DNA from: Chloroflexi bacterium HGW-Chloroflexi-2
Lineage (GTDB): Bacteria > Chloroflexota > Anaerolineae > Anaerolineales > Anaerolineaceae
DNA length: 57,994 bases
Direction: 5' to 3'
Assembly: GCA_002840735.1 (NCBI GenBank)
Contig: PHBY01000017.1
Span: forward strand, 1 to 57,994
The translations under genes were made by a program, and so were the position numbers. The stretch's first letter is position 1. Each line of letters begins with the position of its first letter. Below the pieces are notes generated by a model. That model was not told the DNA's origin, searched no databases, and saw only the letters and a program-made list of their open reading frames with translations. Positions 1-57,994 of the stretch are shown in pieces.

Positions 1-331
1 TTTAATAGAATATAGATGGTCCAAGGTTCGTATTAGGCAAATTAACGTTGCAAGAAGGAATATCATTTTGCGTGGCCCGCAACGGCGCGACTAGCTTATA
101 AGGGATTGCTTTCCCACCATTAATATAACTTCCTTTAAATGATAATATACCAATTAACATCAAAATTCAATAAAACAACCCAGCTTTGCAGTTTTGTAAG
201 GTTTATGAAACAAATGAAGAATTATAGAAAAAATTTACCGATTAGATCAAATTTATTGTCAAAATAGCACCCCTTTTTTTTTAAAAATTCAACTTCAACC
301 CTGCATTTATGGTTTAATAGGAGTATCTCTC
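1..331. other. AT-rich leader region, no gene seen
   Basis: This AT-rich stretch at the window edge contains no convincing reading frame on either strand. It presumably carries the promoter of the downstream oxidoreductase gene, but I cannot identify clear -35/-10 boxes. A T8 tract at about 272-280 is not preceded by a strong hairpin. Confidence 0.5.
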
Positions 332-349
332 ATGATTACATCCTATTAG
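332..349 (+). promoter_or_regulatory. Five-codon leader minicistron (MITSY)
   Basis: An AGGAG Shine-Dalgarno at 319-323 is followed 8 nt later by ATG ATT ACA TCC TAT TAG. The stop codon runs straight into a second AGGAG that serves the ATG at 359. Seen directly: two ribosome sites in tandem, with the minicistron stop overlapping the second one. Inference: ribosomes ending on the mini-ORF could affect initiation on the main gene (coupling). It may equally be a chance duplication. Confidence 0.35.
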
Positions 350-358
350 GAGTCCCCT

Positions 359-1747
359 ATGACCAAACCCATTCAAGCGATTCTGATCGGTGCCGGTAAC
401 CGCGGTGCCCAGTGTTATGCACCATACGCACTCGCCCATCCGGATGAATTGAAATTTGTGGCGGTGGTGGAGCCGATTGCGGAACGTAGAAAAACATTCG
501 CCGAACAACACCAGATTCCCGAGGAGATGCAATTTGAGTCCTGGGAACCTTTGCTGGAAAAACCAGCTCTGGGGGAGGTGGCGCTGGTCTGTACGCAGGA
601 TTGGCAACACACCGCGCCAGCCGTGGCAGCCATGCGCGCCGGGTATCACATCCTGCTGGAAAAACCGATGGCGAATAAGCTGGAGGAGTGCAAATTACTG
701 CTCAAGGTCAGCCAGGAGACAGAACGCCAGATGCGTATCTGCCATGTGCTGCGTTATACATCCCATTTTCAGAAAATGCGCGAACTGGTGCAGTCCGGGG
801 TGTTGGGGCAAATTGTGGATGTGGATCATCGCGAAAATGTGTCTTTCTGGCATATGGCACACTCGTATGTACGCGGTAACTGGCGCAATCGGGAGCAGTC
901 CAGCCCGATGATCCTGGCAAAGTGCTGTCATGATCTGGATATTCTTCCCTGGGTGCTGGGTCAAAAAACGGTAAAGCTGGCCTCGGTGGGTTCTCTGATG
1001 CATTTCAAGCCTGAAAATGCGCCGGAAGGTGCCCCGCAACGCTGCCTGGATGGTTGCCCGGCTGCGGAAACCTGCCCGTATTATGCCCCGCATTTGTATC
1101 AGGAGATGGCACCCTTCTGGAACAGCATTGCTGATACCAGCAAAGGTTTTACGCGTTGGGCGGCGCATCAATATACCGAGAACCCGGAAATGATCAAAGC
1201 ACTCAGCTGGTTGGTTCCTCCGTTAAAGCAAATGACCGAGTATACCGGTTGGCCATTAACAGTCCTGACGCAGCAACCCACACCGGAAAGTATTCTGGAA
1301 GCACTCAAAAATGGACCCTATGGGAGGTGTGTCTATCATTGCGACAATGATGTGGTTGATCATCAGGTGGTGATGATGCAATTTGAGGATCATGCTTCCG
1401 TAACCCTGACCATGCATGGGCATTCGCATTACGAGTATCGCTCGACGCGCATCGAGGGATCACATGGCAGGCTTCTGGCAGAATTTGGCAACGGTGGCTC
1501 ATGGATCCATCTGGATGAGCACCGTACCGATTGGCACAAGGAATTCGATACCAGCGCAGAGTTGGGAGAAGGTCATGGCGGTGGCGATTTTCGTCTGGTG
1601 GCGTCCTTCCTGCAGAGTGTGCGCGATAACGCTTTTGAAGAATCCTTGCAGGGTGCGCGTGATGCCCTGGAAAGTCATTTGCTAGCTTTCGCTGCGGAAG
1701 AATCGCGCCTGGGTGGGAAATTTATAGAACAAAATTGGTGGGCTTAA
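359..1747 (+). CDS. Gfo/Idh/MocA family NAD(P)-dependent oxidoreductase
   Basis: The 462-residue protein has an N-terminal Rossmann fold opening with the nucleotide-binding motif GAGNRG at about residues 12-17. It has the family signature EKPMANKLEEC near residue 100, where the Lys of EKP is the usual catalytic or cofactor-positioning residue. A cysteine cluster CLDGCPAAETC at about residues 224-234 is characteristic of one sugar or polyol subgroup and may bind metal. Members oxidise or reduce sugars, inositols and related polyols in the cytoplasm; the substrate cannot be told here. The start is supported by AGGAG 6 nt upstream. The gene lies 1 nt before the next gene, so the two are probably co-transcribed. 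It is longer than the typical 330-390 residues because of the cysteine-containing insertion and the C-terminal extension. Confidence 0.88.
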   Translation: MTKPIQAILIGAGNRGAQCYAPYALAHPDELKFVAVVEPIAERRKTFAEQHQIPEEMQFESWEPLLEKPALGEVALVCTQDWQHTAPAVAAMRAGYHILLEKPMANKLEECKLLLKVSQETERQMRICHVLRYTSHFQKMRELVQSGVLGQIVDVDHRENVSFWHMAHSYVRGNWRNREQSSPMILAKCCHDLDILPWVLGQKTVKLASVGSLMHFKPENAPEGAPQRCLDGCPAAETCPYYAPHLYQEMAPFWNSIADTSKGFTRWAAHQYTENPEMIKALSWLVPPLKQMTEYTGWPLTVLTQQPTPESILEALKNGPYGRCVYHCDNDVVDHQVVMMQFEDHASVTLTMHGHSHYEYRSTRIEGSHGRLLAEFGNGGSWIHLDEHRTDWHKEFDTSAELGEGHGGGDFRLVASFLQSVRDNAFEESLQGARDALESHLLAFAAEESRLGGKFIEQNWWA

Positions 1748-1748
1748 C

Positions 1749-2429
1749 ATGATGAACATGTTGATGACCTATGAAAATTTCCTGGAGCGGGTTGAGACGC
1801 TGGGGTTCATGGCACTTTCACCCCTCCTTCCATGTTTGCCATCTCTGGGTGGTGAGACACCAGAAAATCTCTGGCATACCGGTCTGGACACGGACCCCTG
1901 GGGCTGGAAAGATCGTGCCGCTGAAGAGAAACGCCTGGCATACGGTTGTATTCTGGGTGGGCATAAAGGTTTTGTCAGCCAGCGCATGTACCCTATCTTC
2001 TATACCGCCTTTCATCCTTCGCTCTCGATGCCGGAACGCTGGGCTTCGGGAACAGTCGGTCAAAGAACCTGGCAGATCTGGCAGATTTTTGAAGAAAAAG
2101 GTACGTTTAACATCAGCCAGATTCGTCAAAGCCTGGGTGTCAGTCGCAAGCATGGCGCCAGTGCTGTAGATAATACCATCCAGCAATTGCAGAAGGAATA
2201 TTACATCACGATCGATGGCAATGATCGCAAGATTAGCGCTCAAGGCAAATTTTATGGTTGGCCGGTCAACCGCTACCGCCGGGTGAGGGATTGGACACCC
2301 GCTGGCTGGCTGGATATATCGATGGATTGGTCAGCTACGCAGGCGAGAGAATTGATTTTAGATGAAGGTTTGGCGAATGCGGATGGTGTAACTCGCCAGG
2401 ATTTAGCGAAGAAACTATTTTCGAAGTAA
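1749..2429 (+). CDS. AlkZ-related winged-helix-like protein
   Basis: The 226-residue cytoplasmic protein lacks a signal peptide or membrane segment. The N-terminal phrase TYENFLERVETLGF, followed by a PW.W.D segment and then YG.IL..., resembles what I recall of AlkZ-related proteins of unclear function. These are distant cousins of the YcaQ/AlkZ DNA glycosylases that open alkylated bases and cross-links. Residues about 110-160 look like a winged helix (FNISQIRQSLGVSRKHGA then a TIQQLQKEYYITIDG wing). It is much shorter than true AlkZ (about 370-400 residues), so glycosylase activity is not assumed. Several ATG codons cluster at the start and the exact one is uncertain. It follows the oxidoreductase by 1 nt. 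Confidence 0.6.
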   Translation: MMNMLMTYENFLERVETLGFMALSPLLPCLPSLGGETPENLWHTGLDTDPWGWKDRAAEEKRLAYGCILGGHKGFVSQRMYPIFYTAFHPSLSMPERWASGTVGQRTWQIWQIFEEKGTFNISQIRQSLGVSRKHGASAVDNTIQQLQKEYYITIDGNDRKISAQGKFYGWPVNRYRRVRDWTPAGWLDISMDWSATQARELILDEGLANADGVTRQDLAKKLFSK

Positions 2430-2508
2430 ACAACTGACCAACAATCTCTTGCACGGCTCGGAGTGGTAAAATTAAGCTATCTTTGGCAATCTTCACACGT
2501 GGGGTGAG

Positions 2509-2537
2509 TTGCAATATGGATTTATTTATTGTATAAT
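2509..2537 (+). promoter_or_regulatory. Sigma70-type promoter of the gyrase/topo IV operon
   Basis: TTGCAA at 2509-2514 and a consensus TATAAT at 2532-2537 are separated by exactly 17 bp. They lie about 60 bp before the GTG start of the topoisomerase B subunit. This is the best match to a housekeeping promoter in the window. Confidence 0.7.
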
Positions 2538-2598
2538 ATAAAACAAATGTTCTAATAAAATCTCACCTTTTTTATCAGGTGGAATGGAGTAGGATCGT

Positions 2599-4794
2599 GT
2601 GAGTAAGCAATACAGTGCTGATCAGATTATAGAACTCGAATTCTTGGATGCCGTTCGAAGACGTCCGGGGATGTACATTGGTAACAATAACCTGCATGGT
2701 CTGCATCATATTTTGCTGGAAGTGCTGGATAACTCTGTGGATGAATGCATGGCGGGTTATGCGACGAAGATAGTCGTGATAATTGAAAAAGACGGTACGG
2801 TCGAAATTACCGATGATGGTCGTGGTATTCCGGTGGATTTTAAAGCAGATGTGGGAATGAGCACCCTGACACAGGTATTGGTGAAACCCCATGCAGGTGG
2901 TAAGTTTGGCGGGGATGATTCTGCCTATAGCAGCTCGGGTGGTTTGCATGGGATTGGTTTGAAATGTACCAATGCTTTTTCCAGCTTTCTGGAAGTGGAA
3001 GTGCACCGGCATGGTTTAATCTTCTACCAACGCTTTGAGGATGGCGGTATACCTGTTACCCCGGTTGAAATTTATACCCATGCCATCAAACCCGGCAAAA
3101 AAGCGGGTGTAATAAACAAAGAAACAAAGCTGGTGCTTACTGGCAAAAAAGAACTGGCCAAAGCTCTGGAAGTGAACCACCTGCAACTGGCAGTCGATTC
3201 CGATCCCGAACAAAAAACCGGGACGATCTTCCGCTTTCGTCCCAACCGAGCCTGGTTTGCGCGTGAGATGGATTGGCCGAACCCTACTCATTCGGTTCCT
3301 TGGGATGCTGAACGCTTGAGCACGCGCTTCCGCCAGATTGCCCATCTTTATCCAGGTGTACGCATTGAGTTTATGGACAAACGTACCAATGAAGGTGCTG
3401 CTGAAATATTCTTCTCCAAACGTGGGCTGGTTGAATACATTGAATACTTGAATGAAGGCGAGGAACCCTTACACAAACCCATCATGTTCAAAGAAACAAC
3501 CGAAGTGGACGTGGAAGGTGGTAAAGGAACGATTGAAGTGGATGTTGCCTTACAGTACGCCGGCGAGGACACACAGATTTACTCCTTCGTGAATGCCATT
3601 CCAACCCCGACGGGTGGTACGCATGTCTCGGCTTTCAAAGCCGGTCTCACCAAAGCAGTCAAGCAATTTGCCACCAATAAGAAACTTTTAAAAGGCAATA
3701 TGGATGTGCGTGGCGACGACGCCTTATTGGGACTAACCGCCATCATCAAACTTACCATGACCAGTACGCCACAATTTCTTTCCCAAACGAAAGAAAGTCT
3801 TACCAGTCCTGAAGTCCATGGCCCAGTGCTATCCACCACGTATAGTTTTTTGAATGATTATCTGGATAAGAATGTGCCGGTTGGCAAGGTGATTGTGAAT
3901 CAGGCAGTCGCATCCGCGCGTGGGCGTGAAGCAGCTGCCCAGGCACGCAAACTGGTGATTAAAAAATCAGCCATGGAGGCAGGCGAATTTGTGCTGGGTA
4001 AACTGGCGGATATTCAACGTCGCGGCGGCAATCCCATGGTGCCATTGGAACACACCGCGTTGTATCTGGTGGAAGGTGATTCGGCAGGTGGCTCCTGTAA
4101 GCAGGGTCGCGATTCGCGTTACCACGCTATCCTGTCATTACGGGGGAAAATCCCGAATGTTGAAAAAATGAAATTAAATGACATCCTTAAAAATCGCGAA
4201 ATTGCCGCCATCATTGCAGCGGTCGGTACCGGTGTGGGTGCAGATTGTGATGTCAGTAGCATGCGCTATGGTCGCGTTTCGGTACTGGTGGATGCGGATG
4301 TGGATGGTTCGCACATTGCTACTTTATTGGCAACCCTCTTCTGGCGGACGATGCGCTCGGTGATTGAAGAAGGCAGATTCTTTGTTGCCCGTCCTCCTCT
4401 GTATCTCATAAAAAATAAGAGCGGAAAAGAATCGCGTTATGCATATTCAGAGCAGGAACGCGAAGAGATTGAAAAAGAGTTCGGTGGGGCGCGGGTAACT
4501 TCCGTTCAACGCTACAAAGGTCTGGGTGAAATGAATCCGGATCAATTACGTGAAACCGTCTTTGTGTTACCGGATGAAATTTCTGAGAAAAAGAAAAAGG
4601 GCAGGGGTAAAACAAAAGAAGTAGCTAGTCCTGGAGAGCGGGAACTCACCGCAGCGGACTTTTCAGTGCGTGATTTGAGGATGGTCATCGAGGATTTTCA
4701 CAGAACCCGTTCTTTAATCACCCGATTAATGGGGAGTGAAGTAGCACCACGCAAAGAATGGTTAATGAATGTAGACTGGAGTGCAGAAGATTAA
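2599..4794 (+). CDS. Type IIA topoisomerase subunit B (GyrB/ParE)
   Basis: The 731-residue ATPase subunit belongs to gyrase or topoisomerase IV. It has the GHKL motifs DNSVDE at about 44-49, DGRGIP at about 73-78 and SGGLHGIG at about 113-120. The Toprim domain carries EGDSAGG at about residues 492-498 and DADVDGSH at about 566-573 for metal binding. Translation starts at GTG with GGAG about 10 nt upstream. Insertions such as KFGGDDSAYSS, where most family members have a short KF..YK.SGG loop, and the length of over 700 residues mark a divergent clade. I therefore do not choose between GyrB and ParE. It lies 21 nt upstream of the A subunit, so both enzyme halves come from one operon. Confidence 0.93.
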   Translation: MSKQYSADQIIELEFLDAVRRRPGMYIGNNNLHGLHHILLEVLDNSVDECMAGYATKIVVIIEKDGTVEITDDGRGIPVDFKADVGMSTLTQVLVKPHAGGKFGGDDSAYSSSGGLHGIGLKCTNAFSSFLEVEVHRHGLIFYQRFEDGGIPVTPVEIYTHAIKPGKKAGVINKETKLVLTGKKELAKALEVNHLQLAVDSDPEQKTGTIFRFRPNRAWFAREMDWPNPTHSVPWDAERLSTRFRQIAHLYPGVRIEFMDKRTNEGAAEIFFSKRGLVEYIEYLNEGEEPLHKPIMFKETTEVDVEGGKGTIEVDVALQYAGEDTQIYSFVNAIPTPTGGTHVSAFKAGLTKAVKQFATNKKLLKGNMDVRGDDALLGLTAIIKLTMTSTPQFLSQTKESLTSPEVHGPVLSTTYSFLNDYLDKNVPVGKVIVNQAVASARGREAAAQARKLVIKKSAMEAGEFVLGKLADIQRRGGNPMVPLEHTALYLVEGDSAGGSCKQGRDSRYHAILSLRGKIPNVEKMKLNDILKNREIAAIIAAVGTGVGADCDVSSMRYGRVSVLVDADVDGSHIATLLATLFWRTMRSVIEEGRFFVARPPLYLIKNKSGKESRYAYSEQEREEIEKEFGGARVTSVQRYKGLGEMNPDQLRETVFVLPDEISEKKKKGRGKTKEVASPGERELTAADFSVRDLRMVIEDFHRTRSLITRLMGSEVAPRKEWLMNVDWSAED

Positions 4795-4815
4795 AGCACT
4801 AATTCGAGGCTAATT

Positions 4816-7323
4816 ATGACAGAAATAAATGATTTTCAAAACGAAGAAACCACTGTCCAGGAACAGAGTCTGGATCATTTTATCGAGGAAGCTTATCGCC
4901 GCTATGCGGTATTAACCATTCTGGATCGCGCCTTGCCGGATGTTCGCGATGGGTTAAAACCAGTACAAAGACGTATTTTGTACGCCATGGGTGATATGAG
5001 TTTATGGTATACGAATCCCCACAAGAAATCTGTGCGTGTAGTCGGTGAAGTGTTGGGCAAGTATCATCCCCATGGAGATCAATCGGTGTATGACGCTATG
5101 GTGCGTATGGCACAGGATTTTTCCATGCGCGTGCCCTTGATTGATGGTCAGGGGAACTACGGCTCGATCGATGGGGATAGCGCTGCTGCCATGCGGTATA
5201 CAGAAGCGCGACTGGCGAGCGTTGGTGGAGCAATGCTGGAAGATATCCATAAGGATACGGTGGATTGGCAACCAAATTTTGATGGATCTTTGGAAGAACC
5301 GATTGTATTACCAACCCGCATACCCAACCTGATCGTCAATGGGGCGACTGGTATTGCGGTGGGTATGTCCACCAGTATTTTGCCACATAATCTCGGAGAA
5401 GTATGCGATGCGGTGAAATTTGTAGCTCAAAACTGGAAGAGACACAAAACGATCAGCGTAAAAGAATTGATGAAGTACATACCCGGTCCAGACCTCCCCA
5501 CCGGTGGTCTCTTATACCGCTATCGTGTCAACGGCGAAGAAAATCCGGTGGACATGATCGCACAGGCCTATGAAACCGGTCATGCCACCCTGGTCTGCCA
5601 GGCAAAGGCGGATATTCAGGATATTGGTGGCGGAAAATCAGCCATATTTGTGACCGAATTGCCTTATCAGGTGCAAAAGAACACAGTTCTGGAGCGCATC
5701 GCAGCCAACCGTGAAAAATTTAATGGGATTACGGATGTGCGCGACGAGTCGGATTTCACCGGTATGCGGGTTGTGTTTGAAGTAGCGCGGGGTATGGAAA
5801 CTGAAGACGCTCTGGACAAATTATTAACCAATACGCAATTGCGATCGAGTCTATCCCATAATGCTCTGGCTCTGGTCTTCGATGAAAATGGTAAAGCTTC
5901 TCCCAAAAACTTGAGGTTACTCGATTTCTTAGTTGAATTTATAAAACATCGTTTGACCGTCATTGTCCGTCGATCACGCTTTGATCTCGAAAAGGCAGAA
6001 GAACGCAATCACATTCTGGAAGGTTTATTAAAAGCGATCAGCATGATTGATCGCGTGATCAGCATTATTCGTAAATCACAAACCGCAGAAACAGCGCGCA
6101 AAAACCTGATGTCTGAACTGGATTTGACCGGCGTACAGGCACAGGCAATCCTGGATATGCCCTTACGGCGTTTGGCTTCACTGGAACGTAAAAAACTGGA
6201 AGATGAGCGCAAGGAATTATTGCAAAGCATCAAATATCTGAAATCGGTTCTGGCATCTCAGGATAAACGCCTCGAAATTGTTGTGGAGGAAACCGAAGCA
6301 ATCAAGGATAAATATGCTGAACCGCGCAAGACTATCATCGTGGAAAGCGAGGAAGGCCATCAGGCAGCAGTGACCGTATCCGATATGGTCATCCCCAGCG
6401 AAGCTCAGTTGGTGATGATCACGGAAGGTGGTTTTCAGCGCGTCGATGCCAAAGGTTTTCGCGATGTGGCTACCAAAGATAAACCGACCAGCCGGGCTGT
6501 GAGTATCGCTTTATTGCGTGAAACCATTGAGCCAGAACAGACTTTGCTGTTGGTCTCTAACCAGGGACGCTGCTGGCAGGGAAATACGGGACGGTTACCA
6601 CTCAGTGGCACCTTCCAGGATATCGGTTTGAAGCGCGGTGAACGCGTGGTGGGCATTGGTGTGGTGAAAGAAGGTGCTAAGCTGGTGATTGGTACGACGG
6701 CTGGCATGATTAAGCGGGTGGAAATGGCAGATGTGCTCAGTTCGCGCGCAGAAGCTACCTGGGCGGCTATTATTGGTTTGAATGGCGGCGGTGAAGAAGT
6801 ATTGTTTGCCGGAGTTGCTGGTGACGAGGCGCATGTCATGATCTGCACCTCTGGAAATAACAAATTGGCTCCCCGCGTTCTGCGTTTTGAATCTGGTTCG
6901 ATTAATCCGCAGGCCACACCTTCCGCGAAAGGGGTGAGTGCCATCAAAATGATGGGTGATCCTCTGGTGTGTGGCATTCTGGTGGAAACTGACTTGCACA
7001 AGAAAGGCTTTGCATTCGCAGTTACCGCTAAAGGTCATGCCAAAAGGATTGGTATCAATGACTTCCCGGTGCAGGGACGCGGTGGCCAGGGTGTGCAATT
7101 ATGGAAGATCAGCGAGGATACCGGTCTGGTAACTGGATTTGCTGTCGGATCGGAAAAAGACAATGTAGATTTTTATTCCAGCAAATTAAAGCGCTTGCGT
7201 GTGGATGCAAAAGCGCTTCCGTTGGTCACGCGTGCAACCAAGGGGCTGGATTTGGGAAAGAAATATGTAAAAGGTGAGCTCTTCGGGGAGGGTGAATCCA
7301 CAGCTGGATTGGTGGTGTGTTAG
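4816..7323 (+). CDS. Type IIA topoisomerase subunit A (GyrA/ParC)
   Basis: The 835-residue DNA breakage-reunion subunit is the partner of the gene just upstream. The N-terminal domain carries the [14 protein letters not shown] motif, the quinolone-resistance region [17 protein letters not shown], and the catalytic tyrosine in MRYTEARL (Tyr128). A coiled-coil arm of about residues 370-500 is followed by a C-terminal beta-pinwheel of DNA-wrapping blades (about 520-820). A degenerate GyrA box reads QGRGGQG near residue 756, against the consensus Q(R/K)RGGKG. The full pinwheel favours gyrase-like activity, but the weak box leaves topoisomerase IV possible. The TAG stop sits one base before the ATG of the next small gene. 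Confidence 0.93.
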
Positions 7324-7324
7324 T

Positions 7325-7741
7325 ATGCCGATTGAAGCCAGTTTGCATGAGAGTGATCATGGAGAATTAAATATCTTTCATGTGTTTGATACGCTGGAAG
7401 TGTATGATGGCTCTCTGGCATTGGCCATTGATCATGTCATCAACCATATCAAAGTACTGGTATCGACGGTGTACTTACCCGGGGATAAGAATCTTGAAAC
7501 GGCGTACCAGCGACATCCATTGCTGAGAAACAGCAGCAGCGAAGTGCGCAGCCCTGAACGGATCCTGTTGGCTGATTGCATCCGTCTGCTGGATGGATTG
7601 GTCGAGATCGGCAGATTGGCAGCTTACCCCGAAACAAGTGATCAGGCGAGGAGGGAATTGGGAGACCTGAAAGCCTCCGTCCCTTTCCTGGATTATCGCT
7701 ACGAAAATGATCCATTTCCATCCGACCGTGATCGGGAATGA
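7325..7741 (+). CDS. Small uncharacterised cytoplasmic protein
   Basis: The 138-residue acidic protein begins with MPIEASLHESDHG. I do not recognise the family. The ATG at 7325 is one base after the stop of the topoisomerase A subunit; a longer frame from 7274 would overlap that gene and is less likely. There is no signal peptide, membrane helix or cysteine motif. The middle looks helical (LALAIDHVINHIKVLVSTVY, then RILLADCIRLLDGLVEIGRLA), with an acidic C-terminus. Its position implies transcription from the topoisomerase promoter. No function is assigned. Confidence 0.65.
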   Translation: MPIEASLHESDHGELNIFHVFDTLEVYDGSLALAIDHVINHIKVLVSTVYLPGDKNLETAYQRHPLLRNSSSEVRSPERILLADCIRLLDGLVEIGRLAAYPETSDQARRELGDLKASVPFLDYRYENDPFPSDRDRE

Positions 7742-7757
7742 CCCTTCACTTTAAATA

Positions 7758-7787
7758 AAAAAATTCACTGGTATCAGCGAATTTTTT
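7758..7787. terminator. Bidirectional terminator between convergent genes
   Basis: AAAAAATTC at 7758-7766 pairs with GAATTTTTT at 7779-7787. An inner CTG/CAG stem is stacked on a GTAT loop. It lies between the small plus-strand gene ending at 7741 and the small minus-strand gene ending at 7798, with T runs on both strands. Confidence 0.75.
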
Positions 7788-7797
7788 ATACTTTTTT

Positions 7798-7971
7798 CTA
7801 TCCGGCTTTAAATTCTTCAGCGCCGGCTACTTTTCCGATCAGTTCTTCGGGGTGGTGGATTAACACCGGAAGATGTTGAGGACAAATATAAAGCTCATGT
7901 CCCTGATAATCCAGTTGAATTAATGGGGCTTTTTGATTGGTGGTTTCACAAACAATGCATTTCTTTTCCAT
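7798..7971 (-). CDS. 57-residue CxxC protein, possible zinc-binding
   Basis: A short gene encodes MEKKCIVCETTNQKAPLIQL and continues through a CPQHLP motif to residue 57. Cys5 and Cys8 form a CxxC pair, and Cys30 with His33 could complete a zinc site. It resembles the tiny zinc-knuckle proteins that report or buffer metal, but I cannot name a family. A GGAATA stretch stands upstream of the ATG. It begins 61 nt after the stop codon of the minus-strand ADP-ribosylglycohydrolase-like gene. It may therefore be the last cistron of that operon, ending at the shared terminator. Confidence 0.6.
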   Translation of the reverse strand: MEKKCIVCETTNQKAPLIQLDYQGHELYICPQHLPVLIHHPEELIGKVAGAEEFKAG

Positions 7972-8032
7972 GGAATATTCCTTTATTGATGGTTTTTCTG
8001 ACTTTCTAAGTGGTCAAATTGGATAAATTATA

Positions 8033-9409
8033 TCATCTTCTGATTGCCAGGTTGGCTGTTTTTTGAGCCAATTCCTGGATCGATAATACTTCTTTGCCTT
8101 TGATGTAAGTTTCCAATCTGTCTCCAATCGGTGTAGCCCATTGCAAGGGAACAGGTTTTATAACACCTAATACATTCCCAACCAATCCGGCATTACAATC
8201 CACATCCAGACCAGCTTTTGCCAGAAGACTAAATGTTTCAGTCATATCACCGTTTCCATACCAGAGTGCATAGATGACAGCAGCGATGTTCGGATATGAA
8301 TGAATCCAGTTATAGCGTTCGAATTTGATTTCAAATTCACTCCAGGTGGCTATAGGGTCATCATTTTCTTCAAGTCTATTCAAACAGTAGCGAACAACTG
8401 CAGCATATTCGCTCCTTTGTGGAAGATAGGCAGTTGCTTCCTTTAAGATTGACCTGACATCCTGGCGAACGAAGGCCAATGCAGTTAACACAGCCGCATA
8501 AATTTCACCATAGACACCATTGTGCTCATGGCTGACAATCCCATCCAGGTAGGCTAAACGGGCTGCTTCCAATGGCCAGCCAGGTGCGAGCATCCCACAC
8601 ACCATGCCACGCATCTGAGCACCAATCCAATGCGCAAAAGGATTATTGAATGATCCAGATTGAGGAGGCAGGATGCCCTGGTTCAAGTTGCGCAGTGCAA
8701 CCCATTCGGCAGACCAGCCGAATTGAATCTGGCGTACCCATTCCAACCCTATATCCCTGGCTGTCAGATTGCGACCCAGGCGCTCGAAGACATCCAGAAA
8801 TATCAACTCGTAGACCACATCGTCATTGGTGGTTTCCGGAGTGGTGATGTACTCGCGGATATCTCCATAGATTGTCTGAATCTGCTCGCCGGTGTAACCT
8901 TCAATGGCTGTACCAAATGATCCACCGGCTAATTGTCCCAACCAACCCTGATATATCCTTTCAGCCAGATCTTTATCACTGCTCAGCAGGTTTTCTTTGC
9001 TGATATCACCCATGGCGGACACGGTCTCATCCCAGGTGGAAGGGTGCTGGTACTGGTGGATGGGGTTGGATGGGTCAACAGGGGCAGTATTCAAAGCAGC
9101 CAGAATTTGAGCAGTGACTACTCTCAACTCATCGATTTTACCAGCCTGAAATAATTCAATACCCTGTGGAAGCAAAACTTCAGCAGTTGAGACATCAAAA
9201 CCGCGGTTTCCCATGGCCTGCACCATGGAGAGGTATGGGATCTCAGGCGCACCTGATCCAGGAACTTTTGAGTCCCAGAACATCAGCATCAAATGATCCC
9301 CGTAGGGCACTTGAAAATCACTTTCGTACCAATTGGAGCTATGGATCCGGCGATCGAGCGGAATTGCCGATTTTCGCAGCTCTCGTTCCATTTTCCAGGC
9401 TTTTTTCAT
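8033..9409 (-). CDS. ADP-ribosylglycohydrolase family protein in a nucleoside-uptake operon
   Basis: The 458-residue cytoplasmic protein has the ADP-ribosylglycohydrolase (ADPRG/DraG-like) fold signatures: an N-terminal [19 protein letters not shown] segment, a [10 protein letters not shown] motif (the metal-binding T-x-D-D type box) and a C-terminal [14 protein letters not shown] motif. The start is set by an ATGA overlap with the permease stop upstream. A longer frame reaching 9685 would run deep into that gene and is rejected. The first 120 residues are extra compared with plain ADPRG domains. Because it closes an operon of a nucleoside-type ABC importer and ribokinase, I infer an N-glycosidase role on imported nucleosides or ribosides. 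Protein de-ADP-ribosylation is the alternative. Confidence 0.8.
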
Positions 9410-10296
9410 GCTTTTCGTTTCCTCGCTTGAATGGAATAAAAGTACAGGGCGATCAGGGTGGCAACATAAGGCACCATGGAAGTAAATTGGGAAGGCATGT
9501 ATTGCTGCAACAGCAACCCAAGACCATCGGTAAAACCGAATAATAATGAAATTAAGGCAATTCCCCAGGGATTCCCATTGACCAAAATCACGGCTGCCAG
9601 AGAAATCCATCCACGACCAGCGGACATATTTTCGCTGAATAAGGTGACATATCCGAGCGAGAGGAATGCGCCAGCTAACCCGCATAAGACACCACAGATA
9701 ATCAAAGACCAGATGCGAATTTTCGCAGACGAGACCCCGCTGGAATCCAGGCTGGGAGCATTGTAACCGGCGGCACGCAGTCGCAAACCAAATCGGGTTT
9801 TGAAAATGATAAATGCAGACAGGATTACAACCAAAACAGTGATGTAAATTATCAGGTTTTGACCACTGAGGATATTCCCGAGGATGGGTATTTTTGCCAG
9901 TAGGGGAATGTGAATGCGGGGGATGGGAACGATACCCGGGTTGGAGAATGCACCTTTGACATTGAAAATCTGGCGCATCATGTAGGTAGTTGCTCCCAGC
10001 GCAAATAGATTCAAGGCGATACCGGTGACAAATTCATCCGTTTTGAGTGTTACTGCAAAGAGAATAAAAATCAATGCCATCATGAGCGATCCAATAATGG
10101 CACAGACAATACCCATCAGCCAGGAATCAAAATAATAAGAACCGAGAACCGCAAAGAATGCTCCGGTCAGCATCATGCCTTCCATGGCGATGTTAAAGAC
10201 ACCCGCATAAAAAGTAAACGTACCCCCTAACGCGGCTAACAGGATGGGAGTCGCACCGCTGATCATACCATTGATGAGTCCTGTAATAATGTTCAT
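9406..10296 (-). CDS. ABC transporter permease, nucleoside/simple-sugar type (second subunit)
   Basis: The 296-residue integral membrane protein has about eight helices and belongs to the BPD_transp_2 family, resembling NupQ/YufQ. The opening segment [21 protein letters not shown] and the later [17 protein letters not shown] loop are typical of permeases serving BMP (PnrA)-type binding proteins. It forms the heterodimeric channel with the next gene upstream. The start overlaps that gene's end by 4 nt and its own stop overlaps the next start (ATGA), so translation is tightly coupled along the operon. Confidence 0.9.
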
Positions 10297-11333
10297 GTTG
10301 CTCTCTCCCGCGCTTTTTGTCTGGCAATGGTTTTATCGATCAGTATATCAAGGTATCCCCGTCCGGCAACAATGACCAATACTGTTACTGCCTGCAATAC
10401 TTGAATAAATTCCCGGGGTACTGCTGTAATCAATTCCATCCCCAGAGAGCCGGTTTGCAGGGCACTGAAGAATAGACCATACAACAAAGTGCCGATCAAA
10501 CCGTTGTTGGCGACTACAGCAATCATGACGCCATCCCAGGCGTAATTGGCCCCTAATCCCTTGAGGAACCGGTGCGGGCCAGCCATGACAACCAGACCAC
10601 CAGCCAACCCAGCCAAAGCGCCGGTAACCAGCATCACGGTTACATAATTTTTATCAATCTTGATTCCGCCCAGACGGGCAAACAAGGAATTATGCCCGGT
10701 GATTCGCCATTCATATCCAGCCGTGAGACGGTTGAAAACTAGATAAATCACAAAAAAAGCCAGGACCATCACAATTACATTTGAGTTGAATTCTCCCCAA
10801 ATGGGTAACCAGCCATTCGTATTTATTTGTGGGGTCATAGGAGAATAAGCACTACGATCGAAAAATGGATAAGAGATTGCCCAATAGGTGAAAAAATCAG
10901 CAATCATGTTGAGCATCAATGTGGTGATGAATTCGTCCATGTTGAACCATTTTCGCAACATAGCTGCCACTCCAGACCAGAGCGCACCACCCAGCATGGA
11001 TAACAGGATCAATACCGGGATTAACAAAAAGGCTGGTAGATCCAGATACAACCCGCCGACGGTGGCAAATAATGCGCCTATCAACAATTGTCCTGGTTGA
11101 CCGAGATTCACCGGTCCGGAGGCAAAGGCAACCGAAGCAGATAATCCGGTTAAAATCAACGGGACAGAATTTCGTAATGTGGTTGCCAGTGGGTAAAAAC
11201 CAAATAAAGAAAAATTAAATAAAGCTGCATAAGTCTGGATTGGGTTGTACCCCTGAACGAGCATAATCAATGCACCGATCAGCAATGCAATCAGGATTCC
11301 AATGATTCCGCTAATCAGTTTCCTTTGCATCAT
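10293..11333 (-). CDS. ABC transporter permease, nucleoside/simple-sugar type (first subunit)
   Basis: The 346-residue membrane protein has about nine predicted helices and is NupP/YufP-like (BPD_transp_2). Recognisable parts are the [18 protein letters not shown] segment after the first helix, the [17 protein letters not shown] signature and the [19 protein letters not shown] loop that faces the ATPase. It pairs with the downstream permease to make the membrane channel. Its start overlaps the end of the ATPase gene by 23 nt. Confidence 0.9.
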
Positions 11334-12852
11334 TCTCCTTTCCTTCCAGCATCAGATATCCAACTTCTTCAATATCCGTCTGGTCGGTGGGTAAATCGGC
11401 AACGATTTTTCCACGGTGCAATACCAGAATGCGATCTGCGATCCGGAATAGTTCTTCCAGGTCAGCAGAAATTAATAAAATGGCTCGGTTCTGATCACGC
11501 ATTTCCAGGATGAGTTCATGGACATATTCGATTGATCCAACATCCAGTCCACGCGTTGGTTGGTCGAGCAGAACAAAAGGTGTTGACAGTAATAATTCCC
11601 GCCCAAGGATTACTTTTTGCTGGTTGCCCCCTGAAAGCGAACGGAAAGGGTTATCCATTTGATCCATAACCACGGAGAATTGCTGTTCAATTTGTTCGGT
11701 GAATTTGCGCGCATATTGATCATTCAGTAGCAACCCCTTCCATCTGGTGAATTGGGGATTAAGGCGGTGATGAGTCATCATGACATTTTCAAGAATTGAT
11801 GCTTTTACAGCAGCGCCCATTTTTCCTCGATTTTGAGAAACAAAGGATATATATTGGCGTCTTTCCAGAATATCCGCTTTGGTGAGGTTAACATCATTTA
11901 CCCGAATAGAGCCTTCTTTTGTTGGAATGAGTCCCATGATCGAATTAACCAATTCAAATTGACCGTTGCCTTCGACCCCGGCAATGCCAACAATCTCTCC
12001 TTCGTGGATTTTTATGTTAATATTTTCAAGACGTTTATGTTGGGCACCGTCGATATACGTCAAATTTTCAATCGAAAAGATCTGTTTTCCAGCAGTGCTT
12101 TTTTCACGCAGTGTGGTAAAAAGGACGGTTCTTCCAACCATCATTTGTGCAAGATCGGTTTTATTGGTTTCACTTGCCTGAACTGTGGCGATTTTTTTAC
12201 CTTTACGCATGACTGTGATGCGATCACTGAGCGTTAACACTTCTTCCAGATGATGTGAGATAAACAGGATTGTGTGGCCATGGTCCCTCAAACGACGCAG
12301 CTCATTGAATAATTGGGGAATCTCCTGAGGTGTCAAAACAGCGGTGGGTTCATCAAGGATTAAAACGGAGACATTTCGATAAAGCAGTTTAAGAATTTCC
12401 ACCTTTTGTGCCGCAGCGACCGAAATATCATCAACCTTTGCATCGATATTTAAATTGAATTGAAATTCATCAATCTTTTTTTGAACCAGTTGCCTGGCTC
12501 TTTGGCGATCGATCATCCCCATAAAATTGACAGGTTCTGCGCCTAGAACGATATTTTCCCAGACGGTGTATTGAGAAATTAACAGGATTTCCTGATGCAC
12601 CATTCCAATTCCATGGGCAATCGCTTCACCTGGATCCTGGAAATTGACTCGATGCCCCGCAAGATAGATTTCACCCTGATTATGATGCTCCAGCCCATAA
12701 AGTACTTTCATCAATGTGCTTTTTCCGGCACCGTTTTCTCCTACGATGGCATGAATTTCACCTTTCCTGAAATCCGCAGTGACTTTGTCCACTGCAATTA
12801 CGTTCGGAGGAAAGACTTTGATGATTTCTTTCATTTCGATCAATATTTGCAT
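11311..12852 (-). CDS. ABC transporter ATPase with two fused nucleotide-binding domains
   Basis: The 513-residue protein carries two ABC cassettes, as in RbsA/NupO transporters. Domain 1 has Walker [10 protein letters not shown] and Walker [10 protein letters not shown]. Domain 2 has a degenerate Walker A at EGNGQFELV, a signature LSGGNQQKV and a Walker B at [12 protein letters not shown]. One full and one degenerate ATP site is normal for this family. It energises uptake by the two permeases that follow. The first ATG (MQILIEMKE) is preferred over the second because GAGAG lies upstream. Synthesis is probably limited by the hairpin in the 115-bp gap behind the binding-protein gene. Confidence 0.92.
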
Positions 12853-12898
12853 CTATGCACTCTCATCAATCATAAAATCAAAATAAAAAATTCAGAAA

Positions 12899-12952
12899 TT
12901 TACCACCTTGCGGGCAAATTTTAAAAGATGGATTTTTTCGCAAGGTGGTAAA
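12899..12952 (-). terminator. Intercistronic hairpin between binding protein and ATPase genes
   Basis: A perfect 14-bp inverted repeat (arms 12899-12912 and 12939-12952, containing TACCACCTTGCG and its complement) encloses a 26-nt loop. It sits in the gap between the abundant binding-protein cistron and the transporter cistrons. No long T run follows on the minus strand, so partial termination or 3-prime-end protection of the upstream message is more likely than full termination. Confidence 0.65.
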
Positions 12953-12967
12953 GGTAATTAATGTAGA

Positions 12968-13990
12968 TTATTCACCGGTATAAATTTCAACCTTTAAAGT
13001 TCCATCAATTATTTGTTGTCTTACAGCCAGGACCTGATCCTGAATAGCTTGCGGCAGAACCTGTACCTGTGCTGTCATATCAATATCGACACCACCGGAA
13101 GCAAGACCATATTGAAGGACGGCACCGGGTTGATAGGTTCCCTCTTTGATGGTTTTAAAGACTTCATAGATTGCCTTGCCAACATCTTTAATATCACTGG
13201 CGACAACATTACCGGGTACGATGTCGTTCTGGTTAGTGTCAACACCGATGGCGTATAAACCGCGTTCTCCAGCGGCCTGTAAAACGCCGATGCCTGCTGC
13301 AGCTGCGATCTGAAAGACCACATCGGCACCCATGTCAAAGAGTTGCAAAGCAGCCTGTTTGCCTTTGGCAGTATCATCCCAGCTTCCCAGGTACTTTGTT
13401 TCTACCTGGATTTCAGGATCGATTGATTTTGCTCCATTGGTATATGCAAAAACAAAGGCTGAAATCACCGGATCGACATCACCACCAACAGCTCCAATGA
13501 GTTTTCCAGGATTGACACCTGGTAGGCTTGTCTCCAGTGTGGTTAATCCTGCAACCACACCAGCCAGATAAGCAGATTCTTCTTCGATGAAGTCTACGGA
13601 TGTAATGGTTTTCTTTTCATTTTGAACAACTGTATCCAAATTTACGAAGATTTTATCCGGATATTTATCTGCAAATGCCATGAGTTGATCCTCGAAACCA
13701 TAGGAAATTACAAAAATCACATCCGCATAATTAACGGCTGCCTGTAAGGCAGGCTCATATTGACCGGCATCAAAATTTGTCTCAATTGTCCTGATCTCAA
13801 TCCCATATTCGCTTTTAATCTTTTCCATGCCCATTTGACCGGAATCATAAAACGATTGATCTCCAAGAGCGCCATTAATCAAATAAACGACCTTCTCAGT
13901 TTCTGGTGACTGGTTGGCAGGGGCACATCCGACCAGACTGGCAACTAATAATACAACGATCATCACAAACACAAATTTCTTCATTTTCAA
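12968..13990 (-). CDS. BMP (PnrA-like) nucleoside-binding lipoprotein
   Basis: The 340-residue ABC substrate-binding protein has a hydrophobic signal sequence ending in the lipobox LVGC, so Cys22 is lipidated. The body matches the BMP/PnrA family, whose members bind purine nucleosides or autoinducer-like ribosides: an early VYLINGALGDQSFYDSGQMG segment, then NYADVIFVISYGFEDQL, and the GAVGGDVDPVISAFVFAYTNG core. It acts outside the membrane and delivers ligand to the two permeases encoded downstream. It lies 38 nt after the ribokinase gene. The attached ribokinase favours a ribonucleoside or ribose-containing ligand. Confidence 0.9.
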   Translation of the reverse strand: MKMKKFVFVMIVVLLVASLVGCAPANQSPETEKVVYLINGALGDQSFYDSGQMGMEKIKSEYGIEIRTIETNFDAGQYEPALQAAVNYADVIFVISYGFEDQLMAFADKYPDKIFVNLDTVVQNEKKTITSVDFIEEESAYLAGVVAGLTTLETSLPGVNPGKLIGAVGGDVDPVISAFVFAYTNGAKSIDPEIQVETKYLGSWDDTAKGKQAALQLFDMGADVVFQIAAAAGIGVLQAAGERGLYAIGVDTNQNDIVPGNVVASDIKDVGKAIYEVFKTIKEGTYQPGAVLQYGLASGGVDIDMTAQVQVLPQAIQDQVLAVRQQIIDGTLKVEIYTGE

Positions 13991-14028
13991 CTCCTTTTAA
14001 TTGGTAATTTTTTACAAACGAATATTAG

Positions 14029-14967
14029 TTAATGAGTTTTCACCTCCTGTTTATGCTTTTTTAAGAAATCATCTAATTCAGTAATATCTGGCAAACTGGT
14101 CTGAGCTCCTGCTTTCGTAACAGCCAATGCACCGGCGGCACTGGCGCGTAATAAAGCGATTTGAAGATCTATGCCATCTGCCAACGCAGCTGCCAATCCG
14201 CCAATGAAGGCGTCACCAGCAGCGGTTGTGTCAACAACTGGTACTTTAAATGACGGTACGAAAATTTCCCCAGTTTGATTGAACACAAAAGCACCCTGAT
14301 CACCCCGGGTGAGGACAATTTGATTGCAACCCTTGCTTAAAAGAACTTGGGCAGCTCGACGACAACCTTCCAGGTCATCAGTTGGTAAGCCGGATAAAAG
14401 TGCCAACTCACTCTCGTTGGGAATAAGATAAGTGACTTTCTGCAAAGTTTCTTGAGGTAATGACATGGCTGGTGCTGGATTGAGCAAAATAATTAATCCA
14501 GCTGTATAGGCAATATCGATTGCCTGCGTGACAACCTCCAGCGGAATCTCCAATTGCACCACTAAAACCGCTGCGGATTGAATGGTGTCTCTCAGACCTT
14601 CTATATCCTCTTTTCCAAGTGTAGCATTTGCGCCAGGAACAACTACAATAGAGTTTTGTCCATCGGCATTCACTGTTATCAATGCTGTTCCAGAGGAATC
14701 GTTCACACGCTTGATGCAGGTAGTGTCGACCTGATTAATGCAAAGATTTTCGAGAAGTTCTTCACCAAATCCATCCTGACCAATGTTCCCAATTATCTGG
14801 ACATTACCACCCAGGCGGGCAGCTGCCACAGCCTGATTAGCCCCTTTTCCACCGGGAAATGTTTGAAAACGTGACCCAATAATTGTTTCTCCTGGTGCCG
14901 GGTGTCGCGGCGTAAACACGACCAGATCGTAATTAATGCTGCCAATCACGAGAATTTTTTTCTTCAT
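14029..14967 (-). CDS. rbsK: Ribokinase (PfkB family)
   Basis: The 312-residue cytoplasmic sugar kinase converts ribose and ATP to ribose 5-phosphate. It has the N-terminal PfkB substrate motif GGKGANQAVAAARLGG and the C-terminal signature DTTAAGDAFIGGLAAAL, whose Asp is the catalytic base. Length and motif order fit ribokinase rather than fructokinase. AAGGAG stands 6 nt before the ATG, whose first base is the last base of the regulator's TAA stop. Placed between a LacI regulator and a nucleoside-type importer, it would channel ribose released from imported ribosides into the pentose phosphate pool. Confidence 0.88.
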   Translation of the reverse strand: MKKKILVIGSINYDLVVFTPRHPAPGETIIGSRFQTFPGGKGANQAVAAARLGGNVQIIGNIGQDGFGEELLENLCINQVDTTCIKRVNDSSGTALITVNADGQNSIVVVPGANATLGKEDIEGLRDTIQSAAVLVVQLEIPLEVVTQAIDIAYTAGLIILLNPAPAMSLPQETLQKVTYLIPNESELALLSGLPTDDLEGCRRAAQVLLSKGCNQIVLTRGDQGAFVFNQTGEIFVPSFKVPVVDTTAAGDAFIGGLAAALADGIDLQIALLRASAAGALAVTKAGAQTSLPDITELDDFLKKHKQEVKTH

Positions 14968-15965
14968 TAAAGTCTCCTTGTGGAAGAACGAATCAGGAGT
15001 TGGTTGGAAAGTGTTTCTCGTTTCGGTGGGTTGAGTGGAAGAACCATGCGCTCTAATAATAAATGAACAGCGCGATCAGCGATGGTTTGGATCGGTTGTG
15101 CAATCGTGGTGAGGGCAGGTTGGGTAAATAAAGCCAGTTCGATATTATCATAACCAATGATGGATAGATCATTCGGTATGGATAAACCAATCTCGTAAGC
15201 TGCCCGTATGGTTCCGATGGCCATTAAATCATTACAGGCAAAAATGGCATCAGGTCTCACTGATTGGCTCAATAATTCTCTGGTTGCCTGGTAACCGCTG
15301 GGAGGGTGAAAATTTCCATTTTTTATTAAATTTTCCTGCAAAGGTAAATTGTAATCTTTCAAAGCTTGAAGATAACCATCGAACCTTCTGGCACTGGGCG
15401 TTACGTTGGATGGCCCACGAACAATGGCAATATTTCGATGACCGGACTCGATCAGATGTTGGGTAGCCAGGTAACCCCCCTGAAAATTATCACTCACGAC
15501 AGAATCAACTTCAATTTGGTTGAGAAGACGATCGACAATTACTGCCGGAATGCGACGATCAACCAGTTCTTTTAAAGAAAGTACATCATCTCCACAAGCC
15601 ATGAAAATAATCCCATCGACCTGCTTGTTGATCAAGACTTCGGTATAACGGCGTTCTTTTTCTGGATCATTATCGCTGTTGCACAGGATGGTTGAATAGG
15701 AAGCCCTGAAGGCTTTTTCTTCGATGATGCGGGCAACTTCAGCAAAGTATGGGTTGGCAGAATCAGGTACCATCAATCCTATGGTGTGAGTTTCCCCACG
15801 ACGCAACGACCTTGCCAGGGTGTTGGGGCGGTAGTTTAGTTGTTGCATCGCTGATAAAACACGTTTTTCGGCATCTGGAGAAACAAAACGTGTCTGATTA
15901 ATAACATGAGAGACTGTTGTTACGGATACACCGGCTTTTTGAGCGACTTCCCTGATGGTTGCCAT
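14967..15965 (-). CDS. LacI-family transcriptional regulator
   Basis: The 332-residue protein starts with the LacI helix-turn-helix and hinge: MATIREVAQKAGVSVTTVSH, then RVLSAMQQLNYRPNTLARSL. The sugar-binding domain has the HTIGLMVPDSANPYFAEV opening typical of RbsR/CcpA/PurR relatives. I place the start at 15965; an upstream extension from 16013 would add 16 residues before the HTH and would cover the operator. As first gene of the rbsK-BMP-ABC operon, it probably represses its own promoter through the palindrome at 15992-16005. The effector is likely ribose or a nucleoside, inferred from the neighbours. Confidence 0.9.
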   Translation of the reverse strand: MATIREVAQKAGVSVTTVSHVINQTRFVSPDAEKRVLSAMQQLNYRPNTLARSLRRGETHTIGLMVPDSANPYFAEVARIIEEKAFRASYSTILCNSDNDPEKERRYTEVLINKQVDGIIFMACGDDVLSLKELVDRRIPAVIVDRLLNQIEVDSVVSDNFQGGYLATQHLIESGHRNIAIVRGPSNVTPSARRFDGYLQALKDYNLPLQENLIKNGNFHPPSGYQATRELLSQSVRPDAIFACNDLMAIGTIRAAYEIGLSIPNDLSIIGYDNIELALFTQPALTTIAQPIQTIADRAVHLLLERMVLPLNPPKRETLSNQLLIRSSTRRL

Positions 15966-15991
15966 TTTTGAACCCTGATTCTTTAGGAAAA

Positions 15992-16005
15992 CGTTTGCGC
16001 AAACG
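15992..16005. promoter_or_regulatory. LacI-type operator of the ribose/nucleoside operon
   Basis: The perfect 14-bp palindrome CGTTTGCGCAAACG has a central CG, typical of LacI-family operators (consensus like AA.CGTTT.CG). It is 27 bp upstream of the regulator's ATG, positioned to block the operon promoter. No second copy was noticed in the window. Confidence 0.85.
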
Positions 16006-16152
16006 ATTGCCAATAGAATAGCATATCATTTTATGAAAGTCAATAACCACTTTCACTTGCTTTGTTGATTTGTGACACAATTTCAGGAAAGAACCAACAA
16101 GAATCTTCTATAATCAAAGAAGTAAGAAAAATCAACATGAAACAGAGGTGAC

Positions 16153-16500
16153 ATGACAATTTATTTCTATGATTACCAGGATGCTGTTGGTTTCAACCCG
16201 GAAAAATTTTTCAAAACCACATTGGTTCAAAGTGAAAGATTAATGCTTGGGCTGAATTGTCTGGAACCCGGACAGGTGCAAAAGATCCATGATCATGCCG
16301 ATCAGGATAAGTTTTACTTTGTTCTTGAGGGAGAAGGTTTTTTTACAGTAGGCGAAGAAGAAAAAACAGCTTCATCCGGGATGTTGGTATGGGCACCGGC
16401 TGGTGTACCTCATGGGGTCGCAAATCAGAGCACTCAAAAATTGGTGATCCTGATGGGAATAGCGCCGGCACCTCAAAAAGGTGGATTTTTTTTGGGGTAG
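16153..16500 (+). CDS. Small cupin-domain protein
   Basis: The 115-residue single-domain cupin has motif 1 G-X5-HDHADQDKFYFVLEGEG, with two His, a Lys and a Glu-type ligand set, and motif 2 GMLVWAPAGVPHGVANQS with the last metal-binding His. Such proteins act as dioxygenases, isomerases or metal-dependent sensors; the substrate is not evident. GAGGTGAC precedes the ATG. The gene is followed 48 nt later by the polymerase gene but appears to have its own transcription start. Confidence 0.8.
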   Translation: MTIYFYDYQDAVGFNPEKFFKTTLVQSERLMLGLNCLEPGQVQKIHDHADQDKFYFVLEGEGFFTVGEEEKTASSGMLVWAPAGVPHGVANQSTQKLVILMGIAPAPQKGGFFLG

Positions 16501-16517
16501 CAGAACGCAAGCTTGCA

Positions 16518-16543
16518 TGATATAATATAGAATATATATTCTA
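16518..16543 (+). promoter_or_regulatory. Extended -10 promoter overlapped by a 16-bp palindrome
   Basis: TGATATAAT at 16518-16526 is an extended -10 element 22 bp before the polymerase ATG. The perfect palindrome TAGAATATATATTCTA occupies 16528-16543, exactly where transcription should start. Another perfect palindrome, GCAAGCTTGC, lies at 16507-16516. Seen: the palindromes. Inferred: an operator for a repressor, possibly of the SOS type. Confidence 0.5.
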
Positions 16544-16548
16544 ATGTT

Positions 16549-19500
16549 ATGGTTGATATCAATTCACCTGTTTTTGTTCATCTGCATGCTCTTTCCTATT
16601 ACTCTTTAATGGAAGGATTAATTTCACCAGAAGAATTGGTGAAAACCGCCCAGAAATTCAATATGCCTGCCATCGCCATGAGCGATCATCGTTGCCTGAC
16701 CGGTGTGGTTGAATTTGCGCTGGCCTGCCAGAAAGCTAACATTCAACCAATTTACGGCTTGACTGTCGATGTGGAGTGGCAAAATCAGAAGGGGGAAATG
16801 ATTTTGCTGTCGCAGAATCGGGAGGGCTGGTCGAACCTTTGTAAATTGAGCAGTATATTGATGGTGGAAGAAGGTGGATCGAAAGCCTGTCTGGCTCTGG
16901 ATGATTTATCCCAAAATCACCAGGGTCTGCTCGCTTTGACGGGTGGTCAGCGCTCTATCCTGGATTTCTTCATCCAGACCTCCCAGCATGCCAAAGCACA
17001 GGACTGGTTGAAAATTCTCAAGGAGATCTACCAGGAAAATTTGTTTGTCGAAATCCAACAACATACTCCCTCTCAGGAGGTGCATGCCCGGCGGGTGGTT
17101 GAAGCATCCAGACAATCCGATATTCCGATGGTGGCGACCCAATCCGTTTATTATCTCAACCAGGTTCAGGCTGGTTTGCAGAAAACGCTGAGCGCCATGC
17201 GAGAAAATCACCGGCTGAAAGATCTTCAAGCGGAGGATACAGCACCACCAGCCGCCTACTTTACGAGCGCAAAGGAAATGATCACACGCTTCCAATGGTT
17301 GCCGGAAGCGCTGCAAAACACTACCAGAGTGGCTGAAATGTGCGCCTGGGATCTACCCATCGGAGAAGTGCACTTCCCGGATATTCCTTTACCTCCTGGA
17401 GAGACAATTACCCAGGTGCTGCGAAAAAAAGCAGAATCCGGGGCAAAAAAACGTTACAAGAGGATTACACCTCAAATACAGGCCAGACTGGACCATGAAC
17501 TGGAAATCATCGCAAAACGCGGATATGAACCGATCTTCTTAATCGTCGAAGAATTATTAAATTATGCGCGCCAAATCGGTGTACCATTTTCGTCAAGAGG
17601 GTCAGCAGCTTCTTCGCTGGTGGCATATTGTCTGGAAATTACCAATCCAGAACCGTTAGGGTTGAATTTGTTTTTTGAGCGTTTTCTGAATCCGGCACGG
17701 ACATCACCACCTGATATCGATACAGATTTATGTTCAAGAAGGCGGGATCAGGTCATTCAGCATGTGTTTGATCGATATGGGTCCGATCGGGTCGCCATGG
17801 TGGGTACGATCAACCGTTTTAGACCACGTTCCGCATTGGGGGAAGTGGCCAAAGCCCATGGGTTGGCTGTGGCTGAAGTTCGCCAGCTTGTAAATCAGTT
17901 GCCTTATGCTGGTTTTCAGCGTTTATCGAAAGAAGAAAAACAGAATCCATTTGCAGGGTTGAAAACAGCATATCCCAAGTTTGAGAAGATTTTTGAAGAA
18001 GCTCAAGCGCTCCTACGACAACCCCGGCATCTCTCCATGCATCCTGGGGGTGTGTTGGTGGCACCGGGAGTCATTACCGACTGGGTGCCTGTACTACGAT
18101 CGGCATCTAAAGATTTTCATATCACCCAGTTGGATCTGGAAGGGGTGGAAGCCTTCGGTCTGGTAAAAATCGATCTGCTGGGGATTCGTGGCCTTTCAGT
18201 GCTAGGTGATGTGGCAGAAATGATCTATTCCTGGCGACAAACTGAATATCAGCATGCCATGCAGGTTCTGGAACAGATACCTTTGGAGGATGCTGACACC
18301 ACTGAACGGGTCAGGAATGGGCAAACGATTGGATGCTTTCAAATTGAATCACCAGGGATGCGTTCCACATTGAAGGAAATTCATGCAGAAACCGCCAATG
18401 ATATTATGGCAGCATTAGCGCTCTACCGGCCGGGACCATTAAGGGGAGGGTTACACGATGCTTTTATCCAGCGATTCAAAGGGCTGGAAAAGGTGGAGCA
18501 TCTTCACCCCATCCTGGAACCAGTATTGTCAGAATCCTATGGTGTGATCCTCTATCAAGAGCAAGTATTGCGTATCGCTCATGAAGTGGGGGGTTTATCT
18601 CTGGCGGATGCGGATTTATTGCGTAGAGCCATGTCGCATTTTGATCCAGGGGAACAAATGAATACACTGCGAGCGCGCTTTCTGGAAGGATTTCAGAATA
18701 AAGGTGTTCCTGCAGAAACAGCAGAAAGAGTCTGGGAGATGATGGTTGCCTTCGCCGGATATGGGTTTCCTAAAGCGCATGCAGCTTCTTATGCCCGGGT
18801 TGCCTGGCAGGCTGCCTGGTGTAAATCCCATTTTCCAGCAGAGTTTATGGCAGCGGTGTTGGCAAATGGCGGGGGATATTATTCCCAGCGAGTGTATTTA
18901 AGCGAGACAAGGCGTATGGGATTGGAAGTGAAGCCTCCCCACATCAATCATAGCGCCCAGCGTTTTTCTGTCCGTTATCCTCAAGGACAGGCAGTGTTAT
19001 ATATGGGGCTTGACCAGGTATATGGACTGACGCATCAAACGCAGAATCGCATTATCAAGCAAAGACCTTTCTCCAGCCTGAATGATTTTCTCACCCGGGT
19101 TGATCCACGCCGAAGTGAGGTCGAAAATTTAATTCAATCAGGTGGGCTGGATGGATTAGGCAGCATTCCTACCCTGCTGAGGTCCATTTCATCGGGTTCC
19201 TGGCGAAAAGATCAATTCGCATTGTTTGATTGGCAATCGAATGATGGGCAAACGGATGATTGGACATTGGCAGAACGCGCACGGGTCCAGGAAAAGATTC
19301 TGGGATTGAGTGTGGATGTACATCCACTCGAATTGATAAAGGATCAGATAAGTCTGGCAGGAGCTATATCCACAAACGATGTAGGCGAACACATTGGAAA
19401 ATCCATCGTGGTCTCAGGATTGCGGTTGAGCTCGCATCGAGCCCGCACAACCCGTGGGGAGCTGATGTTGTTCATGAGTATTGAAGATCTGGATGGTATG

Positions 19501-19662
19501 TTAGAAGTGGTTTTCTTCCCTCCTGTTTACCAACAATACCGCCAGATTCTGCGTTCGAATGGGCCGTTTCTCATTCGTGGTATTGCCGAGAGCGATTCGG
19601 ATGAGGGGGATGTATGGCTGCGGGCTGAGAGAGTAAAAATATTAAACAATGTAAATCCATAA
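16549..19662 (+). CDS. DNA polymerase III alpha subunit, short DnaE/DnaE2-like
   Basis: The 1037-residue C-family polymerase opens with a PHP domain (FVHLHALSYYSLMEG). The palm catalytic aspartates lie in PPDIDTDL (Asp389 and Asp391). The fingers follow (RPGPLRGGLHDAFIQRFKG), then a GFPKAHAASYARVAW segment with the helix-hairpin-helix region behind it. The C-terminal OB fold reads TRGELMLFMSIEDLDGMLE. At just over 1,000 residues, with no long tail after the OB fold, it resembles accessory error-prone DnaE2-type enzymes more than the main replicase. The PHP motif lacks one histidine of the usual HLHTHS string (HLHALS here), so metal-dependent proofreading by PHP is doubtful. No imuA or imuB partner is nearby. 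Confidence 0.85.
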   Translation: MVDINSPVFVHLHALSYYSLMEGLISPEELVKTAQKFNMPAIAMSDHRCLTGVVEFALACQKANIQPIYGLTVDVEWQNQKGEMILLSQNREGWSNLCKLSSILMVEEGGSKACLALDDLSQNHQGLLALTGGQRSILDFFIQTSQHAKAQDWLKILKEIYQENLFVEIQQHTPSQEVHARRVVEASRQSDIPMVATQSVYYLNQVQAGLQKTLSAMRENHRLKDLQAEDTAPPAAYFTSAKEMITRFQWLPEALQNTTRVAEMCAWDLPIGEVHFPDIPLPPGETITQVLRKKAESGAKKRYKRITPQIQARLDHELEIIAKRGYEPIFLIVEELLNYARQIGVPFSSRGSAASSLVAYCLEITNPEPLGLNLFFERFLNPARTSPPDIDTDLCSRRRDQVIQHVFDRYGSDRVAMVGTINRFRPRSALGEVAKAHGLAVAEVRQLVNQLPYAGFQRLSKEEKQNPFAGLKTAYPKFEKIFEEAQALLRQPRHLSMHPGGVLVAPGVITDWVPVLRSASKDFHITQLDLEGVEAFGLVKIDLLGIRGLSVLGDVAEMIYSWRQTEYQHAMQVLEQIPLEDADTTERVRNGQTIGCFQIESPGMRSTLKEIHAETANDIMAALALYRPGPLRGGLHDAFIQRFKGLEKVEHLHPILEPVLSESYGVILYQEQVLRIAHEVGGLSLADADLLRRAMSHFDPGEQMNTLRARFLEGFQNKGVPAETAERVWEMMVAFAGYGFPKAHAASYARVAWQAAWCKSHFPAEFMAAVLANGGGYYSQRVYLSETRRMGLEVKPPHINHSAQRFSVRYPQGQAVLYMGLDQVYGLTHQTQNRIIKQRPFSSLNDFLTRVDPRRSEVENLIQSGGLDGLGSIPTLLRSISSGSWRKDQFALFDWQSNDGQTDDWTLAERARVQEKILGLSVDVHPLELIKDQISLAGAISTNDVGEHIGKSIVVSGLRLSSHRARTTRGELMLFMSIEDLDGMLEVVFFPPVYQQYRQILRSNGPFLIRGIAESDSDEGDVWLRAERVKILNNVNP

Positions 19663-19694
19663 AAACGAGGTTAAGAATTGGTACAATTATCTTA

Positions 19695-21776
19695 ATGAAA
19701 ACCCAGATGGAAAAAAATCAGAAAATAAACCCCGTCTTTGAATTAGATTGGTATCGGGATGTGATTGAATTTGCTCCTGATACGTACAATATTATCGATA
19801 AAGAAGGAACTTTCTTATACACCAATAGTAGATCAAGCACGGAAAATCCTGAAGATTTTATCGGAAAATCGATATTTGATTATTTTTTACCAGAATTCGC
19901 TCTGATGGTAAAAGAGAAGTTAGATCATGTGTATGAATCAGGAGAAAATGATCATTACGAACTGGCAACCGATTATGGAGGCGGACCACGACGGTATTAC
20001 ATGACCAATCTGGCACCGATTAAAAGGGAAGGGGATGTTGTGGCAATCGCCATGTACATTCGAAATATCTCCGAATTAAAGGTTGCACAGATCGAGTTAA
20101 GCAATCTAAACCAGGAGCTAGAGGATCGTGTTTTAAAGCGAACCCTTGCTCTTCAGGAATATGCTAAACGCATGGAAATTACCGAGAAACTCAGTATTGG
20201 GTTAAGACATGCCAGGAACCTTGCTGAGGTCTTACAGCTGCTTGGAGAACAATTCAAGAATACATTTCGGGTTGATGTGGCAGGAATTTATGAAGTCCAA
20301 GATGAACATCATTTGAATTTATCACTAAATCTTAATCCAGAAATCAATCCACCATCAAAATTGACACCTTTTTCAGATAAATTCTTCTTTTCGCTGTTGA
20401 ATGAAAATCAAATCAGAATTGCTCAGATCCCGGAACAACAACATCAAGATTGCCAATTTTGTGAATTTATCCATCAGAATCAGATGCGAACATTAGTGTT
20501 AGCGCCAATTCGGGCTACCTCAGCAATGGTAGGGGTTATCTACATGGCATTTAGACAATCGACAGTAATTTCTACAGATGATGAACAGTTAATGCGCTCT
20601 TTTATTGAGGCTGGTGGTAATACCATTCAACGAATCCAGGCTATGCAGCGTTTGGAACAAAATATTAAGAATCGTGAAAATGAGCTGGAAGTTCTTTATG
20701 ACATTATGTCCACTGCCAGTGAAACAATTGACCTGGATGAGTTGCTTCAAAGAATACTTAAACGGATTTTGCAAGCTGTGAATTGTGGGATTGGTATCAT
20801 ACACCTCATCGAGGATAATCAAATTATCAAAAAAATCCAAATACCAGAAACATTACCTCCTGAATTTAAATCAGGTGTGGAATTGTTGAGAACTCAAACA
20901 ACAAATATAGAAGATCTTTTTTTGGACTCGCAATATCAATTTTGGGATATTCCAAAAACCAATTTGAACAGTTTGTCAGCCTTAATACGCTCAAAAGGAA
21001 AGATTTTGGGGGTTATTAGCTTGATTGGGGAATGTTTAAATAAAAATGATCTGGAAATGATTCATCTCCTTAGCAGTATTGCTGATGAAATTGGTCTGGC
21101 TGTGGAAAGTACGCGACTACGTAAGCAAGCCCAGGAATCCCTGATTTTTGAAGAACGCCAACGGCTGGCTCGGGATTTACATGATTCTGTATCGCAATCA
21201 TTGTACGGATTGGTGCTATCTGCGGATATCAGCAAAAAGTTACTAAAACTCAAGGAATTTGAAACATTAGAAGAAACCCTAAAAGATATTGAAACCTTTG
21301 CTTTACAATCCCTGCGGGAGATGCGTCTGATGTTATTTGAATTGAGACCTTTATCCTTTGAGAGCGAAGGATTATCTGGTGCTCTGGAATTGCGTGTAAA
21401 TACAGTCGAACGCCGCGCTGGTTTGAAGACAAGTCTGGATATAATTGGAGAAGAATTATTGTTTTCGCCTCTTGATTTGGAAATCTATCGTATAGTGACC
21501 GAAGCGCTCAATAATGCGTTAAAACATTCGAATGCAAGTCAAATCCATGTCAGTATCCACGTGGATGAAGAATTTAATCAATGTGTGTTGAAGGTGATTG
21601 ATAATGGTGCTGGGTTTGATCTGGAAACAAATAGAGTGGGTGGTATCGGAATAAATAGTATGAAAGAACGTGCTGCCCGTGTTGGAGGGCAATTAATTGT
21701 GGAGACAAAAGAAGGTTTTGGCACAGTTGTGCATTTTATTTGTCCACTTAGACCAGAGAAGTTGAGAAAATCATGA
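19695..21776 (+). CDS. PAS-GAF sensor histidine kinase, NarX/LiaS type
   Basis: The 693-residue cytoplasmic kinase has a PAS domain at about residues 20-135, a short coiled coil, a GAF domain at about 155-310 and a second GAF-like domain at about 330-470. The HisKA_3 dimerisation domain follows, with its phospho-acceptor in ERQRLARDLHDSVSQSL (His496). The HATPase domain carries NNALKHSNAS and DNGAGFD. There are no transmembrane segments, so it senses an internal signal such as redox state, gas or metabolite. Cys residues in the first GAF domain (DCQFCEFIHQNQ) might bind a cofactor; this is speculative. Its stop overlaps the response regulator start (ATGA). Confidence 0.9.
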   Translation: MKTQMEKNQKINPVFELDWYRDVIEFAPDTYNIIDKEGTFLYTNSRSSTENPEDFIGKSIFDYFLPEFALMVKEKLDHVYESGENDHYELATDYGGGPRRYYMTNLAPIKREGDVVAIAMYIRNISELKVAQIELSNLNQELEDRVLKRTLALQEYAKRMEITEKLSIGLRHARNLAEVLQLLGEQFKNTFRVDVAGIYEVQDEHHLNLSLNLNPEINPPSKLTPFSDKFFFSLLNENQIRIAQIPEQQHQDCQFCEFIHQNQMRTLVLAPIRATSAMVGVIYMAFRQSTVISTDDEQLMRSFIEAGGNTIQRIQAMQRLEQNIKNRENELEVLYDIMSTASETIDLDELLQRILKRILQAVNCGIGIIHLIEDNQIIKKIQIPETLPPEFKSGVELLRTQTTNIEDLFLDSQYQFWDIPKTNLNSLSALIRSKGKILGVISLIGECLNKNDLEMIHLLSSIADEIGLAVESTRLRKQAQESLIFEERQRLARDLHDSVSQSLYGLVLSADISKKLLKLKEFETLEETLKDIETFALQSLREMRLMLFELRPLSFESEGLSGALELRVNTVERRAGLKTSLDIIGEELLFSPLDLEIYRIVTEALNNALKHSNASQIHVSIHVDEEFNQCVLKVIDNGAGFDLETNRVGGIGINSMKERAARVGGQLIVETKEGFGTVVHFICPLRPEKLRKS

Positions 21777-22420
21777 TAAAAAAAGAGACAATCAAGGTAT
21801 TGGTTGTGGATGACCACCCAATTGTTCGAAGAGGATTAACCACAGAGATTAACCTGGACCGAGGTATGCTGGTTGTTGGTGAAGCTGTCGATGGACAGGA
21901 AGCGGTAGATCAATACAAGCTACTTAAACCGGATGTGGTATTAATGGATCTGGTGATGCCAAACAAAGATGGTATTCAGGCAACCAGAGAGATTATGATG
22001 GAAGAACCTGAAGCAAAAATTTTGGTACTGACCAGTTTCATTGATGAGGAACGAATACTTGAAGCGATCAAAGCAGGGGCACTGGGTTTTATTTACAAAG
22101 ACAAACATCCCGAACAGGTATTGGCAGCTATTCGGGAAATTAATAACGATGTTCCTGTCTTGGCCCCTAATATCACCCGAAAATTGATGCGTGAGACACA
22201 AACAAAACCGGAAGAAACTGATATCCAAGATTTGACTGAACGTGAGCTGGAAGTATTGAAAATGGTTGCCTCCGGAAGACCTTATAAAGAAATTGCCTAC
22301 ACAATGCACGTTCAAGATGCTACCATCAGAACACATGTAAGCAACATTCTTGGAAAATTGAATTTATCTAATCGATCCCAATTGGTTTTGTACGCCATAG
22401 ATCATAAACTCGTGGAATAA
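21773..22420 (+). CDS. NarL/LuxR-family response regulator
   Basis: The 215-residue regulator has a receiver domain with the acidic pocket VDDH, the phospho-acceptor Asp59 in VVLMDLVMP, and the conserved Lys in FIYKDKHPE. The C-terminal LuxR-type HTH reads LTERELEVLKMVASGRPYKEIA. It overlaps the histidine kinase gene by 4 nt, so the pair forms one two-component system. The next genes downstream on the same strand encode an exported flavoprotein and a NapC-type cytochrome. These are plausible targets, by inference from position only. Confidence 0.93.
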   Translation: MIKKETIKVLVVDDHPIVRRGLTTEINLDRGMLVVGEAVDGQEAVDQYKLLKPDVVLMDLVMPNKDGIQATREIMMEEPEAKILVLTSFIDEERILEAIKAGALGFIYKDKHPEQVLAAIREINNDVPVLAPNITRKLMRETQTKPEETDIQDLTERELEVLKMVASGRPYKEIAYTMHVQDATIRTHVSNILGKLNLSNRSQLVLYAIDHKLVE

Positions 22421-22459
22421 GATTTCGATTAATATTCCTGAAAATATTTTTCTTTTGAG

Positions 22460-22488
22460 ATACTCATCTACTGAAGGTGAGTATTTTT
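22460..22488 (+). terminator. Rho-independent terminator after the two-component system
   Basis: ATACTCATC at 22460-22468 pairs with GGTGAGTAT at 22476-22484, including one G-T pair. A T run follows, 40 bp after the response regulator stop. It separates the regulator unit from the flavoprotein unit. Confidence 0.75.
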
Positions 22489-22578
22489 ATTCGATATATG
22501 TTTATTTTTCCTCATCAAAAGTTCAGACACACCTCAATGATTATGGTTCGTAAAGTTAATCGCTTGTCTAATGTGTTT

Positions 22579-22594
22579 TGTGAATTTTATCACT
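22579..22594. promoter_or_regulatory. Crp/Fnr-type operator upstream of the flavoprotein-NapC unit
   Basis: TGTGA-ATTTTA-TCACT has perfect GTGA/TCAC half-sites 6 bp apart, centred 84 bp before the flavoprotein ATG. The same architecture recurs at 29214-29229 and 53326-53341, each before another respiratory gene set. Confidence 0.6.
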
Positions 22595-22670
22595 ACACTT
22601 ATCTTTGGAACATTCTGGAGAAGAAGGGTTTGTTCCATTATGAATTCACTCAAACGAAAGGAAATAGAAA

Positions 22671-24287
22671 ATGTCAGATAATTTAGTTTCTCGACGAGGT
22701 TTTTTGAAGAAGACCGCGATGTTAGGCGCAGGTTTAGCTGCAACTGGTGGTATAGTCGCTTGTTCACCTGCTGGGGCAACCACTGCTGGTGAAGATATCA
22801 AATGGGACAAAGAAGTTGATGTTGTTGTGGTCGGCTCTGGAACCGTTGTGATGGCTGCATTGGCAGCGAAAGATGCCGGTGCGGAATCAGTATTAATACT
22901 GGAAAAAAACATTGCATTCGGTGGTACCTCAGCGCTTTCAGGTGGAATATTTTGGATTCCATTAAATTATCCAAAAAAAGCAGAAGGATTCGAGGACAAT
23001 CGCGAAGATGCTTACAAATATGTGAAGAAAACCTCCGCTGGTCAGTCAACTGATGAGCTAATTAATACTTATATTGATAATGCCAATTCTATGCTTGAAT
23101 GGTCTCGGGACAAATTTGGTTACAACTGGGCACCAGTTAACTTTATAGGAGATTATTATGAAGTAGACGGCGTCAGACCACTGGGACGGTCTGTAGGTTT
23201 ATCTACACCGGATGGAGCAATCACAAACGGGGGAGGTGCCTGGCAAATATTCCGTGAAACAGTCGACGGATTAGGTATTGAAGTAATGCTGGAAACAGCT
23301 GGTAAAGAATTAGTAACCAATGCAAATGGTGAAGTGATTGGAATTAAAGCAGAGGGTATCGACGGCCCTCTGGCGATCAAAGCCAAGAAAGGTGTAATCC
23401 TGGGTACTGGTGGATTTGATTTCAATCATGAAATGACAACTGCTTTCTTACGAGGTCCAATTTATGTAAGTAATTCAGTTCGAACAAATACTGGAGATGG
23501 ACATTTGATGGGAATGGCATTAGGAGCCGATCTTCGTAATATGAATTCCTGCTGGGGTCTTCCATCTATGCCACTTGATAAAGAAAAATTATTAGGGGAA
23601 GTAGACTGGGCATCGTACCGTGGAAAACCAGGCGCCATTGTAGTGAATAAATATGGTGAGCGAATTGGTAACGAAGCTTCTGCATACCATGTCTTCAACC
23701 GTGCTTTCTGGAACTGGGATACCGGGAAATTTGAATGGCGCAACACTCCATCATTCTGGATCGTAGACTCTTCTTATGCTGAACGCTATTTCTTCCCTGG
23801 AAGTGGAAATCAAGCTGGTGTTATTCCGGATTGGATGACACAGGCTGACACACTCGAAGAATTATGTGATAAATTAGGCATCGATATTGAAGGATTTAAT
23901 GCTACTTTGGAAGTATTCAATCCGAATGCTGAAAATGGTGTTGATCCACTTTTCCATCGTGGAGAATATCAATTCGATCTGAATATGTTCGGCGATAAAA
24001 TCCGTACAGATCTGAAAAATACTTGTTTGGCTCCGATTTCACAAGGACCCTTCTATGGTTGTGAATATGTTCCAGGCACATGCGGCACCAATGGTGGTCT
24101 GCGGATCAATGCAAATGCTCAAGTAATTGATGTAAAAGGCAATCCTATTCCACGCCTGTACGCAGTTGGGAATACTTCCGGGTCTGTATTTGGTGATTCC
24201 TATCCGGGTGCTGGTGGTACTTTAGGCGCAGGTGGTGTGTTTGGCATGTTAGCCGGCCGCCATGCTGTCAGTTTGGAATCAGTCTAG
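22671..24287 (+). CDS. Tat-exported, lipid-anchored FAD flavoprotein (fumarate reductase/KstD-like)
   Basis: The 538-residue enzyme starts with a twin-arginine signal (SRRGFLKKTAMLGAGLAA) that ends in an IVAC lipobox, so it should be folded with FAD, exported and lipidated at Cys31. The FAD_binding_2 fold is shown by VVVVGSG near residue 50, a GGTSALSGGIFWIP segment and the C-terminal GNTSGSVFGDSYPGAGGTLGAG box. The last two, with GPFYGCEYVPGTCGTNGG, recall 3-ketosteroid dehydrogenases and periplasmic enoate reductases (fumarate, urocanate, methacrylate). The NapC-type cytochrome that follows would feed it quinol electrons, so it is predicted to be a terminal reductase for an unsaturated organic acid or ketone. 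Substrate unknown. AAGGAAA precedes the ATG. Confidence 0.85.
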   Translation: MSDNLVSRRGFLKKTAMLGAGLAATGGIVACSPAGATTAGEDIKWDKEVDVVVVGSGTVVMAALAAKDAGAESVLILEKNIAFGGTSALSGGIFWIPLNYPKKAEGFEDNREDAYKYVKKTSAGQSTDELINTYIDNANSMLEWSRDKFGYNWAPVNFIGDYYEVDGVRPLGRSVGLSTPDGAITNGGGAWQIFRETVDGLGIEVMLETAGKELVTNANGEVIGIKAEGIDGPLAIKAKKGVILGTGGFDFNHEMTTAFLRGPIYVSNSVRTNTGDGHLMGMALGADLRNMNSCWGLPSMPLDKEKLLGEVDWASYRGKPGAIVVNKYGERIGNEASAYHVFNRAFWNWDTGKFEWRNTPSFWIVDSSYAERYFFPGSGNQAGVIPDWMTQADTLEELCDKLGIDIEGFNATLEVFNPNAENGVDPLFHRGEYQFDLNMFGDKIRTDLKNTCLAPISQGPFYGCEYVPGTCGTNGGLRINANAQVIDVKGNPIPRLYAVGNTSGSVFGDSYPGAGGTLGAGGVFGMLAGRHAVSLESV

Positions 24288-24367
24288 AACTTTTTCATCA
24301 CTCTTGGGATTGGATACAGGTTTTTTCAATCCCTGGAGACCTCCTTTGAAAAATGGAAAGGATTTCA

Positions 24368-24997
24368 ATGTTCAAAAGGAAAACGAAAACTGAAGCAGTT
24401 GAACAGGAAAACCAACCCCAAAAAAAGAAAGAGTTCAACTGGTTTAAATTCAGTGTTATTGCTAATATTATTCTAATTGCTGGTGTTGGTATAGCCCTGG
24501 CATCTATGGCAATCCTGCATCAAAGCGATACCAATCCACAATTCTGTGCAACCTGCCATAATATGGAGCGGTATGTTGAATCCTATTTGACCAGCAACAC
24601 CATGGACAATGTTCATGCACAGGCGAATGTTCAATGTAAGCAATGCCACAGCGATTATGACATCCCGGCTGAAATCAAATCGGGTATTACTTTCATAATC
24701 GGTAATTATGATAAAGAAATGCCACAAAGAAGATTTGGTGATGAAATCTGTACCCAATGTCATATCAGTATGGAATATATGGCACAACAGACGGATTATT
24801 TGCGCCGTAATCCGCATGCCAGCCATTGGCCGGATCTGAAATGCCGTTCCTGCCACATCTCACATGGCGAACAGATTGATTACTGCAGTGAATGCCATGA
24901 CAATGGTGGACAACGAATGACCGGTCAGGAATATTTTCCGCGTGTCGATAATCCATACGATAAATATCCGGATACTTCACAAGGACCAAGCCATTAA
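24368..24997 (+). CDS. Pentaheme NapC/NirT-type membrane cytochrome c
   Basis: The 209-residue protein has one N-terminal membrane anchor (about residues 27-48) and five CXXCH haem sites: CATCH, CKQCH, CTQCH, CRSCH and CSECH. The NapC/NrfH/CymA family oxidises membrane quinol and passes electrons to exported reductases. Four haems are usual, so a fifth C-terminal haem is an addition. I prefer the ATG at 24368, which has AAAGGA 7 nt upstream, over an ATG 15 nt earlier that lacks a well-spaced site. It follows the flavoprotein gene by 80 nt in what looks like one operon and is its probable electron donor. Confidence 0.9.
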   Translation: MFKRKTKTEAVEQENQPQKKKEFNWFKFSVIANIILIAGVGIALASMAILHQSDTNPQFCATCHNMERYVESYLTSNTMDNVHAQANVQCKQCHSDYDIPAEIKSGITFIIGNYDKEMPQRRFGDEICTQCHISMEYMAQQTDYLRRNPHASHWPDLKCRSCHISHGEQIDYCSECHDNGGQRMTGQEYFPRVDNPYDKYPDTSQGPSH

Positions 24998-25058
24998 ATA
25001 ACACTTTGAAAAACAATATTTACCCAAGTTTATCTCTCCTCTGAATGGGTTATACAAG

Positions 25059-25094
25059 AAAGAGCACTGGAAAATTATCTCGCCAGTGCTCTTT
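25059..25094 (+). terminator. Terminator after the NapC-type cytochrome gene
   Basis: A perfect 12-bp stem (AAAGAGCACTGG at 25059-25070, complement at 25083-25094) with a 12-nt loop lies 60 bp after the stop codon. Only a short T run follows. Confidence 0.7.
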
Positions 25095-25195
25095 CGATTT
25101 AGGAAGATAGGCGATTTTATACTTCTTAAATTAATCTGGAATTTTAAAGAATTCACAGGCTTTAACGGTACAATAATCAAATTGCGGAGGATCAC

Positions 25196-25852
25196 ATGAA
25201 ATATGCATCACAGGCGTTATGGTGGGGGATCAAAGAGGGTTTCTATCAGTTAGGAAGATTGATTGTTCTTAATGTCACCTGGGTTTTATTTTCATTACCT
25301 GTAATTACGTTACCGGCAGCTACCCTGGCACTGGCGCATTCTATTCGAATCATGGTGGTAGATGAAACAAATTATTCCTGGAAAATTTTCCTGGAAGGAT
25401 TTAAACGGTACTTTTTAAGCAGCTGGCGTTGGTTTTTACCAGCAATCCTTTTACCTGTTATTTTTATCTATAACTTACTCTTTTTTGCAGTTGAAAATTA
25501 TGCACTCAGTGTGGGCATTCAGGCAGCCAATATTGTTATGCTGATGATCTGGTTCGTTTTACAAACTTTTACTCTGCCTTTTTTGGTGGAACAGGAACAA
25601 CCCGTGATGCGGGTAGCATTACTAAATGGCATTCGTTTGTTATATCAGAAACCGGGTATGTATTGGTTCACCTCCATCTTTCTGTGGGTATTTTTGACTT
25701 TCAGTATTGTTTTGATCACGCCGATTTTTATTGTCTCCAATGCATTTGGGTTGTTTATCGTCATGTATTGTGTTCAGGTTTACCTGGGGAATCGCGGCAT
25801 GGTCCCGGAAGAAGAAAGCAGCAAGGTGTATAAAAAACCCGGATCGAGATGA
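25196..25852 (+). CDS. DUF624/YesL-like integral membrane protein
   Basis: The 218-residue protein has about five predicted membrane helices. The opening LWWGIKEGFYQLGRLIVLNV followed by WVLFSLPVITLPAATLAL is the typical start of DUF624 (YesL-like) proteins, which often sit beside carbohydrate transporters. Function is unknown. The start is supported by GGAGG 6 nt upstream. Its stop codon lies inside the terminator hairpin at 25833-25863. No carbohydrate gene is adjacent, so the context gives no further clue. Confidence 0.75.
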   Translation: MKYASQALWWGIKEGFYQLGRLIVLNVTWVLFSLPVITLPAATLALAHSIRIMVVDETNYSWKIFLEGFKRYFLSSWRWFLPAILLPVIFIYNLLFFAVENYALSVGIQAANIVMLMIWFVLQTFTLPFLVEQEQPVMRVALLNGIRLLYQKPGMYWFTSIFLWVFLTFSIVLITPIFIVSNAFGLFIVMYCVQVYLGNRGMVPEEESSKVYKKPGSR

Positions 25853-25863
25853 TCCGGGTTTTT
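25833..25863. terminator. Bidirectional terminator between convergent genes
   Basis: A perfect 13-bp stem AAAAACCCGGATC / GATCCGGGTTTTT encloses a 5-nt loop. It overlaps the last codons of the DUF624 gene and lies 23 bp from the end of the minus-strand rhodanese gene. It can serve both. Confidence 0.9.
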
Positions 25864-25885
25864 AGTAGATCAAGAAAATAAGTGA

Positions 25886-27625
25886 TTATGGGGTAACAAC
25901 CGGTAATTCAGCTGCTTCCCAACCTACGTAACCACCACTCATGCTGAGAACATCACTATAACCATTCAAACGTAAGGCAATGGTGTAGATCAAACTGCGA
26001 ATTCCACTCCTGCAGTAGACAATATTCTTGGTGTTGGGGTCAATTTCACCCATGCGTGCGATCACTTCTTCCAGGGGGATATTGACAGCTGGATCAATGT
26101 AGCCAGCTTCATATTCATCAGCGCGACGGGCGTCGATCAGTACAAATTCTTCAGTGTTGACTAACATTTCATTAACATCAACATTTTTAATACTTGCCCA
26201 ACCTTCGGGAGGATTGTTGGCGAAGTCTTTCACAGCTGCATAGAGTTTTTCATCAAAGATGATTGGGGTGCTGATTTCTTCAGCAGGAGCCAAACCTTCT
26301 TCCACACCCAATTCAGCTTTCAACCAACCATCCATACCGGCGGTCATGTTGCGCACATTGGTGTAGCCCAATAAATTAAGGATTGTCCAGGCGAAGGTGG
26401 AGCGGGTACCGCTCTTGCAATAGACCACGATGGGAGCATCAAGATCCGCTGGTAATAAAGCAGGATTATCAACAAGAGTTTTTACAGGGATATTGACTGC
26501 ACCTGGGATATGACCATTTTCTTCCAATTCAGAAGGTTCACGCACATCAATCACGAACAGATCAGGATTCTCAATCAGTTCTGTATTGAGTGCATCCGGG
26601 GCCATGGTGCCATAGCCTTTATCCTGTCCATTATTGGCAATAATACCGGCAAAAATTGCTTGGAAATCAGGTGCTGCACCAACAACAGGAAGCTCCTCAG
26701 CCTGCCAGCCAAGGTACCCACCACTCATATTGAGCGCATCGTATCCAAGCATGCGTAATGCCAGTGTTCCGATCATACCACGCACACCACTGCGACAGTA
26801 GACGATAATCTCGGCATCTTGATCGATTTCATCTAATCGGCTCATCATCTCTTCTAATGGAATATTGACTGCGCCATCGACATAACCTGCTTCATATTCA
26901 TCTGCGCGACGATTGTCAATCAACAAGAATTCTTCGCCATTGATCATCTTTTCATTGACATCTACTGGTTTGATGGTTGCCCAACCTTCAGGTGCATTGT
27001 TAGCAAAGTCTTTGACAGCCATATATTGGGCTTCATTTGCAATGATCGCAGTACTGATTTCTTCAGCGGGTGCGAGACCCTCTTCGGATGGCAATTGAGC
27101 AGCTAACCAACCATCGAAGCCTGCAGCCATGTTACGTACATTGGTATAACCCAATGCACTCAGGATTGTCCAAGCCCAGGTGGAGCGCGTTCCACTTTTG
27201 CAGTAAACAACTATCGGTGCATCGAGATCAGCTGGTAATAAAGCTGGGTTATCGGCCAGGGTTTTAACAGGGATGTTCACTGCACCAGGCACATGACCAT
27301 TTCCTTCTAACTCAGATGGTTCACGAACATCAATCACTAACAAATCGGGATTCTCGATCAGTTCAGTATTGACGGTGTCTGCAGCTACTGTGCCATAGGC
27401 TTGTTCTTTACCATTGTTGGCAATGACTTCGGTAAAAATTGCCTGAAAATCAGGAGCTTCAACAACGACCGGAACTTCCGTTGGTACAGCAGTTGGCTCT
27501 TCAACGACCACCACGGCTGTTGGTTCTTCAACAACGGGTTCTGGTGTTGGTGCTGGGGCGCAGGCTCCCAACAACATCGCAAACATTACGAGTAACATCA
27601 GGGGTAAATAAATTTTTTTTGACAT
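25886..27625 (-). CDS. Lipoprotein with four rhodanese domains
   Basis: The 579-residue extracytoplasmic protein has a signal sequence ending in LLGAC (lipidated Cys22), then a Pro/Val/Glu-rich linker and four rhodanese domains. The active-site cysteines are in VVYCKSGTRS (Cys142), IVYCRSGVRG (Cys277), VVYCKSGTRS (Cys403) and IVYCRSGIRS (Cys538). All four keep a CxSGxR-type loop, so all could carry persulfide or bind selenium or tellurium oxyanion products. Spacing is 135/126/135, showing duplication of a two-domain unit of 261 codons. It lies 50 nt after an 11-heme cytochrome gene and is probably co-transcribed with it, suggesting sulfur- or selenium-linked electron transfer (inference). Confidence 0.9.
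   Translation of the reverse strand: MSKKIYLPLMLLVMFAMLLGACAPAPTPEPVVEEPTAVVVVEEPTAVPTEVPVVVEAPDFQAIFTEVIANNGKEQAYGTVAADTVNTELIENPDLLVIDVREPSELEGNGHVPGAVNIPVKTLADNPALLPADLDAPIVVYCKSGTRSTWAWTILSALGYTNVRNMAAGFDGWLAAQLPSEEGLAPAEEISTAIIANEAQYMAVKDFANNAPEGWATIKPVDVNEKMINGEEFLLIDNRRADEYEAGYVDGAVNIPLEEMMSRLDEIDQDAEIIVYCRSGVRGMIGTLALRMLGYDALNMSGGYLGWQAEELPVVGAAPDFQAIFAGIIANNGQDKGYGTMAPDALNTELIENPDLFVIDVREPSELEENGHIPGAVNIPVKTLVDNPALLPADLDAPIVVYCKSGTRSTFAWTILNLLGYTNVRNMTAGMDGWLKAELGVEEGLAPAEEISTPIIFDEKLYAAVKDFANNPPEGWASIKNVDVNEMLVNTEEFVLIDARRADEYEAGYIDPAVNIPLEEVIARMGEIDPNTKNIVYCRSGIRSLIYTIALRLNGYSDVLSMSGGYVGWEAAELPVVTP
25890..27460 (-). repeat. Tandem internal duplication within the rhodanese gene
   Basis: The gene consists of two copies of a 783-bp (261-codon) unit, roughly 25890-26675 and 26676-27460. 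Matching active-site cysteines are exactly 261 codons apart (Cys142/Cys403 and Cys277/Cys538). Long stretches are near-identical at the protein level, for example DLDAPIVVYCKSGTRST in both copies, so the duplication is recent or kept by gene conversion. Confidence 0.85.
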
Positions 27626-27675
27626 AGTCCTCTTCCTTTTTTTATATATTCTATATTTTTTAACAACTAAGATGA

Positions 27676-29067
27676 TTAGTTGCCATCTTCTATTGGTTGT
27701 CCCGGAATAAGAGCCGGAACGTTTTCAACAATCACACCCAGATTTGCTTCCAGTTCCTCGGGTTTCACTTTGTCAGCTGTTAAGAAAATCTCCGCATTTC
27801 CATGACAGGAATTACAACTTTCGTTTTGAGGGGTGTTGCGTTGAATGTTATGCGGGGTTGCATATGCCCAGTTAGGGAGCAAATTGAAGTTGGGTAATAA
27901 ATCTTCCCCGTAATAAGCATAACTCCCTGGATCTACAGGAATGTGCCGAACGGTAACATATTCATAAGGTCTGGCTGTGGTTTGACGTGTGTTGCGACCA
28001 ATGAAAAATGTTAAATAGGTAGCAGCTGTTCTGAAGAATGGATTACCGGTCGATTCACTGATGGCTACATGGCAGCTATCGCAACTGGTATAGGTTACGG
28101 AGTGGCATACCTGACAGGAGAGCGTACCCTGATGGATTTGATGCTGTACGATCGTATCGGTCGCTCTTCCAACTTGATCGTGGCAGCTTTCGCAGCTGGG
28201 GCTTTGAGCACCTTCATAGCGGTGATTATTACCTTCGGAATCATGCATGCTGGCGCCATCATGGCAGGCAACACAATTCATGCGGCCTTGACGGAAGTGA
28301 ACATCACCCGGAATGCCTTCATTTTTGCCCATGTATTCATTGCCAACACGGGAACCATGGCAGGCTGTACAGGTGCGGGTCATGGGTGGTGTCTTAACAT
28401 ATTCATGTCCATTTAGCAAACCGCCGCCGACACTATCAGGTTGGGCAATATGACAATCACCACAGGTGGTATGGCAGGATTGACAATGATTACCGAACAT
28501 TTCGTTTAAGGCTTCATGGTTTTCAGGTAAACTGCGTGAATACATTGTCTGGAAGTATCCTGCCTGACTTACATGTAAACTATCGGCGCTGGTAGCAACA
28601 ATTTCATTATGACAGTTACCACAGGTTCTCTGTGGATCAGCATCGGGTGCGGGAATCATACCATTGTGTGCAGCTTCTTTATCTAACGTGGAGGAATCTC
28701 CGGCATGACAGGCTACGCAGGTGGTTATTCCATGAACATTGGTGAAAAACCCATTACTGATTATTACTTTTTCCCAAGGCTCCAACGGAGCCACAGAGCC
28801 ACCTCAGCCAACCCCTTCGGATTCGGCTCCATGCGCATCTTCTTCTTCGAGTACAGAATTATCAATCAGCATCTGTTTGTCCGTATGGCATACCACACAA
28901 TTATCAACCGGAGGTTCAAGTGACACAGGAACAATAGTTGCTGGTGTTGCCTGACTTATGGCTACTTCAGTTTCATCTATAACCGAAGTAGTTGTGTTCT
29001 TTGCTGTACAGGCACCCAGTAAAAGCATGGATACACACAGAATTAATAAAGTTATGTATTTTTTCAT
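27676..29067 (-). CDS. 11-heme lipoprotein cytochrome c with one in-frame UGA (candidate selenoprotein)
   Basis: One continuous frame of 464 codons is interrupted only by TGA at codon 88 (28804-28806). Before it lie a lipoprotein signal (LLLGAC, Cys20) and haem site CVVCH. After it, in the same frame, come ten more sites: CVACH, CGNCH, CQSCH, CGDCH, CTACH, CVACH, CESCH, CQVCH, CDSCH and CNSCH. AAGGA 7 nt before the ATG at 29067 fixes the start. The downstream part alone could begin only at a GTG without ribosome site or signal sequence, so its haems could not be attached outside the membrane. The UGA is therefore either read through, plausibly as selenocysteine because a SECIS-like hairpin follows, or is a recent nonsense mutation. 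It is the first gene of an operon with the rhodanese lipoprotein. Confidence 0.8.
28778..28806 (-). promoter_or_regulatory. UGA codon plus bacterial SECIS-like hairpin
   Basis: Read on the minus strand, TGA is followed by 11 nt and then GGCTCC-GTT-GGAGCC, a perfect 6-bp stem with a 3-nt loop (28778-28792). A weak lower stem (TCTG/TGGG, across a T-T mismatch) can extend it. The loop starts 17 nt after the UGA and its first base is G. Known consensus for bacterial SECIS elements: loop about 16-37 nt from the UGA, 3-14 nt in size, with G among its first two bases. The match is geometric, not proof of function. Confidence 0.55.
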
Positions 29068-29213
29068 GGGATTTCCTTTAATAAATTTTCTTCTATTTTG
29101 CAGGAATAAATTTTGTAGAGGGGGAATGTTTTTGGATATTGACCTATTTATCACCTTACTATATTAAGAAAATTATATTAGAAATATGATAATTAAGAAA
29201 GCTTTAATGTGTT

Positions 29214-29229
29214 AGTGACATAAATCACA
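29214..29229. promoter_or_regulatory. Crp/Fnr-type operator between LysR and cytochrome genes
   Basis: AGTGA-CATAAA-TCACA has intact GTGA/TCAC half-sites 6 bp apart. On the minus strand it lies about 56 bp upstream of the start expected from TATAAT at 29177-29172, close to a class I activator position. It is one of three such sites in the window. Confidence 0.6.
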
Positions 29230-29259
29230 ATGAAATATTGGATTATATGTGCTCCATCT

Positions 29260-29274
29260 ATAAGTAATACTTAT
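29260..29274. promoter_or_regulatory. Palindrome, candidate LysR-type regulator site
   Basis: The perfect 15-bp inverted repeat ATAAGTA-A-TACTTAT lies between the divergent LysR gene and the 11-heme cytochrome gene. LysR proteins usually bind T-N11-A dyads in exactly this position, so it probably serves the adjacent regulator. Confidence 0.55.
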
Positions 29275-29323
29275 TCTTAATACAAATATGATAAAATCAA
29301 GCTTATTTGTCAGGAGACTTGAT

Positions 29324-30250
29324 ATGTTAGATACACATCAATTGCGAGTTTTTCTGGCTGCAGCTGAAACGCTTAATTTTTCTCAGGCAGCCAAGCGTTT
29401 ACATATGTCCCAGCCCAGTGTGACCCAACATATCCATAACCTTGAATCACATTTTGCTATGCAGTTATTTGTGAGAGCTGGAAGAAAGTTAGCATTAACA
29501 GAAGCGGGTGTTACCCTTCTGCCGATGGCAAGGGATCTGGTTTTATCAGCCATTCGCGCTGATGAAATGATGGATACATTAAAACAGGAAATTCACGGAC
29601 AATTATGGATTGCCTGCACAACGACTCCAGGGAAATATATCCTGCCTACATTAATGGCTGACTTCTTAAAGAGATATCCAAAAGTAGAAGCTTCCATTTC
29701 TGTCAGTAACAGGAATGATGCCATGCGCTTATTGAATGAAGGTAAAGCGCAGATCATGGTTTCGAGTGTTTTTAATTACCATCCAGATATTGAATTTCAT
29801 AAATTTATTTCAGAACCTCTGGTTTTGATCGTTCCCAAAAATCATCCCTGGACCCGCAGAGAAAGCATTAAACTGGATGAATTACGCAAAGCAAATATGA
29901 TCCTGCGGGAACCTTCAGCAGGTTCGTACATGGTGCTGCGCGATGGGTTGGCCCAAAAGGGATTTGATATCAGTGATCTGCACAAGATCTTAACCCTGGG
30001 TAATTCTGAAGCAATTGCTTTTGCAGTACAGGAAGGCATTGGCGTTGGTTTTGTGTCGATGCTGGTGGCACAAAGAATAGTCAAAGAACAGGTAGCAATC
30101 GTTAAAATTGATGACCTCGAACTATCACAGGATATTTATATAGGGCAACATCGCCGGCTTCCTTCCACCTCAGCCCAGGTCGCGTTCTGGAAAATGGCGA
30201 CTGACACTCAGAGTGAATCTTTATTAAAAATCCTGTCCTACCTGTCATAG
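29324..30250 (+). CDS. LysR-family transcriptional regulator
   Basis: The 308-residue regulator has an N-terminal winged helix LDTHQLRVFLAAAETLNFSQ then AKRLHMSQPSVTQHI, and a LysR substrate-binding domain with the hinge GQLWIACTTTPGKYILP. The effector domain resembles CysB/CbbR/CysL-like regulators, often tied to sulfur or carbon metabolism; the effector cannot be named. I chose the ATG at 29324 because AGGAG stands 7 nt upstream; an ATG at 29288 adds 12 residues without support. It is divergent from the cytochrome-rhodanese unit across 256 bp, which is the usual arrangement for a LysR activator and its target. Confidence 0.9.
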   Translation: MLDTHQLRVFLAAAETLNFSQAAKRLHMSQPSVTQHIHNLESHFAMQLFVRAGRKLALTEAGVTLLPMARDLVLSAIRADEMMDTLKQEIHGQLWIACTTTPGKYILPTLMADFLKRYPKVEASISVSNRNDAMRLLNEGKAQIMVSSVFNYHPDIEFHKFISEPLVLIVPKNHPWTRRESIKLDELRKANMILREPSAGSYMVLRDGLAQKGFDISDLHKILTLGNSEAIAFAVQEGIGVGFVSMLVAQRIVKEQVAIVKIDDLELSQDIYIGQHRRLPSTSAQVAFWKMATDTQSESLLKILSYLS

Positions 30251-30394
30251 GATTTTGATCAGTACTTGTTCCTGCAAGAAATGCTCGCCCAGGGTGGTAA
30301 AACGAGAAATTATTGGATCATTTGTAAATTTTCATGCGTAATTCTGGATTAAATCCGGTTATAATCATGCGATGCTTACAAAGGATTATTACGA

Positions 30395-31108
30395 GTGAAT
30401 AGAGCGATTTTGTTTGATCTGGATGGGGTCCTGATTGATTCGATGCGATGTCATGCACGTACATGGCAGGAGGCGATCAAAACACAATTGAATATCGAAA
30501 TTCCTGAAGAATATTTTTTAATCAATGAAGGTAGAAATTCGAAGGATCTATTGGTAGCGGTGATAAAAGAGCATCAAATCGACGCTGAAGACGATATCTG
30601 GCAGAAAGTCAGTGATTATCGTGATCATCTCTTTTTAGAAGCCTTTACTCCGCGTCTTGTGAATGGAGCAAAAGAATTGGTTCATTTGCTGCATGGCTTT
30701 GGCTATCGGCTGGGTGTCGCTACGGGCAGCACACAGCAGGTGGTTGAAGAATTGTTATCGAAAACCGGCATTCGGGACTATTTTTCTGCTCTGGTGACAT
30801 CTGAAGATGTACAATTCAGCAAACCCCACCCTCAACCTTACCAGTTGTTGTTGCAGCAGTTACAAGTGAGACCGGAACAGGCGCTCGTGATTGAAAATGC
30901 ACCATTAGGGATTGAGTCAGCAATCGCTGCAAACTTGATCTGCCTGGCTGTAACAACCACCAATTCGCATGAGGTGCTGGCGGATGCTTCTCTGGTTTTT
31001 CCCAATCTGAGTGGCATTGGAAAATTTCTAAAAAAAGAGTTAGAAAAGACAATGGGTAATGGTGCCTGGTCTTTCAAATCATTATTTGAGGTGCGCCATG
31101 CATCCTAG
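30395..31108 (+). CDS. HAD-superfamily phosphatase (beta-phosphoglucomutase/phosphatase-like)
   Basis: The 237-residue cytoplasmic hydrolase has motif I AILFDLDGVLIDS (nucleophile and acid/base Asp), a helical cap, motif II VATGST, and motif III/IV lysine and acidic residues in FSKPHPQPYQ and ENAPLGIESA. The subgroup is subclass IA, which includes beta-phosphoglucomutases and sugar-phosphate phosphatases. The start is GTG. The C-terminus overlaps the following YgbA-like gene by 11 nt, so the two are translated from one message. Confidence 0.85.
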   Translation: MNRAILFDLDGVLIDSMRCHARTWQEAIKTQLNIEIPEEYFLINEGRNSKDLLVAVIKEHQIDAEDDIWQKVSDYRDHLFLEAFTPRLVNGAKELVHLLHGFGYRLGVATGSTQQVVEELLSKTGIRDYFSALVTSEDVQFSKPHPQPYQLLLQQLQVRPEQALVIENAPLGIESAIAANLICLAVTTTNSHEVLADASLVFPNLSGIGKFLKKELEKTMGNGAWSFKSLFEVRHAS

Positions 31109-31433
31109 ATTGCAACGCGAACAAAAAACTGTTGATTTAATGATTGAGCTTTACTGTAAAGAGCAACACAAAAGCACCGATGAACTTTGCCTTGATTGTC
31201 AGAAATTGAAAGATTACGCTCATCTCCGGTTGGAAAAATGTCCATACCAGGAAAAGAAAACAACCTGTGCAAATTGTCCTACGCATTGTTATCAAAAATC
31301 GATGCGGGAAAAGATTCGCGAAGTGATGCGCTATGCCGGGCCGCGCATGTTGAAACATCATCCTGTACTGGCGGTATTGCATGTTATGGATCGTTTTCGA
31401 AAACCAACTCCTATTAAAAAGAATAGGAATTGA
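31098..31433 (+). CDS. YgbA-like (nitrous oxide-stimulated promoter) family protein
   Basis: The 111-residue cysteine-rich cytoplasmic protein has conserved features of the YgbA_NO family: REQKTVDLMIELYCKEQH near the start, CLDCQKLKDYAHLRLEKCPY, then CANCPTHCY. E. coli YgbA is induced by nitric oxide through NsrR and helps recovery from nitrosative stress; the cysteines may bind an Fe-S cluster or zinc. The start at 31098 is supported by GAGGT 7 nt upstream. It overlaps the HAD gene, an unusual pairing. Confidence 0.85.
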   Translation: MHPRLQREQKTVDLMIELYCKEQHKSTDELCLDCQKLKDYAHLRLEKCPYQEKKTTCANCPTHCYQKSMREKIREVMRYAGPRMLKHHPVLAVLHVMDRFRKPTPIKKNRN

Positions 31434-31443
31434 TAAATAAATA

Positions 31444-31463
31444 GAGCACCTGGTGAGGTGCTC
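31444..31463 (+). terminator. Hairpin after the YgbA-like gene
   Basis: GAGCACCT-GGTG-AGGTGCTC forms a perfect 8-bp stem with a 4-nt loop, 10 bp after the stop codon. There is no clear T run, so it may be a weak or factor-assisted terminator. Confidence 0.6.
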
Positions 31464-31564
31464 CTGATTAGGTGCCCAGATAGGGCAGGCCCGCCTGTTA
31501 TGATAATTATCTCTCATTTTTATAACAATTCAAGACCTTGTGGATTTGTTGGAAGGTTTTGCTT

Positions 31565-31720
31565 ATGAATAATTTAACCTTGATCCCATTTGGGTTGCCA
31601 GGAAAAATATTTCGCAGTCCTATGCCAAAAGGTTCTTTTGATTTCTGTATTCGACAATTCATCCCGGGTGCTGTGGAAAACGAAACCCAACTCAAATTTG
31701 TTATGCAATCACTACAATAA
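31565..31720 (+). pseudogene. Short ORF, possible truncated phosphatase-like remnant
   Basis: The 51-codon frame opens MNNLTLIPFGLPGKIFRSPM and has GGAAGG 8 nt before the ATG. The phrase PFGLPG.IFRSPMP resembles, from memory, the N-terminus of small dual-specificity or tyrosine phosphatase-like proteins in related bacteria. The rest of such a protein is absent, and the frame ends with a stop before the lipid kinase gene on the other strand. It may be a remnant left after deletion, or a genuine small protein. Confidence 0.35.
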
Positions 31721-31730
31721 ACAGATAAAT

Positions 31731-32627
31731 TTATGCAGGCACCAATACCTGCAATGCATCTTTCTTGACCTTTATTTCTATGGGTGATTGTCCCCACATT
31801 TCACCATCTGCCTGAGTAGACTGAATCGGGTCGGATTCTATGGATACTGATTGCACCTGCCAGTGTAAAGCTGGATCTTTCAGCTCATTTCCACCGACAA
31901 TAGTAGCTGCCAGAGAAAATAATTGAGCCAGATCCATCTTGCGCAGCACGAATACATCCAACAAGCCATCATCAATTTTTACTTTGGGGTCCAGTACAAG
32001 TCCAGGAACGCCAAAATAGCCAGCATTGGCAATTAAGCAGGTTAATCCTGAGCATTCCACTGCCTTGCCATCAAGAACCAGGTGGTATTGTGCTTCTTTA
32101 ATATTGCGTAACGCCTGTGTAGCACCCATAATGTATGCAAAAATTCCATAGCGTTCTTTTAGCTCACGATCGGTACCTTCCAGCATAGACGCTTCCAACC
32201 CCACGCCTGCCCGTAATGCGAATGCGGGCACGGTCTGATCGTTGGTGATTCCCAGATCGACAGACCGCAGCCGTGATTTTTCCGGGCGGGTAATTAATGT
32301 GCAGGCTTCCTGTAAATTTTGAGGAATGCCAAGCTCGATCGATAAAATATTGCCTGTGCCCCCAGGCAGGATGGCCATGGGTATGCCTGTACCCTGCAAT
32401 CCGCTGGCGACTTCCATGACTGTGCCATCCCCCCCATAGGCAGCAACGATATCAACATCATCGTTTATGGCTTTTTCTGCCAGACAGATTCCATCACAAC
32501 GTTCTTTGGTGATGACCAGATCCCAATCGATATTCGCCTGATGAAAGAGATTATTAAATATTCGCAAGGGGGGATTTTTTGATCCCGCACTTGGGTTTAG
32601 AATGATACGAACATTTTTTTTTGCCAT
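31731..32627 (-). CDS. YegS/DagK-type lipid kinase
   Basis: The 298-residue kinase belongs to the diacylglycerol kinase catalytic family. The N-terminus has ILNPSAGS, the nucleotide-binding loop is AAYGGDGTVMEVASGL and a second motif is PGGTGNILSIELGIP. The C-terminal half holds the ligand-binding beta domain with KIDDGLLDVFVL. It phosphorylates diacylglycerol or another lipid at the inner membrane face. The ATG at 32627 is preferred over a TTG 12 nt upstream. It is divergent from a membrane phosphodiesterase, which hints at shared lipid or cell-envelope turnover. Confidence 0.88.
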   Translation of the reverse strand: MAKKNVRIILNPSAGSKNPPLRIFNNLFHQANIDWDLVITKERCDGICLAEKAINDDVDIVAAYGGDGTVMEVASGLQGTGIPMAILPGGTGNILSIELGIPQNLQEACTLITRPEKSRLRSVDLGITNDQTVPAFALRAGVGLEASMLEGTDRELKERYGIFAYIMGATQALRNIKEAQYHLVLDGKAVECSGLTCLIANAGYFGVPGLVLDPKVKIDDGLLDVFVLRKMDLAQLFSLAATIVGGNELKDPALHWQVQSVSIESDPIQSTQADGEMWGQSPIEIKVKKDALQVLVPA

Positions 32628-32799
32628 AACCAATCTCAATCAAAATTTGTTCTGATTTTTTTCTGATATTGTTCTTATTCTATTATAAAAAGAAAACTTC
32701 AGATTTTGTTAAATAATGTAGGTTTTTTTGTTTGTCTCTTGCACTATGATATGTTAGATTTAACCACAATGTTGGTGATTTAATAGATTGAGAGCTGAA

Positions 32800-34455
32800 A
32801 TGAAGAATTCTTTTAAATTATTTGTACGCCTGATTTTAACGATTGCTTTGAGTATAGGGGCTATCTATCTTGCTTTGGAAATAATGGATAATCTGTATGA
32901 GTATCGCTCTCCTTTATCAGCGAAACCTCCTGTTCCTGGCCGTTCATTTGGGGAGCCAATGGGGGAGCGGGTTGTTTATGTTCTCATCGATGGATTACGG
33001 TATGACACATCCTTAAAAACCGAAGTAATGCCGTTTTTGAACCAACTACGAAACCAAGGCGCAAGCGCAGTAATGCACTCCCAGACGCCTTCCTATTCAT
33101 CACCTGGTTATGGTAGCCTGTTAACGGGAGCCTGGCCGTATTTGAGTGATGCACCTGTGTTCAATCTTGAATATGAAAATTTTTATCCACTAACCCAGGA
33201 TAACATTTTTAGTTCGGCGAAACGGCATGGTTTACGTACTGCAGCATCAGGATATTATTGGTTTGAGAAATTGATTCCTGCAGATGCGCTGGATATTGGC
33301 TTTTTCACCCCGGAAGAGGATCAAAAAGCAGATCGTCAGGTGGTGGATGCAGCCATTCCCTGGCTGGAATCAGGTAACTATGATTTGATTATGATTCATC
33401 TGGATCAGGTGGACTATGCTGGACACAATGAAGGGGGACCGCTCGATGAAAGGTGGGATCAGGCAGCTAACCGGGTGGATACGTTATTGACTGAAATTGT
33501 GGCAGAATTAGATTTTACTAAAGATGTGCTGGTGATCAGTTCTGATCATGGTCATATCGATCAGGGGGGGCATGGCGGGCACGATCCAATTACCCTGGTC
33601 GAACCTTTCATCATGGTTGGAAATCGTGTCTTGCCTGGTTTGTATGATGATATATTCATGGTGGATGTGGCTCCAACCCTGGCAGCTTTATCAGGGATTA
33701 ATTTGCCTGCCACCACACAGGGTCGCGTACTGACTGAAATGATCAATTTTTCCAGGAGTACCCTTAATGAACTTAAGAATGAAACTGGCAAACAACAATC
33801 ACAATTATTGGCCGTTTATGCTACCGCAATTGGTCAACCTTTGCCCGAAGAAGCAACCCATGCTGATCCAAATCGTACTGTAAGAGAATACCAGAATGCA
33901 TTGGAGAAAGTACAACAATCAAAACTGAGTAGGGAACGGTTGGTCCGGTTTGGAATAGCTGGTTTGGTTTTTTTGTTGTTGGCACTCCTCCTGTGGCGAT
34001 TGAAACCCAAAGGTTGGTTGCATTTGGTGCTGGGCGCGATTTTGTATTCTGTATTATTCCATGTCGCTTACATAACTCTTGGACAAAAATTTTATTCGTA
34101 TAGCACGGTGGTCAGTCCAACCCAGTTGGTGGTGATTACTGGCATCTTTACAATCATTTCACTATCAATCACCCTGTTGTTACTCACCTTCCAGAATTGG
34201 ATTGCGATGGATTTAAAGCAAAATTTTATTAAAATTTTAGATCTGGTGTTATTTACCATGGTGTTTACATCTTTGCCACTGATTGGTCATATTTTGTGGA
34301 ACGGTTTGTTCGCAACCTGGAATCTACCGAATTTTGCTTTGCATTACCTTTCATTATTAAGTCTGATACAAATATTCTTTATTGGGTTGGAAATTCTCTT
34401 TTTATGTCTGGCAGCCGGGATTATTCTGATTTATAGAAGGAGAAAAACTGCATGA
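32800..34455 (+). CDS. Membrane alkaline phosphatase/type I phosphodiesterase family protein
   Basis: The 551-residue protein has one N-terminal helix and then an extracytoplasmic alkaline-phosphatase-fold domain. Metal and nucleophile elements are VLIDGLRYD, SQTPSYSSPGYGSLLTG (Thr/Ser nucleophile region), LDQVDYAGHNEGG and ISSDHGHIDQGGHGGHDP. The last 180 residues form about five membrane helices. Related enzymes cleave phosphodiesters or transfer phosphoethanolamine or glycerol phosphate; the target is unknown. The start at 32800 has GAGAG upstream, and a TTG at 32788 is possible. Its stop overlaps the glycerophosphodiesterase-like gene (ATGA), suggesting both act on envelope phospholipid or teichoic-type polymers. 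Confidence 0.85.
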   Translation: MKNSFKLFVRLILTIALSIGAIYLALEIMDNLYEYRSPLSAKPPVPGRSFGEPMGERVVYVLIDGLRYDTSLKTEVMPFLNQLRNQGASAVMHSQTPSYSSPGYGSLLTGAWPYLSDAPVFNLEYENFYPLTQDNIFSSAKRHGLRTAASGYYWFEKLIPADALDIGFFTPEEDQKADRQVVDAAIPWLESGNYDLIMIHLDQVDYAGHNEGGPLDERWDQAANRVDTLLTEIVAELDFTKDVLVISSDHGHIDQGGHGGHDPITLVEPFIMVGNRVLPGLYDDIFMVDVAPTLAALSGINLPATTQGRVLTEMINFSRSTLNELKNETGKQQSQLLAVYATAIGQPLPEEATHADPNRTVREYQNALEKVQQSKLSRERLVRFGIAGLVFLLLALLLWRLKPKGWLHLVLGAILYSVLFHVAYITLGQKFYSYSTVVSPTQLVVITGIFTIISLSITLLLLTFQNWIAMDLKQNFIKILDLVLFTMVFTSLPLIGHILWNGLFATWNLPNFALHYLSLLSLIQIFFIGLEILFLCLAAGIILIYRRRKTA

Positions 34456-35318
34456 CTCGAATGATCTTGCACGCAGCCAATCTCAATCATCTGATTCCAC
34501 CTGGATCGTTGGCTGGACTGGAATTGAGCTTGAAGGCCGGGATTAATCGGATTGAGGTGGATGTCATCCCGATGAAGGATGGCGATTTTGCACTTTTACA
34601 CGATCCAAAACTGGAAAACCTCAGCGAAGTATCAGGACAGGTGACTGAGCAGAATGCAGTGTTTATTCAACAAGTTAAATATAAAGGCTTGACCCATAAT
34701 ATAGGAACACTCAGTCAGGCTGTAGCGCTTTTACAGGAATATACAATCGATGGGTTTTTACAACTGGACTTGAAACCGTATGCACCACTAACCCAAACCA
34801 GTTTGAGAAATCTGGTAAATTGGGTAAAACCTGTTCAACATTCAGTGATGGTCAGCTCAGTCGCCGATTGGGCTGTGCGTGTCTTGCACAAAATGGCTCC
34901 GGATTTATTATTGGGCTTTGACCCTTTACTTTACCTGGATTTGGTTCAAAAGGAACCACGAGAAGAAGGGATTCCACCTTTCCGGGTAGGTGCTTTTGGG
35001 TATCTGGACGATCATCCACTGGCGGTACAGTGCTGGGGAAAATCAAGTGAATACTTTGAAGCACGAGCAGAGACACTCTTACAGCAGGTGCCAGCGGGTA
35101 TTACCTGGTTTATCAATGCACAATTACTGGATGAAGCCATAGATGCAGGTTTTAATTGGATTAAGTACCTTCAAGAAAATGGGAACACAGTGGATGCCTG
35201 GACGCTCGATATGGATCGGGCTGATCTGGCTTCGAGAATGGCGGAATCAGGGGTAGATTTTATAACCACCAATCAACTGTTTGAAATGGCAGCACACCTG
35301 AAGATCCAATCAGATTGA
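34452..35318 (+). CDS. Glycerophosphodiester phosphodiesterase-like protein
   Basis: The 288-residue cytoplasmic TIM-barrel protein belongs to the GDPD family. The catalytic-type residues are in HAANLNH near the start, then RIEVDVIPMKDGDFALLHDP, which holds the Glu, Asp and second His that bind metal and water. LQLDLKPY supplies the next acidic strand. The usual HRG/ENT opening is replaced by HAAN...GSLAGLEL, so activity may be altered. It overlaps the preceding phosphodiesterase gene by 4 nt. Together with the divergent YegS-like kinase it points to glycerolipid turnover. Confidence 0.8.
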   Translation: MTRMILHAANLNHLIPPGSLAGLELSLKAGINRIEVDVIPMKDGDFALLHDPKLENLSEVSGQVTEQNAVFIQQVKYKGLTHNIGTLSQAVALLQEYTIDGFLQLDLKPYAPLTQTSLRNLVNWVKPVQHSVMVSSVADWAVRVLHKMAPDLLLGFDPLLYLDLVQKEPREEGIPPFRVGAFGYLDDHPLAVQCWGKSSEYFEARAETLLQQVPAGITWFINAQLLDEAIDAGFNWIKYLQENGNTVDAWTLDMDRADLASRMAESGVDFITTNQLFEMAAHLKIQSD

Positions 35319-35457
35319 TGAGCGGTGATGTTATTCAACCTCAAGGAAGGTTCATCTCAGACTGATCCAGAAAAAGATTGCCAAGCTCTCTAAACGCTAT
35401 TGAATATTCTGAAAAAAGTGTCATGATTAAATAGATAGCTGTTTCGAATTTGGGTAT

Positions 35458-37005
35458 ATGGGAATGGTGACAGTGAAATCTGGCAGGTTGGTGTTTTTTG
35501 TCCTTATATTCATGCTTTTAGTAAGCTGTAGTCGGGTTCAACCTGTTGCAACACCAGTTGAACGGATGACAGTTGATCCATCCGTGTATGCACAGGGAAC
35601 AACTACATTGATTGAGAGTGAAACAACAGCAGAACCGCAAGATATTGGGGAAGCAACTTCGCTCCCTGGACCTATTCCGGAAGTGACACCATTTTTAAGA
35701 ATAGATTCGCGGATCAATTTGTTACCCGCCGGTTTTTATCTGGTTTTTTATGATTTGGAAAAAAAATCGCTGGAAGCTCTTTCATTTCAAATAAAACTAA
35801 CAACCATTGCCACTGGAAATGAGATCTTTGAACATTCAACCAACACGATTTATGCTCAGGTAGGGGAGAAATTAATTAATTTGCAGACCAGAGAAAATTT
35901 TCTGGTTTCGGCATTTGGGGATGATGAAAACTGTGAAATTAGTTCTATATCAAAATCCGGTAAAATGCTCGCAGCTGGTTGTGCGAACGACGGAGTGAAA
36001 ATTTTCCCGATCGGCAGCGAATGGCTAACGATTTTACCCGAGGAAATTCAGTCACCACTACAAGTGTTACCACAATTATCACCAAATGATGAGCAGGTAG
36101 CTTTCTGTATGAATGATCCATTACAAGAGGATGCATCCAAAATGTATCGAATTGAACTGGAAAAATGCATGGCTGGCGAAGCGTGTGAATTGCAATTGAT
36201 TTCTTCCAGCTGTGATGAACCCATCTATGTCTGGTCTCCCGATGCAAAAATGATGGCTGTGGCTGAACAGCGTCAGGGAATTCGTTTGTATGATTTTGTG
36301 TTTGGCACCAAAACCGTATTATTGTCACCAGAACAAACCCTCCTAATGGATGAATTGGTCTGGTCACCCGACGGCGAACGAATTGCTTTTACTCGTCTGG
36401 AAGGATCAGAAAAGAAGCCTTTTTCCTCCATATACCTGGCAAATATTCAGGGAGGTGAGCCACGACTGTTTTATCAAAGTGAACATCCGATTAAATTAGT
36501 AGGCTGGCTGAATATCATTACAACTTTTAAACCAAACGCACGCTATGTGGTTTTACCATTTGAAAGCCAATATTGGCTCAAAGATGCCCCAAGCCATGAT
36601 GCATTTAATCTTAAGCAATTTATCGCTGGCGAAAAAGTTAGAATTTTAGATAAATCAGAAATGGTTGCTGGAGAAAAATGGTGGCAGGTTCAAGTGGCGG
36701 AATTTAAAGGCTGGGTGGTTGAAAATTCACTCCATTTTCAGGATGATTGGGCTTATGGTTTGGGATCGCCCGTGTTCGAACCAGGCCGGCGGTTAATTGT
36801 AAAAATTTCAGGAAATGACCTGCGATTAAGAGAGATGCCATCGTTGAACGGTGTTGTTAAACGCTATTTACAACCCGGCATGAGACTGAAAATCGTCGAT
36901 GGACCAGCGGTGGTTGATAATTACAATTGGTGGCTGGTCGAAATTGAAGAATCAAAAATCTATGGCTGGGTGGTGGAAGAAGCCTTATGGTATGCGTCGG
37001 ATTAA
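35458..37005 (+). CDS. Lipoprotein with beta-propeller-like and two SH3b domains
   Basis: The 515-residue exported protein has a signal ending in LLVSC (lipidated Cys24) followed by a Thr/Pro/Glu-rich linker. The central part has TolB/WD40-like repeats (VWSPDAKMMAVAEQRQGIRL then VWSPDGERIAFTRLEGS). Two C-terminal bacterial SH3 domains each end in a GWVVE motif (KGWVVENSLHF and YGWVVEEALWY). SH3b domains usually bind cell-wall peptides. The protein therefore probably sits on the outer face of the membrane and touches the wall; its function is unknown. No neighbour suggests a pathway. Confidence 0.8.
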   Translation: MGMVTVKSGRLVFFVLIFMLLVSCSRVQPVATPVERMTVDPSVYAQGTTTLIESETTAEPQDIGEATSLPGPIPEVTPFLRIDSRINLLPAGFYLVFYDLEKKSLEALSFQIKLTTIATGNEIFEHSTNTIYAQVGEKLINLQTRENFLVSAFGDDENCEISSISKSGKMLAAGCANDGVKIFPIGSEWLTILPEEIQSPLQVLPQLSPNDEQVAFCMNDPLQEDASKMYRIELEKCMAGEACELQLISSSCDEPIYVWSPDAKMMAVAEQRQGIRLYDFVFGTKTVLLSPEQTLLMDELVWSPDGERIAFTRLEGSEKKPFSSIYLANIQGGEPRLFYQSEHPIKLVGWLNIITTFKPNARYVVLPFESQYWLKDAPSHDAFNLKQFIAGEKVRILDKSEMVAGEKWWQVQVAEFKGWVVENSLHFQDDWAYGLGSPVFEPGRRLIVKISGNDLRLREMPSLNGVVKRYLQPGMRLKIVDGPAVVDNYNWWLVEIEESKIYGWVVEEALWYASD

Positions 37006-37026
37006 GTTGGAGTGTCCTGAATTATT

Positions 37027-37887
37027 TCAGGATGCAGACACCAATTTGAGATGAATCCCATTCGGATCAACCAGAGAGACACCGTCTTCTGTCTTCTCCA
37101 GAGCAAGTTCGGCTTCTTCAAGTTTTTTTGCCAGATTTTCAAGGCTGTTTTGATCGGGTAAAACGATCTCAAAATGATTTAACCCAGCTGTATCGGCAGC
37201 TAAAGGATCAGATCCAGCACTTTGCCAGGTATTGGCGCCGATGTGATGGTGATACTCACCACTGGCAAAGAAAAGCGCTTGCTCACCATATGCCTGTGTA
37301 ATTTCAAACCCAAGTTTTGTATAAAACTCAGCCGTTTTTTCCAATTCAGCAACCCGCAGGTGTATATGCCCAATGGTCGTGCCTGCTGGTAAACCGGTCC
37401 ATTTTTTATTCTTTCCTTGAATGGTTAAAATCAGGTCGTCCAAATCCAGTTCTTCTGTGATCATATCCAATTGGCCGTCCTCATCGATTGGCCATTGATC
37501 ATAATCCCGGTCGCAAGTCAATTCAATGCCCATGTCATCTGGACCGGTTAAATATAATGATTCGGAGACTCCATGATCAGCCACGCCATCCAATTCGACC
37601 TGATTATTCACGAGATGGTAAATCAAACGAGCCAGATCTTCCCGGCTGGGTAGGCGAATCGCGACATGATAAAGCCCGCTGGTTTTCTTTCGAGGTGTTG
37701 GATTGTTAACCCGACGGAGCACCAAAAGAGGTTGGTCTGCTATGGTTCCGAGGGTGACAGATTTTTCTGATTTCTCAAGCACTTTCATGCCAAATCCCTC
37801 TTCGTAAAAATATGCAGCACGTTCCAGATTAGAAACGTTGTAATGAACTTTTCCAATATGCATCCGTACAGACTCTGATAATTCCAT
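37027..37887 (-). CDS. VOC-family ring-cleaving dioxygenase-like protein (CatE type)
   Basis: The 286-residue protein has two vicinal-oxygen-chelate modules. They open at MHIGKVHYNVSNLERAAYFY and TTIGHIHLRVAELEKTAEFY, the first residues of each giving a metal-binding His. A middle GEYHHHIGANTW and a C-terminal VSLVDPNGIHLKL supply the other ligands. This layout matches CatE-like catechol 2,3-dioxygenase relatives, but many members have other or unknown roles. Oxygenase activity would be odd in a strict anaerobe. The ATG at 37887 has GGAG 8 nt upstream; a start at 37944 is rejected. Confidence 0.82.
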   Translation of the reverse strand: MELSESVRMHIGKVHYNVSNLERAAYFYEEGFGMKVLEKSEKSVTLGTIADQPLLVLRRVNNPTPRKKTSGLYHVAIRLPSREDLARLIYHLVNNQVELDGVADHGVSESLYLTGPDDMGIELTCDRDYDQWPIDEDGQLDMITEELDLDDLILTIQGKNKKWTGLPAGTTIGHIHLRVAELEKTAEFYTKLGFEITQAYGEQALFFASGEYHHHIGANTWQSAGSDPLAADTAGLNHFEIVLPDQNSLENLAKKLEEAELALEKTEDGVSLVDPNGIHLKLVSAS

Positions 37888-38063
37888 ATAAATCTCCGTA
37901 ATTTCTAATAATGGGAGAATAACATGCTGAAGCATCATTGTCAATTAATTCAGAAGAGTTGTAGGTAATCAAGAGAAACGATAGCGAATTATGCTAAGAA
38001 AGATTATTTGTGAATGTGATCCGTTTCCTTTTCGCTCGTAAAATTCTTTGGTAAGATCAATCC

Positions 38064-40289
38064 ATGACACCAGAAAATAACGCCAACTCACTTTTGACAC
38101 AAACTCTGGAAGGTGTGCTGGAAAGAATCACATTTCAGAATGATGAAAATGGCTACACTATTGCGAAAATTCTTCCCAAAGGAAAAATCCAACCCATCAC
38201 AGTTGTGGGAGCATTGGCAGGTGTTCAGGTTGGAGAGTCGCTGGTATTGACTGGTGTTTGGACCAATCATCATCAATATGGACGCCAATTTGAAGTGAAG
38301 TCATATCAGGTGCGGTATCCTGCCACACTGGAAGGTATTCGCAAATATCTGGGCAGCGGATTGATCAAAGGGGTAGGTCCGGTGACAGCCAGGAAAATTG
38401 TGGATTTTTTTGGACTAAAAACGCTGGATGTGCTGGATAAGACCCCACAAAAAATTCTGGAAGTGCCTGGTATTGGACCTTCCAAAGCGGATCTGATTGG
38501 CACTGCCTGGATTGCACAACAACAAATTAAGGAAGTGATGTTGTTTCTCCAAAGCCACGGTGTCAGCGCCAGCCTGGCTGTCAAGATTTATAAGCAATAT
38601 GGTGAAAAATCAATTCAGGTGGTGCGGGAAACTCCATATCAATTAGCGCGCGATATTTTTGGTGTAGGCTTTAAAACGGCTGATCAGATTGCTCAAAAAT
38701 TGGGGCTGGCGATGGACTCGCCAGAACGCATTCAAACCGGGTTGTTATATGCCCTGGGGAATCTGAGTAATGAGGGGCATTGTTTTGCCACCCCGGATCA
38801 ACTTCTTGCAGAGGTAGTTCCCTTACTGGATCTACCAAAAGAATTATGTTCTGCTCAAATCCAAAACCTGGTTGCGCAGGAAGCCATTATCTCTGATAAA
38901 GAAGTGTTATACCTGCCCCCGTTTTATCATGCTGAGAAAGGGGTAGCCAATAAACTTTTACGGATCATGCAAAGTAGTCTGGATCGATTAGGCACATTTA
39001 AGAAAGTGAACTGGCAGTTAGCTTTTTCAGTTCTGGATCGTTCCAGTCAAATTCAATTGACGACGCAACAGAAACTGGCCATCCAGACGGCATTAACCGA
39101 AAAGGTAAGTGTCCTTACGGGTGGTCCTGGTACGGGCAAAAGCACGATCACAGGATCTATCATTCAACTCCTGAAAGAACGGCATGCATCTGTGTTGTTG
39201 GCGGCTCCTACTGGCCGGGCAGCCAAACGTCTAAGTGAAACCACTGGATTGCAGGCAAAAACCATCCATCGTTTGTTGGAATTTACACCCTCAGAAGGTG
39301 TAAATTTTGCCCGTGACCGTGAGAATCCGCTGGATGCAGATCTGATTATCATTGATGAAACATCCATGGTGGATATTCTGCTGATGAATCATCTGCTTAA
39401 TGCAGTGGAGGTAGGTTCGCATATCCTGTTTGTGGGTGATATGGACCAGTTACCTTCCGTTGGTGCAGGCAATGTATTACGGGATTTAATCGAAAGCAAT
39501 GTGATCCCTGTGATACGTCTGGATACGATTTTTCGGCAGGCAGAAGATAGTTACATCATCGTAAATGCGCACCGCATCAATAACGGTGAATTGCCATTAT
39601 TTTCCAGAGATGCTGCTGATTTCTTCCTTTTCCCAGAGGCGGATGCCATTAAAGCTGCGGATTGGGTGGTGGATCTGGTCAGCCAGCGGGTGCCAAATAA
39701 ATTTGGATTTGACCCGGTCCGGGATATCCAGGTGCTGACGCCAATGCATCGCGGAGCCTGCGGAGTGACAGAATTAAATGAAAGGTTACAAAATACCCTC
39801 AATCCGGAAGATCCACGAAAAGCGGAAGTCCGGCATGGATCAAGAGTTTTCCGGGTCGGTGATCGGGTGATGCAAATCCGCAATGATTACGATCGCCAGA
39901 TTTTTAATGGGGACCTGGGAATGATCGCCAGCATCGATACAGAAAACCATATTGTGATGGTTAATTTTGAAGAACGATTGGTGCCCTGTGAGACGGTACA
40001 ATTAGATGAGTTGGTACATGCTTATGCCATCAGCATTCATAAGTCCCAGGGATCTGAATTTCCGGTGGTAGTCATTCCTTTATTGATGCAGCATTATATG
40101 ATGTTGCAGCGCAATCTTCTTTATACCGCTGTAACCCGCGCCAGAAAGCTGGTGGTGATGGTGGGGGATAAAAAATCGATTGGTATGGCTGTGCACAACA
40201 ATAAAATTGCTTTACGGAATACCTTCTTGAAAGAACGCTTGCAGGTAAAACCAGAGCAAGAGCCATCCAACTTATTATGGCAGCTTTAG
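38064..40289 (+). CDS. recD2: RecD2-type DNA helicase
   Basis: The 741-residue superfamily 1B helicase acts 5-prime to 3-prime in DNA repair. The N-terminal part has an OB-like region and helix-hairpin-helix repeats (GPVTARKIVDFFG, VPGIGPSKADLIG, FGVGFKTADQIAQKLG) typical of RecD2 without RecBC. Motif I is GGPGTGKST at about residues 353-361, motif II IIDETSMVD, motif III VGDMDQLPSVGAG, and the C-terminal motifs are HAYAISIHKSQGSEF and LLYTAVTRARK. Its last codons overlap the end of the convergent DegV gene by 4 nt. Confidence 0.92.
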   Translation: MTPENNANSLLTQTLEGVLERITFQNDENGYTIAKILPKGKIQPITVVGALAGVQVGESLVLTGVWTNHHQYGRQFEVKSYQVRYPATLEGIRKYLGSGLIKGVGPVTARKIVDFFGLKTLDVLDKTPQKILEVPGIGPSKADLIGTAWIAQQQIKEVMLFLQSHGVSASLAVKIYKQYGEKSIQVVRETPYQLARDIFGVGFKTADQIAQKLGLAMDSPERIQTGLLYALGNLSNEGHCFATPDQLLAEVVPLLDLPKELCSAQIQNLVAQEAIISDKEVLYLPPFYHAEKGVANKLLRIMQSSLDRLGTFKKVNWQLAFSVLDRSSQIQLTTQQKLAIQTALTEKVSVLTGGPGTGKSTITGSIIQLLKERHASVLLAAPTGRAAKRLSETTGLQAKTIHRLLEFTPSEGVNFARDRENPLDADLIIIDETSMVDILLMNHLLNAVEVGSHILFVGDMDQLPSVGAGNVLRDLIESNVIPVIRLDTIFRQAEDSYIIVNAHRINNGELPLFSRDAADFFLFPEADAIKAADWVVDLVSQRVPNKFGFDPVRDIQVLTPMHRGACGVTELNERLQNTLNPEDPRKAEVRHGSRVFRVGDRVMQIRNDYDRQIFNGDLGMIASIDTENHIVMVNFEERLVPCETVQLDELVHAYAISIHKSQGSEFPVVVIPLLMQHYMMLQRNLLYTAVTRARKLVVMVGDKKSIGMAVHNNKIALRNTFLKERLQVKPEQEPSNLLWQL

Positions 40290-41119
40290 CAGGTTACGCA
40301 AACCAGCCCAACCCCATTTGGACCAACATGTGCCCCAACCGCAGGTGTAACTATTTGATAAATTGGCTGGTTATTTTCAGGGATCAGAGAATAGGCTTTC
40401 TGGTATAGGCACCTGGCTGCTTCCAATGCCTGTGTGTGTACAACAGACACATGCTCCAATGGTCCTAATTTGCGCACATAGGTTAGCATGCGCCCAATGG
40501 CTTTTCCACGCGTTCTGACCTTTTCAAAAATTGGATTTCCGGAATGAAATGTCATCAAAGGTTTGATGCGTAATAATGAACCAATACCCCGCAATGCAAG
40601 ATTAATCCTCCCACTCAAATGCAAAAATTTTAGCGTATCTAATAAAGCATAAACATAAGTGCGATTTCCCAGATCAGTAATCACTTCTATGATTTCTTTC
40701 ACAGTAGCACCAGCTTCGGCCATTTTACAGGCAGTTATTACCTGTAATCCTGCTCCTAACGTTAATTGTTGGGTATCATGCACCGTAACTGGAATTTTTA
40801 CCTCACTGGCAGCTTTAATAGTGGAATTGTAAATCGTACTGAGATTACTGGCAACGTGAATAGAAAGCACGTGATCAAATCCTTCTTCTTCGGCCTTCGC
40901 ATAAGCTCTGGCGTACGTCTCCGGGCCAGGTGCTGCAGTTTTTGGATGTTGGGGGAAGCTATCCAGACCATCATAAAATTGTTTACGGGTCATTTCCACC
41001 CCATCCAGATAGCTTTGATTGCCAATGTTGATGTAGGATGGCACCACTTTGATGTCATATTGTTGAATTAATTCATCGGGGATATCGCAAACACTGTCGG
41101 TTACTATTTTGATGCGCAT
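40286..41119 (-). CDS. DegV family fatty-acid-binding protein
   Basis: The 277-residue DegV protein starts IKIVTDSVCDIPDELIQQY and has a SYLDGVEMTRKQFYD segment and the VLSIHVASNLSTIYNS box that holds the bound fatty acid carboxylate. Members (FakB) present fatty acids to the FakA kinase; no fakA is in view. The start at 41119 has AGAGG 6 nt upstream, so an extension to 41176 is not used. Confidence 0.9.
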   Translation of the reverse strand: MRIKIVTDSVCDIPDELIQQYDIKVVPSYINIGNQSYLDGVEMTRKQFYDGLDSFPQHPKTAAPGPETYARAYAKAEEEGFDHVLSIHVASNLSTIYNSTIKAASEVKIPVTVHDTQQLTLGAGLQVITACKMAEAGATVKEIIEVITDLGNRTYVYALLDTLKFLHLSGRINLALRGIGSLLRIKPLMTFHSGNPIFEKVRTRGKAIGRMLTYVRKLGPLEHVSVVHTQALEAARCLYQKAYSLIPENNQPIYQIVTPAVGAHVGPNGVGLVCVTC

Positions 41120-41236
41120 ATTACCTCTTTGATGCCAGGTTTCAAAGAAATTAAAATGATATAAAATAAAACACAATAGCGAGAATTAAGATCTTAGAAC
41201 TTGAATAATACCTATTGTATGCCTTAAAGGAAAAAA

Positions 41237-41965
41237 ATGAAAAAGAAACCTTCTTTTGATATTCTGGTTTTGAATGCCCGTCCGGCTGCTGGAAAAAGTG
41301 AAGTGATTGATTACTTGAAACGCTGTTCAGTTGAAGAACGTCAAAAACGATTCATGATTGCTGAATTTGAGGAAATTGATGATTTTCCAATGTTGTGGAC
41401 CTGGTTTGAAGAAGATGATATCTTGCAGAAAATGGGTTATCCACGCTTGCACAGTGATGAGCAGGGTTATTTCAAGTGGGAACATCTCTGGCATTTATTG
41501 ATCCGTCGGATGTGTTTTGATTATGAAAAGAAACTGGCAAGAACTCCTGATTATCATCAAACACATACCACTATTTTGGAATTTTCCAGAGGTAGTGAAC
41601 ATGGTGGGTACCACGCAGCCTATCAACATTTATCTCAAGAAGTGGTTGAACACATGGCAATTCTGTATCTGGACGTATCTTATAGCGAATCTTTACGCAA
41701 AAATCGGGCAAGATTTAACCCCGATAAACCGGATAGTATACTGGAACATGGCTTACCGGATGCGAAGTTGGAGCGGATGTATAAGGAAGTAGACTGGCAT
41801 GATTTAGTGCGTGACGACACGGCTTACATAACCATTCAAGGTGTCAAAGTACCTTATGTGGTTTTTGAAAATGAAGATGATGTAACCACTGCTCGCGGAG
41901 ATGCCCTTGGAGATCGTCTGGAAGCCAGACTTCAAACTCTCTGGCAGCGTTGGAACGATAGATAA
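41237..41965 (+). CDS. P-loop NTPase-like protein of unknown function
   Basis: The 242-residue cytoplasmic protein has a Walker A-like motif NARPAAGKSEV at about residues 13-23, where the first Gly of the usual GxxxxGK(S/T) is replaced by Ala. LEFSRGSEHGGYHAAY and AILYLDVSYSESLRKNRAR suggest a nucleoside-kinase-like fold with a lid rich in arginine. I do not recognise the family. AAAGGA stands 8 nt before the ATG. It is isolated between a DegV gene and a thioredoxin-like gene, both on the other strand. Confidence 0.65.
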   Translation: MKKKPSFDILVLNARPAAGKSEVIDYLKRCSVEERQKRFMIAEFEEIDDFPMLWTWFEEDDILQKMGYPRLHSDEQGYFKWEHLWHLLIRRMCFDYEKKLARTPDYHQTHTTILEFSRGSEHGGYHAAYQHLSQEVVEHMAILYLDVSYSESLRKNRARFNPDKPDSILEHGLPDAKLERMYKEVDWHDLVRDDTAYITIQGVKVPYVVFENEDDVTTARGDALGDRLEARLQTLWQRWNDR

Positions 41966-41968
41966 ATA

Positions 41969-42748
41969 CTATTGTTTGATTCGAGCAGAACGTAGGAAAA
42001 GAAAATAAACCAGAATCAGCAGAACTCCCAGAACGGGAATGCCGATCGCGAGTAAAAGGGTTAGCGTACGAATGCCGGGTGTTTGACTGACTGGTTGATT
42101 TTCTTTTGGAAAATTCTTCGGGTTGATCTGTCTGCTTTGAATCGATTCCGGGAGTTGATCGGCAAATTCCGGGATCGCCAGAATGGAACTGGTGTTTTCC
42201 TTAAGGTAGGTGTCAATCCACACACTCAGATCTGTTTTGATTTGATTGCACGTTAAAACCTGACTGCCAATAATTACCAGAGGTACACCGATATTGTTTT
42301 TCGGAACACCCAATCTTTCAGCCATTTGATAGAATATATCGACTGTTTCAATATCCGCTAACTCTATGGGGAAGATGAATACCCGGTCATCATATTGAAA
42401 TTCAATCTCTGGCAAAACTGTGTTGAGCACTTCTTCACAGTGTGCGCAATCCTCCATCCAGAACAAAATGATGGCAACATTTGCAAATGGATTGGCTCCA
42501 AAATTCAACTCTGATTTGGTAGATTCTGACCCGGATGAATCTCCGCAATCTTCGGATGTCAAACCACAAATATCTTCTTCTTCTGAATTGACAGTTGGTG
42601 TTGGGGTTGATAATTCCTGATTTGAGCGCATTAGAAATGGTATATGTGAATTACTTGCCGCTAAAACGGTAATCTGAGTCGCACTCAACACCAGAAGTGC
42701 AGTCAGGATAGTGAAAATCAATTTTACTCGCCCGTGGTTATTTTTCAT
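41969..42748 (-). CDS. Membrane-anchored thioredoxin-like protein
   Basis: The 259-residue protein has an N-terminal signal or anchor, a low-complexity Ser/Glu/Pro linker, a thioredoxin-like domain with the redox motif CAHC in MEDCAHCEEV, and a C-terminal membrane helix followed by basic residues. A further cysteine in VLTCNQIKTD is present. It may reduce or sense thiols or metal outside the membrane. It lies 105 nt downstream of the ArsP-like permease on the same strand, making it a candidate last member of the arsenic cluster. The start is uncertain between ATG 42748 and a TTG at 42766. Confidence 0.75.
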   Translation of the reverse strand: MKNNHGRVKLIFTILTALLVLSATQITVLAASNSHIPFLMRSNQELSTPTPTVNSEEEDICGLTSEDCGDSSGSESTKSELNFGANPFANVAIILFWMEDCAHCEEVLNTVLPEIEFQYDDRVFIFPIELADIETVDIFYQMAERLGVPKNNIGVPLVIIGSQVLTCNQIKTDLSVWIDTYLKENTSSILAIPEFADQLPESIQSRQINPKNFPKENQPVSQTPGIRTLTLLLAIGIPVLGVLLILVYFLFLRSARIKQ

Positions 42749-42853
42749 GGAAGAAACCTGTTGCAAGGAATGTTCTGAATCGCTTATTGATTATACCTGT
42801 TGTGATTCAGGCAGGATTCAGATTTTCCCCCAATTCTGTTGAAATCATAAGAA

Positions 42854-44185
42854 TTAAAAGACCGTTAATGCGACGCCAAATAAATAACCAGCCAGAGTGC
42901 TAAGAATGGCAACCAATACAACATAAATGGATGTCTTCTTTTTACCCATAATGCCGGTCAAAACCAAAATTGATTGGATCGATAACTCCGGATCTGAGAG
43001 CAGGTATGCCAATAATGGACCGCGAGCCATGCCTAAATCCAGGAACATTTTTGCGACTGGAACTTCCACCAGGGTCGGGAAATACATGAATATACCGAAA
43101 ATGACACCCACAAAATTTGCCAGGAGGGTATTGCTACCCGCCAGAGATTGAATCCATGCTTCTGGAATAATCACCCTGGCGATGCCTGCCAGAAAAACAC
43201 CCACAATCAGGATGGGGAAGATTTGTTTGACAAATTTCCAGGTTTCCCAAACCCAACCTGCCAACTCATCCTTATCAAATTTACAGCTGGCAACAACCCC
43301 GATCAATATCAAGAGAATTACCTCACCAAAGAAACGACCATTGATACCGATGGAAATGCTGGTGACAGTCACCTGTGGAGCTGCAATCAATATCGTGAGC
43401 CCAATCGCAATAAAAGCTGCATAGGTCCAGCGATTGAAACCATCGAAGATATTTTCAAACCCTTTCCATGCCAGGAGTCCAATTATGATCAACATCAGAA
43501 TTAAGAGCGCGCCTTGAATGGAAAGATTTGATGCGTTCAATGCACTAATCACATTGTCTTCTGGATTGATGGGTAAGCTCAAATCAAAGTACACATCCGT
43601 AAGTAACGGAATCTGTAATGTGCCAACAATCAGGGTTAAAACCAATAAAATAAAAAGCCACCAGATAGCGGGCTTGACTTCCGCTGTCTGATCAAAAACA
43701 CCGGTTTTTTGCATTTCTGAGCTACGTTTCGCTTCTTCTTTACGGAAGATCCAGTCCATGATCAATCCGATGACAATACCAAAAACGATTGAGAGAATTA
43801 ATCGTGCCATAGCGATGTCAAAACCAATGGCAGCTCCGGTATAAGTGATTGCCAGGATATTAATGGCTGGACCAACGAAAAGGAATGTGATGGCCGGACC
43901 TAACCCGGCTCCACGTTTCCAAATACCGGCAAATAATGGCAATATGGTACAGGAACAGACTGCCAAAACAAATCCACCAATAGAAGCGGCTGGATAACTA
44001 ACCCATTTGCTGGCTTTTGGACCTAAATAGTGGGTGATGGTTTCCTTGGGAATCATAACACTCATGAATCCCGCAATGATAAAGGCTGGCACCAGACACA
44101 GTAATACATGCGCTGCCAGATAATCCAGAAGACTTAACCAGCCCGCGGTTAACAAGGTCTCAATTGTCGATAATATAGTTTCCAT
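42854..44185 (-). CDS. ArsP-like (DUF318/UPF0718) membrane permease
   Basis: The 443-residue polytopic protein has about ten helices. The segments VCSCTILPLFAGIWKRGAGL, FVGPAINILAIT and the later FFPTLVEVP-type loop (here YFPTLVEVPVAKMFLDLG) are signatures of permeases related to ArsP, which exports trivalent organoarsenicals. The conserved CSC pair fits a thiol-metalloid binding step. Position in an arsR/acr3 cluster and an ArsR-type operator at its 5-prime side support an arsenical or related role. A different substrate is possible because the family is broad. Confidence 0.82.
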   Translation of the reverse strand: METILSTIETLLTAGWLSLLDYLAAHVLLCLVPAFIIAGFMSVMIPKETITHYLGPKASKWVSYPAASIGGFVLAVCSCTILPLFAGIWKRGAGLGPAITFLFVGPAINILAITYTGAAIGFDIAMARLILSIVFGIVIGLIMDWIFRKEEAKRSSEMQKTGVFDQTAEVKPAIWWLFILLVLTLIVGTLQIPLLTDVYFDLSLPINPEDNVISALNASNLSIQGALLILMLIIIGLLAWKGFENIFDGFNRWTYAAFIAIGLTILIAAPQVTVTSISIGINGRFFGEVILLILIGVVASCKFDKDELAGWVWETWKFVKQIFPILIVGVFLAGIARVIIPEAWIQSLAGSNTLLANFVGVIFGIFMYFPTLVEVPVAKMFLDLGMARGPLLAYLLSDPELSIQSILVLTGIMGKKKTSIYVVLVAILSTLAGYLFGVALTVF

Positions 44186-44208
44186 AACCGTTGTCGAACT
44201 TGAATGTT

Positions 44209-44228
44209 ATATTCAATAAATTGAATAT
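44209..44228. promoter_or_regulatory. ArsR-type operator A (permease gene)
   Basis: The perfect 20-bp palindrome ATATTCAATAAATTGAATAT lies 24 bp before the permease ATG. It matches operator B (44984-45003) in 18 of 20 positions and shares TTCAA/TTGAA half-sites with operator C (46447-46462). Confidence 0.75.
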
Positions 44229-44271
44229 TAATGATGCAAAAAATTAGGTGGATTTCTCCACCAAATCTTTT

Positions 44272-44511
44272 TTAGAGAGCTTTTAACCAGCTTTCAATCT
44301 CTATTTCACTTGGAATTCTTCCACTGCTAAGAACCTTCTCGTTAATAACCAGCCCTGGTGTAGCGAGGATGGGATATTCCATGATCTGGTTATGGTCGGT
44401 GACTTTAATAAATTCAGCATCAATATCTAATTTTTCGACAACTTTTCGGGTTTGCGCTTCGAGTCGTTTGCAGTTTGCGCAGCCTCCCCCTAAAATCTTA
44501 ATCGTTAACAT
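44272..44511 (-). CDS. Small thioredoxin-like disulfide protein
   Basis: The 79-residue protein begins MLTIKILGGGCANCKRLE and has the CxxC redox site of the small redox-active disulfide protein family (glutaredoxin/thioredoxin-like). It also has the cis-Pro loop ILATPGLVINEKVL. It may carry electrons to an arsenate reductase or handle thiol-bound metalloids. The gene overlaps the arsR stop by 14 nt and so is translationally coupled to the regulator. It precedes the permease gene. Confidence 0.88.
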   Translation of the reverse strand: MLTIKILGGGCANCKRLEAQTRKVVEKLDIDAEFIKVTDHNQIMEYPILATPGLVINEKVLSSGRIPSEIEIESWLKAL

Positions 44512-44911
44512 TTATCTTCTCCTTTTTAGTTTGATTGCTACAGGACCCCTTATTTTGGGTGCTAGTACATTTCGGGCAGGGACAGTTAACAGGTTTAAGT
44601 GGGATTTCGCTACTGCCTGAATGTAAGAATTTTGCACTGATATCCAGAATATCGAATACTTGAGGATCCTGAATTTGATAAAAAATATTCCAACCATCGC
44701 GACGATCGCTAATAATGCCAGCTTCGCGCAATACGGCCAGCTGTTGGGATAGATACGCCTGACGGTATCCCAGGGTTGCTTCCATGTGACAGACGCAGGC
44801 TTCTTCCTGGTGAAGAATTTTTAAAATGGCAATGCGCACCGGATGTGCAAGAAGTTTTAACAGGTTTGCTTCCTGCGTTTCAACATCTAAAGATAGTTTA
44901 TTGGTTCTCAT
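44498..44911 (-). CDS. arsR: ArsR-family metalloregulator (second copy)
   Basis: The 137-residue winged-helix repressor has KLLAHPVRIAILKILHQEEACVCHMEATLGYRQAYLSQQL. The cysteine motif ACVCHM next to the recognition helix is the classic ELCVCDL-type arsenite site. A C-terminal cysteine cluster VNCPCPKCTST adds further metal ligands, which is unusual. It controls its own unit with the thioredoxin-like gene and presumably the permease; operator B lies upstream. Confidence 0.9.
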   Translation of the reverse strand: MRTNKLSLDVETQEANLLKLLAHPVRIAILKILHQEEACVCHMEATLGYRQAYLSQQLAVLREAGIISDRRDGWNIFYQIQDPQVFDILDISAKFLHSGSSEIPLKPVNCPCPKCTSTQNKGSCSNQTKKEKINVND

Positions 44912-44983
44912 TTTTAATCCTTGGTGCTGATTATATAACTTAATCCATATCTCAAAAAGTGTGCGATATCACTATTATTAATC

Positions 44984-45003
44984 ATATTCATTATATTGAA
45001 TAT
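44984..45003. promoter_or_regulatory. ArsR-type operator B (arsR2 unit)
   Basis: ATATTCA-TTATAT-TGAATAT is a 7-6-7 perfect inverted repeat about 73 bp before the second arsR ATG. It differs from operator A at only two central positions. Confidence 0.75.
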
Positions 45004-45017
45004 AATATATGGATAAT

Positions 45018-45048
45018 AAGAGCTTTCAATTCACATTGAAAAGCTCTT
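45018..45048 (-). terminator. Terminator after acr3
   Basis: AAGAGCTTTCAA at 45018-45029 pairs with TTGAAAAGCTCTT at 45036-45048, with one bulged A. It lies 16 bp beyond the ACR3 stop codon and separates that operon from the arsR2 unit. Confidence 0.75.
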
Positions 45049-45063
45049 AAAACGTGGCATTGC

Positions 45064-46086
45064 TTAGGAGAGCGCAGTTGCTTTTCGGTCTGGTTTCCAG
45101 AAATTACGACGGTTTAAGAATTTAGCTAATTCGACCAATCCCAGCATTATCGGTACTTCCCAGAACAAACCCATGGTAGTGCCTAATGCGGCAATGGATC
45201 CTACACCGTACATGGAAACAGCCGCTGCAATCGCAATTTCAAAATGGCTGGATGAACCGATCAATACGGTGATGACAGCTTCCTTATAAGCCAGTCCAAA
45301 TATTCTAGTGATGATGAGATTGAATGAAACTACAATCAAGAACCCTAACAATAATGGCACAGACACTAAACCAAGTAAGTCAAAATTATTTAACAACACC
45401 TTGCCATTCAATGAAAATAGAATAATTAAGGTCATTAATAATGCGCCAATGGCAACTTTGCCCACCATTGGACGGTAAGTCTGGTGGAACCAATTTTCTC
45501 CTCTGGTTTGGATTATCCAACGCTTACTAATGATTCCGATGATTAATGGCAGACCAATAAACACGAGAGCAGAGATTACCAGCGCCCAACGGTCAATCGG
45601 AATGTTTTGAATACCAGTTAATAAAGTTACAATGGGCACATAAAGGACCATGATTGTCAGGGTATTTAAACTGGTATTCACCACGTTCTGCTCCTGGTTA
45701 CCGTCAGCGAGTTTTCCCCATACCAATACCATGGCTGTGCATGGGCTCGAACCTAACAATATGATGGCAACCATTAATTGTTCCTGCCCTTGCAAGAAAA
45801 TATGAGCCAGAACAGCAGCTACGATGGGAGCGACGATCCAATTGGAAAATAAAGTTAACAAAATGGGTTTTGGCGCATCTTTCAATTTTTTTAATTCTGA
45901 TACCTGAAAATTCAACAAAGCCGGATACATCATCAAAAACAAACAGATACCAATCGGTATTGATATCCCTCGAATTTGCCAGGAATCGATTGTTTCACCA
46001 ATGCCAGGGATGAATTTGGATAACAATAACCCTAACCCCATACATAAGGCTACCCAGACTGCCAGATATTTTTCAAATTTACTCAT
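45064..46086 (-). CDS. acr3: ACR3-family arsenite efflux transporter
   Basis: The 340-residue protein has ten predicted helices. It is recognised by the ACR3 segment LGSSPCTAMVLVWGKLADG, whose Cys is essential for arsenite binding, and by the late helix region GSSSHFEIAIAAAVSMYGVGS. It extrudes arsenite using membrane potential. The start at 46086 has AAAGGAG 9 nt upstream; a frame from 46134 is rejected because it overlaps the arsR gene. The first codons overlap the end of arsR by 8 nt, so the two are one operon. Confidence 0.93.
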   Translation of the reverse strand: MSKFEKYLAVWVALCMGLGLLLSKFIPGIGETIDSWQIRGISIPIGICLFLMMYPALLNFQVSELKKLKDAPKPILLTLFSNWIVAPIVAAVLAHIFLQGQEQLMVAIILLGSSPCTAMVLVWGKLADGNQEQNVVNTSLNTLTIMVLYVPIVTLLTGIQNIPIDRWALVISALVFIGLPLIIGIISKRWIIQTRGENWFHQTYRPMVGKVAIGALLMTLIILFSLNGKVLLNNFDLLGLVSVPLLLGFLIVVSFNLIITRIFGLAYKEAVITVLIGSSSHFEIAIAAAVSMYGVGSIAALGTTMGLFWEVPIMLGLVELAKFLNRRNFWKPDRKATALS

Positions 46087-46432
46087 TGTTCGTCTCCTTT
46101 GTTTTGGTTTTACAAGGCGGGCAGATCGGTTCACGATCGATCATTCTTTCAGGGTCGAAGAAAGCATTTATTTCAGTCTGTACAGATTTTATTTTCTCTT
46201 CATTCACTGAGTAGTAAATCCAACGCGCATCCGTGTCTCCACGTATGGATTTCACCAGGCCTGCTGCTTGTAATACTTTCAGGTGATGCGAGATTAAGTT
46301 AATAGCCATACCGGTCTGGTCGGATAATTCACAATTACAGTGCACTCCGGTCATCAGAATATTAAATAATTTCAGACGGTTAGGGTTGCCCAGTACATGA
46401 AATAAATCTTTTATTTCCTGAAAAGAGTCCAT
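46079..46432 (-). CDS. arsR: ArsR-family metalloregulator (first copy)
   Basis: The 117-residue winged-helix repressor has FHVLGNPNRLKLFNILMTGVHCNCELSDQTGMAINLISHHL. A CNC pair, flanked by Glu, lies at the start of the DNA-binding region, and a C-terminal CPPC follows. Arsenite would bind these cysteines and release DNA. It heads the acr3 operon and probably represses it through the palindrome at 46447-46462. The two ArsR proteins here are clearly different in sequence, so this is not a recent duplication. Confidence 0.9.
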   Translation of the reverse strand: MDSFQEIKDLFHVLGNPNRLKLFNILMTGVHCNCELSDQTGMAINLISHHLKVLQAAGLVKSIRGDTDARWIYYSVNEEKIKSVQTEINAFFDPERMIDREPICPPCKTKTKETNNE

Positions 46433-46446
46433 AATTCCTCATATAC

Positions 46447-46462
46447 TTCAATATAGATTGAA
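46447..46462. promoter_or_regulatory. ArsR-type operator C (acr3 operon)
   Basis: TTCAAT-ATAG-ATTGAA is a perfect 6-4-6 inverted repeat 15 bp before the arsR ATG. Half-sites match operators A and B, but the spacing of TTCAA/TTGAA is 6 rather than 4. Confidence 0.7.
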
Positions 46463-46712
46463 TTATATAATCAATCCGGGTTATTTTCAATTACAAAAAT
46501 TACTGCTTTTTCATGAAATTTGTAATAGAAGAAAGCAAGAATCATCCCTGCAACTTTTTTAACAAACTGAATGTGAATTATTGAAAAAAAATCCTCGTCG
46601 AGTCAATAAAAAAAGCAAAGTATAATCAAAGCACAATTTGAAAGCCTGTTGAAATTTCAGGGGAAAAATTAAAAACCAAAAGCTTTATAAAGCTTCTAAG
46701 GAGGATAACCAT

Positions 46713-48635
46713 ATGGGGATGGGACATCAGAAATGGTCTCAATTTGTTCAAGCAACCAATCAGACCCCAAAAGTATCGAGAACACTATTAAAGAGAGTCC
46801 TCGATTATGCCAAGCCATACCGCAAGCATATTATCTGGATGTTGGTGTTAATCCTGCTGACCTCTGCTCTGGGCTTGATCTCACCATTGATACTACGCGA
46901 ATTAATTGACCGGACACTACCGGATAAGAACCTTGATAATCTGGTATTGTTAGCAGGAGCCTTATTAATTGTTCCAATTTTGAGTGGTGGTTTAAGAATT
47001 ATTCAACGACGCTTAAATGCCAGTGTTGGTGAAGGTGTCATTTTTGACCTGCGAGTGGCTTTATATGAACGCTTACAACGAATGAGCTTGCATTTCTTCA
47101 AACATACACGCTTAGGAGAGTTGATCAGTCGTTTAAATAATGATGTCATTGGCGCACAAAATGCCATCAGTAACACCATTGTAAGCCTGGTTACGAATGT
47201 GATTCAGGCGGTGGCGATTTTAATAGTCTTATTCACATTAGAATGGCGATTGACTTTGGTCAGTGTCATTATTATGCCTATTTTCCTGGTGGTAACCAAA
47301 CGGCTGTCCAATGTTTTACGAGAAATTGCCCATCAGGCAATGGATTTAAACGCACGGATGAATGCAATGATGAATGAAACCCTCAATATCGGTGGAGCTA
47401 TCCTGGTAAAACTTTTCGGCAGACAAAAAACCGAGGTGAAACGGTTTGAACAACGTGCCGGGCAGGTGCGTGATATTGGTGTACGCAGAGCGGTGATTGG
47501 CGTCTCCTTCTTCGTGATCATTGGATTGGTGAGCGCGATCGGTTCAGCGCTGGTATATGGTTTAGGCGGATACCTGGTGATCAAGGATGCATTGACAATT
47601 GGAACGATTGTCGCCTTTGGGGCTTATCTGACAAGCCTGTACTCTTCTTTAGAAGGACTGGCAAATGCACCGGTGGAATTTGCCACCTCGATGGTCAGTT
47701 TTGAACGCGTGTTTGAGGTAATCGATTTACCGAGGGATATTCCGGAAAAAGAAAATGCAATTGTTCTGAAGGATATCCATGGGCAATTGACATTTGACCA
47801 GGTCTGTTTTCGCTATGATGATCATTCAGGTGGATTAACCGATGTACACCGTTTTGGCGGGGTCGATCAGGTGGATGCGGTATTATCTGATCAGGAAAAA
47901 GATGAACAAAAATCTGATGAGGAAAAGGCAATGTCACAGGCGCGTGTCACTGCCCTGGAGGATATCTCTTTTCAGGCGAATCCCGGTCAACTGGTGGCAT
48001 TGGTTGGGCCTTCCGGTGCCGGAAAGACCACACTGACTTACTTAATCCCGCGTCTGTACGATCCGAATGAAGGCCGGGTATTGATCGATGGGATCGATGT
48101 GAGAGATGTTACTCTGGATTCATTGAGTGATCAGATCGGTATGGTCACACAGGAGACATACCTGTTTCATGACACCATTCGCACCAATTTGAGTTATGCT
48201 CATCTGGATGCCAGACAGGAAGATTTAGAAAAAGCAGCCAAAGCTGCCAACATCCATGATTTTATTATGGGTCTACCGAACGGTTATGACACCATTGTTG
48301 GCGAACGTGGCTATCGGTTGAGCGGTGGAGAAAAGCAACGTATTGCATTAGCTCGCGTGATTCTCAAAGATCCACGCATTCTGGTGCTGGATGAGGCCAC
48401 CAGTCACCTGGATAGCGAATCAGAAGCATTGATCCAGGATGCATTAAAACGTGTTATGGCGGGTAGAACCAGCATTGTGATCGCTCATCGACTGAGTACG
48501 ATACTGGCAGCTGATCAGATCCTGGTGATTGACCGGGGCAAGATCGTTGAATCCGGGACTCATCCAGAATTGATCGCGAAAGATGGTATCTATGCCCATC
48601 TTTACAGAACTCAATTTGCGGAGAAGGATCAATAA
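46713..48635 (+). CDS. ABC exporter (fused membrane and ATPase domains) with acidic insertion
   Basis: The 640-residue half-transporter has a six-helix membrane domain at about residues 25-320 and a nucleotide-binding domain at about 355-640. Walker A is GPSGAGKTT at about residue 432, the signature LSGGEKQRIALARV, Walker B ILVLDEAT and the H-loop IVIAHRLST. It works as a homodimer exporting lipids, drugs or peptides. Odd feature: about 35 extra residues rich in Asp, Glu, Lys and Gln (near 370-405, including DQEKDEQKSDEEKA) split the A-loop strand from the rest of the ATPase domain. AAGGAGG precedes the ATG. Confidence 0.9.
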   Translation: MGMGHQKWSQFVQATNQTPKVSRTLLKRVLDYAKPYRKHIIWMLVLILLTSALGLISPLILRELIDRTLPDKNLDNLVLLAGALLIVPILSGGLRIIQRRLNASVGEGVIFDLRVALYERLQRMSLHFFKHTRLGELISRLNNDVIGAQNAISNTIVSLVTNVIQAVAILIVLFTLEWRLTLVSVIIMPIFLVVTKRLSNVLREIAHQAMDLNARMNAMMNETLNIGGAILVKLFGRQKTEVKRFEQRAGQVRDIGVRRAVIGVSFFVIIGLVSAIGSALVYGLGGYLVIKDALTIGTIVAFGAYLTSLYSSLEGLANAPVEFATSMVSFERVFEVIDLPRDIPEKENAIVLKDIHGQLTFDQVCFRYDDHSGGLTDVHRFGGVDQVDAVLSDQEKDEQKSDEEKAMSQARVTALEDISFQANPGQLVALVGPSGAGKTTLTYLIPRLYDPNEGRVLIDGIDVRDVTLDSLSDQIGMVTQETYLFHDTIRTNLSYAHLDARQEDLEKAAKAANIHDFIMGLPNGYDTIVGERGYRLSGGEKQRIALARVILKDPRILVLDEATSHLDSESEALIQDALKRVMAGRTSIVIAHRLSTILAADQILVIDRGKIVESGTHPELIAKDGIYAHLYRTQFAEKDQ

Positions 48636-48687
48636 AAATACAGAAAAATTTGATTTTCCCTGCTTCCTCAAATGAAAAGTTTGATTT

Positions 48688-49770
48688 TTAATAGTTGATA
48701 CTAGCTTGTTTTTTAATGCCATAACGGCGTAAAGCTGTATCCAGAATCATGTTTACCAATTCATGATGTTCGATACCCTCAGCAGCAGCTTCGATCACAA
48801 TATCAGAAATACCTGGTGAAAGACCTGGCAAGGGGTTAATTTCCAGAATATATGGTTTCCAGTTATTACTGGCATCCAACCGAAAATCTACCCGGGAAAC
48901 ATCCAGTGCACCGGTGACCCGGAAGACGGCTGCTGCATACCAGTTGAGATCATCGATCATTTCTGCATCCAGAGGTGCTGGACAGACATAATTGAGTTGA
49001 TCAGCCAGGTCAACTTTGAGACGATTGCTATAAACCACATCGGATTCCTTAAAAGGTTCTAAATCAACTTCCATGGGGGGAAAAAAGTGCAATCCTGTTT
49101 GGATACGCGGCAAATTTTCATCATGGGGGAGTCGACGAGCAACCGGGCCAACGAGGTTCCCTACCAGTCCCACAGTAACTTCACGTCCTTCAATATAGCG
49201 TTCTGCCAATGCTGGTTGTTTATATCGTTTGAAAATTTTTGCGATTTGCTCTCTTAATTCGTTTTCATCTTTTACAATCGACTTTCCACTCACTCCCATA
49301 CCGGTGCCTTCCCGACTGGGTTTTACAAACAATGGAAATCGTAAATCATCATTGAGGGGTTCATCCGTGCGTTCAAAGACCTGAAATTCAGGAGTTGGTA
49401 ATTCATGCCAATGCAGAATGCGTTTGGTCATGGGTTTATCCAGGGTTAATGCCAGGGTCATCACTTTAGAGCCTGTGTAAGGAATCTGCATCATTTCCAA
49501 AATCGCGGGTACCTGTGCTTCGCGACCATCCCCAAAATGACCTTCGCAGATATTGAAACAAATATCTGGTTGATATTTATTCAAGTTGTCTATCAGTGTT
49601 ATGTTTCCTTCTAAAAATTCACAATCATTTCCCCCGGACTTTATTGCCTCTACAATTGCATTAATGGTTTTCGTTGAATCCAGATCATCCCATTGATCTT
49701 CTGATAATTCTTCAAAATTTGGTGCATTTTCTTTGGCATTCGCCAGCAAGGCAACCTTTAATTTCTTCAT
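48688..49770 (-). CDS. D-alanine-D-alanine ligase family (ATP-grasp) protein
   Basis: The 360-residue ATP-grasp enzyme has FNICEGHFGDGREAQVPAIL at the end of the N-domain, the IPYTGSKVMTLALTLDKPMTK motif, FVKPSREGTGMGVS in the ATP-binding loop and EINPLPGLSPG at the metal site. All are characteristic of Ddl. It would join two D-alanines for peptidoglycan, although standalone Ddl-like ligases with other amino substrates exist. A longer N-terminal loop and about 30 extra residues compared with typical Ddl are noted. No other mur gene is nearby. Confidence 0.87.
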   Translation of the reverse strand: MKKLKVALLANAKENAPNFEELSEDQWDDLDSTKTINAIVEAIKSGGNDCEFLEGNITLIDNLNKYQPDICFNICEGHFGDGREAQVPAILEMMQIPYTGSKVMTLALTLDKPMTKRILHWHELPTPEFQVFERTDEPLNDDLRFPLFVKPSREGTGMGVSGKSIVKDENELREQIAKIFKRYKQPALAERYIEGREVTVGLVGNLVGPVARRLPHDENLPRIQTGLHFFPPMEVDLEPFKESDVVYSNRLKVDLADQLNYVCPAPLDAEMIDDLNWYAAAVFRVTGALDVSRVDFRLDASNNWKPYILEINPLPGLSPGISDIVIEAAAEGIEHHELVNMILDTALRRYGIKKQASINY

Positions 49771-49847
49771 TTCTCTTCCTAATTCACCTGTCCTTTTTTC
49801 TTTTTTTGTTTATTATCACACTTAATTAAAAATTGTGGTTATCAATT

Positions 49848-50031
49848 TCAGCTATCCCATTCATCGCTATATTCGGGTTCAAATTCCTCTACATCGTCGA
49901 TTTTAACTTCATTAAAAAGAATCCAGTTCAATAGGTAAAAGCTATGTGACGAATAATTATATTGAACAACCAGAGTAGGCACATTTTTCACCTGCTGTAG
50001 GTTTCACTAACCGGATTTCGTGTCCTTTCAA
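49848..50031 (-). pseudogene. Small frameshifted ORF (about 61 codons)
   Basis: On the minus strand one frame reads MKGHEIRLVKPTAGE (TTG start at 50031) up to an A5 run at about 49983-49987. From there a second frame continues NVPTLVVQYNYSSHSFYLLN and ends in EPEYSDEWDS at 49848. Removing one A from the run joins them into a coherent 61-codon protein with an acidic tail. Either an indel in the homopolymer (mutation or sequencing error) or slippage is possible. No ribosome site is evident. Family unknown. Confidence 0.35.
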
Positions 50032-50044
50032 TAATTAGCGGTCA

Positions 50045-50082
50045 GGGTGTTTTTGGCGTGCATCCGCAAGCAAAAAACACCC
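50045..50082. repeat. Inverted repeat, possible terminator
   Basis: GGGTGTTTTT at 50045-50054 pairs perfectly with AAAAACACCC at 50073-50082, with an inner GCG/CGC stem. It lies in the gap before the zinc-ribbon gene and just upstream (minus-strand sense) of the small broken ORF. Direction of use is unclear. Confidence 0.5.
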
Positions 50083-50421
50083 GCCTGCCCCGATTTATTG
50101 AGATGATATCGGATTTCCGTGTGTCAATTTGGACACAATGCGTAAATGATATAAAACTCCCATCAAGAAATTTAATATTTTAGTAAAAAAACGATTTAAA
50201 TCTTGCCTCTCAGGAAAGCTTATTGTAGAATCAAATTGGTATAAAATTGACTAATATCCATACTTTCAGAAAGAATTTTTCATCAGACGATAAAGGAACC
50301 AAATTATTGCATAATACACGAGCTTCTTTTCCCCAGGTAATCATGGATTCATTTGAATAATTAAGAGGTGTTTACTTCTTTTGATGTTATTTGTTTGTAT
50401 TGATTTTTAGGAGTTTTTATT

Positions 50422-50733
50422 ATGTACGAAGCAGTCTGCCCTGCTTGCGGTGAGGATATTAAGTTTGAAGAAGACTTACAAATCGGGCAAAATACAGTTT
50501 GTCCCAGGTGCCAGGAATTATTGGCAGTTGTGATGACAGATCCATTGATCTTTGATCTATATACATTTGCAAACGCTGCCCCGCAATGGTTTGATAGTGA
50601 GAAGCAGGAAGCAGCGAAGAAACATGAACGAAAGAACAAACATCGTCATGATGAAATTGATGAAGTTGATGATGATTTATATTGGCGAAAATCCAGTAAG
50701 AAAATTAAAAATAAATCCAGGCTGGACTGGTAG
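50422..50733 (+). CDS. Zinc-ribbon protein with charged C-terminal tail
   Basis: The 103-residue protein has an N-terminal four-cysteine zinc ribbon (Cys6, Cys9, Cys27, Cys30; CPAC and CPRC) that resembles the LysW-type small carrier fold in the order of its strands. The usual LysW C-terminal Glu-Trp-Gly-Glu peptide is replaced by a long tail of Lys, Glu, Asp and His (about residues 62-103, including KKHERKNKHRHDE). It could be a nucleic-acid or protein-binding adaptor. TTAGGAG stands about 9 nt upstream. No lysine or arginine biosynthesis genes are close, so carrier function is doubtful. Confidence 0.7.
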   Translation: MYEAVCPACGEDIKFEEDLQIGQNTVCPRCQELLAVVMTDPLIFDLYTFANAAPQWFDSEKQEAAKKHERKNKHRHDEIDEVDDDLYWRKSSKKIKNKSRLDW

Positions 50734-50784
50734 CTAAATTTTTCATTCATACTTCCATTTCCCCATGTCTGGCATAAAAATAAG

Positions 50785-50819
50785 AGGAGTTTTTGAGAAA
50801 ATCCCTCTCAAAAACTCCT
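50785..50819. terminator. Bidirectional terminator after the zinc-ribbon and cytochrome b genes
   Basis: A perfect 14-bp stem (50785-50798 with 50806-50819) encloses a 7-nt loop and contains internal A5/T5 runs. It lies 52 bp beyond the zinc-ribbon stop and 25 bp beyond the minus-strand cytochrome b stop. Confidence 0.85.
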
Positions 50820-50843
50820 TTAGCAAATATCTATTGTTATAAA

Positions 50844-52001
50844 TTACTTACGAGCGCCATTTATGATCCAGATGCGAACTCGTTCAAGTTCTTCATCGGT
50901 AAATTGCCCCGGATGTTCATTGCCGGGAGCTTGATTTTGCATAATCAGACTTTCGTTAGGCCTTCCTGGAATTACTGCCATGCCACTGTTACCACCTTGA
51001 ATAATGCCGCTATATGTTTTGACCGACAAACCACCAGATTCGCCATGACAGAGTCCACATTTTTGTTCAAAGAGGTAATCGATACCGCCGTCCCAGGTAT
51101 TGGCTATCATCATGTCTGGAGTCGGGGATGGAATTTGGGTAGGGAATGGAGTTGGTGTACGGGGTACAAAAACGTCCACCTCAGCATAAACTCGTGGAAT
51201 TGTTGTTATTGCGGTTTCTTCATAATTCGCCAGGAATACAACCAAACTGACCATGACGACTGAGAAAACGATGGATACTGGAGTGAATATCTTCATTCTT
51301 TTCTTGTAAACAACCGGATCGATCTCTGGTTCTGGTTCTCCCTTTTCAATTTTCTCTAATTCAGCACCGTGTTCTTCAACCATTTCGTGATGGGTTAAAA
51401 AGCCTTTAAACATAGACCAATTCCATTTTTTGATGTGAACATGATAGAAATGCCATAAGAAAATTGCCAATACAGCCAGGACAGCTTCAAGACCATGAGC
51501 TACTTTTGCTGCAGGTACAATTTCACCGGGAAAGATTCTTGTCGTTAAAATCGGATTCCAGAGCATAAATCCCGTTAATCCCATCAGGAAATATCCCCAG
51601 ATCATGGCGAGATATTCCATTTTTTCTGCATAATTGTAGCGCGGCATTTTTGGACCTTCTTTTCTCAGTCCAAGGTTGTACAATAACTCATTAATTGCAT
51701 CAAATCCGTCTTTGATCCCGGGTATCATTGTGGCTTCTTTTCGTTTCACATAAAGGAGGTAAGCCATCAAAATGAAGTGATAAACACCTTCGAGGAAAAA
51801 TGTGACCGCCGCAATACGATGAATGATGCGAACGGTTTCAATTCCTCCCAAGAAACTAATCAGGGCGATTGAGATACTATTGAGAGCATATTTTTGAATC
51901 AATCCTGTGACTGCCAGGGTGGAAAATGACAGGATCAATAAAATGTGTTCAAGACGTCTGGCGACATTAAACCGTTCGTATTTTTTATTATGATCAGTCA
52001 T
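50844..52001 (-). CDS. Membrane cytochrome b fused to a c-type haem domain
   Basis: The 385-residue protein has a four-to-five-helix b-type cytochrome domain (about residues 15-200). Candidate haem His are in ARRLEHILLILSF, IIHRIAAVTFFLEGVYHFIL and KVAHGLEAVLA..LWHFYHVHI. Another helix near residue 250 leads to an exported linker rich in Pro and Thr, then a c-type domain with CGLCH near residue 318. It resembles the b-subunits of formate dehydrogenase/hydrogenase-type complexes, which move electrons between quinone and c haems. It overlaps the 9-heme gene upstream by 8 nt, so they form a complex or module. The C-terminal 75 residues match the tail of the 53.6-kb cytochrome. Confidence 0.85.
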   Translation of the reverse strand: MTDHNKKYERFNVARRLEHILLILSFSTLAVTGLIQKYALNSISIALISFLGGIETVRIIHRIAAVTFFLEGVYHFILMAYLLYVKRKEATMIPGIKDGFDAINELLYNLGLRKEGPKMPRYNYAEKMEYLAMIWGYFLMGLTGFMLWNPILTTRIFPGEIVPAAKVAHGLEAVLAVLAIFLWHFYHVHIKKWNWSMFKGFLTHHEMVEEHGAELEKIEKGEPEPEIDPVVYKKRMKIFTPVSIVFSVVMVSLVVFLANYEETAITTIPRVYAEVDVFVPRTPTPFPTQIPSPTPDMMIANTWDGGIDYLFEQKCGLCHGESGGLSVKTYSGIIQGGNSGMAVIPGRPNESLIMQNQAPGNEHPGQFTDEELERVRIWIINGARK

Positions 52002-53184
52002 GTTTAATTACCTCCTCACCTTCCACCGGAACTTCAACAGGTTTGGGTTTAATGAATTTCATCCGCAACCGGCGATAAGCGTCACTTAGGACGAAGATCG
52101 CCATACCCCCCAGTACTCCAGGGATCAGGATTTGATAGAACAGTGTTACATAATAAACGATAGGATATTTATCCTTGTCTGGAATGTAGTGGCTCAACCA
52201 GGTATCCGGGAAGTTGGTGGTTGCATCCGGATGACAGCTCTGGCAGGCTACCAACATATTCTGTTTTACAGAAAGTCCTTTGTTGGGATCATTGACTGAA
52301 AGAATATTGTGAATACCATGGCAATCGTAACAAACAGCTTTGTTGGTTGTTTGACCTGGTTCAGTGATTTCGAATAAGGTTACAGTAGTTCCATGAAAAT
52401 CAGCTACATAGGTATCCAGAACCTGGGTGGATAGACCATACTTGTCCATAATGGAAGCATTGGTATGGCAATCAGCACAAAGATAAACAGAGCTGTTGCG
52501 GAATTCTGCTGTACTGGTATCTGCCATGGTGTGGACACCATGGCAATCAATACAACCAGGTACATCCTGATTGTCATCATTAATCATGGCTTCGCCGTGA
52601 ACGCTGTTTGCATATTCCTGGAAAATGCCATTGTGGCAATTCGCACAAACTTCAGAATGTTCAGTTTTAGTAAGTTCTTCCATGTAGGGTTGGGCATGAG
52701 GGTCATGGCAGTTAGAACAGGTAGGTGCATTTACTTCACCCTGACTGAGTAAAAATCCGTGGATGCTATCTTTTGTCTGGTTTGCCTGCACTTCATGACA
52801 TTCAATGCAGGCAGTATCTCTTTGAAGTTGATATTCATGCAGTGTTCGAGCTGTTTTTATAGGGTGTGGGAAACCAGAAATATCTTTATGACATTGCACA
52901 CAGCCAATCTGATTTCGGTCATGTGTTGAGTCAGCAAAATCGGCTAATTCTATTTGGATATATAAATTTTCTCCACTGGGTAGCTGTACCGGGTTATACG
53001 CTTCTGCGTGACAACTTAAGCAATAAAAATTGGATGTCGTGTCGATTTTCGGTTGTGAATCATCTTCAGATTGTGCTACCACTTTGTCAGGTGTATTCAA
53101 CATATCGACAATAGTAAAACATAAAACGATGGCAGTTAGGAGAAGAAGAATACGCCCAACGTTGAGGAGATTAATTCTCTTCAT
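51994..53184 (-). CDS. 9-heme membrane-anchored cytochrome c
   Basis: The 396-residue exported protein has an N-terminal signal or anchor (about residues 10-28), nine CXXCH sites (CLSCH, CVQCH, CIECH, CSNCH, CANCH, CIDCH, CADCH, CYDCH and CQSCH) and a C-terminal membrane helix (FYQILIPGVLGGMAIFVLSD) with a basic cytoplasmic tail. The layout suits a quinone-linked electron-transfer subunit paired with the cytochrome b that overlaps it. The ATG at 53184 has AAGGAG 6 nt upstream; the frame reaching 53259 lacks a signal at its start. A Crp/Fnr-type site stands 142 bp before the gene. Confidence 0.9.
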   Translation of the reverse strand: MKRINLLNVGRILLLLTAIVLCFTIVDMLNTPDKVVAQSEDDSQPKIDTTSNFYCLSCHAEAYNPVQLPSGENLYIQIELADFADSTHDRNQIGCVQCHKDISGFPHPIKTARTLHEYQLQRDTACIECHEVQANQTKDSIHGFLLSQGEVNAPTCSNCHDPHAQPYMEELTKTEHSEVCANCHNGIFQEYANSVHGEAMINDDNQDVPGCIDCHGVHTMADTSTAEFRNSSVYLCADCHTNASIMDKYGLSTQVLDTYVADFHGTTVTLFEITEPGQTTNKAVCYDCHGIHNILSVNDPNKGLSVKQNMLVACQSCHPDATTNFPDTWLSHYIPDKDKYPIVYYVTLFYQILIPGVLGGMAIFVLSDAYRRLRMKFIKPKPVEVPVEGEEVIKHD

Positions 53185-53325
53185 ATGTTTCTCCTTGTTC
53201 AAATGACAGATTGGGAAATCCCATTTTGTGAAAAAAACTTTCTTTTTGATTATGAACATTAATTATATATTAAAAAAAGACATTTATTTGCAGCAAAAAT
53301 TGCCCAATGTAAAAAAAATTGGTGT

Positions 53326-53341
53326 TGTGAATATTTTCACT
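53326..53341. promoter_or_regulatory. Crp/Fnr-type operator upstream of the 9-heme/cytochrome b unit
   Basis: TGTGA-ATATTT-TCACT carries the same GTGA-N6-TCAC core as sites at 22579-22594 and 29214-29229. It is centred about 78 bp upstream of the start predicted from the TATAAT on the minus strand. Confidence 0.6.
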
Positions 53342-53519
53342 TTGTTGTGTCTTTTTTACAATATGATATCTGTCTATAAACTATTGAACGATATCCCTTT
53401 TTGTTGATTATTAGGCTATTGAATAATATAGTTTTTCCTTATAGAAATTGCTGATTTTTAAGATTTATCCTAATTTTCCGGAAAAACCACATCTCGTATA
53501 AACGAGAATCTTAATTAAA

Positions 53520-53552
53520 AAAGAGACTGATTCTTCTGAAATCAGTCTCTTT
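53520..53552 (-). terminator. Terminator after the NapC-like 9-heme gene
   Basis: AAAGAGACTGATT at 53520-53532 pairs perfectly with AATCAGTCTCTTT at 53540-53552, 16 bp beyond the stop codon. AT-rich flanks give short T runs on the minus strand. Confidence 0.85.
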
Positions 53553-53568
53553 ATGAGGTTAATCTCAA

Positions 53569-55269
53569 TTATTCTAGAGCGCCAGCATTTATCCAGGCAA
53601 TGATTTGCTCTAATTGTTGATTGGTGAACTGACCAAAGTGAGGTGGATCTGTCTGTTGTGCCAGTACCAACAGGCTATTCTCGGCATCGCCGGGGATTAC
53701 GATTGCTCCTTTATCTCCTCCCTGCATAATACTCTCATAACTACTGAGGTTGACCCCTGCTAAACCACCAGCGGCGTGACAACTCAAGCATATGGTGAAA
53801 GAATTGACAATATTAACATACCTGGGCGGCAGTCCTTCCTGTACCGGAACTTCAATTGGTTCTGGAGTAGGTGTCGTTTGGATTAATGTGCTGAGAATCT
53901 GACGCAAGCGTGGTGCATCAAAACCTGCATATTCCCAGGCCTGACCATGGCAACCAGAATTGCTACAAAAAGAGGTATTGCTAGACCCACCCGGATCGCC
54001 CATGGTATGGCAATTTTCACAGGTATTATCAACGACTACATGATGAACGGTGATCCAATTGGTGTCTTTATGAGATGAAGGTTCGATACCTGTACTGATT
54101 TCAATATTGGTAACGAAATCTTCTGGTCCGGAAACTACCGGGATTGAGTGGCATAAGTTGCACTCCAGTCTCACGGCTTCATTTTCACTCGAAAGATGTT
54201 TGCCATCATGACAACGGAAGCAGCCTGGGGAGGTTAGATGCTGGCTGTTATCTGGATGTGTATCCCAGCGCATTTTCTGGTCGATGAATACATTTTCCTG
54301 GTAATATTTCCAAAGCACTTCTATGGTTGCTTCCAGATCTGCTCGATATTTGGCATAGGCAATTGGAAAATTCTGTTCATAATTCGGGAGAAGTTTTTCA
54401 ATGTTTGCGCGGGCATCCTCGTAAGTTTCAAAATTACCTTTTAAGGCAGTAACCGCATAATTTCGGATATAGGGAATATCTTTGTTAATTTCTCCTCTGG
54501 CTATCATATCTTGTACTGCCTGATCGGGGTATTCAATTAAATGGGCAGTACGATTATGGCAGGACATACAATCCATATTAACCAGATCTGCTTCATTGAT
54601 CTGACTGACATCAAAATCCAACTCTGTATCTACGAATTCAGTATAACTACCATCCGGGTTGACAACACGAATATAAGGGATTTCCTGCATGCGCTCATCG
54701 GTAGGGTAGAACAAAACCGGATTCTCGATATGCCAATGAATGCCATACCCCAATCCTTCACGTTCACTGCCACCGCCTGTTTTCATAATCAGGTACGTTG
54801 TGGTTTCGGTATTATTTTCATCCTGAGCATAATGTTTGAAGTCAATTAATGTGTCATTAGAAAAAACCTGTGGATAATGACAGGTCTCACAAACATCTCT
54901 GGCAGGACGCATGTTACGCGCTACGATGGGATACTCGTAATTATTAAGTACCATGGCTGAACCTGTTTGCCAGGAGTACTCAATTTTTCGAATAATCTGT
55001 GTTCCTAATTCAGCACGACCGAGGTGGCAATCCTCACAGGTGACTCTGGCATGGTCAGAATTGAGATGGGTGATGTACTGTGGGGGCATAGTATGACAGG
55101 TAGTTCCACAAAAGTCGATGGTATTTGTATATGACCATGCTCCTGTAGAAAAAAGTCCTACCGCGATAATTAAAAATATAATAATTCCATAAGGTAAAAG
55201 CTTCATGCCTGTGCTTGCTTCGGCTGGCGGGAGGAAGATTTTCTTAATCCAATTACTCTTTTTTTTCAT
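53569..55269 (-). CDS. NapC-like multiheme cytochrome with non-standard haem motifs
   Basis: The 566-residue protein has one N-terminal membrane helix (about residues 22-46) and then a NapC/NrfH-like start. The first haem motif is CGTTCHTM (CX3CH, Cys54-His59) instead of CXXCH. Seven standard sites follow: CEDCH, CETCH, CMSCH, CFRCH, CNLCH, CENCH and CLSCH. One CX4CH (CSNSGCH) is also present, for nine possible haems. The last 75 residues repeat the c-type tail found on the cytochrome b. It probably takes electrons from quinol and passes them to the decaheme lipoprotein encoded just upstream. The ATG at 55269 has GAGGAG 8 nt upstream. Confidence 0.88.
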   Translation of the reverse strand: MKKKSNWIKKIFLPPAEASTGMKLLPYGIIIFLIIAVGLFSTGAWSYTNTIDFCGTTCHTMPPQYITHLNSDHARVTCEDCHLGRAELGTQIIRKIEYSWQTGSAMVLNNYEYPIVARNMRPARDVCETCHYPQVFSNDTLIDFKHYAQDENNTETTTYLIMKTGGGSEREGLGYGIHWHIENPVLFYPTDERMQEIPYIRVVNPDGSYTEFVDTELDFDVSQINEADLVNMDCMSCHNRTAHLIEYPDQAVQDMIARGEINKDIPYIRNYAVTALKGNFETYEDARANIEKLLPNYEQNFPIAYAKYRADLEATIEVLWKYYQENVFIDQKMRWDTHPDNSQHLTSPGCFRCHDGKHLSSENEAVRLECNLCHSIPVVSGPEDFVTNIEISTGIEPSSHKDTNWITVHHVVVDNTCENCHTMGDPGGSSNTSFCSNSGCHGQAWEYAGFDAPRLRQILSTLIQTTPTPEPIEVPVQEGLPPRYVNIVNSFTICLSCHAAGGLAGVNLSSYESIMQGGDKGAIVIPGDAENSLLVLAQQTDPPHFGQFTNQQLEQIIAWINAGALE

Positions 55270-55324
55270 AATGTTCTCCTCGAAAAAGTGATTGTGCTTT
55301 TTGGAACGATCGGATCTGAAACTA

Positions 55325-55359
55325 AAAAATCCCATGGGTGATTCACCCATGGGATTTTT
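55325..55359 (-). terminator. Strong hairpin after the decaheme gene
   Basis: A perfect 17-bp inverted repeat (55325-55341 and 55343-55359, with an AAAAATCCCATGGGTGA arm) lies 12 bp beyond the decaheme stop. A5/T5 at its base gives a canonical terminator on either strand. It probably reduces, rather than abolishes, expression of the following cytochrome gene. Confidence 0.9.
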
Positions 55360-55370
55360 GGCTAAACTAC

Positions 55371-57524
55371 TTAGGGACGAACAAGACCAGTTACATCACC
55401 ACCAACATCTTCAATTGAATCAAACAATACTTGTAAGATGTAAGTTGGATTATGAGCAAAAGCTCCTGGATCTTTCATGGCGTACTGATAGTTGTAAGCA
55501 GCTCGCAATAATCTAGGCGTCCAACTCTTGTAGCCATTTGCATAGTTAGCTTCATCAGAATCGACTTCACCGTTAGCATTGGTATCATTGAAGAAATAGG
55601 GGTAGGTGTGGGAGTCATAAACTAATGGATTACCTTGTTCTACAGAGTAATCTTTGATACTCTCATACAGTTTCTCAACGAGTGTTTCCACTTCGCCGGC
55701 GATACCTTCGGTAGCTCCATCGCCATCATAATCTTCTAACAATTTGATGCGGATGGTTTCCGGGTCATTTGTTTGGTGACAACCCTGGCAGGTCTGAGCT
55801 TTGACTTCGAGACCATGAACGTCATGGCAGTCAACACAGGTTGAAAAACCAGCCACGTGAGCATTTTGTCCGGCGTATGTCTTCCCTTCATATTCGTACA
55901 CACCTTTTACATCGGTACCAAACATCGTAGCACCGGCTGCAAAGTAGTGAACGTTTCTGAAGCTGAGACCTTCTACCACATCATCATCTCCAGCTTCACC
56001 GATTGCTCGGTCCACACTGACAGTGGACTCACGACCCTGATGACAATTGAGACACAGGTTAGCGGATGGCTTTTCGGCAAAGCCGACTTTTGCCCCACTG
56101 GGGAAGGTTACTGTCTCAAGTGCATAAACAGCAGGCCATTCAGCAGTGTTATGACAGGTTTCGCACCATAAACCACTGGTAGGTGAATTGGAAATATTGA
56201 CACCTTCTTTGATGAATTGCGGCAAGCCAGTTGCAGCGTGACATTTGGCGCATGTGGCAGGTACAGCACCTTCAGCATCCCAATGGCGCCAGGCTTCTGA
56301 GTTGCTGGCAAAGTGACCAGCATCATCACGTGCAGCGGTGCTCAGGTCTACTGGGGTATCCACGACTGTATTGAGATCAGCGATTGAATCATGCAAGAGC
56401 TGAACTAAATATTTTCCACCGTGGGCATAACCACCGGGATCTTTGCTGACTGTCTGGAAGTTATAGGCAGCTTTGACCAGGCGTGGTGTCCATGATTTAT
56501 AAGCATTTGGAAATACAGCTTCATCTTCGGTTAATTCGCCATCAGCATTGGTATCATTGAAGAAATAAGGATAAGCAGCGGAACTATAACCGAGCGGCAT
56601 TTTAACAACTTCAGCTGCATAGGTCTGCATGGCTGTGAAGGTCATTGCTTTAAGACCGTCAAGTTCAAAATACATACCTTCTGCAACATCACCATCACCA
56701 TCATAATCCACGAAGGATGATGGTTCGCGGATGGCACGCAGATCTTCAACACTATTTGCCTCATGACATTGAGCGCAGGTGCCGAGTTCCAATTCCAATG
56801 AATGCGGGTTATGGCAATCGAAACAAGTTTCTACACCTGGGACATGTTCAAACAATGTGTCGTAAGTCAGGCCATCGTACTCATATCCGCCTTTTACTTC
56901 AGTTCCATAGCGGCTGACTGCTGCAGCATAATAGTGAATATTGATAAAGCCCAGGTTTTCAGAAACTACATCTTCATCGACGCCAGCATTAGCAACTGCC
57001 GCATCAACCTGCACCTTGGATGCGCGACCCTGGTGGCAGGTCATACAAACAGCTTCACTCCCCAGTCCGGTGAGTTCAGCCCCGGAGGGGAACTTTACGG
57101 TGGTCAAAGCCATTGTGGCATCATTGTGGCAGGTCTGACATTCAATGACAGTATCGACTGAAGCGTTGGCATCAACGACAAACATTTCACTGCCATCTGC
57201 GCCAACAAAATCCTGAAAACCAGCAGAACTATGGCATGTGGCACAGGCTACTGGTACTTCCATGGGATCTTCTTCGTCCCAGTGGCGGAAGGCTTCAGAT
57301 TCTTTATCGGCATGGGGTGAATTTTTCCACAATTCCTCAAATGGAGCGGCGACTGTTTCCGGCAATTCCGGGCAAGGGGCAGGTTCTGGACAAGCCTGGG
57401 TGGGGGCTGTCGCAGGAGCCTCTTGAACGGGAGCTTCTGGAGTTTGCGCACAAGCCGAAAGTAACAGAACAGCCAGTCCGAGGATAACAATTAAGGTGAA
57501 TTTAATTTTTGAATTTACTTTCAT
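55371..57524 (-). CDS. Decaheme lipoprotein cytochrome c with internal duplication and EF-hand-like loops
   Basis: The 717-residue exported protein has a lipobox LLSAC (Cys25), a Pro/Ala-rich linker and then two homologous halves. Each half has five haem sites: CATCH, CQTCH, CMTCH, CFDCH, CAQCH in the first; CAKCH, CETCH, CLNCH, CVDCH, CQGCH in the second. Each half also carries calcium-type loops (DYDGDGD and DTNADGELTEDE; DYDGDGA and DTNANGEVDSDE) and a YKSWTPRLxxAAYN box. The ATG at 57524 has GAGGAG 8 nt upstream. It is likely the outermost electron carrier of the locus on a monoderm cell; the acceptor (metal, extracellular partner or soluble oxidant) is unknown. Confidence 0.9.
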   Translation of the reverse strand: MKVNSKIKFTLIVILGLAVLLLSACAQTPEAPVQEAPATAPTQACPEPAPCPELPETVAAPFEELWKNSPHADKESEAFRHWDEEDPMEVPVACATCHSSAGFQDFVGADGSEMFVVDANASVDTVIECQTCHNDATMALTTVKFPSGAELTGLGSEAVCMTCHQGRASKVQVDAAVANAGVDEDVVSENLGFINIHYYAAAVSRYGTEVKGGYEYDGLTYDTLFEHVPGVETCFDCHNPHSLELELGTCAQCHEANSVEDLRAIREPSSFVDYDGDGDVAEGMYFELDGLKAMTFTAMQTYAAEVVKMPLGYSSAAYPYFFNDTNADGELTEDEAVFPNAYKSWTPRLVKAAYNFQTVSKDPGGYAHGGKYLVQLLHDSIADLNTVVDTPVDLSTAARDDAGHFASNSEAWRHWDAEGAVPATCAKCHAATGLPQFIKEGVNISNSPTSGLWCETCHNTAEWPAVYALETVTFPSGAKVGFAEKPSANLCLNCHQGRESTVSVDRAIGEAGDDDVVEGLSFRNVHYFAAGATMFGTDVKGVYEYEGKTYAGQNAHVAGFSTCVDCHDVHGLEVKAQTCQGCHQTNDPETIRIKLLEDYDGDGATEGIAGEVETLVEKLYESIKDYSVEQGNPLVYDSHTYPYFFNDTNANGEVDSDEANYANGYKSWTPRLLRAAYNYQYAMKDPGAFAHNPTYILQVLFDSIEDVGGDVTGLVRP

Positions 57525-57994
57525 GAATCTCTCCTCATTAGAATACAAAATAAAATCTGGTAAATACTTTTATATTTACTTATAGGCACCTCCTAGATTA
57601 AAATTAAATGAGAAATAAAACCAAGTATATCAACTTTCTTTTATTAAAACAATATTAGAAAGTGGACTAATTTTGTCAAATTAGAATTACAAAGTAAATT
57701 ATATGTAAATAATATATTACGTTTGAAGTAAAACATGTGATTTAACGAGATTTTGTCACAAATAATGTATGTGCACCATAGTATTTTGGACTTTACAACA
57801 TTGTTAGTCCCGATGAAAACGGAAAGACTTCATCGTGTTTTTAAAAAGAAATCACTCATTGGACCGGGTGATGAAAAAAATGAATATGATTAACACCTGA
57901 CTTGCTCATTTTAGTGTCCTGAAGATAACAAATCTAAAATTGAAGAAACTGCTGTGGGTATGATTGGTTCTGCATACAAATCTTTCCCATTGAA
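57525..57994. other. AT-rich region upstream of the decaheme gene, to window end
   Basis: This 470-bp region holds the decaheme promoter area. A weak hairpin CGATGAA/TTCATCG (57811-57835) is followed by a T5 run. There is no GTGA-N6-TCAC site, although separate GTGA and GTCAC words occur near 57734-57760. A possible partial frame at the very end on the plus strand lacks a start signal and is not annotated. Confidence 0.5.

Follow-up and report, generated by a model that had tools for sequence, protein, structure and literature searches.

Organization of the Cytochrome Locus

The window examined here is the whole stretch of 57,994 nt from positions 1 to 57,994 of contig PHBY01000017.1 (forward strand) in assembly GCA_002840735.1 of Chloroflexi bacterium HGW-Chloroflexi-2. 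The reverse strand includes a frame (29067-27676) of 464 codons, counting the stop codon, that is broken by a single internal TGA at codon 88 (28806-28804) and that specifies a cytochrome with 11 CXXCH motifs when the UGA is read as selenocysteine (Sec; Table 1). One motif, beginning at residue 57, precedes the UGA and ten follow it, starting at residues 117, 149, 195, 202, 233, 265, 292, 318, 329, and 418. Both the frame with its lone TGA and the division of the motifs are as reported in the preliminary description of this DNA. The signal-like N-terminus ends in the lipobox-like sequence LLGAC with Cys-20, from which the cytochrome is probably a lipoprotein. The active-site-like cysteine loops of the adjacent rhodanese protein are CKSGTRS, CRSGVRG, CKSGTRS, and CRSGIRS. 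Elsewhere in the window, a frame at 22671-24997 (+) encodes a FAD flavoprotein with a signal-like start that adjoins a NapC/NrfH-like multihaem cytochrome. This pair matched Cgr1 weakly (45.6 bits vs. a cut-off of 340) and possibly constitutes another exported reductase pair. A plasmid search produced no match.

Table 1. Features of the cytochrome locus, with positions in the window.
Feature	Position	Strand	Basis or remark
Predicted Sec-containing undecahaem cytochrome gene	27676..29067	-	463 aa with UGA read as Sec; translation and relatives
UGA codon 88, read as selenocysteine	28804..28806	-	Same alignment column in 78/81 rows
First haem motif, CVVCH, residues 57-61	28885..28899	-	Sole CXXCH upstream of Sec
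11-nt spacer from UGA to hairpin, GGTGGCTCTGT	28793..28803	-	Equal length in all 78 UGA rows; gap-free alignment
SECIS apical hairpin, GGCTCC-GTT-GGAGCC	28778..28792	-	Fold; conservation; 99.8% of cells paired
Partner gene, four rhodanese domains, probable lipoprotein	25886..27625	-	Pfam PF00581, four stretches
Divergent LysR-type regulator	29288..30250	+	Pfam PF00126/PF03466

A scan of genome contigs identified 310 relatives of the cytochrome, the best 80 of which were kept and aligned with the window to give 81 rows. The titles of these best 80 of 310 relatives denote Chloroflexota lineages, mostly Anaerolineae. Two UGA-bearing contigs have strain titles, Thermanaerothrix daxensis GNS-1 (L036) and Bellilinea caldifistulae GOMI-1 (L048), which makes biochemical tests feasible; the other 78 titles specify MAGs. 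The sequence GUGGEVAPLEPWEK, with Sec as U, is common to the cytochromes of these two strains. Neighboring genes were clustered and the five commonest clusters were identified: rhodanese, LysR, multihaem cytochrome, Fe-S, and NrfD, the last three by Pfam analysis of one representative each. In 69 of the 81 loci (best 80 of 310 relatives and the window), a member of the LysR cluster is no more than 6 kb from the cytochrome, and the 70 LysR copies comprise 46 that are upstream and divergent and 24 that are downstream. A multihaem cytochrome, a 4Fe-4S protein, and an NrfD-type membrane protein all are present within 6 kb in 28 of the 81 loci. Sets of this type are a usual route for electrons from menaquinol. 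The number of CXXCH motifs per row varies from 11 to 14 across the 81 rows (best 80 of 310 relatives and the window). The frames of 20 loci with 13 motifs (L042, L043, and L045 among others) extend 51-61 codons past the match with the window protein, and in 17 of these 20 the LysR gene is downstream and not divergent.

Geometry of the Hairpin Downstream of the UGA Codon

The hairpin begins 11 nt past the TGA and its GTT loop begins 17 nt past it, at 28792-28778, with the perfect GGCTCC/GGAGCC stem that had been noted. Four constraints are given for bacterial SECIS elements in PMC13188914: a 3-nt loop that starts with G, a 6-bp stem, 17-nt spacing, and a minimum free energy below -7.5. The earlier proposal that the hairpin fits published geometry was borne out by a GUU loop, 6 bp, 17 nt, and -9.1 kcal/mol, respectively, the energy being that of a 16-mer that includes one flanking base (z -4.43). 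Larger pieces produced z values of -1.36 (37 nt) and -0.67 (66-nt context), the latter indicating that the surrounding sequence is not unusually stable. The exact combination of UGA and hairpin was observed once in the window and was expected 0.275 times per window, based on 40 random sequences with the same dinucleotide make-up and both strands. Thus, the geometry on which the preliminary case was founded is present, but is not significant by itself: with a chance expectation of ~0.3 per window a single sequence is suggestive only, and it is conservation among relatives that carries the case for Sec.

Conservation of the UGA Codon and the Hairpin

The column that corresponds to codon 88 contains UGA in 78 of the 81 rows (best 80 of 310 relatives and the window), Trp in two (L055 and L098), Leu in one (L034), and Cys in none. 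It had been suggested that homologs with UGA or Cys at this site and with a retained hairpin would support Sec; UGA and the hairpin indeed are conserved, but the Cys version did not appear. According to PMC13188914, Cys homologs exist for nearly all selenoproteins, and the missing Cys counterpart is unusual in this regard.

Searches beyond the alignment gave concordant results. A family-level protein search of 147 genomes matched 18, of which four matches were weak and partial and 14 were full-length, including that in the genome of the window; TGA was at the same place in 13 of the 14. This set overlaps with the 81-row alignment. In a phylum-wide sample of 400 genomes, 13 matched at E ≤ 1e-30, again including the genome of the window, and 12 of the 13 possess TGA at the site. 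The exception is a distant relative (L128; G165:C30) without TGA, which has 13 CXXCH motifs and is devoid of the entire Sec-bearing loop. Comparison with this protein suggests that the loop may be a later addition to a multihaem scaffold of older origin, and such a history may be why no Cys version was found. Of 400 genomes from the order, 73 contain a single copy of the 29-letter pattern TGAGGNGGNNNNNTGGCTCCGTTGGAGCC, revealing that the family is widespread, and the reversed control of the pattern was absent among the matches listed for these 400 genomes.

The hairpin is identical letter for letter in 74 of the 78 UGA rows (best 80 of 310 relatives and the window). The variants comprise a two-sided change to GCCTCC-GTT-GGAGGC in L093 and L103, a G-U pair in L080, and an A-C mismatch in L107. 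The two-sided change also alters the protein (Ala to Pro and Pro to Ala), and counts as one event because L093 and L103 are sisters on the tree. The gap-free hairpin alignment and the counts of pairs omit the three UGA-less rows. Pairing holds for 99.8% of cells in the named structure, and the covariation score was reached by none of 500 shuffles; the number of pairs with two-sided change was reached by 15 of 500. Wherever the residue is retained, the codons of the hairpin are invariant in the UGA rows: GCT for Ala (76/76), CCG for Pro (78/78), TTG for Leu (78/78), and GAG for Glu (78/78). The codon whose last base opens the stem is GTG in 76 of 77 instances of Val. Outside the hairpin, the top codon uniformity in conserved columns is 0.897 and fourfold-degenerate columns average 0.47. 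Among distant copies, L126 and L129 have altered yet paired stems with the GTT loop retained; the hairpin that accompanies the UGA of L125 is weaker and altered, and deviates from the exact pattern.

These patterns bear on two explanations that do not invoke Sec. At first sight, a lone in-frame stop in one draft contig could be taken for decay of the gene by nonsense mutation or frameshift, or for a sequencing error. The retention of UGA by 78 of 81 rows, the two named strains among them, the conservation of the part of the protein downstream of the UGA, and the invariance of its haem motifs rule out a pseudogene, frameshift, or sequencing error, and leave this explanation a negligible probability. 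Reassignment of UGA also was rejected: as was claimed previously, UGA is an ordinary stop codon in the window, where TGA ends nine of the 38 stop-to-stop frames of at least 200 codons on both strands, these being open frames and not proven genes.

Selenocysteine Machinery of the Host Genome

The preliminary description proposed a search of the same genome for selA, selB, selC, and selD. Matches that exceed the cut-offs were detected for all four: selA (459 bits), selB (349.7 bits), selD (346.7 bits), and tRNA-Sec with a tca anticodon (69.9 bits). The selD gene (L136; C7:53947-54882) itself has an in-frame TGA in the context SNCAG-U-ASK, which we take to be read as Sec at the usual catalytic position; 27 nt past this TGA, the sequence TCGCAA-GTT-TTGCGA provides a perfect stem of 6 bp, again capped by a GUU loop. 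On this basis SelD of this genome appears to be a selenoprotein. As five PF04879 (formate dehydrogenase) matches in the genome have no internal stop, SelD was used as the independent selenoprotein control.

Fifty of the 80 genomes with a named locus were tested for selA, which was present in 49, including the three with a UGA-less cytochrome. The match in the L077 genome covers only 41 positions where a contig ends (25.2 bits), and no selA match was found in the L037 MAG. A genome of the same genus that lacks a cytochrome match also carries selA. The presence of selA alongside all three UGA-less copies led us to reject loss of the Sec machinery as the cause of UGA loss, which thus was not forced. 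On the protein tree the losses in L055, L098, and L034 are three separate changes. The L055 copy differs from that of its sister, L037, by an apparent 3-nt in-frame difference at the site. Its hairpin is retained but altered on both sides of the stem (GGCTGC-GTT-GCAGCC), as though normal evolution of the SECIS element had continued until the UGA was lost recently.

Might the UGA instead be read as Trp by a near-cognate tRNA-Trp or a suppressor, with the hairpin merely stimulating readthrough? Two of the three UGA-less copies, L055 and L098, carry TGG at the site, as this explanation would predict. However, a need for Trp would favor TGG in many copies and UGA is retained in 78 of 81; the substitution in L055 relative to L037 is not a plain A-to-G change; the hairpin satisfies the four SECIS constraints outlined above; and the genome possesses the full Sec machinery together with a UGA-containing selD with the same loop. 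Readthrough as Trp is therefore highly improbable. The Sec reading of the preliminary description is upheld by the conserved UGA and hairpin and by the presence of selA, selB, selD, and tRNA-Sec, and the comparative evidence makes it close to certain that UGA 88 is decoded as selenocysteine.

Association of the Cytochrome with a Multi-Rhodanese Protein

A rhodanese gene follows that for the cytochrome in 73 of the 81 loci (best 80 of 310 relatives and the window) by neighbor clustering, and four CxxGxR-type motifs are present in 64 of the 73 cluster members. Searches with tblastn likewise produced rhodanese hits of at least 200 bits in 73 loci, starting 8-611 nt past the cytochrome; in three loci beyond those of the clustering (L053, L071, and L099) a long reverse-strand frame is located downstream, yet tblastn detected the rhodanese. 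For loci with at least 1500 nt of downstream sequence, a rhodanese frame spanning 300 codons or more is present in 72 of 72 with UGA vs. none of two without (Fisher p 0.0004, not corrected for relatedness). Seven loci (L034, L051, L069, L079, L089, L105, and L107) were set aside from this comparison because their downstream sequence is shorter than 1500 nt. The 72 include L056, in which the rhodanese is shorter and divergent, and the L032 frame has 326 codons.

The rhodanese gene is reduced to broken remnants in the UGA-less loci L055 and L098, and no trace was discernible in the 933 nt of contig available for L034. None of the three genomes with a UGA-less copy gave a match to the window rhodanese at E ≤ 1e-20; for L034 the genome searched was G143, which has the same sequence on its contig. 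The rhodanese was matched at this threshold in G144 and in the genome of L037, the sister of L055 that retains both UGA and rhodanese. The L105 genome, in which UGA is kept, also lacked a match at E ≤ 1e-20; its contig ends 18 nt past the cytochrome. In a distant copy (L126; G157:C164), rhodanese domains and the Sec cytochrome are joined in one 829-codon frame that reads through the UGA. The start of this frame is cut by the contig end and a 4Fe-4S protein frame follows it. A further Sec copy in this genome (L129; G157:C524) has a Cys residue three positions before Sec (CKGU). Co-retention and fusion, together with co-loss in three MAG copies, point to Sec and the rhodanese serving one reaction, and an obligate partnership between the Sec cytochrome and the rhodanese is likely on these genomic grounds.

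Haem-Binding Motifs and Predicted Structure

Twelve histidines outside the CXXCH motifs are kept in at least 76 of the 81 rows (best 80 of 310 relatives and the window). This number suffices for bis-His ligation of 11 haems; consequently, no haem is marked as catalytic and Sec need not act as a haem ligand. An AF2 model built from 54 sequences has a mean pLDDT of 76.9, with residues 71-90 poor and the Sec loop at about 55, so that the placement of Sec relative to the haems is undefined in the model. Foldseek with the model gave no significant fold match (E 2.0 for 1sp3). When 32 chains were compared by VIA-align, residues 109-456 of the model aligned with 1sp3, the Shewanella oneidensis octahaem cytochrome, with a Z of 9.1 over 267 residues (rmsd 4.6) and the next row at 3.8; Z values of 7-8 are common for models without a clear match. 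The alignment hints that the part of the cytochrome after Sec may adopt an octahaem tetrathionate reductase fold. A sequence search of the PDB returned partial, weak cytochrome matches (best E 5.4e-05).

Cys-ligated haems occur in cytochromes that oxidize sulfur, for example TsdA and SoxA. Sec might similarly be structural or provide a selenolate ligand that tunes one haem of an ordinary electron conduit, with the rhodanese being a separate, co-regulated sulfur scavenger. The location of Sec between haems 1 and 2 is in keeping with such a role. The supply of 12 conserved histidines for 11 haems opposes it, as does the retention of 13 haem motifs in the loopless homolog L128, and a shared chemistry is indicated by the co-loss of the rhodanese and its fusion with the cytochrome. 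Overall, a structural or haem-ligating role is improbable.

Proposed Function of the Cytochrome-Rhodanese Pair

The locus very likely specifies a genuine selenoprotein cytochrome that acts in a pair with the co-encoded rhodanese. In the proposed pathway, the GUU-loop hairpin located 11 nt past UGA 88 would direct the SelA/SelB/SelC/SelD system to decode this codon as Sec. The product would be an undecahaem cytochrome that is exported and probably anchored by lipid, with its Sec predicted from the sequence to occupy a loop rich in Gly (GVG-U-GG) between haems 1 and 2. Its putative partner is the multi-rhodanese protein, whose gene is kept with, lost with, and once fused to that of the cytochrome. 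Thiosulfate, polysulfide, or a related compound may be the source from which persulfides on the rhodanese cysteines gather sulfane sulfur (or selenium), which would be handed to the Sec-88 selenolate as a Se-S(Se) adduct, with the haem chain either supplying or draining the electrons that cleave the adduct. The NrfD, Fe-S, and multihaem cytochrome set found at 28 of 81 loci could connect the haems to menaquinol. On this view, copies that lack UGA would serve simply in electron transfer and would have no need of the rhodanese. That Sec performs chalcogen-transfer redox chemistry of this sort is conceivable, with the chances somewhat below even; a sulfur species would be our first guess for the substrate, and the compounds associated with the Geobacter ext cluster, selenite or tellurite, our second.

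A different account makes Sec mainly a selenium gate: the full-length cytochrome would be produced only when selenium is plentiful, and the substrate would be selenite or tellurite, as has been suggested for the ext cluster of Geobacter. In PMC6148476 and PMC5877670, the Geobacter sulfurreducens extHIJKL cluster encodes both ExtH, a rhodanese-family lipoprotein, and ExtKL, a predicted Sec cytochrome, along with the porin-like protein ExtI, and mutation of extI impairs the reduction of selenite and tellurite. The nearest NCBIfam model to the window LysR protein is the "selenium metabolism-associated LysR" model NF040786 (202.7 bits, below the cut-off of 250), and there are weak matches to models of the ext cluster, ExtM in 12, ExtN in one, and ExtO in one of 54 members. 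These observations favor a gate. Against it, the ExtKL model NF040886 was matched by none of the 54 members (E ≤ 0.001), nor by the window protein (E ≤ 0.01), and none of the five commonest neighbor clusters is a porin. Moreover, a gate alone leaves the decay of the rhodanese upon UGA loss unexplained. A predominantly gating role for Sec is rather unlikely.

Chalcogen transfer, by comparison, would account for this decay if Sec cannot be replaced by Cys or by the cytochrome on its own, in which case the rhodanese gene would erode once Sec is lost. In its fullest form the proposal is of a two-protein module for chalcogen transfer and electron transfer, seen to date in Chloroflexota alone, in which the rhodanese would hand persulfide or perselenide to the loop Sec of a multihaem wire, such that a Se-S intermediate would be coupled directly to extracytoplasmic haem electron transfer. 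We advance the complete module tentatively, and slightly more guardedly than chalcogen chemistry at Sec as such. Co-loss and fusion with the rhodanese furnish a specific, falsifiable idea of the role of Sec in a multihaem cytochrome.

The family has practical implications for annotation. Automatic procedures would probably cut the gene at codon 88, leaving a mono-haem lipoprotein and a decahaem fragment without a signal sequence. Furthermore, as no Cys counterpart was found, searches for Cys/Sec pairs would probably miss the family.

Comparison with Known Systems

The combination of a rhodanese and a Sec cytochrome was not known initially to have been described, a view that is superseded by the precedent of Geobacter extHIJKL (PMC6148476 and PMC5877670). 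The available part of the selenoprotein table in a 2026 review lists ExtKL and the octahaem tetrathionate reductase family as Sec multihaem cytochromes, and the Chloroflexota family was not found in that part of the table. Nor was the family found in the literature searched, which covered titles and the starts of abstracts and few subscription papers, and no NCBIfam model matched the window protein above its cut-off. Thus, Sec in multihaem cytochromes, also near a rhodanese, is known already; what is new is the Chloroflexota family, which we did not find described and which adds to the short list of selenium-containing cytochromes.

The OmcA/MtrC and DmsE decahaem families are exported multihaem electron-transfer proteins, and we know of no Sec in either. 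The window protein scored far below their cut-offs, with partial matches of 29.9 bits to OmcA/MtrC (TIGR03507; cut-off 209.3) and 30.8 bits to DmsE (TIGR03508; cut-off 192.2). The octahaem tetrathionate reductase family (OTR; TIGR04315; 1sp3) has eight haems vs. at least 11 motifs here, the identity is 15%, and its model was matched by two of the 54 members (best E 1.4e-4).

The closest parallel is with ExtKL and ExtH: in both cases a multihaem c-type cytochrome with a predicted Sec is encoded in one cluster with a rhodanese-family lipoprotein. ExtKL is pentahaem, its UGA is situated between the pentahaem part and a small downstream part, and a porin-like protein is encoded in the cluster. The Chloroflexota family instead has 11-14 CXXCH motifs, at least twice as many, and places Sec between haems 1 and 2. 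The partner protein also resembles rhodanese-type selenoproteins, with scores below the cut-offs of both TsoB (NF045694; 110 bits, cut-off 805) and NF041203 (108.6 bits, cut-off 115). In contrast to these two, the rhodanese described here has Cys active-site loops, and Sec resides in the cytochrome.
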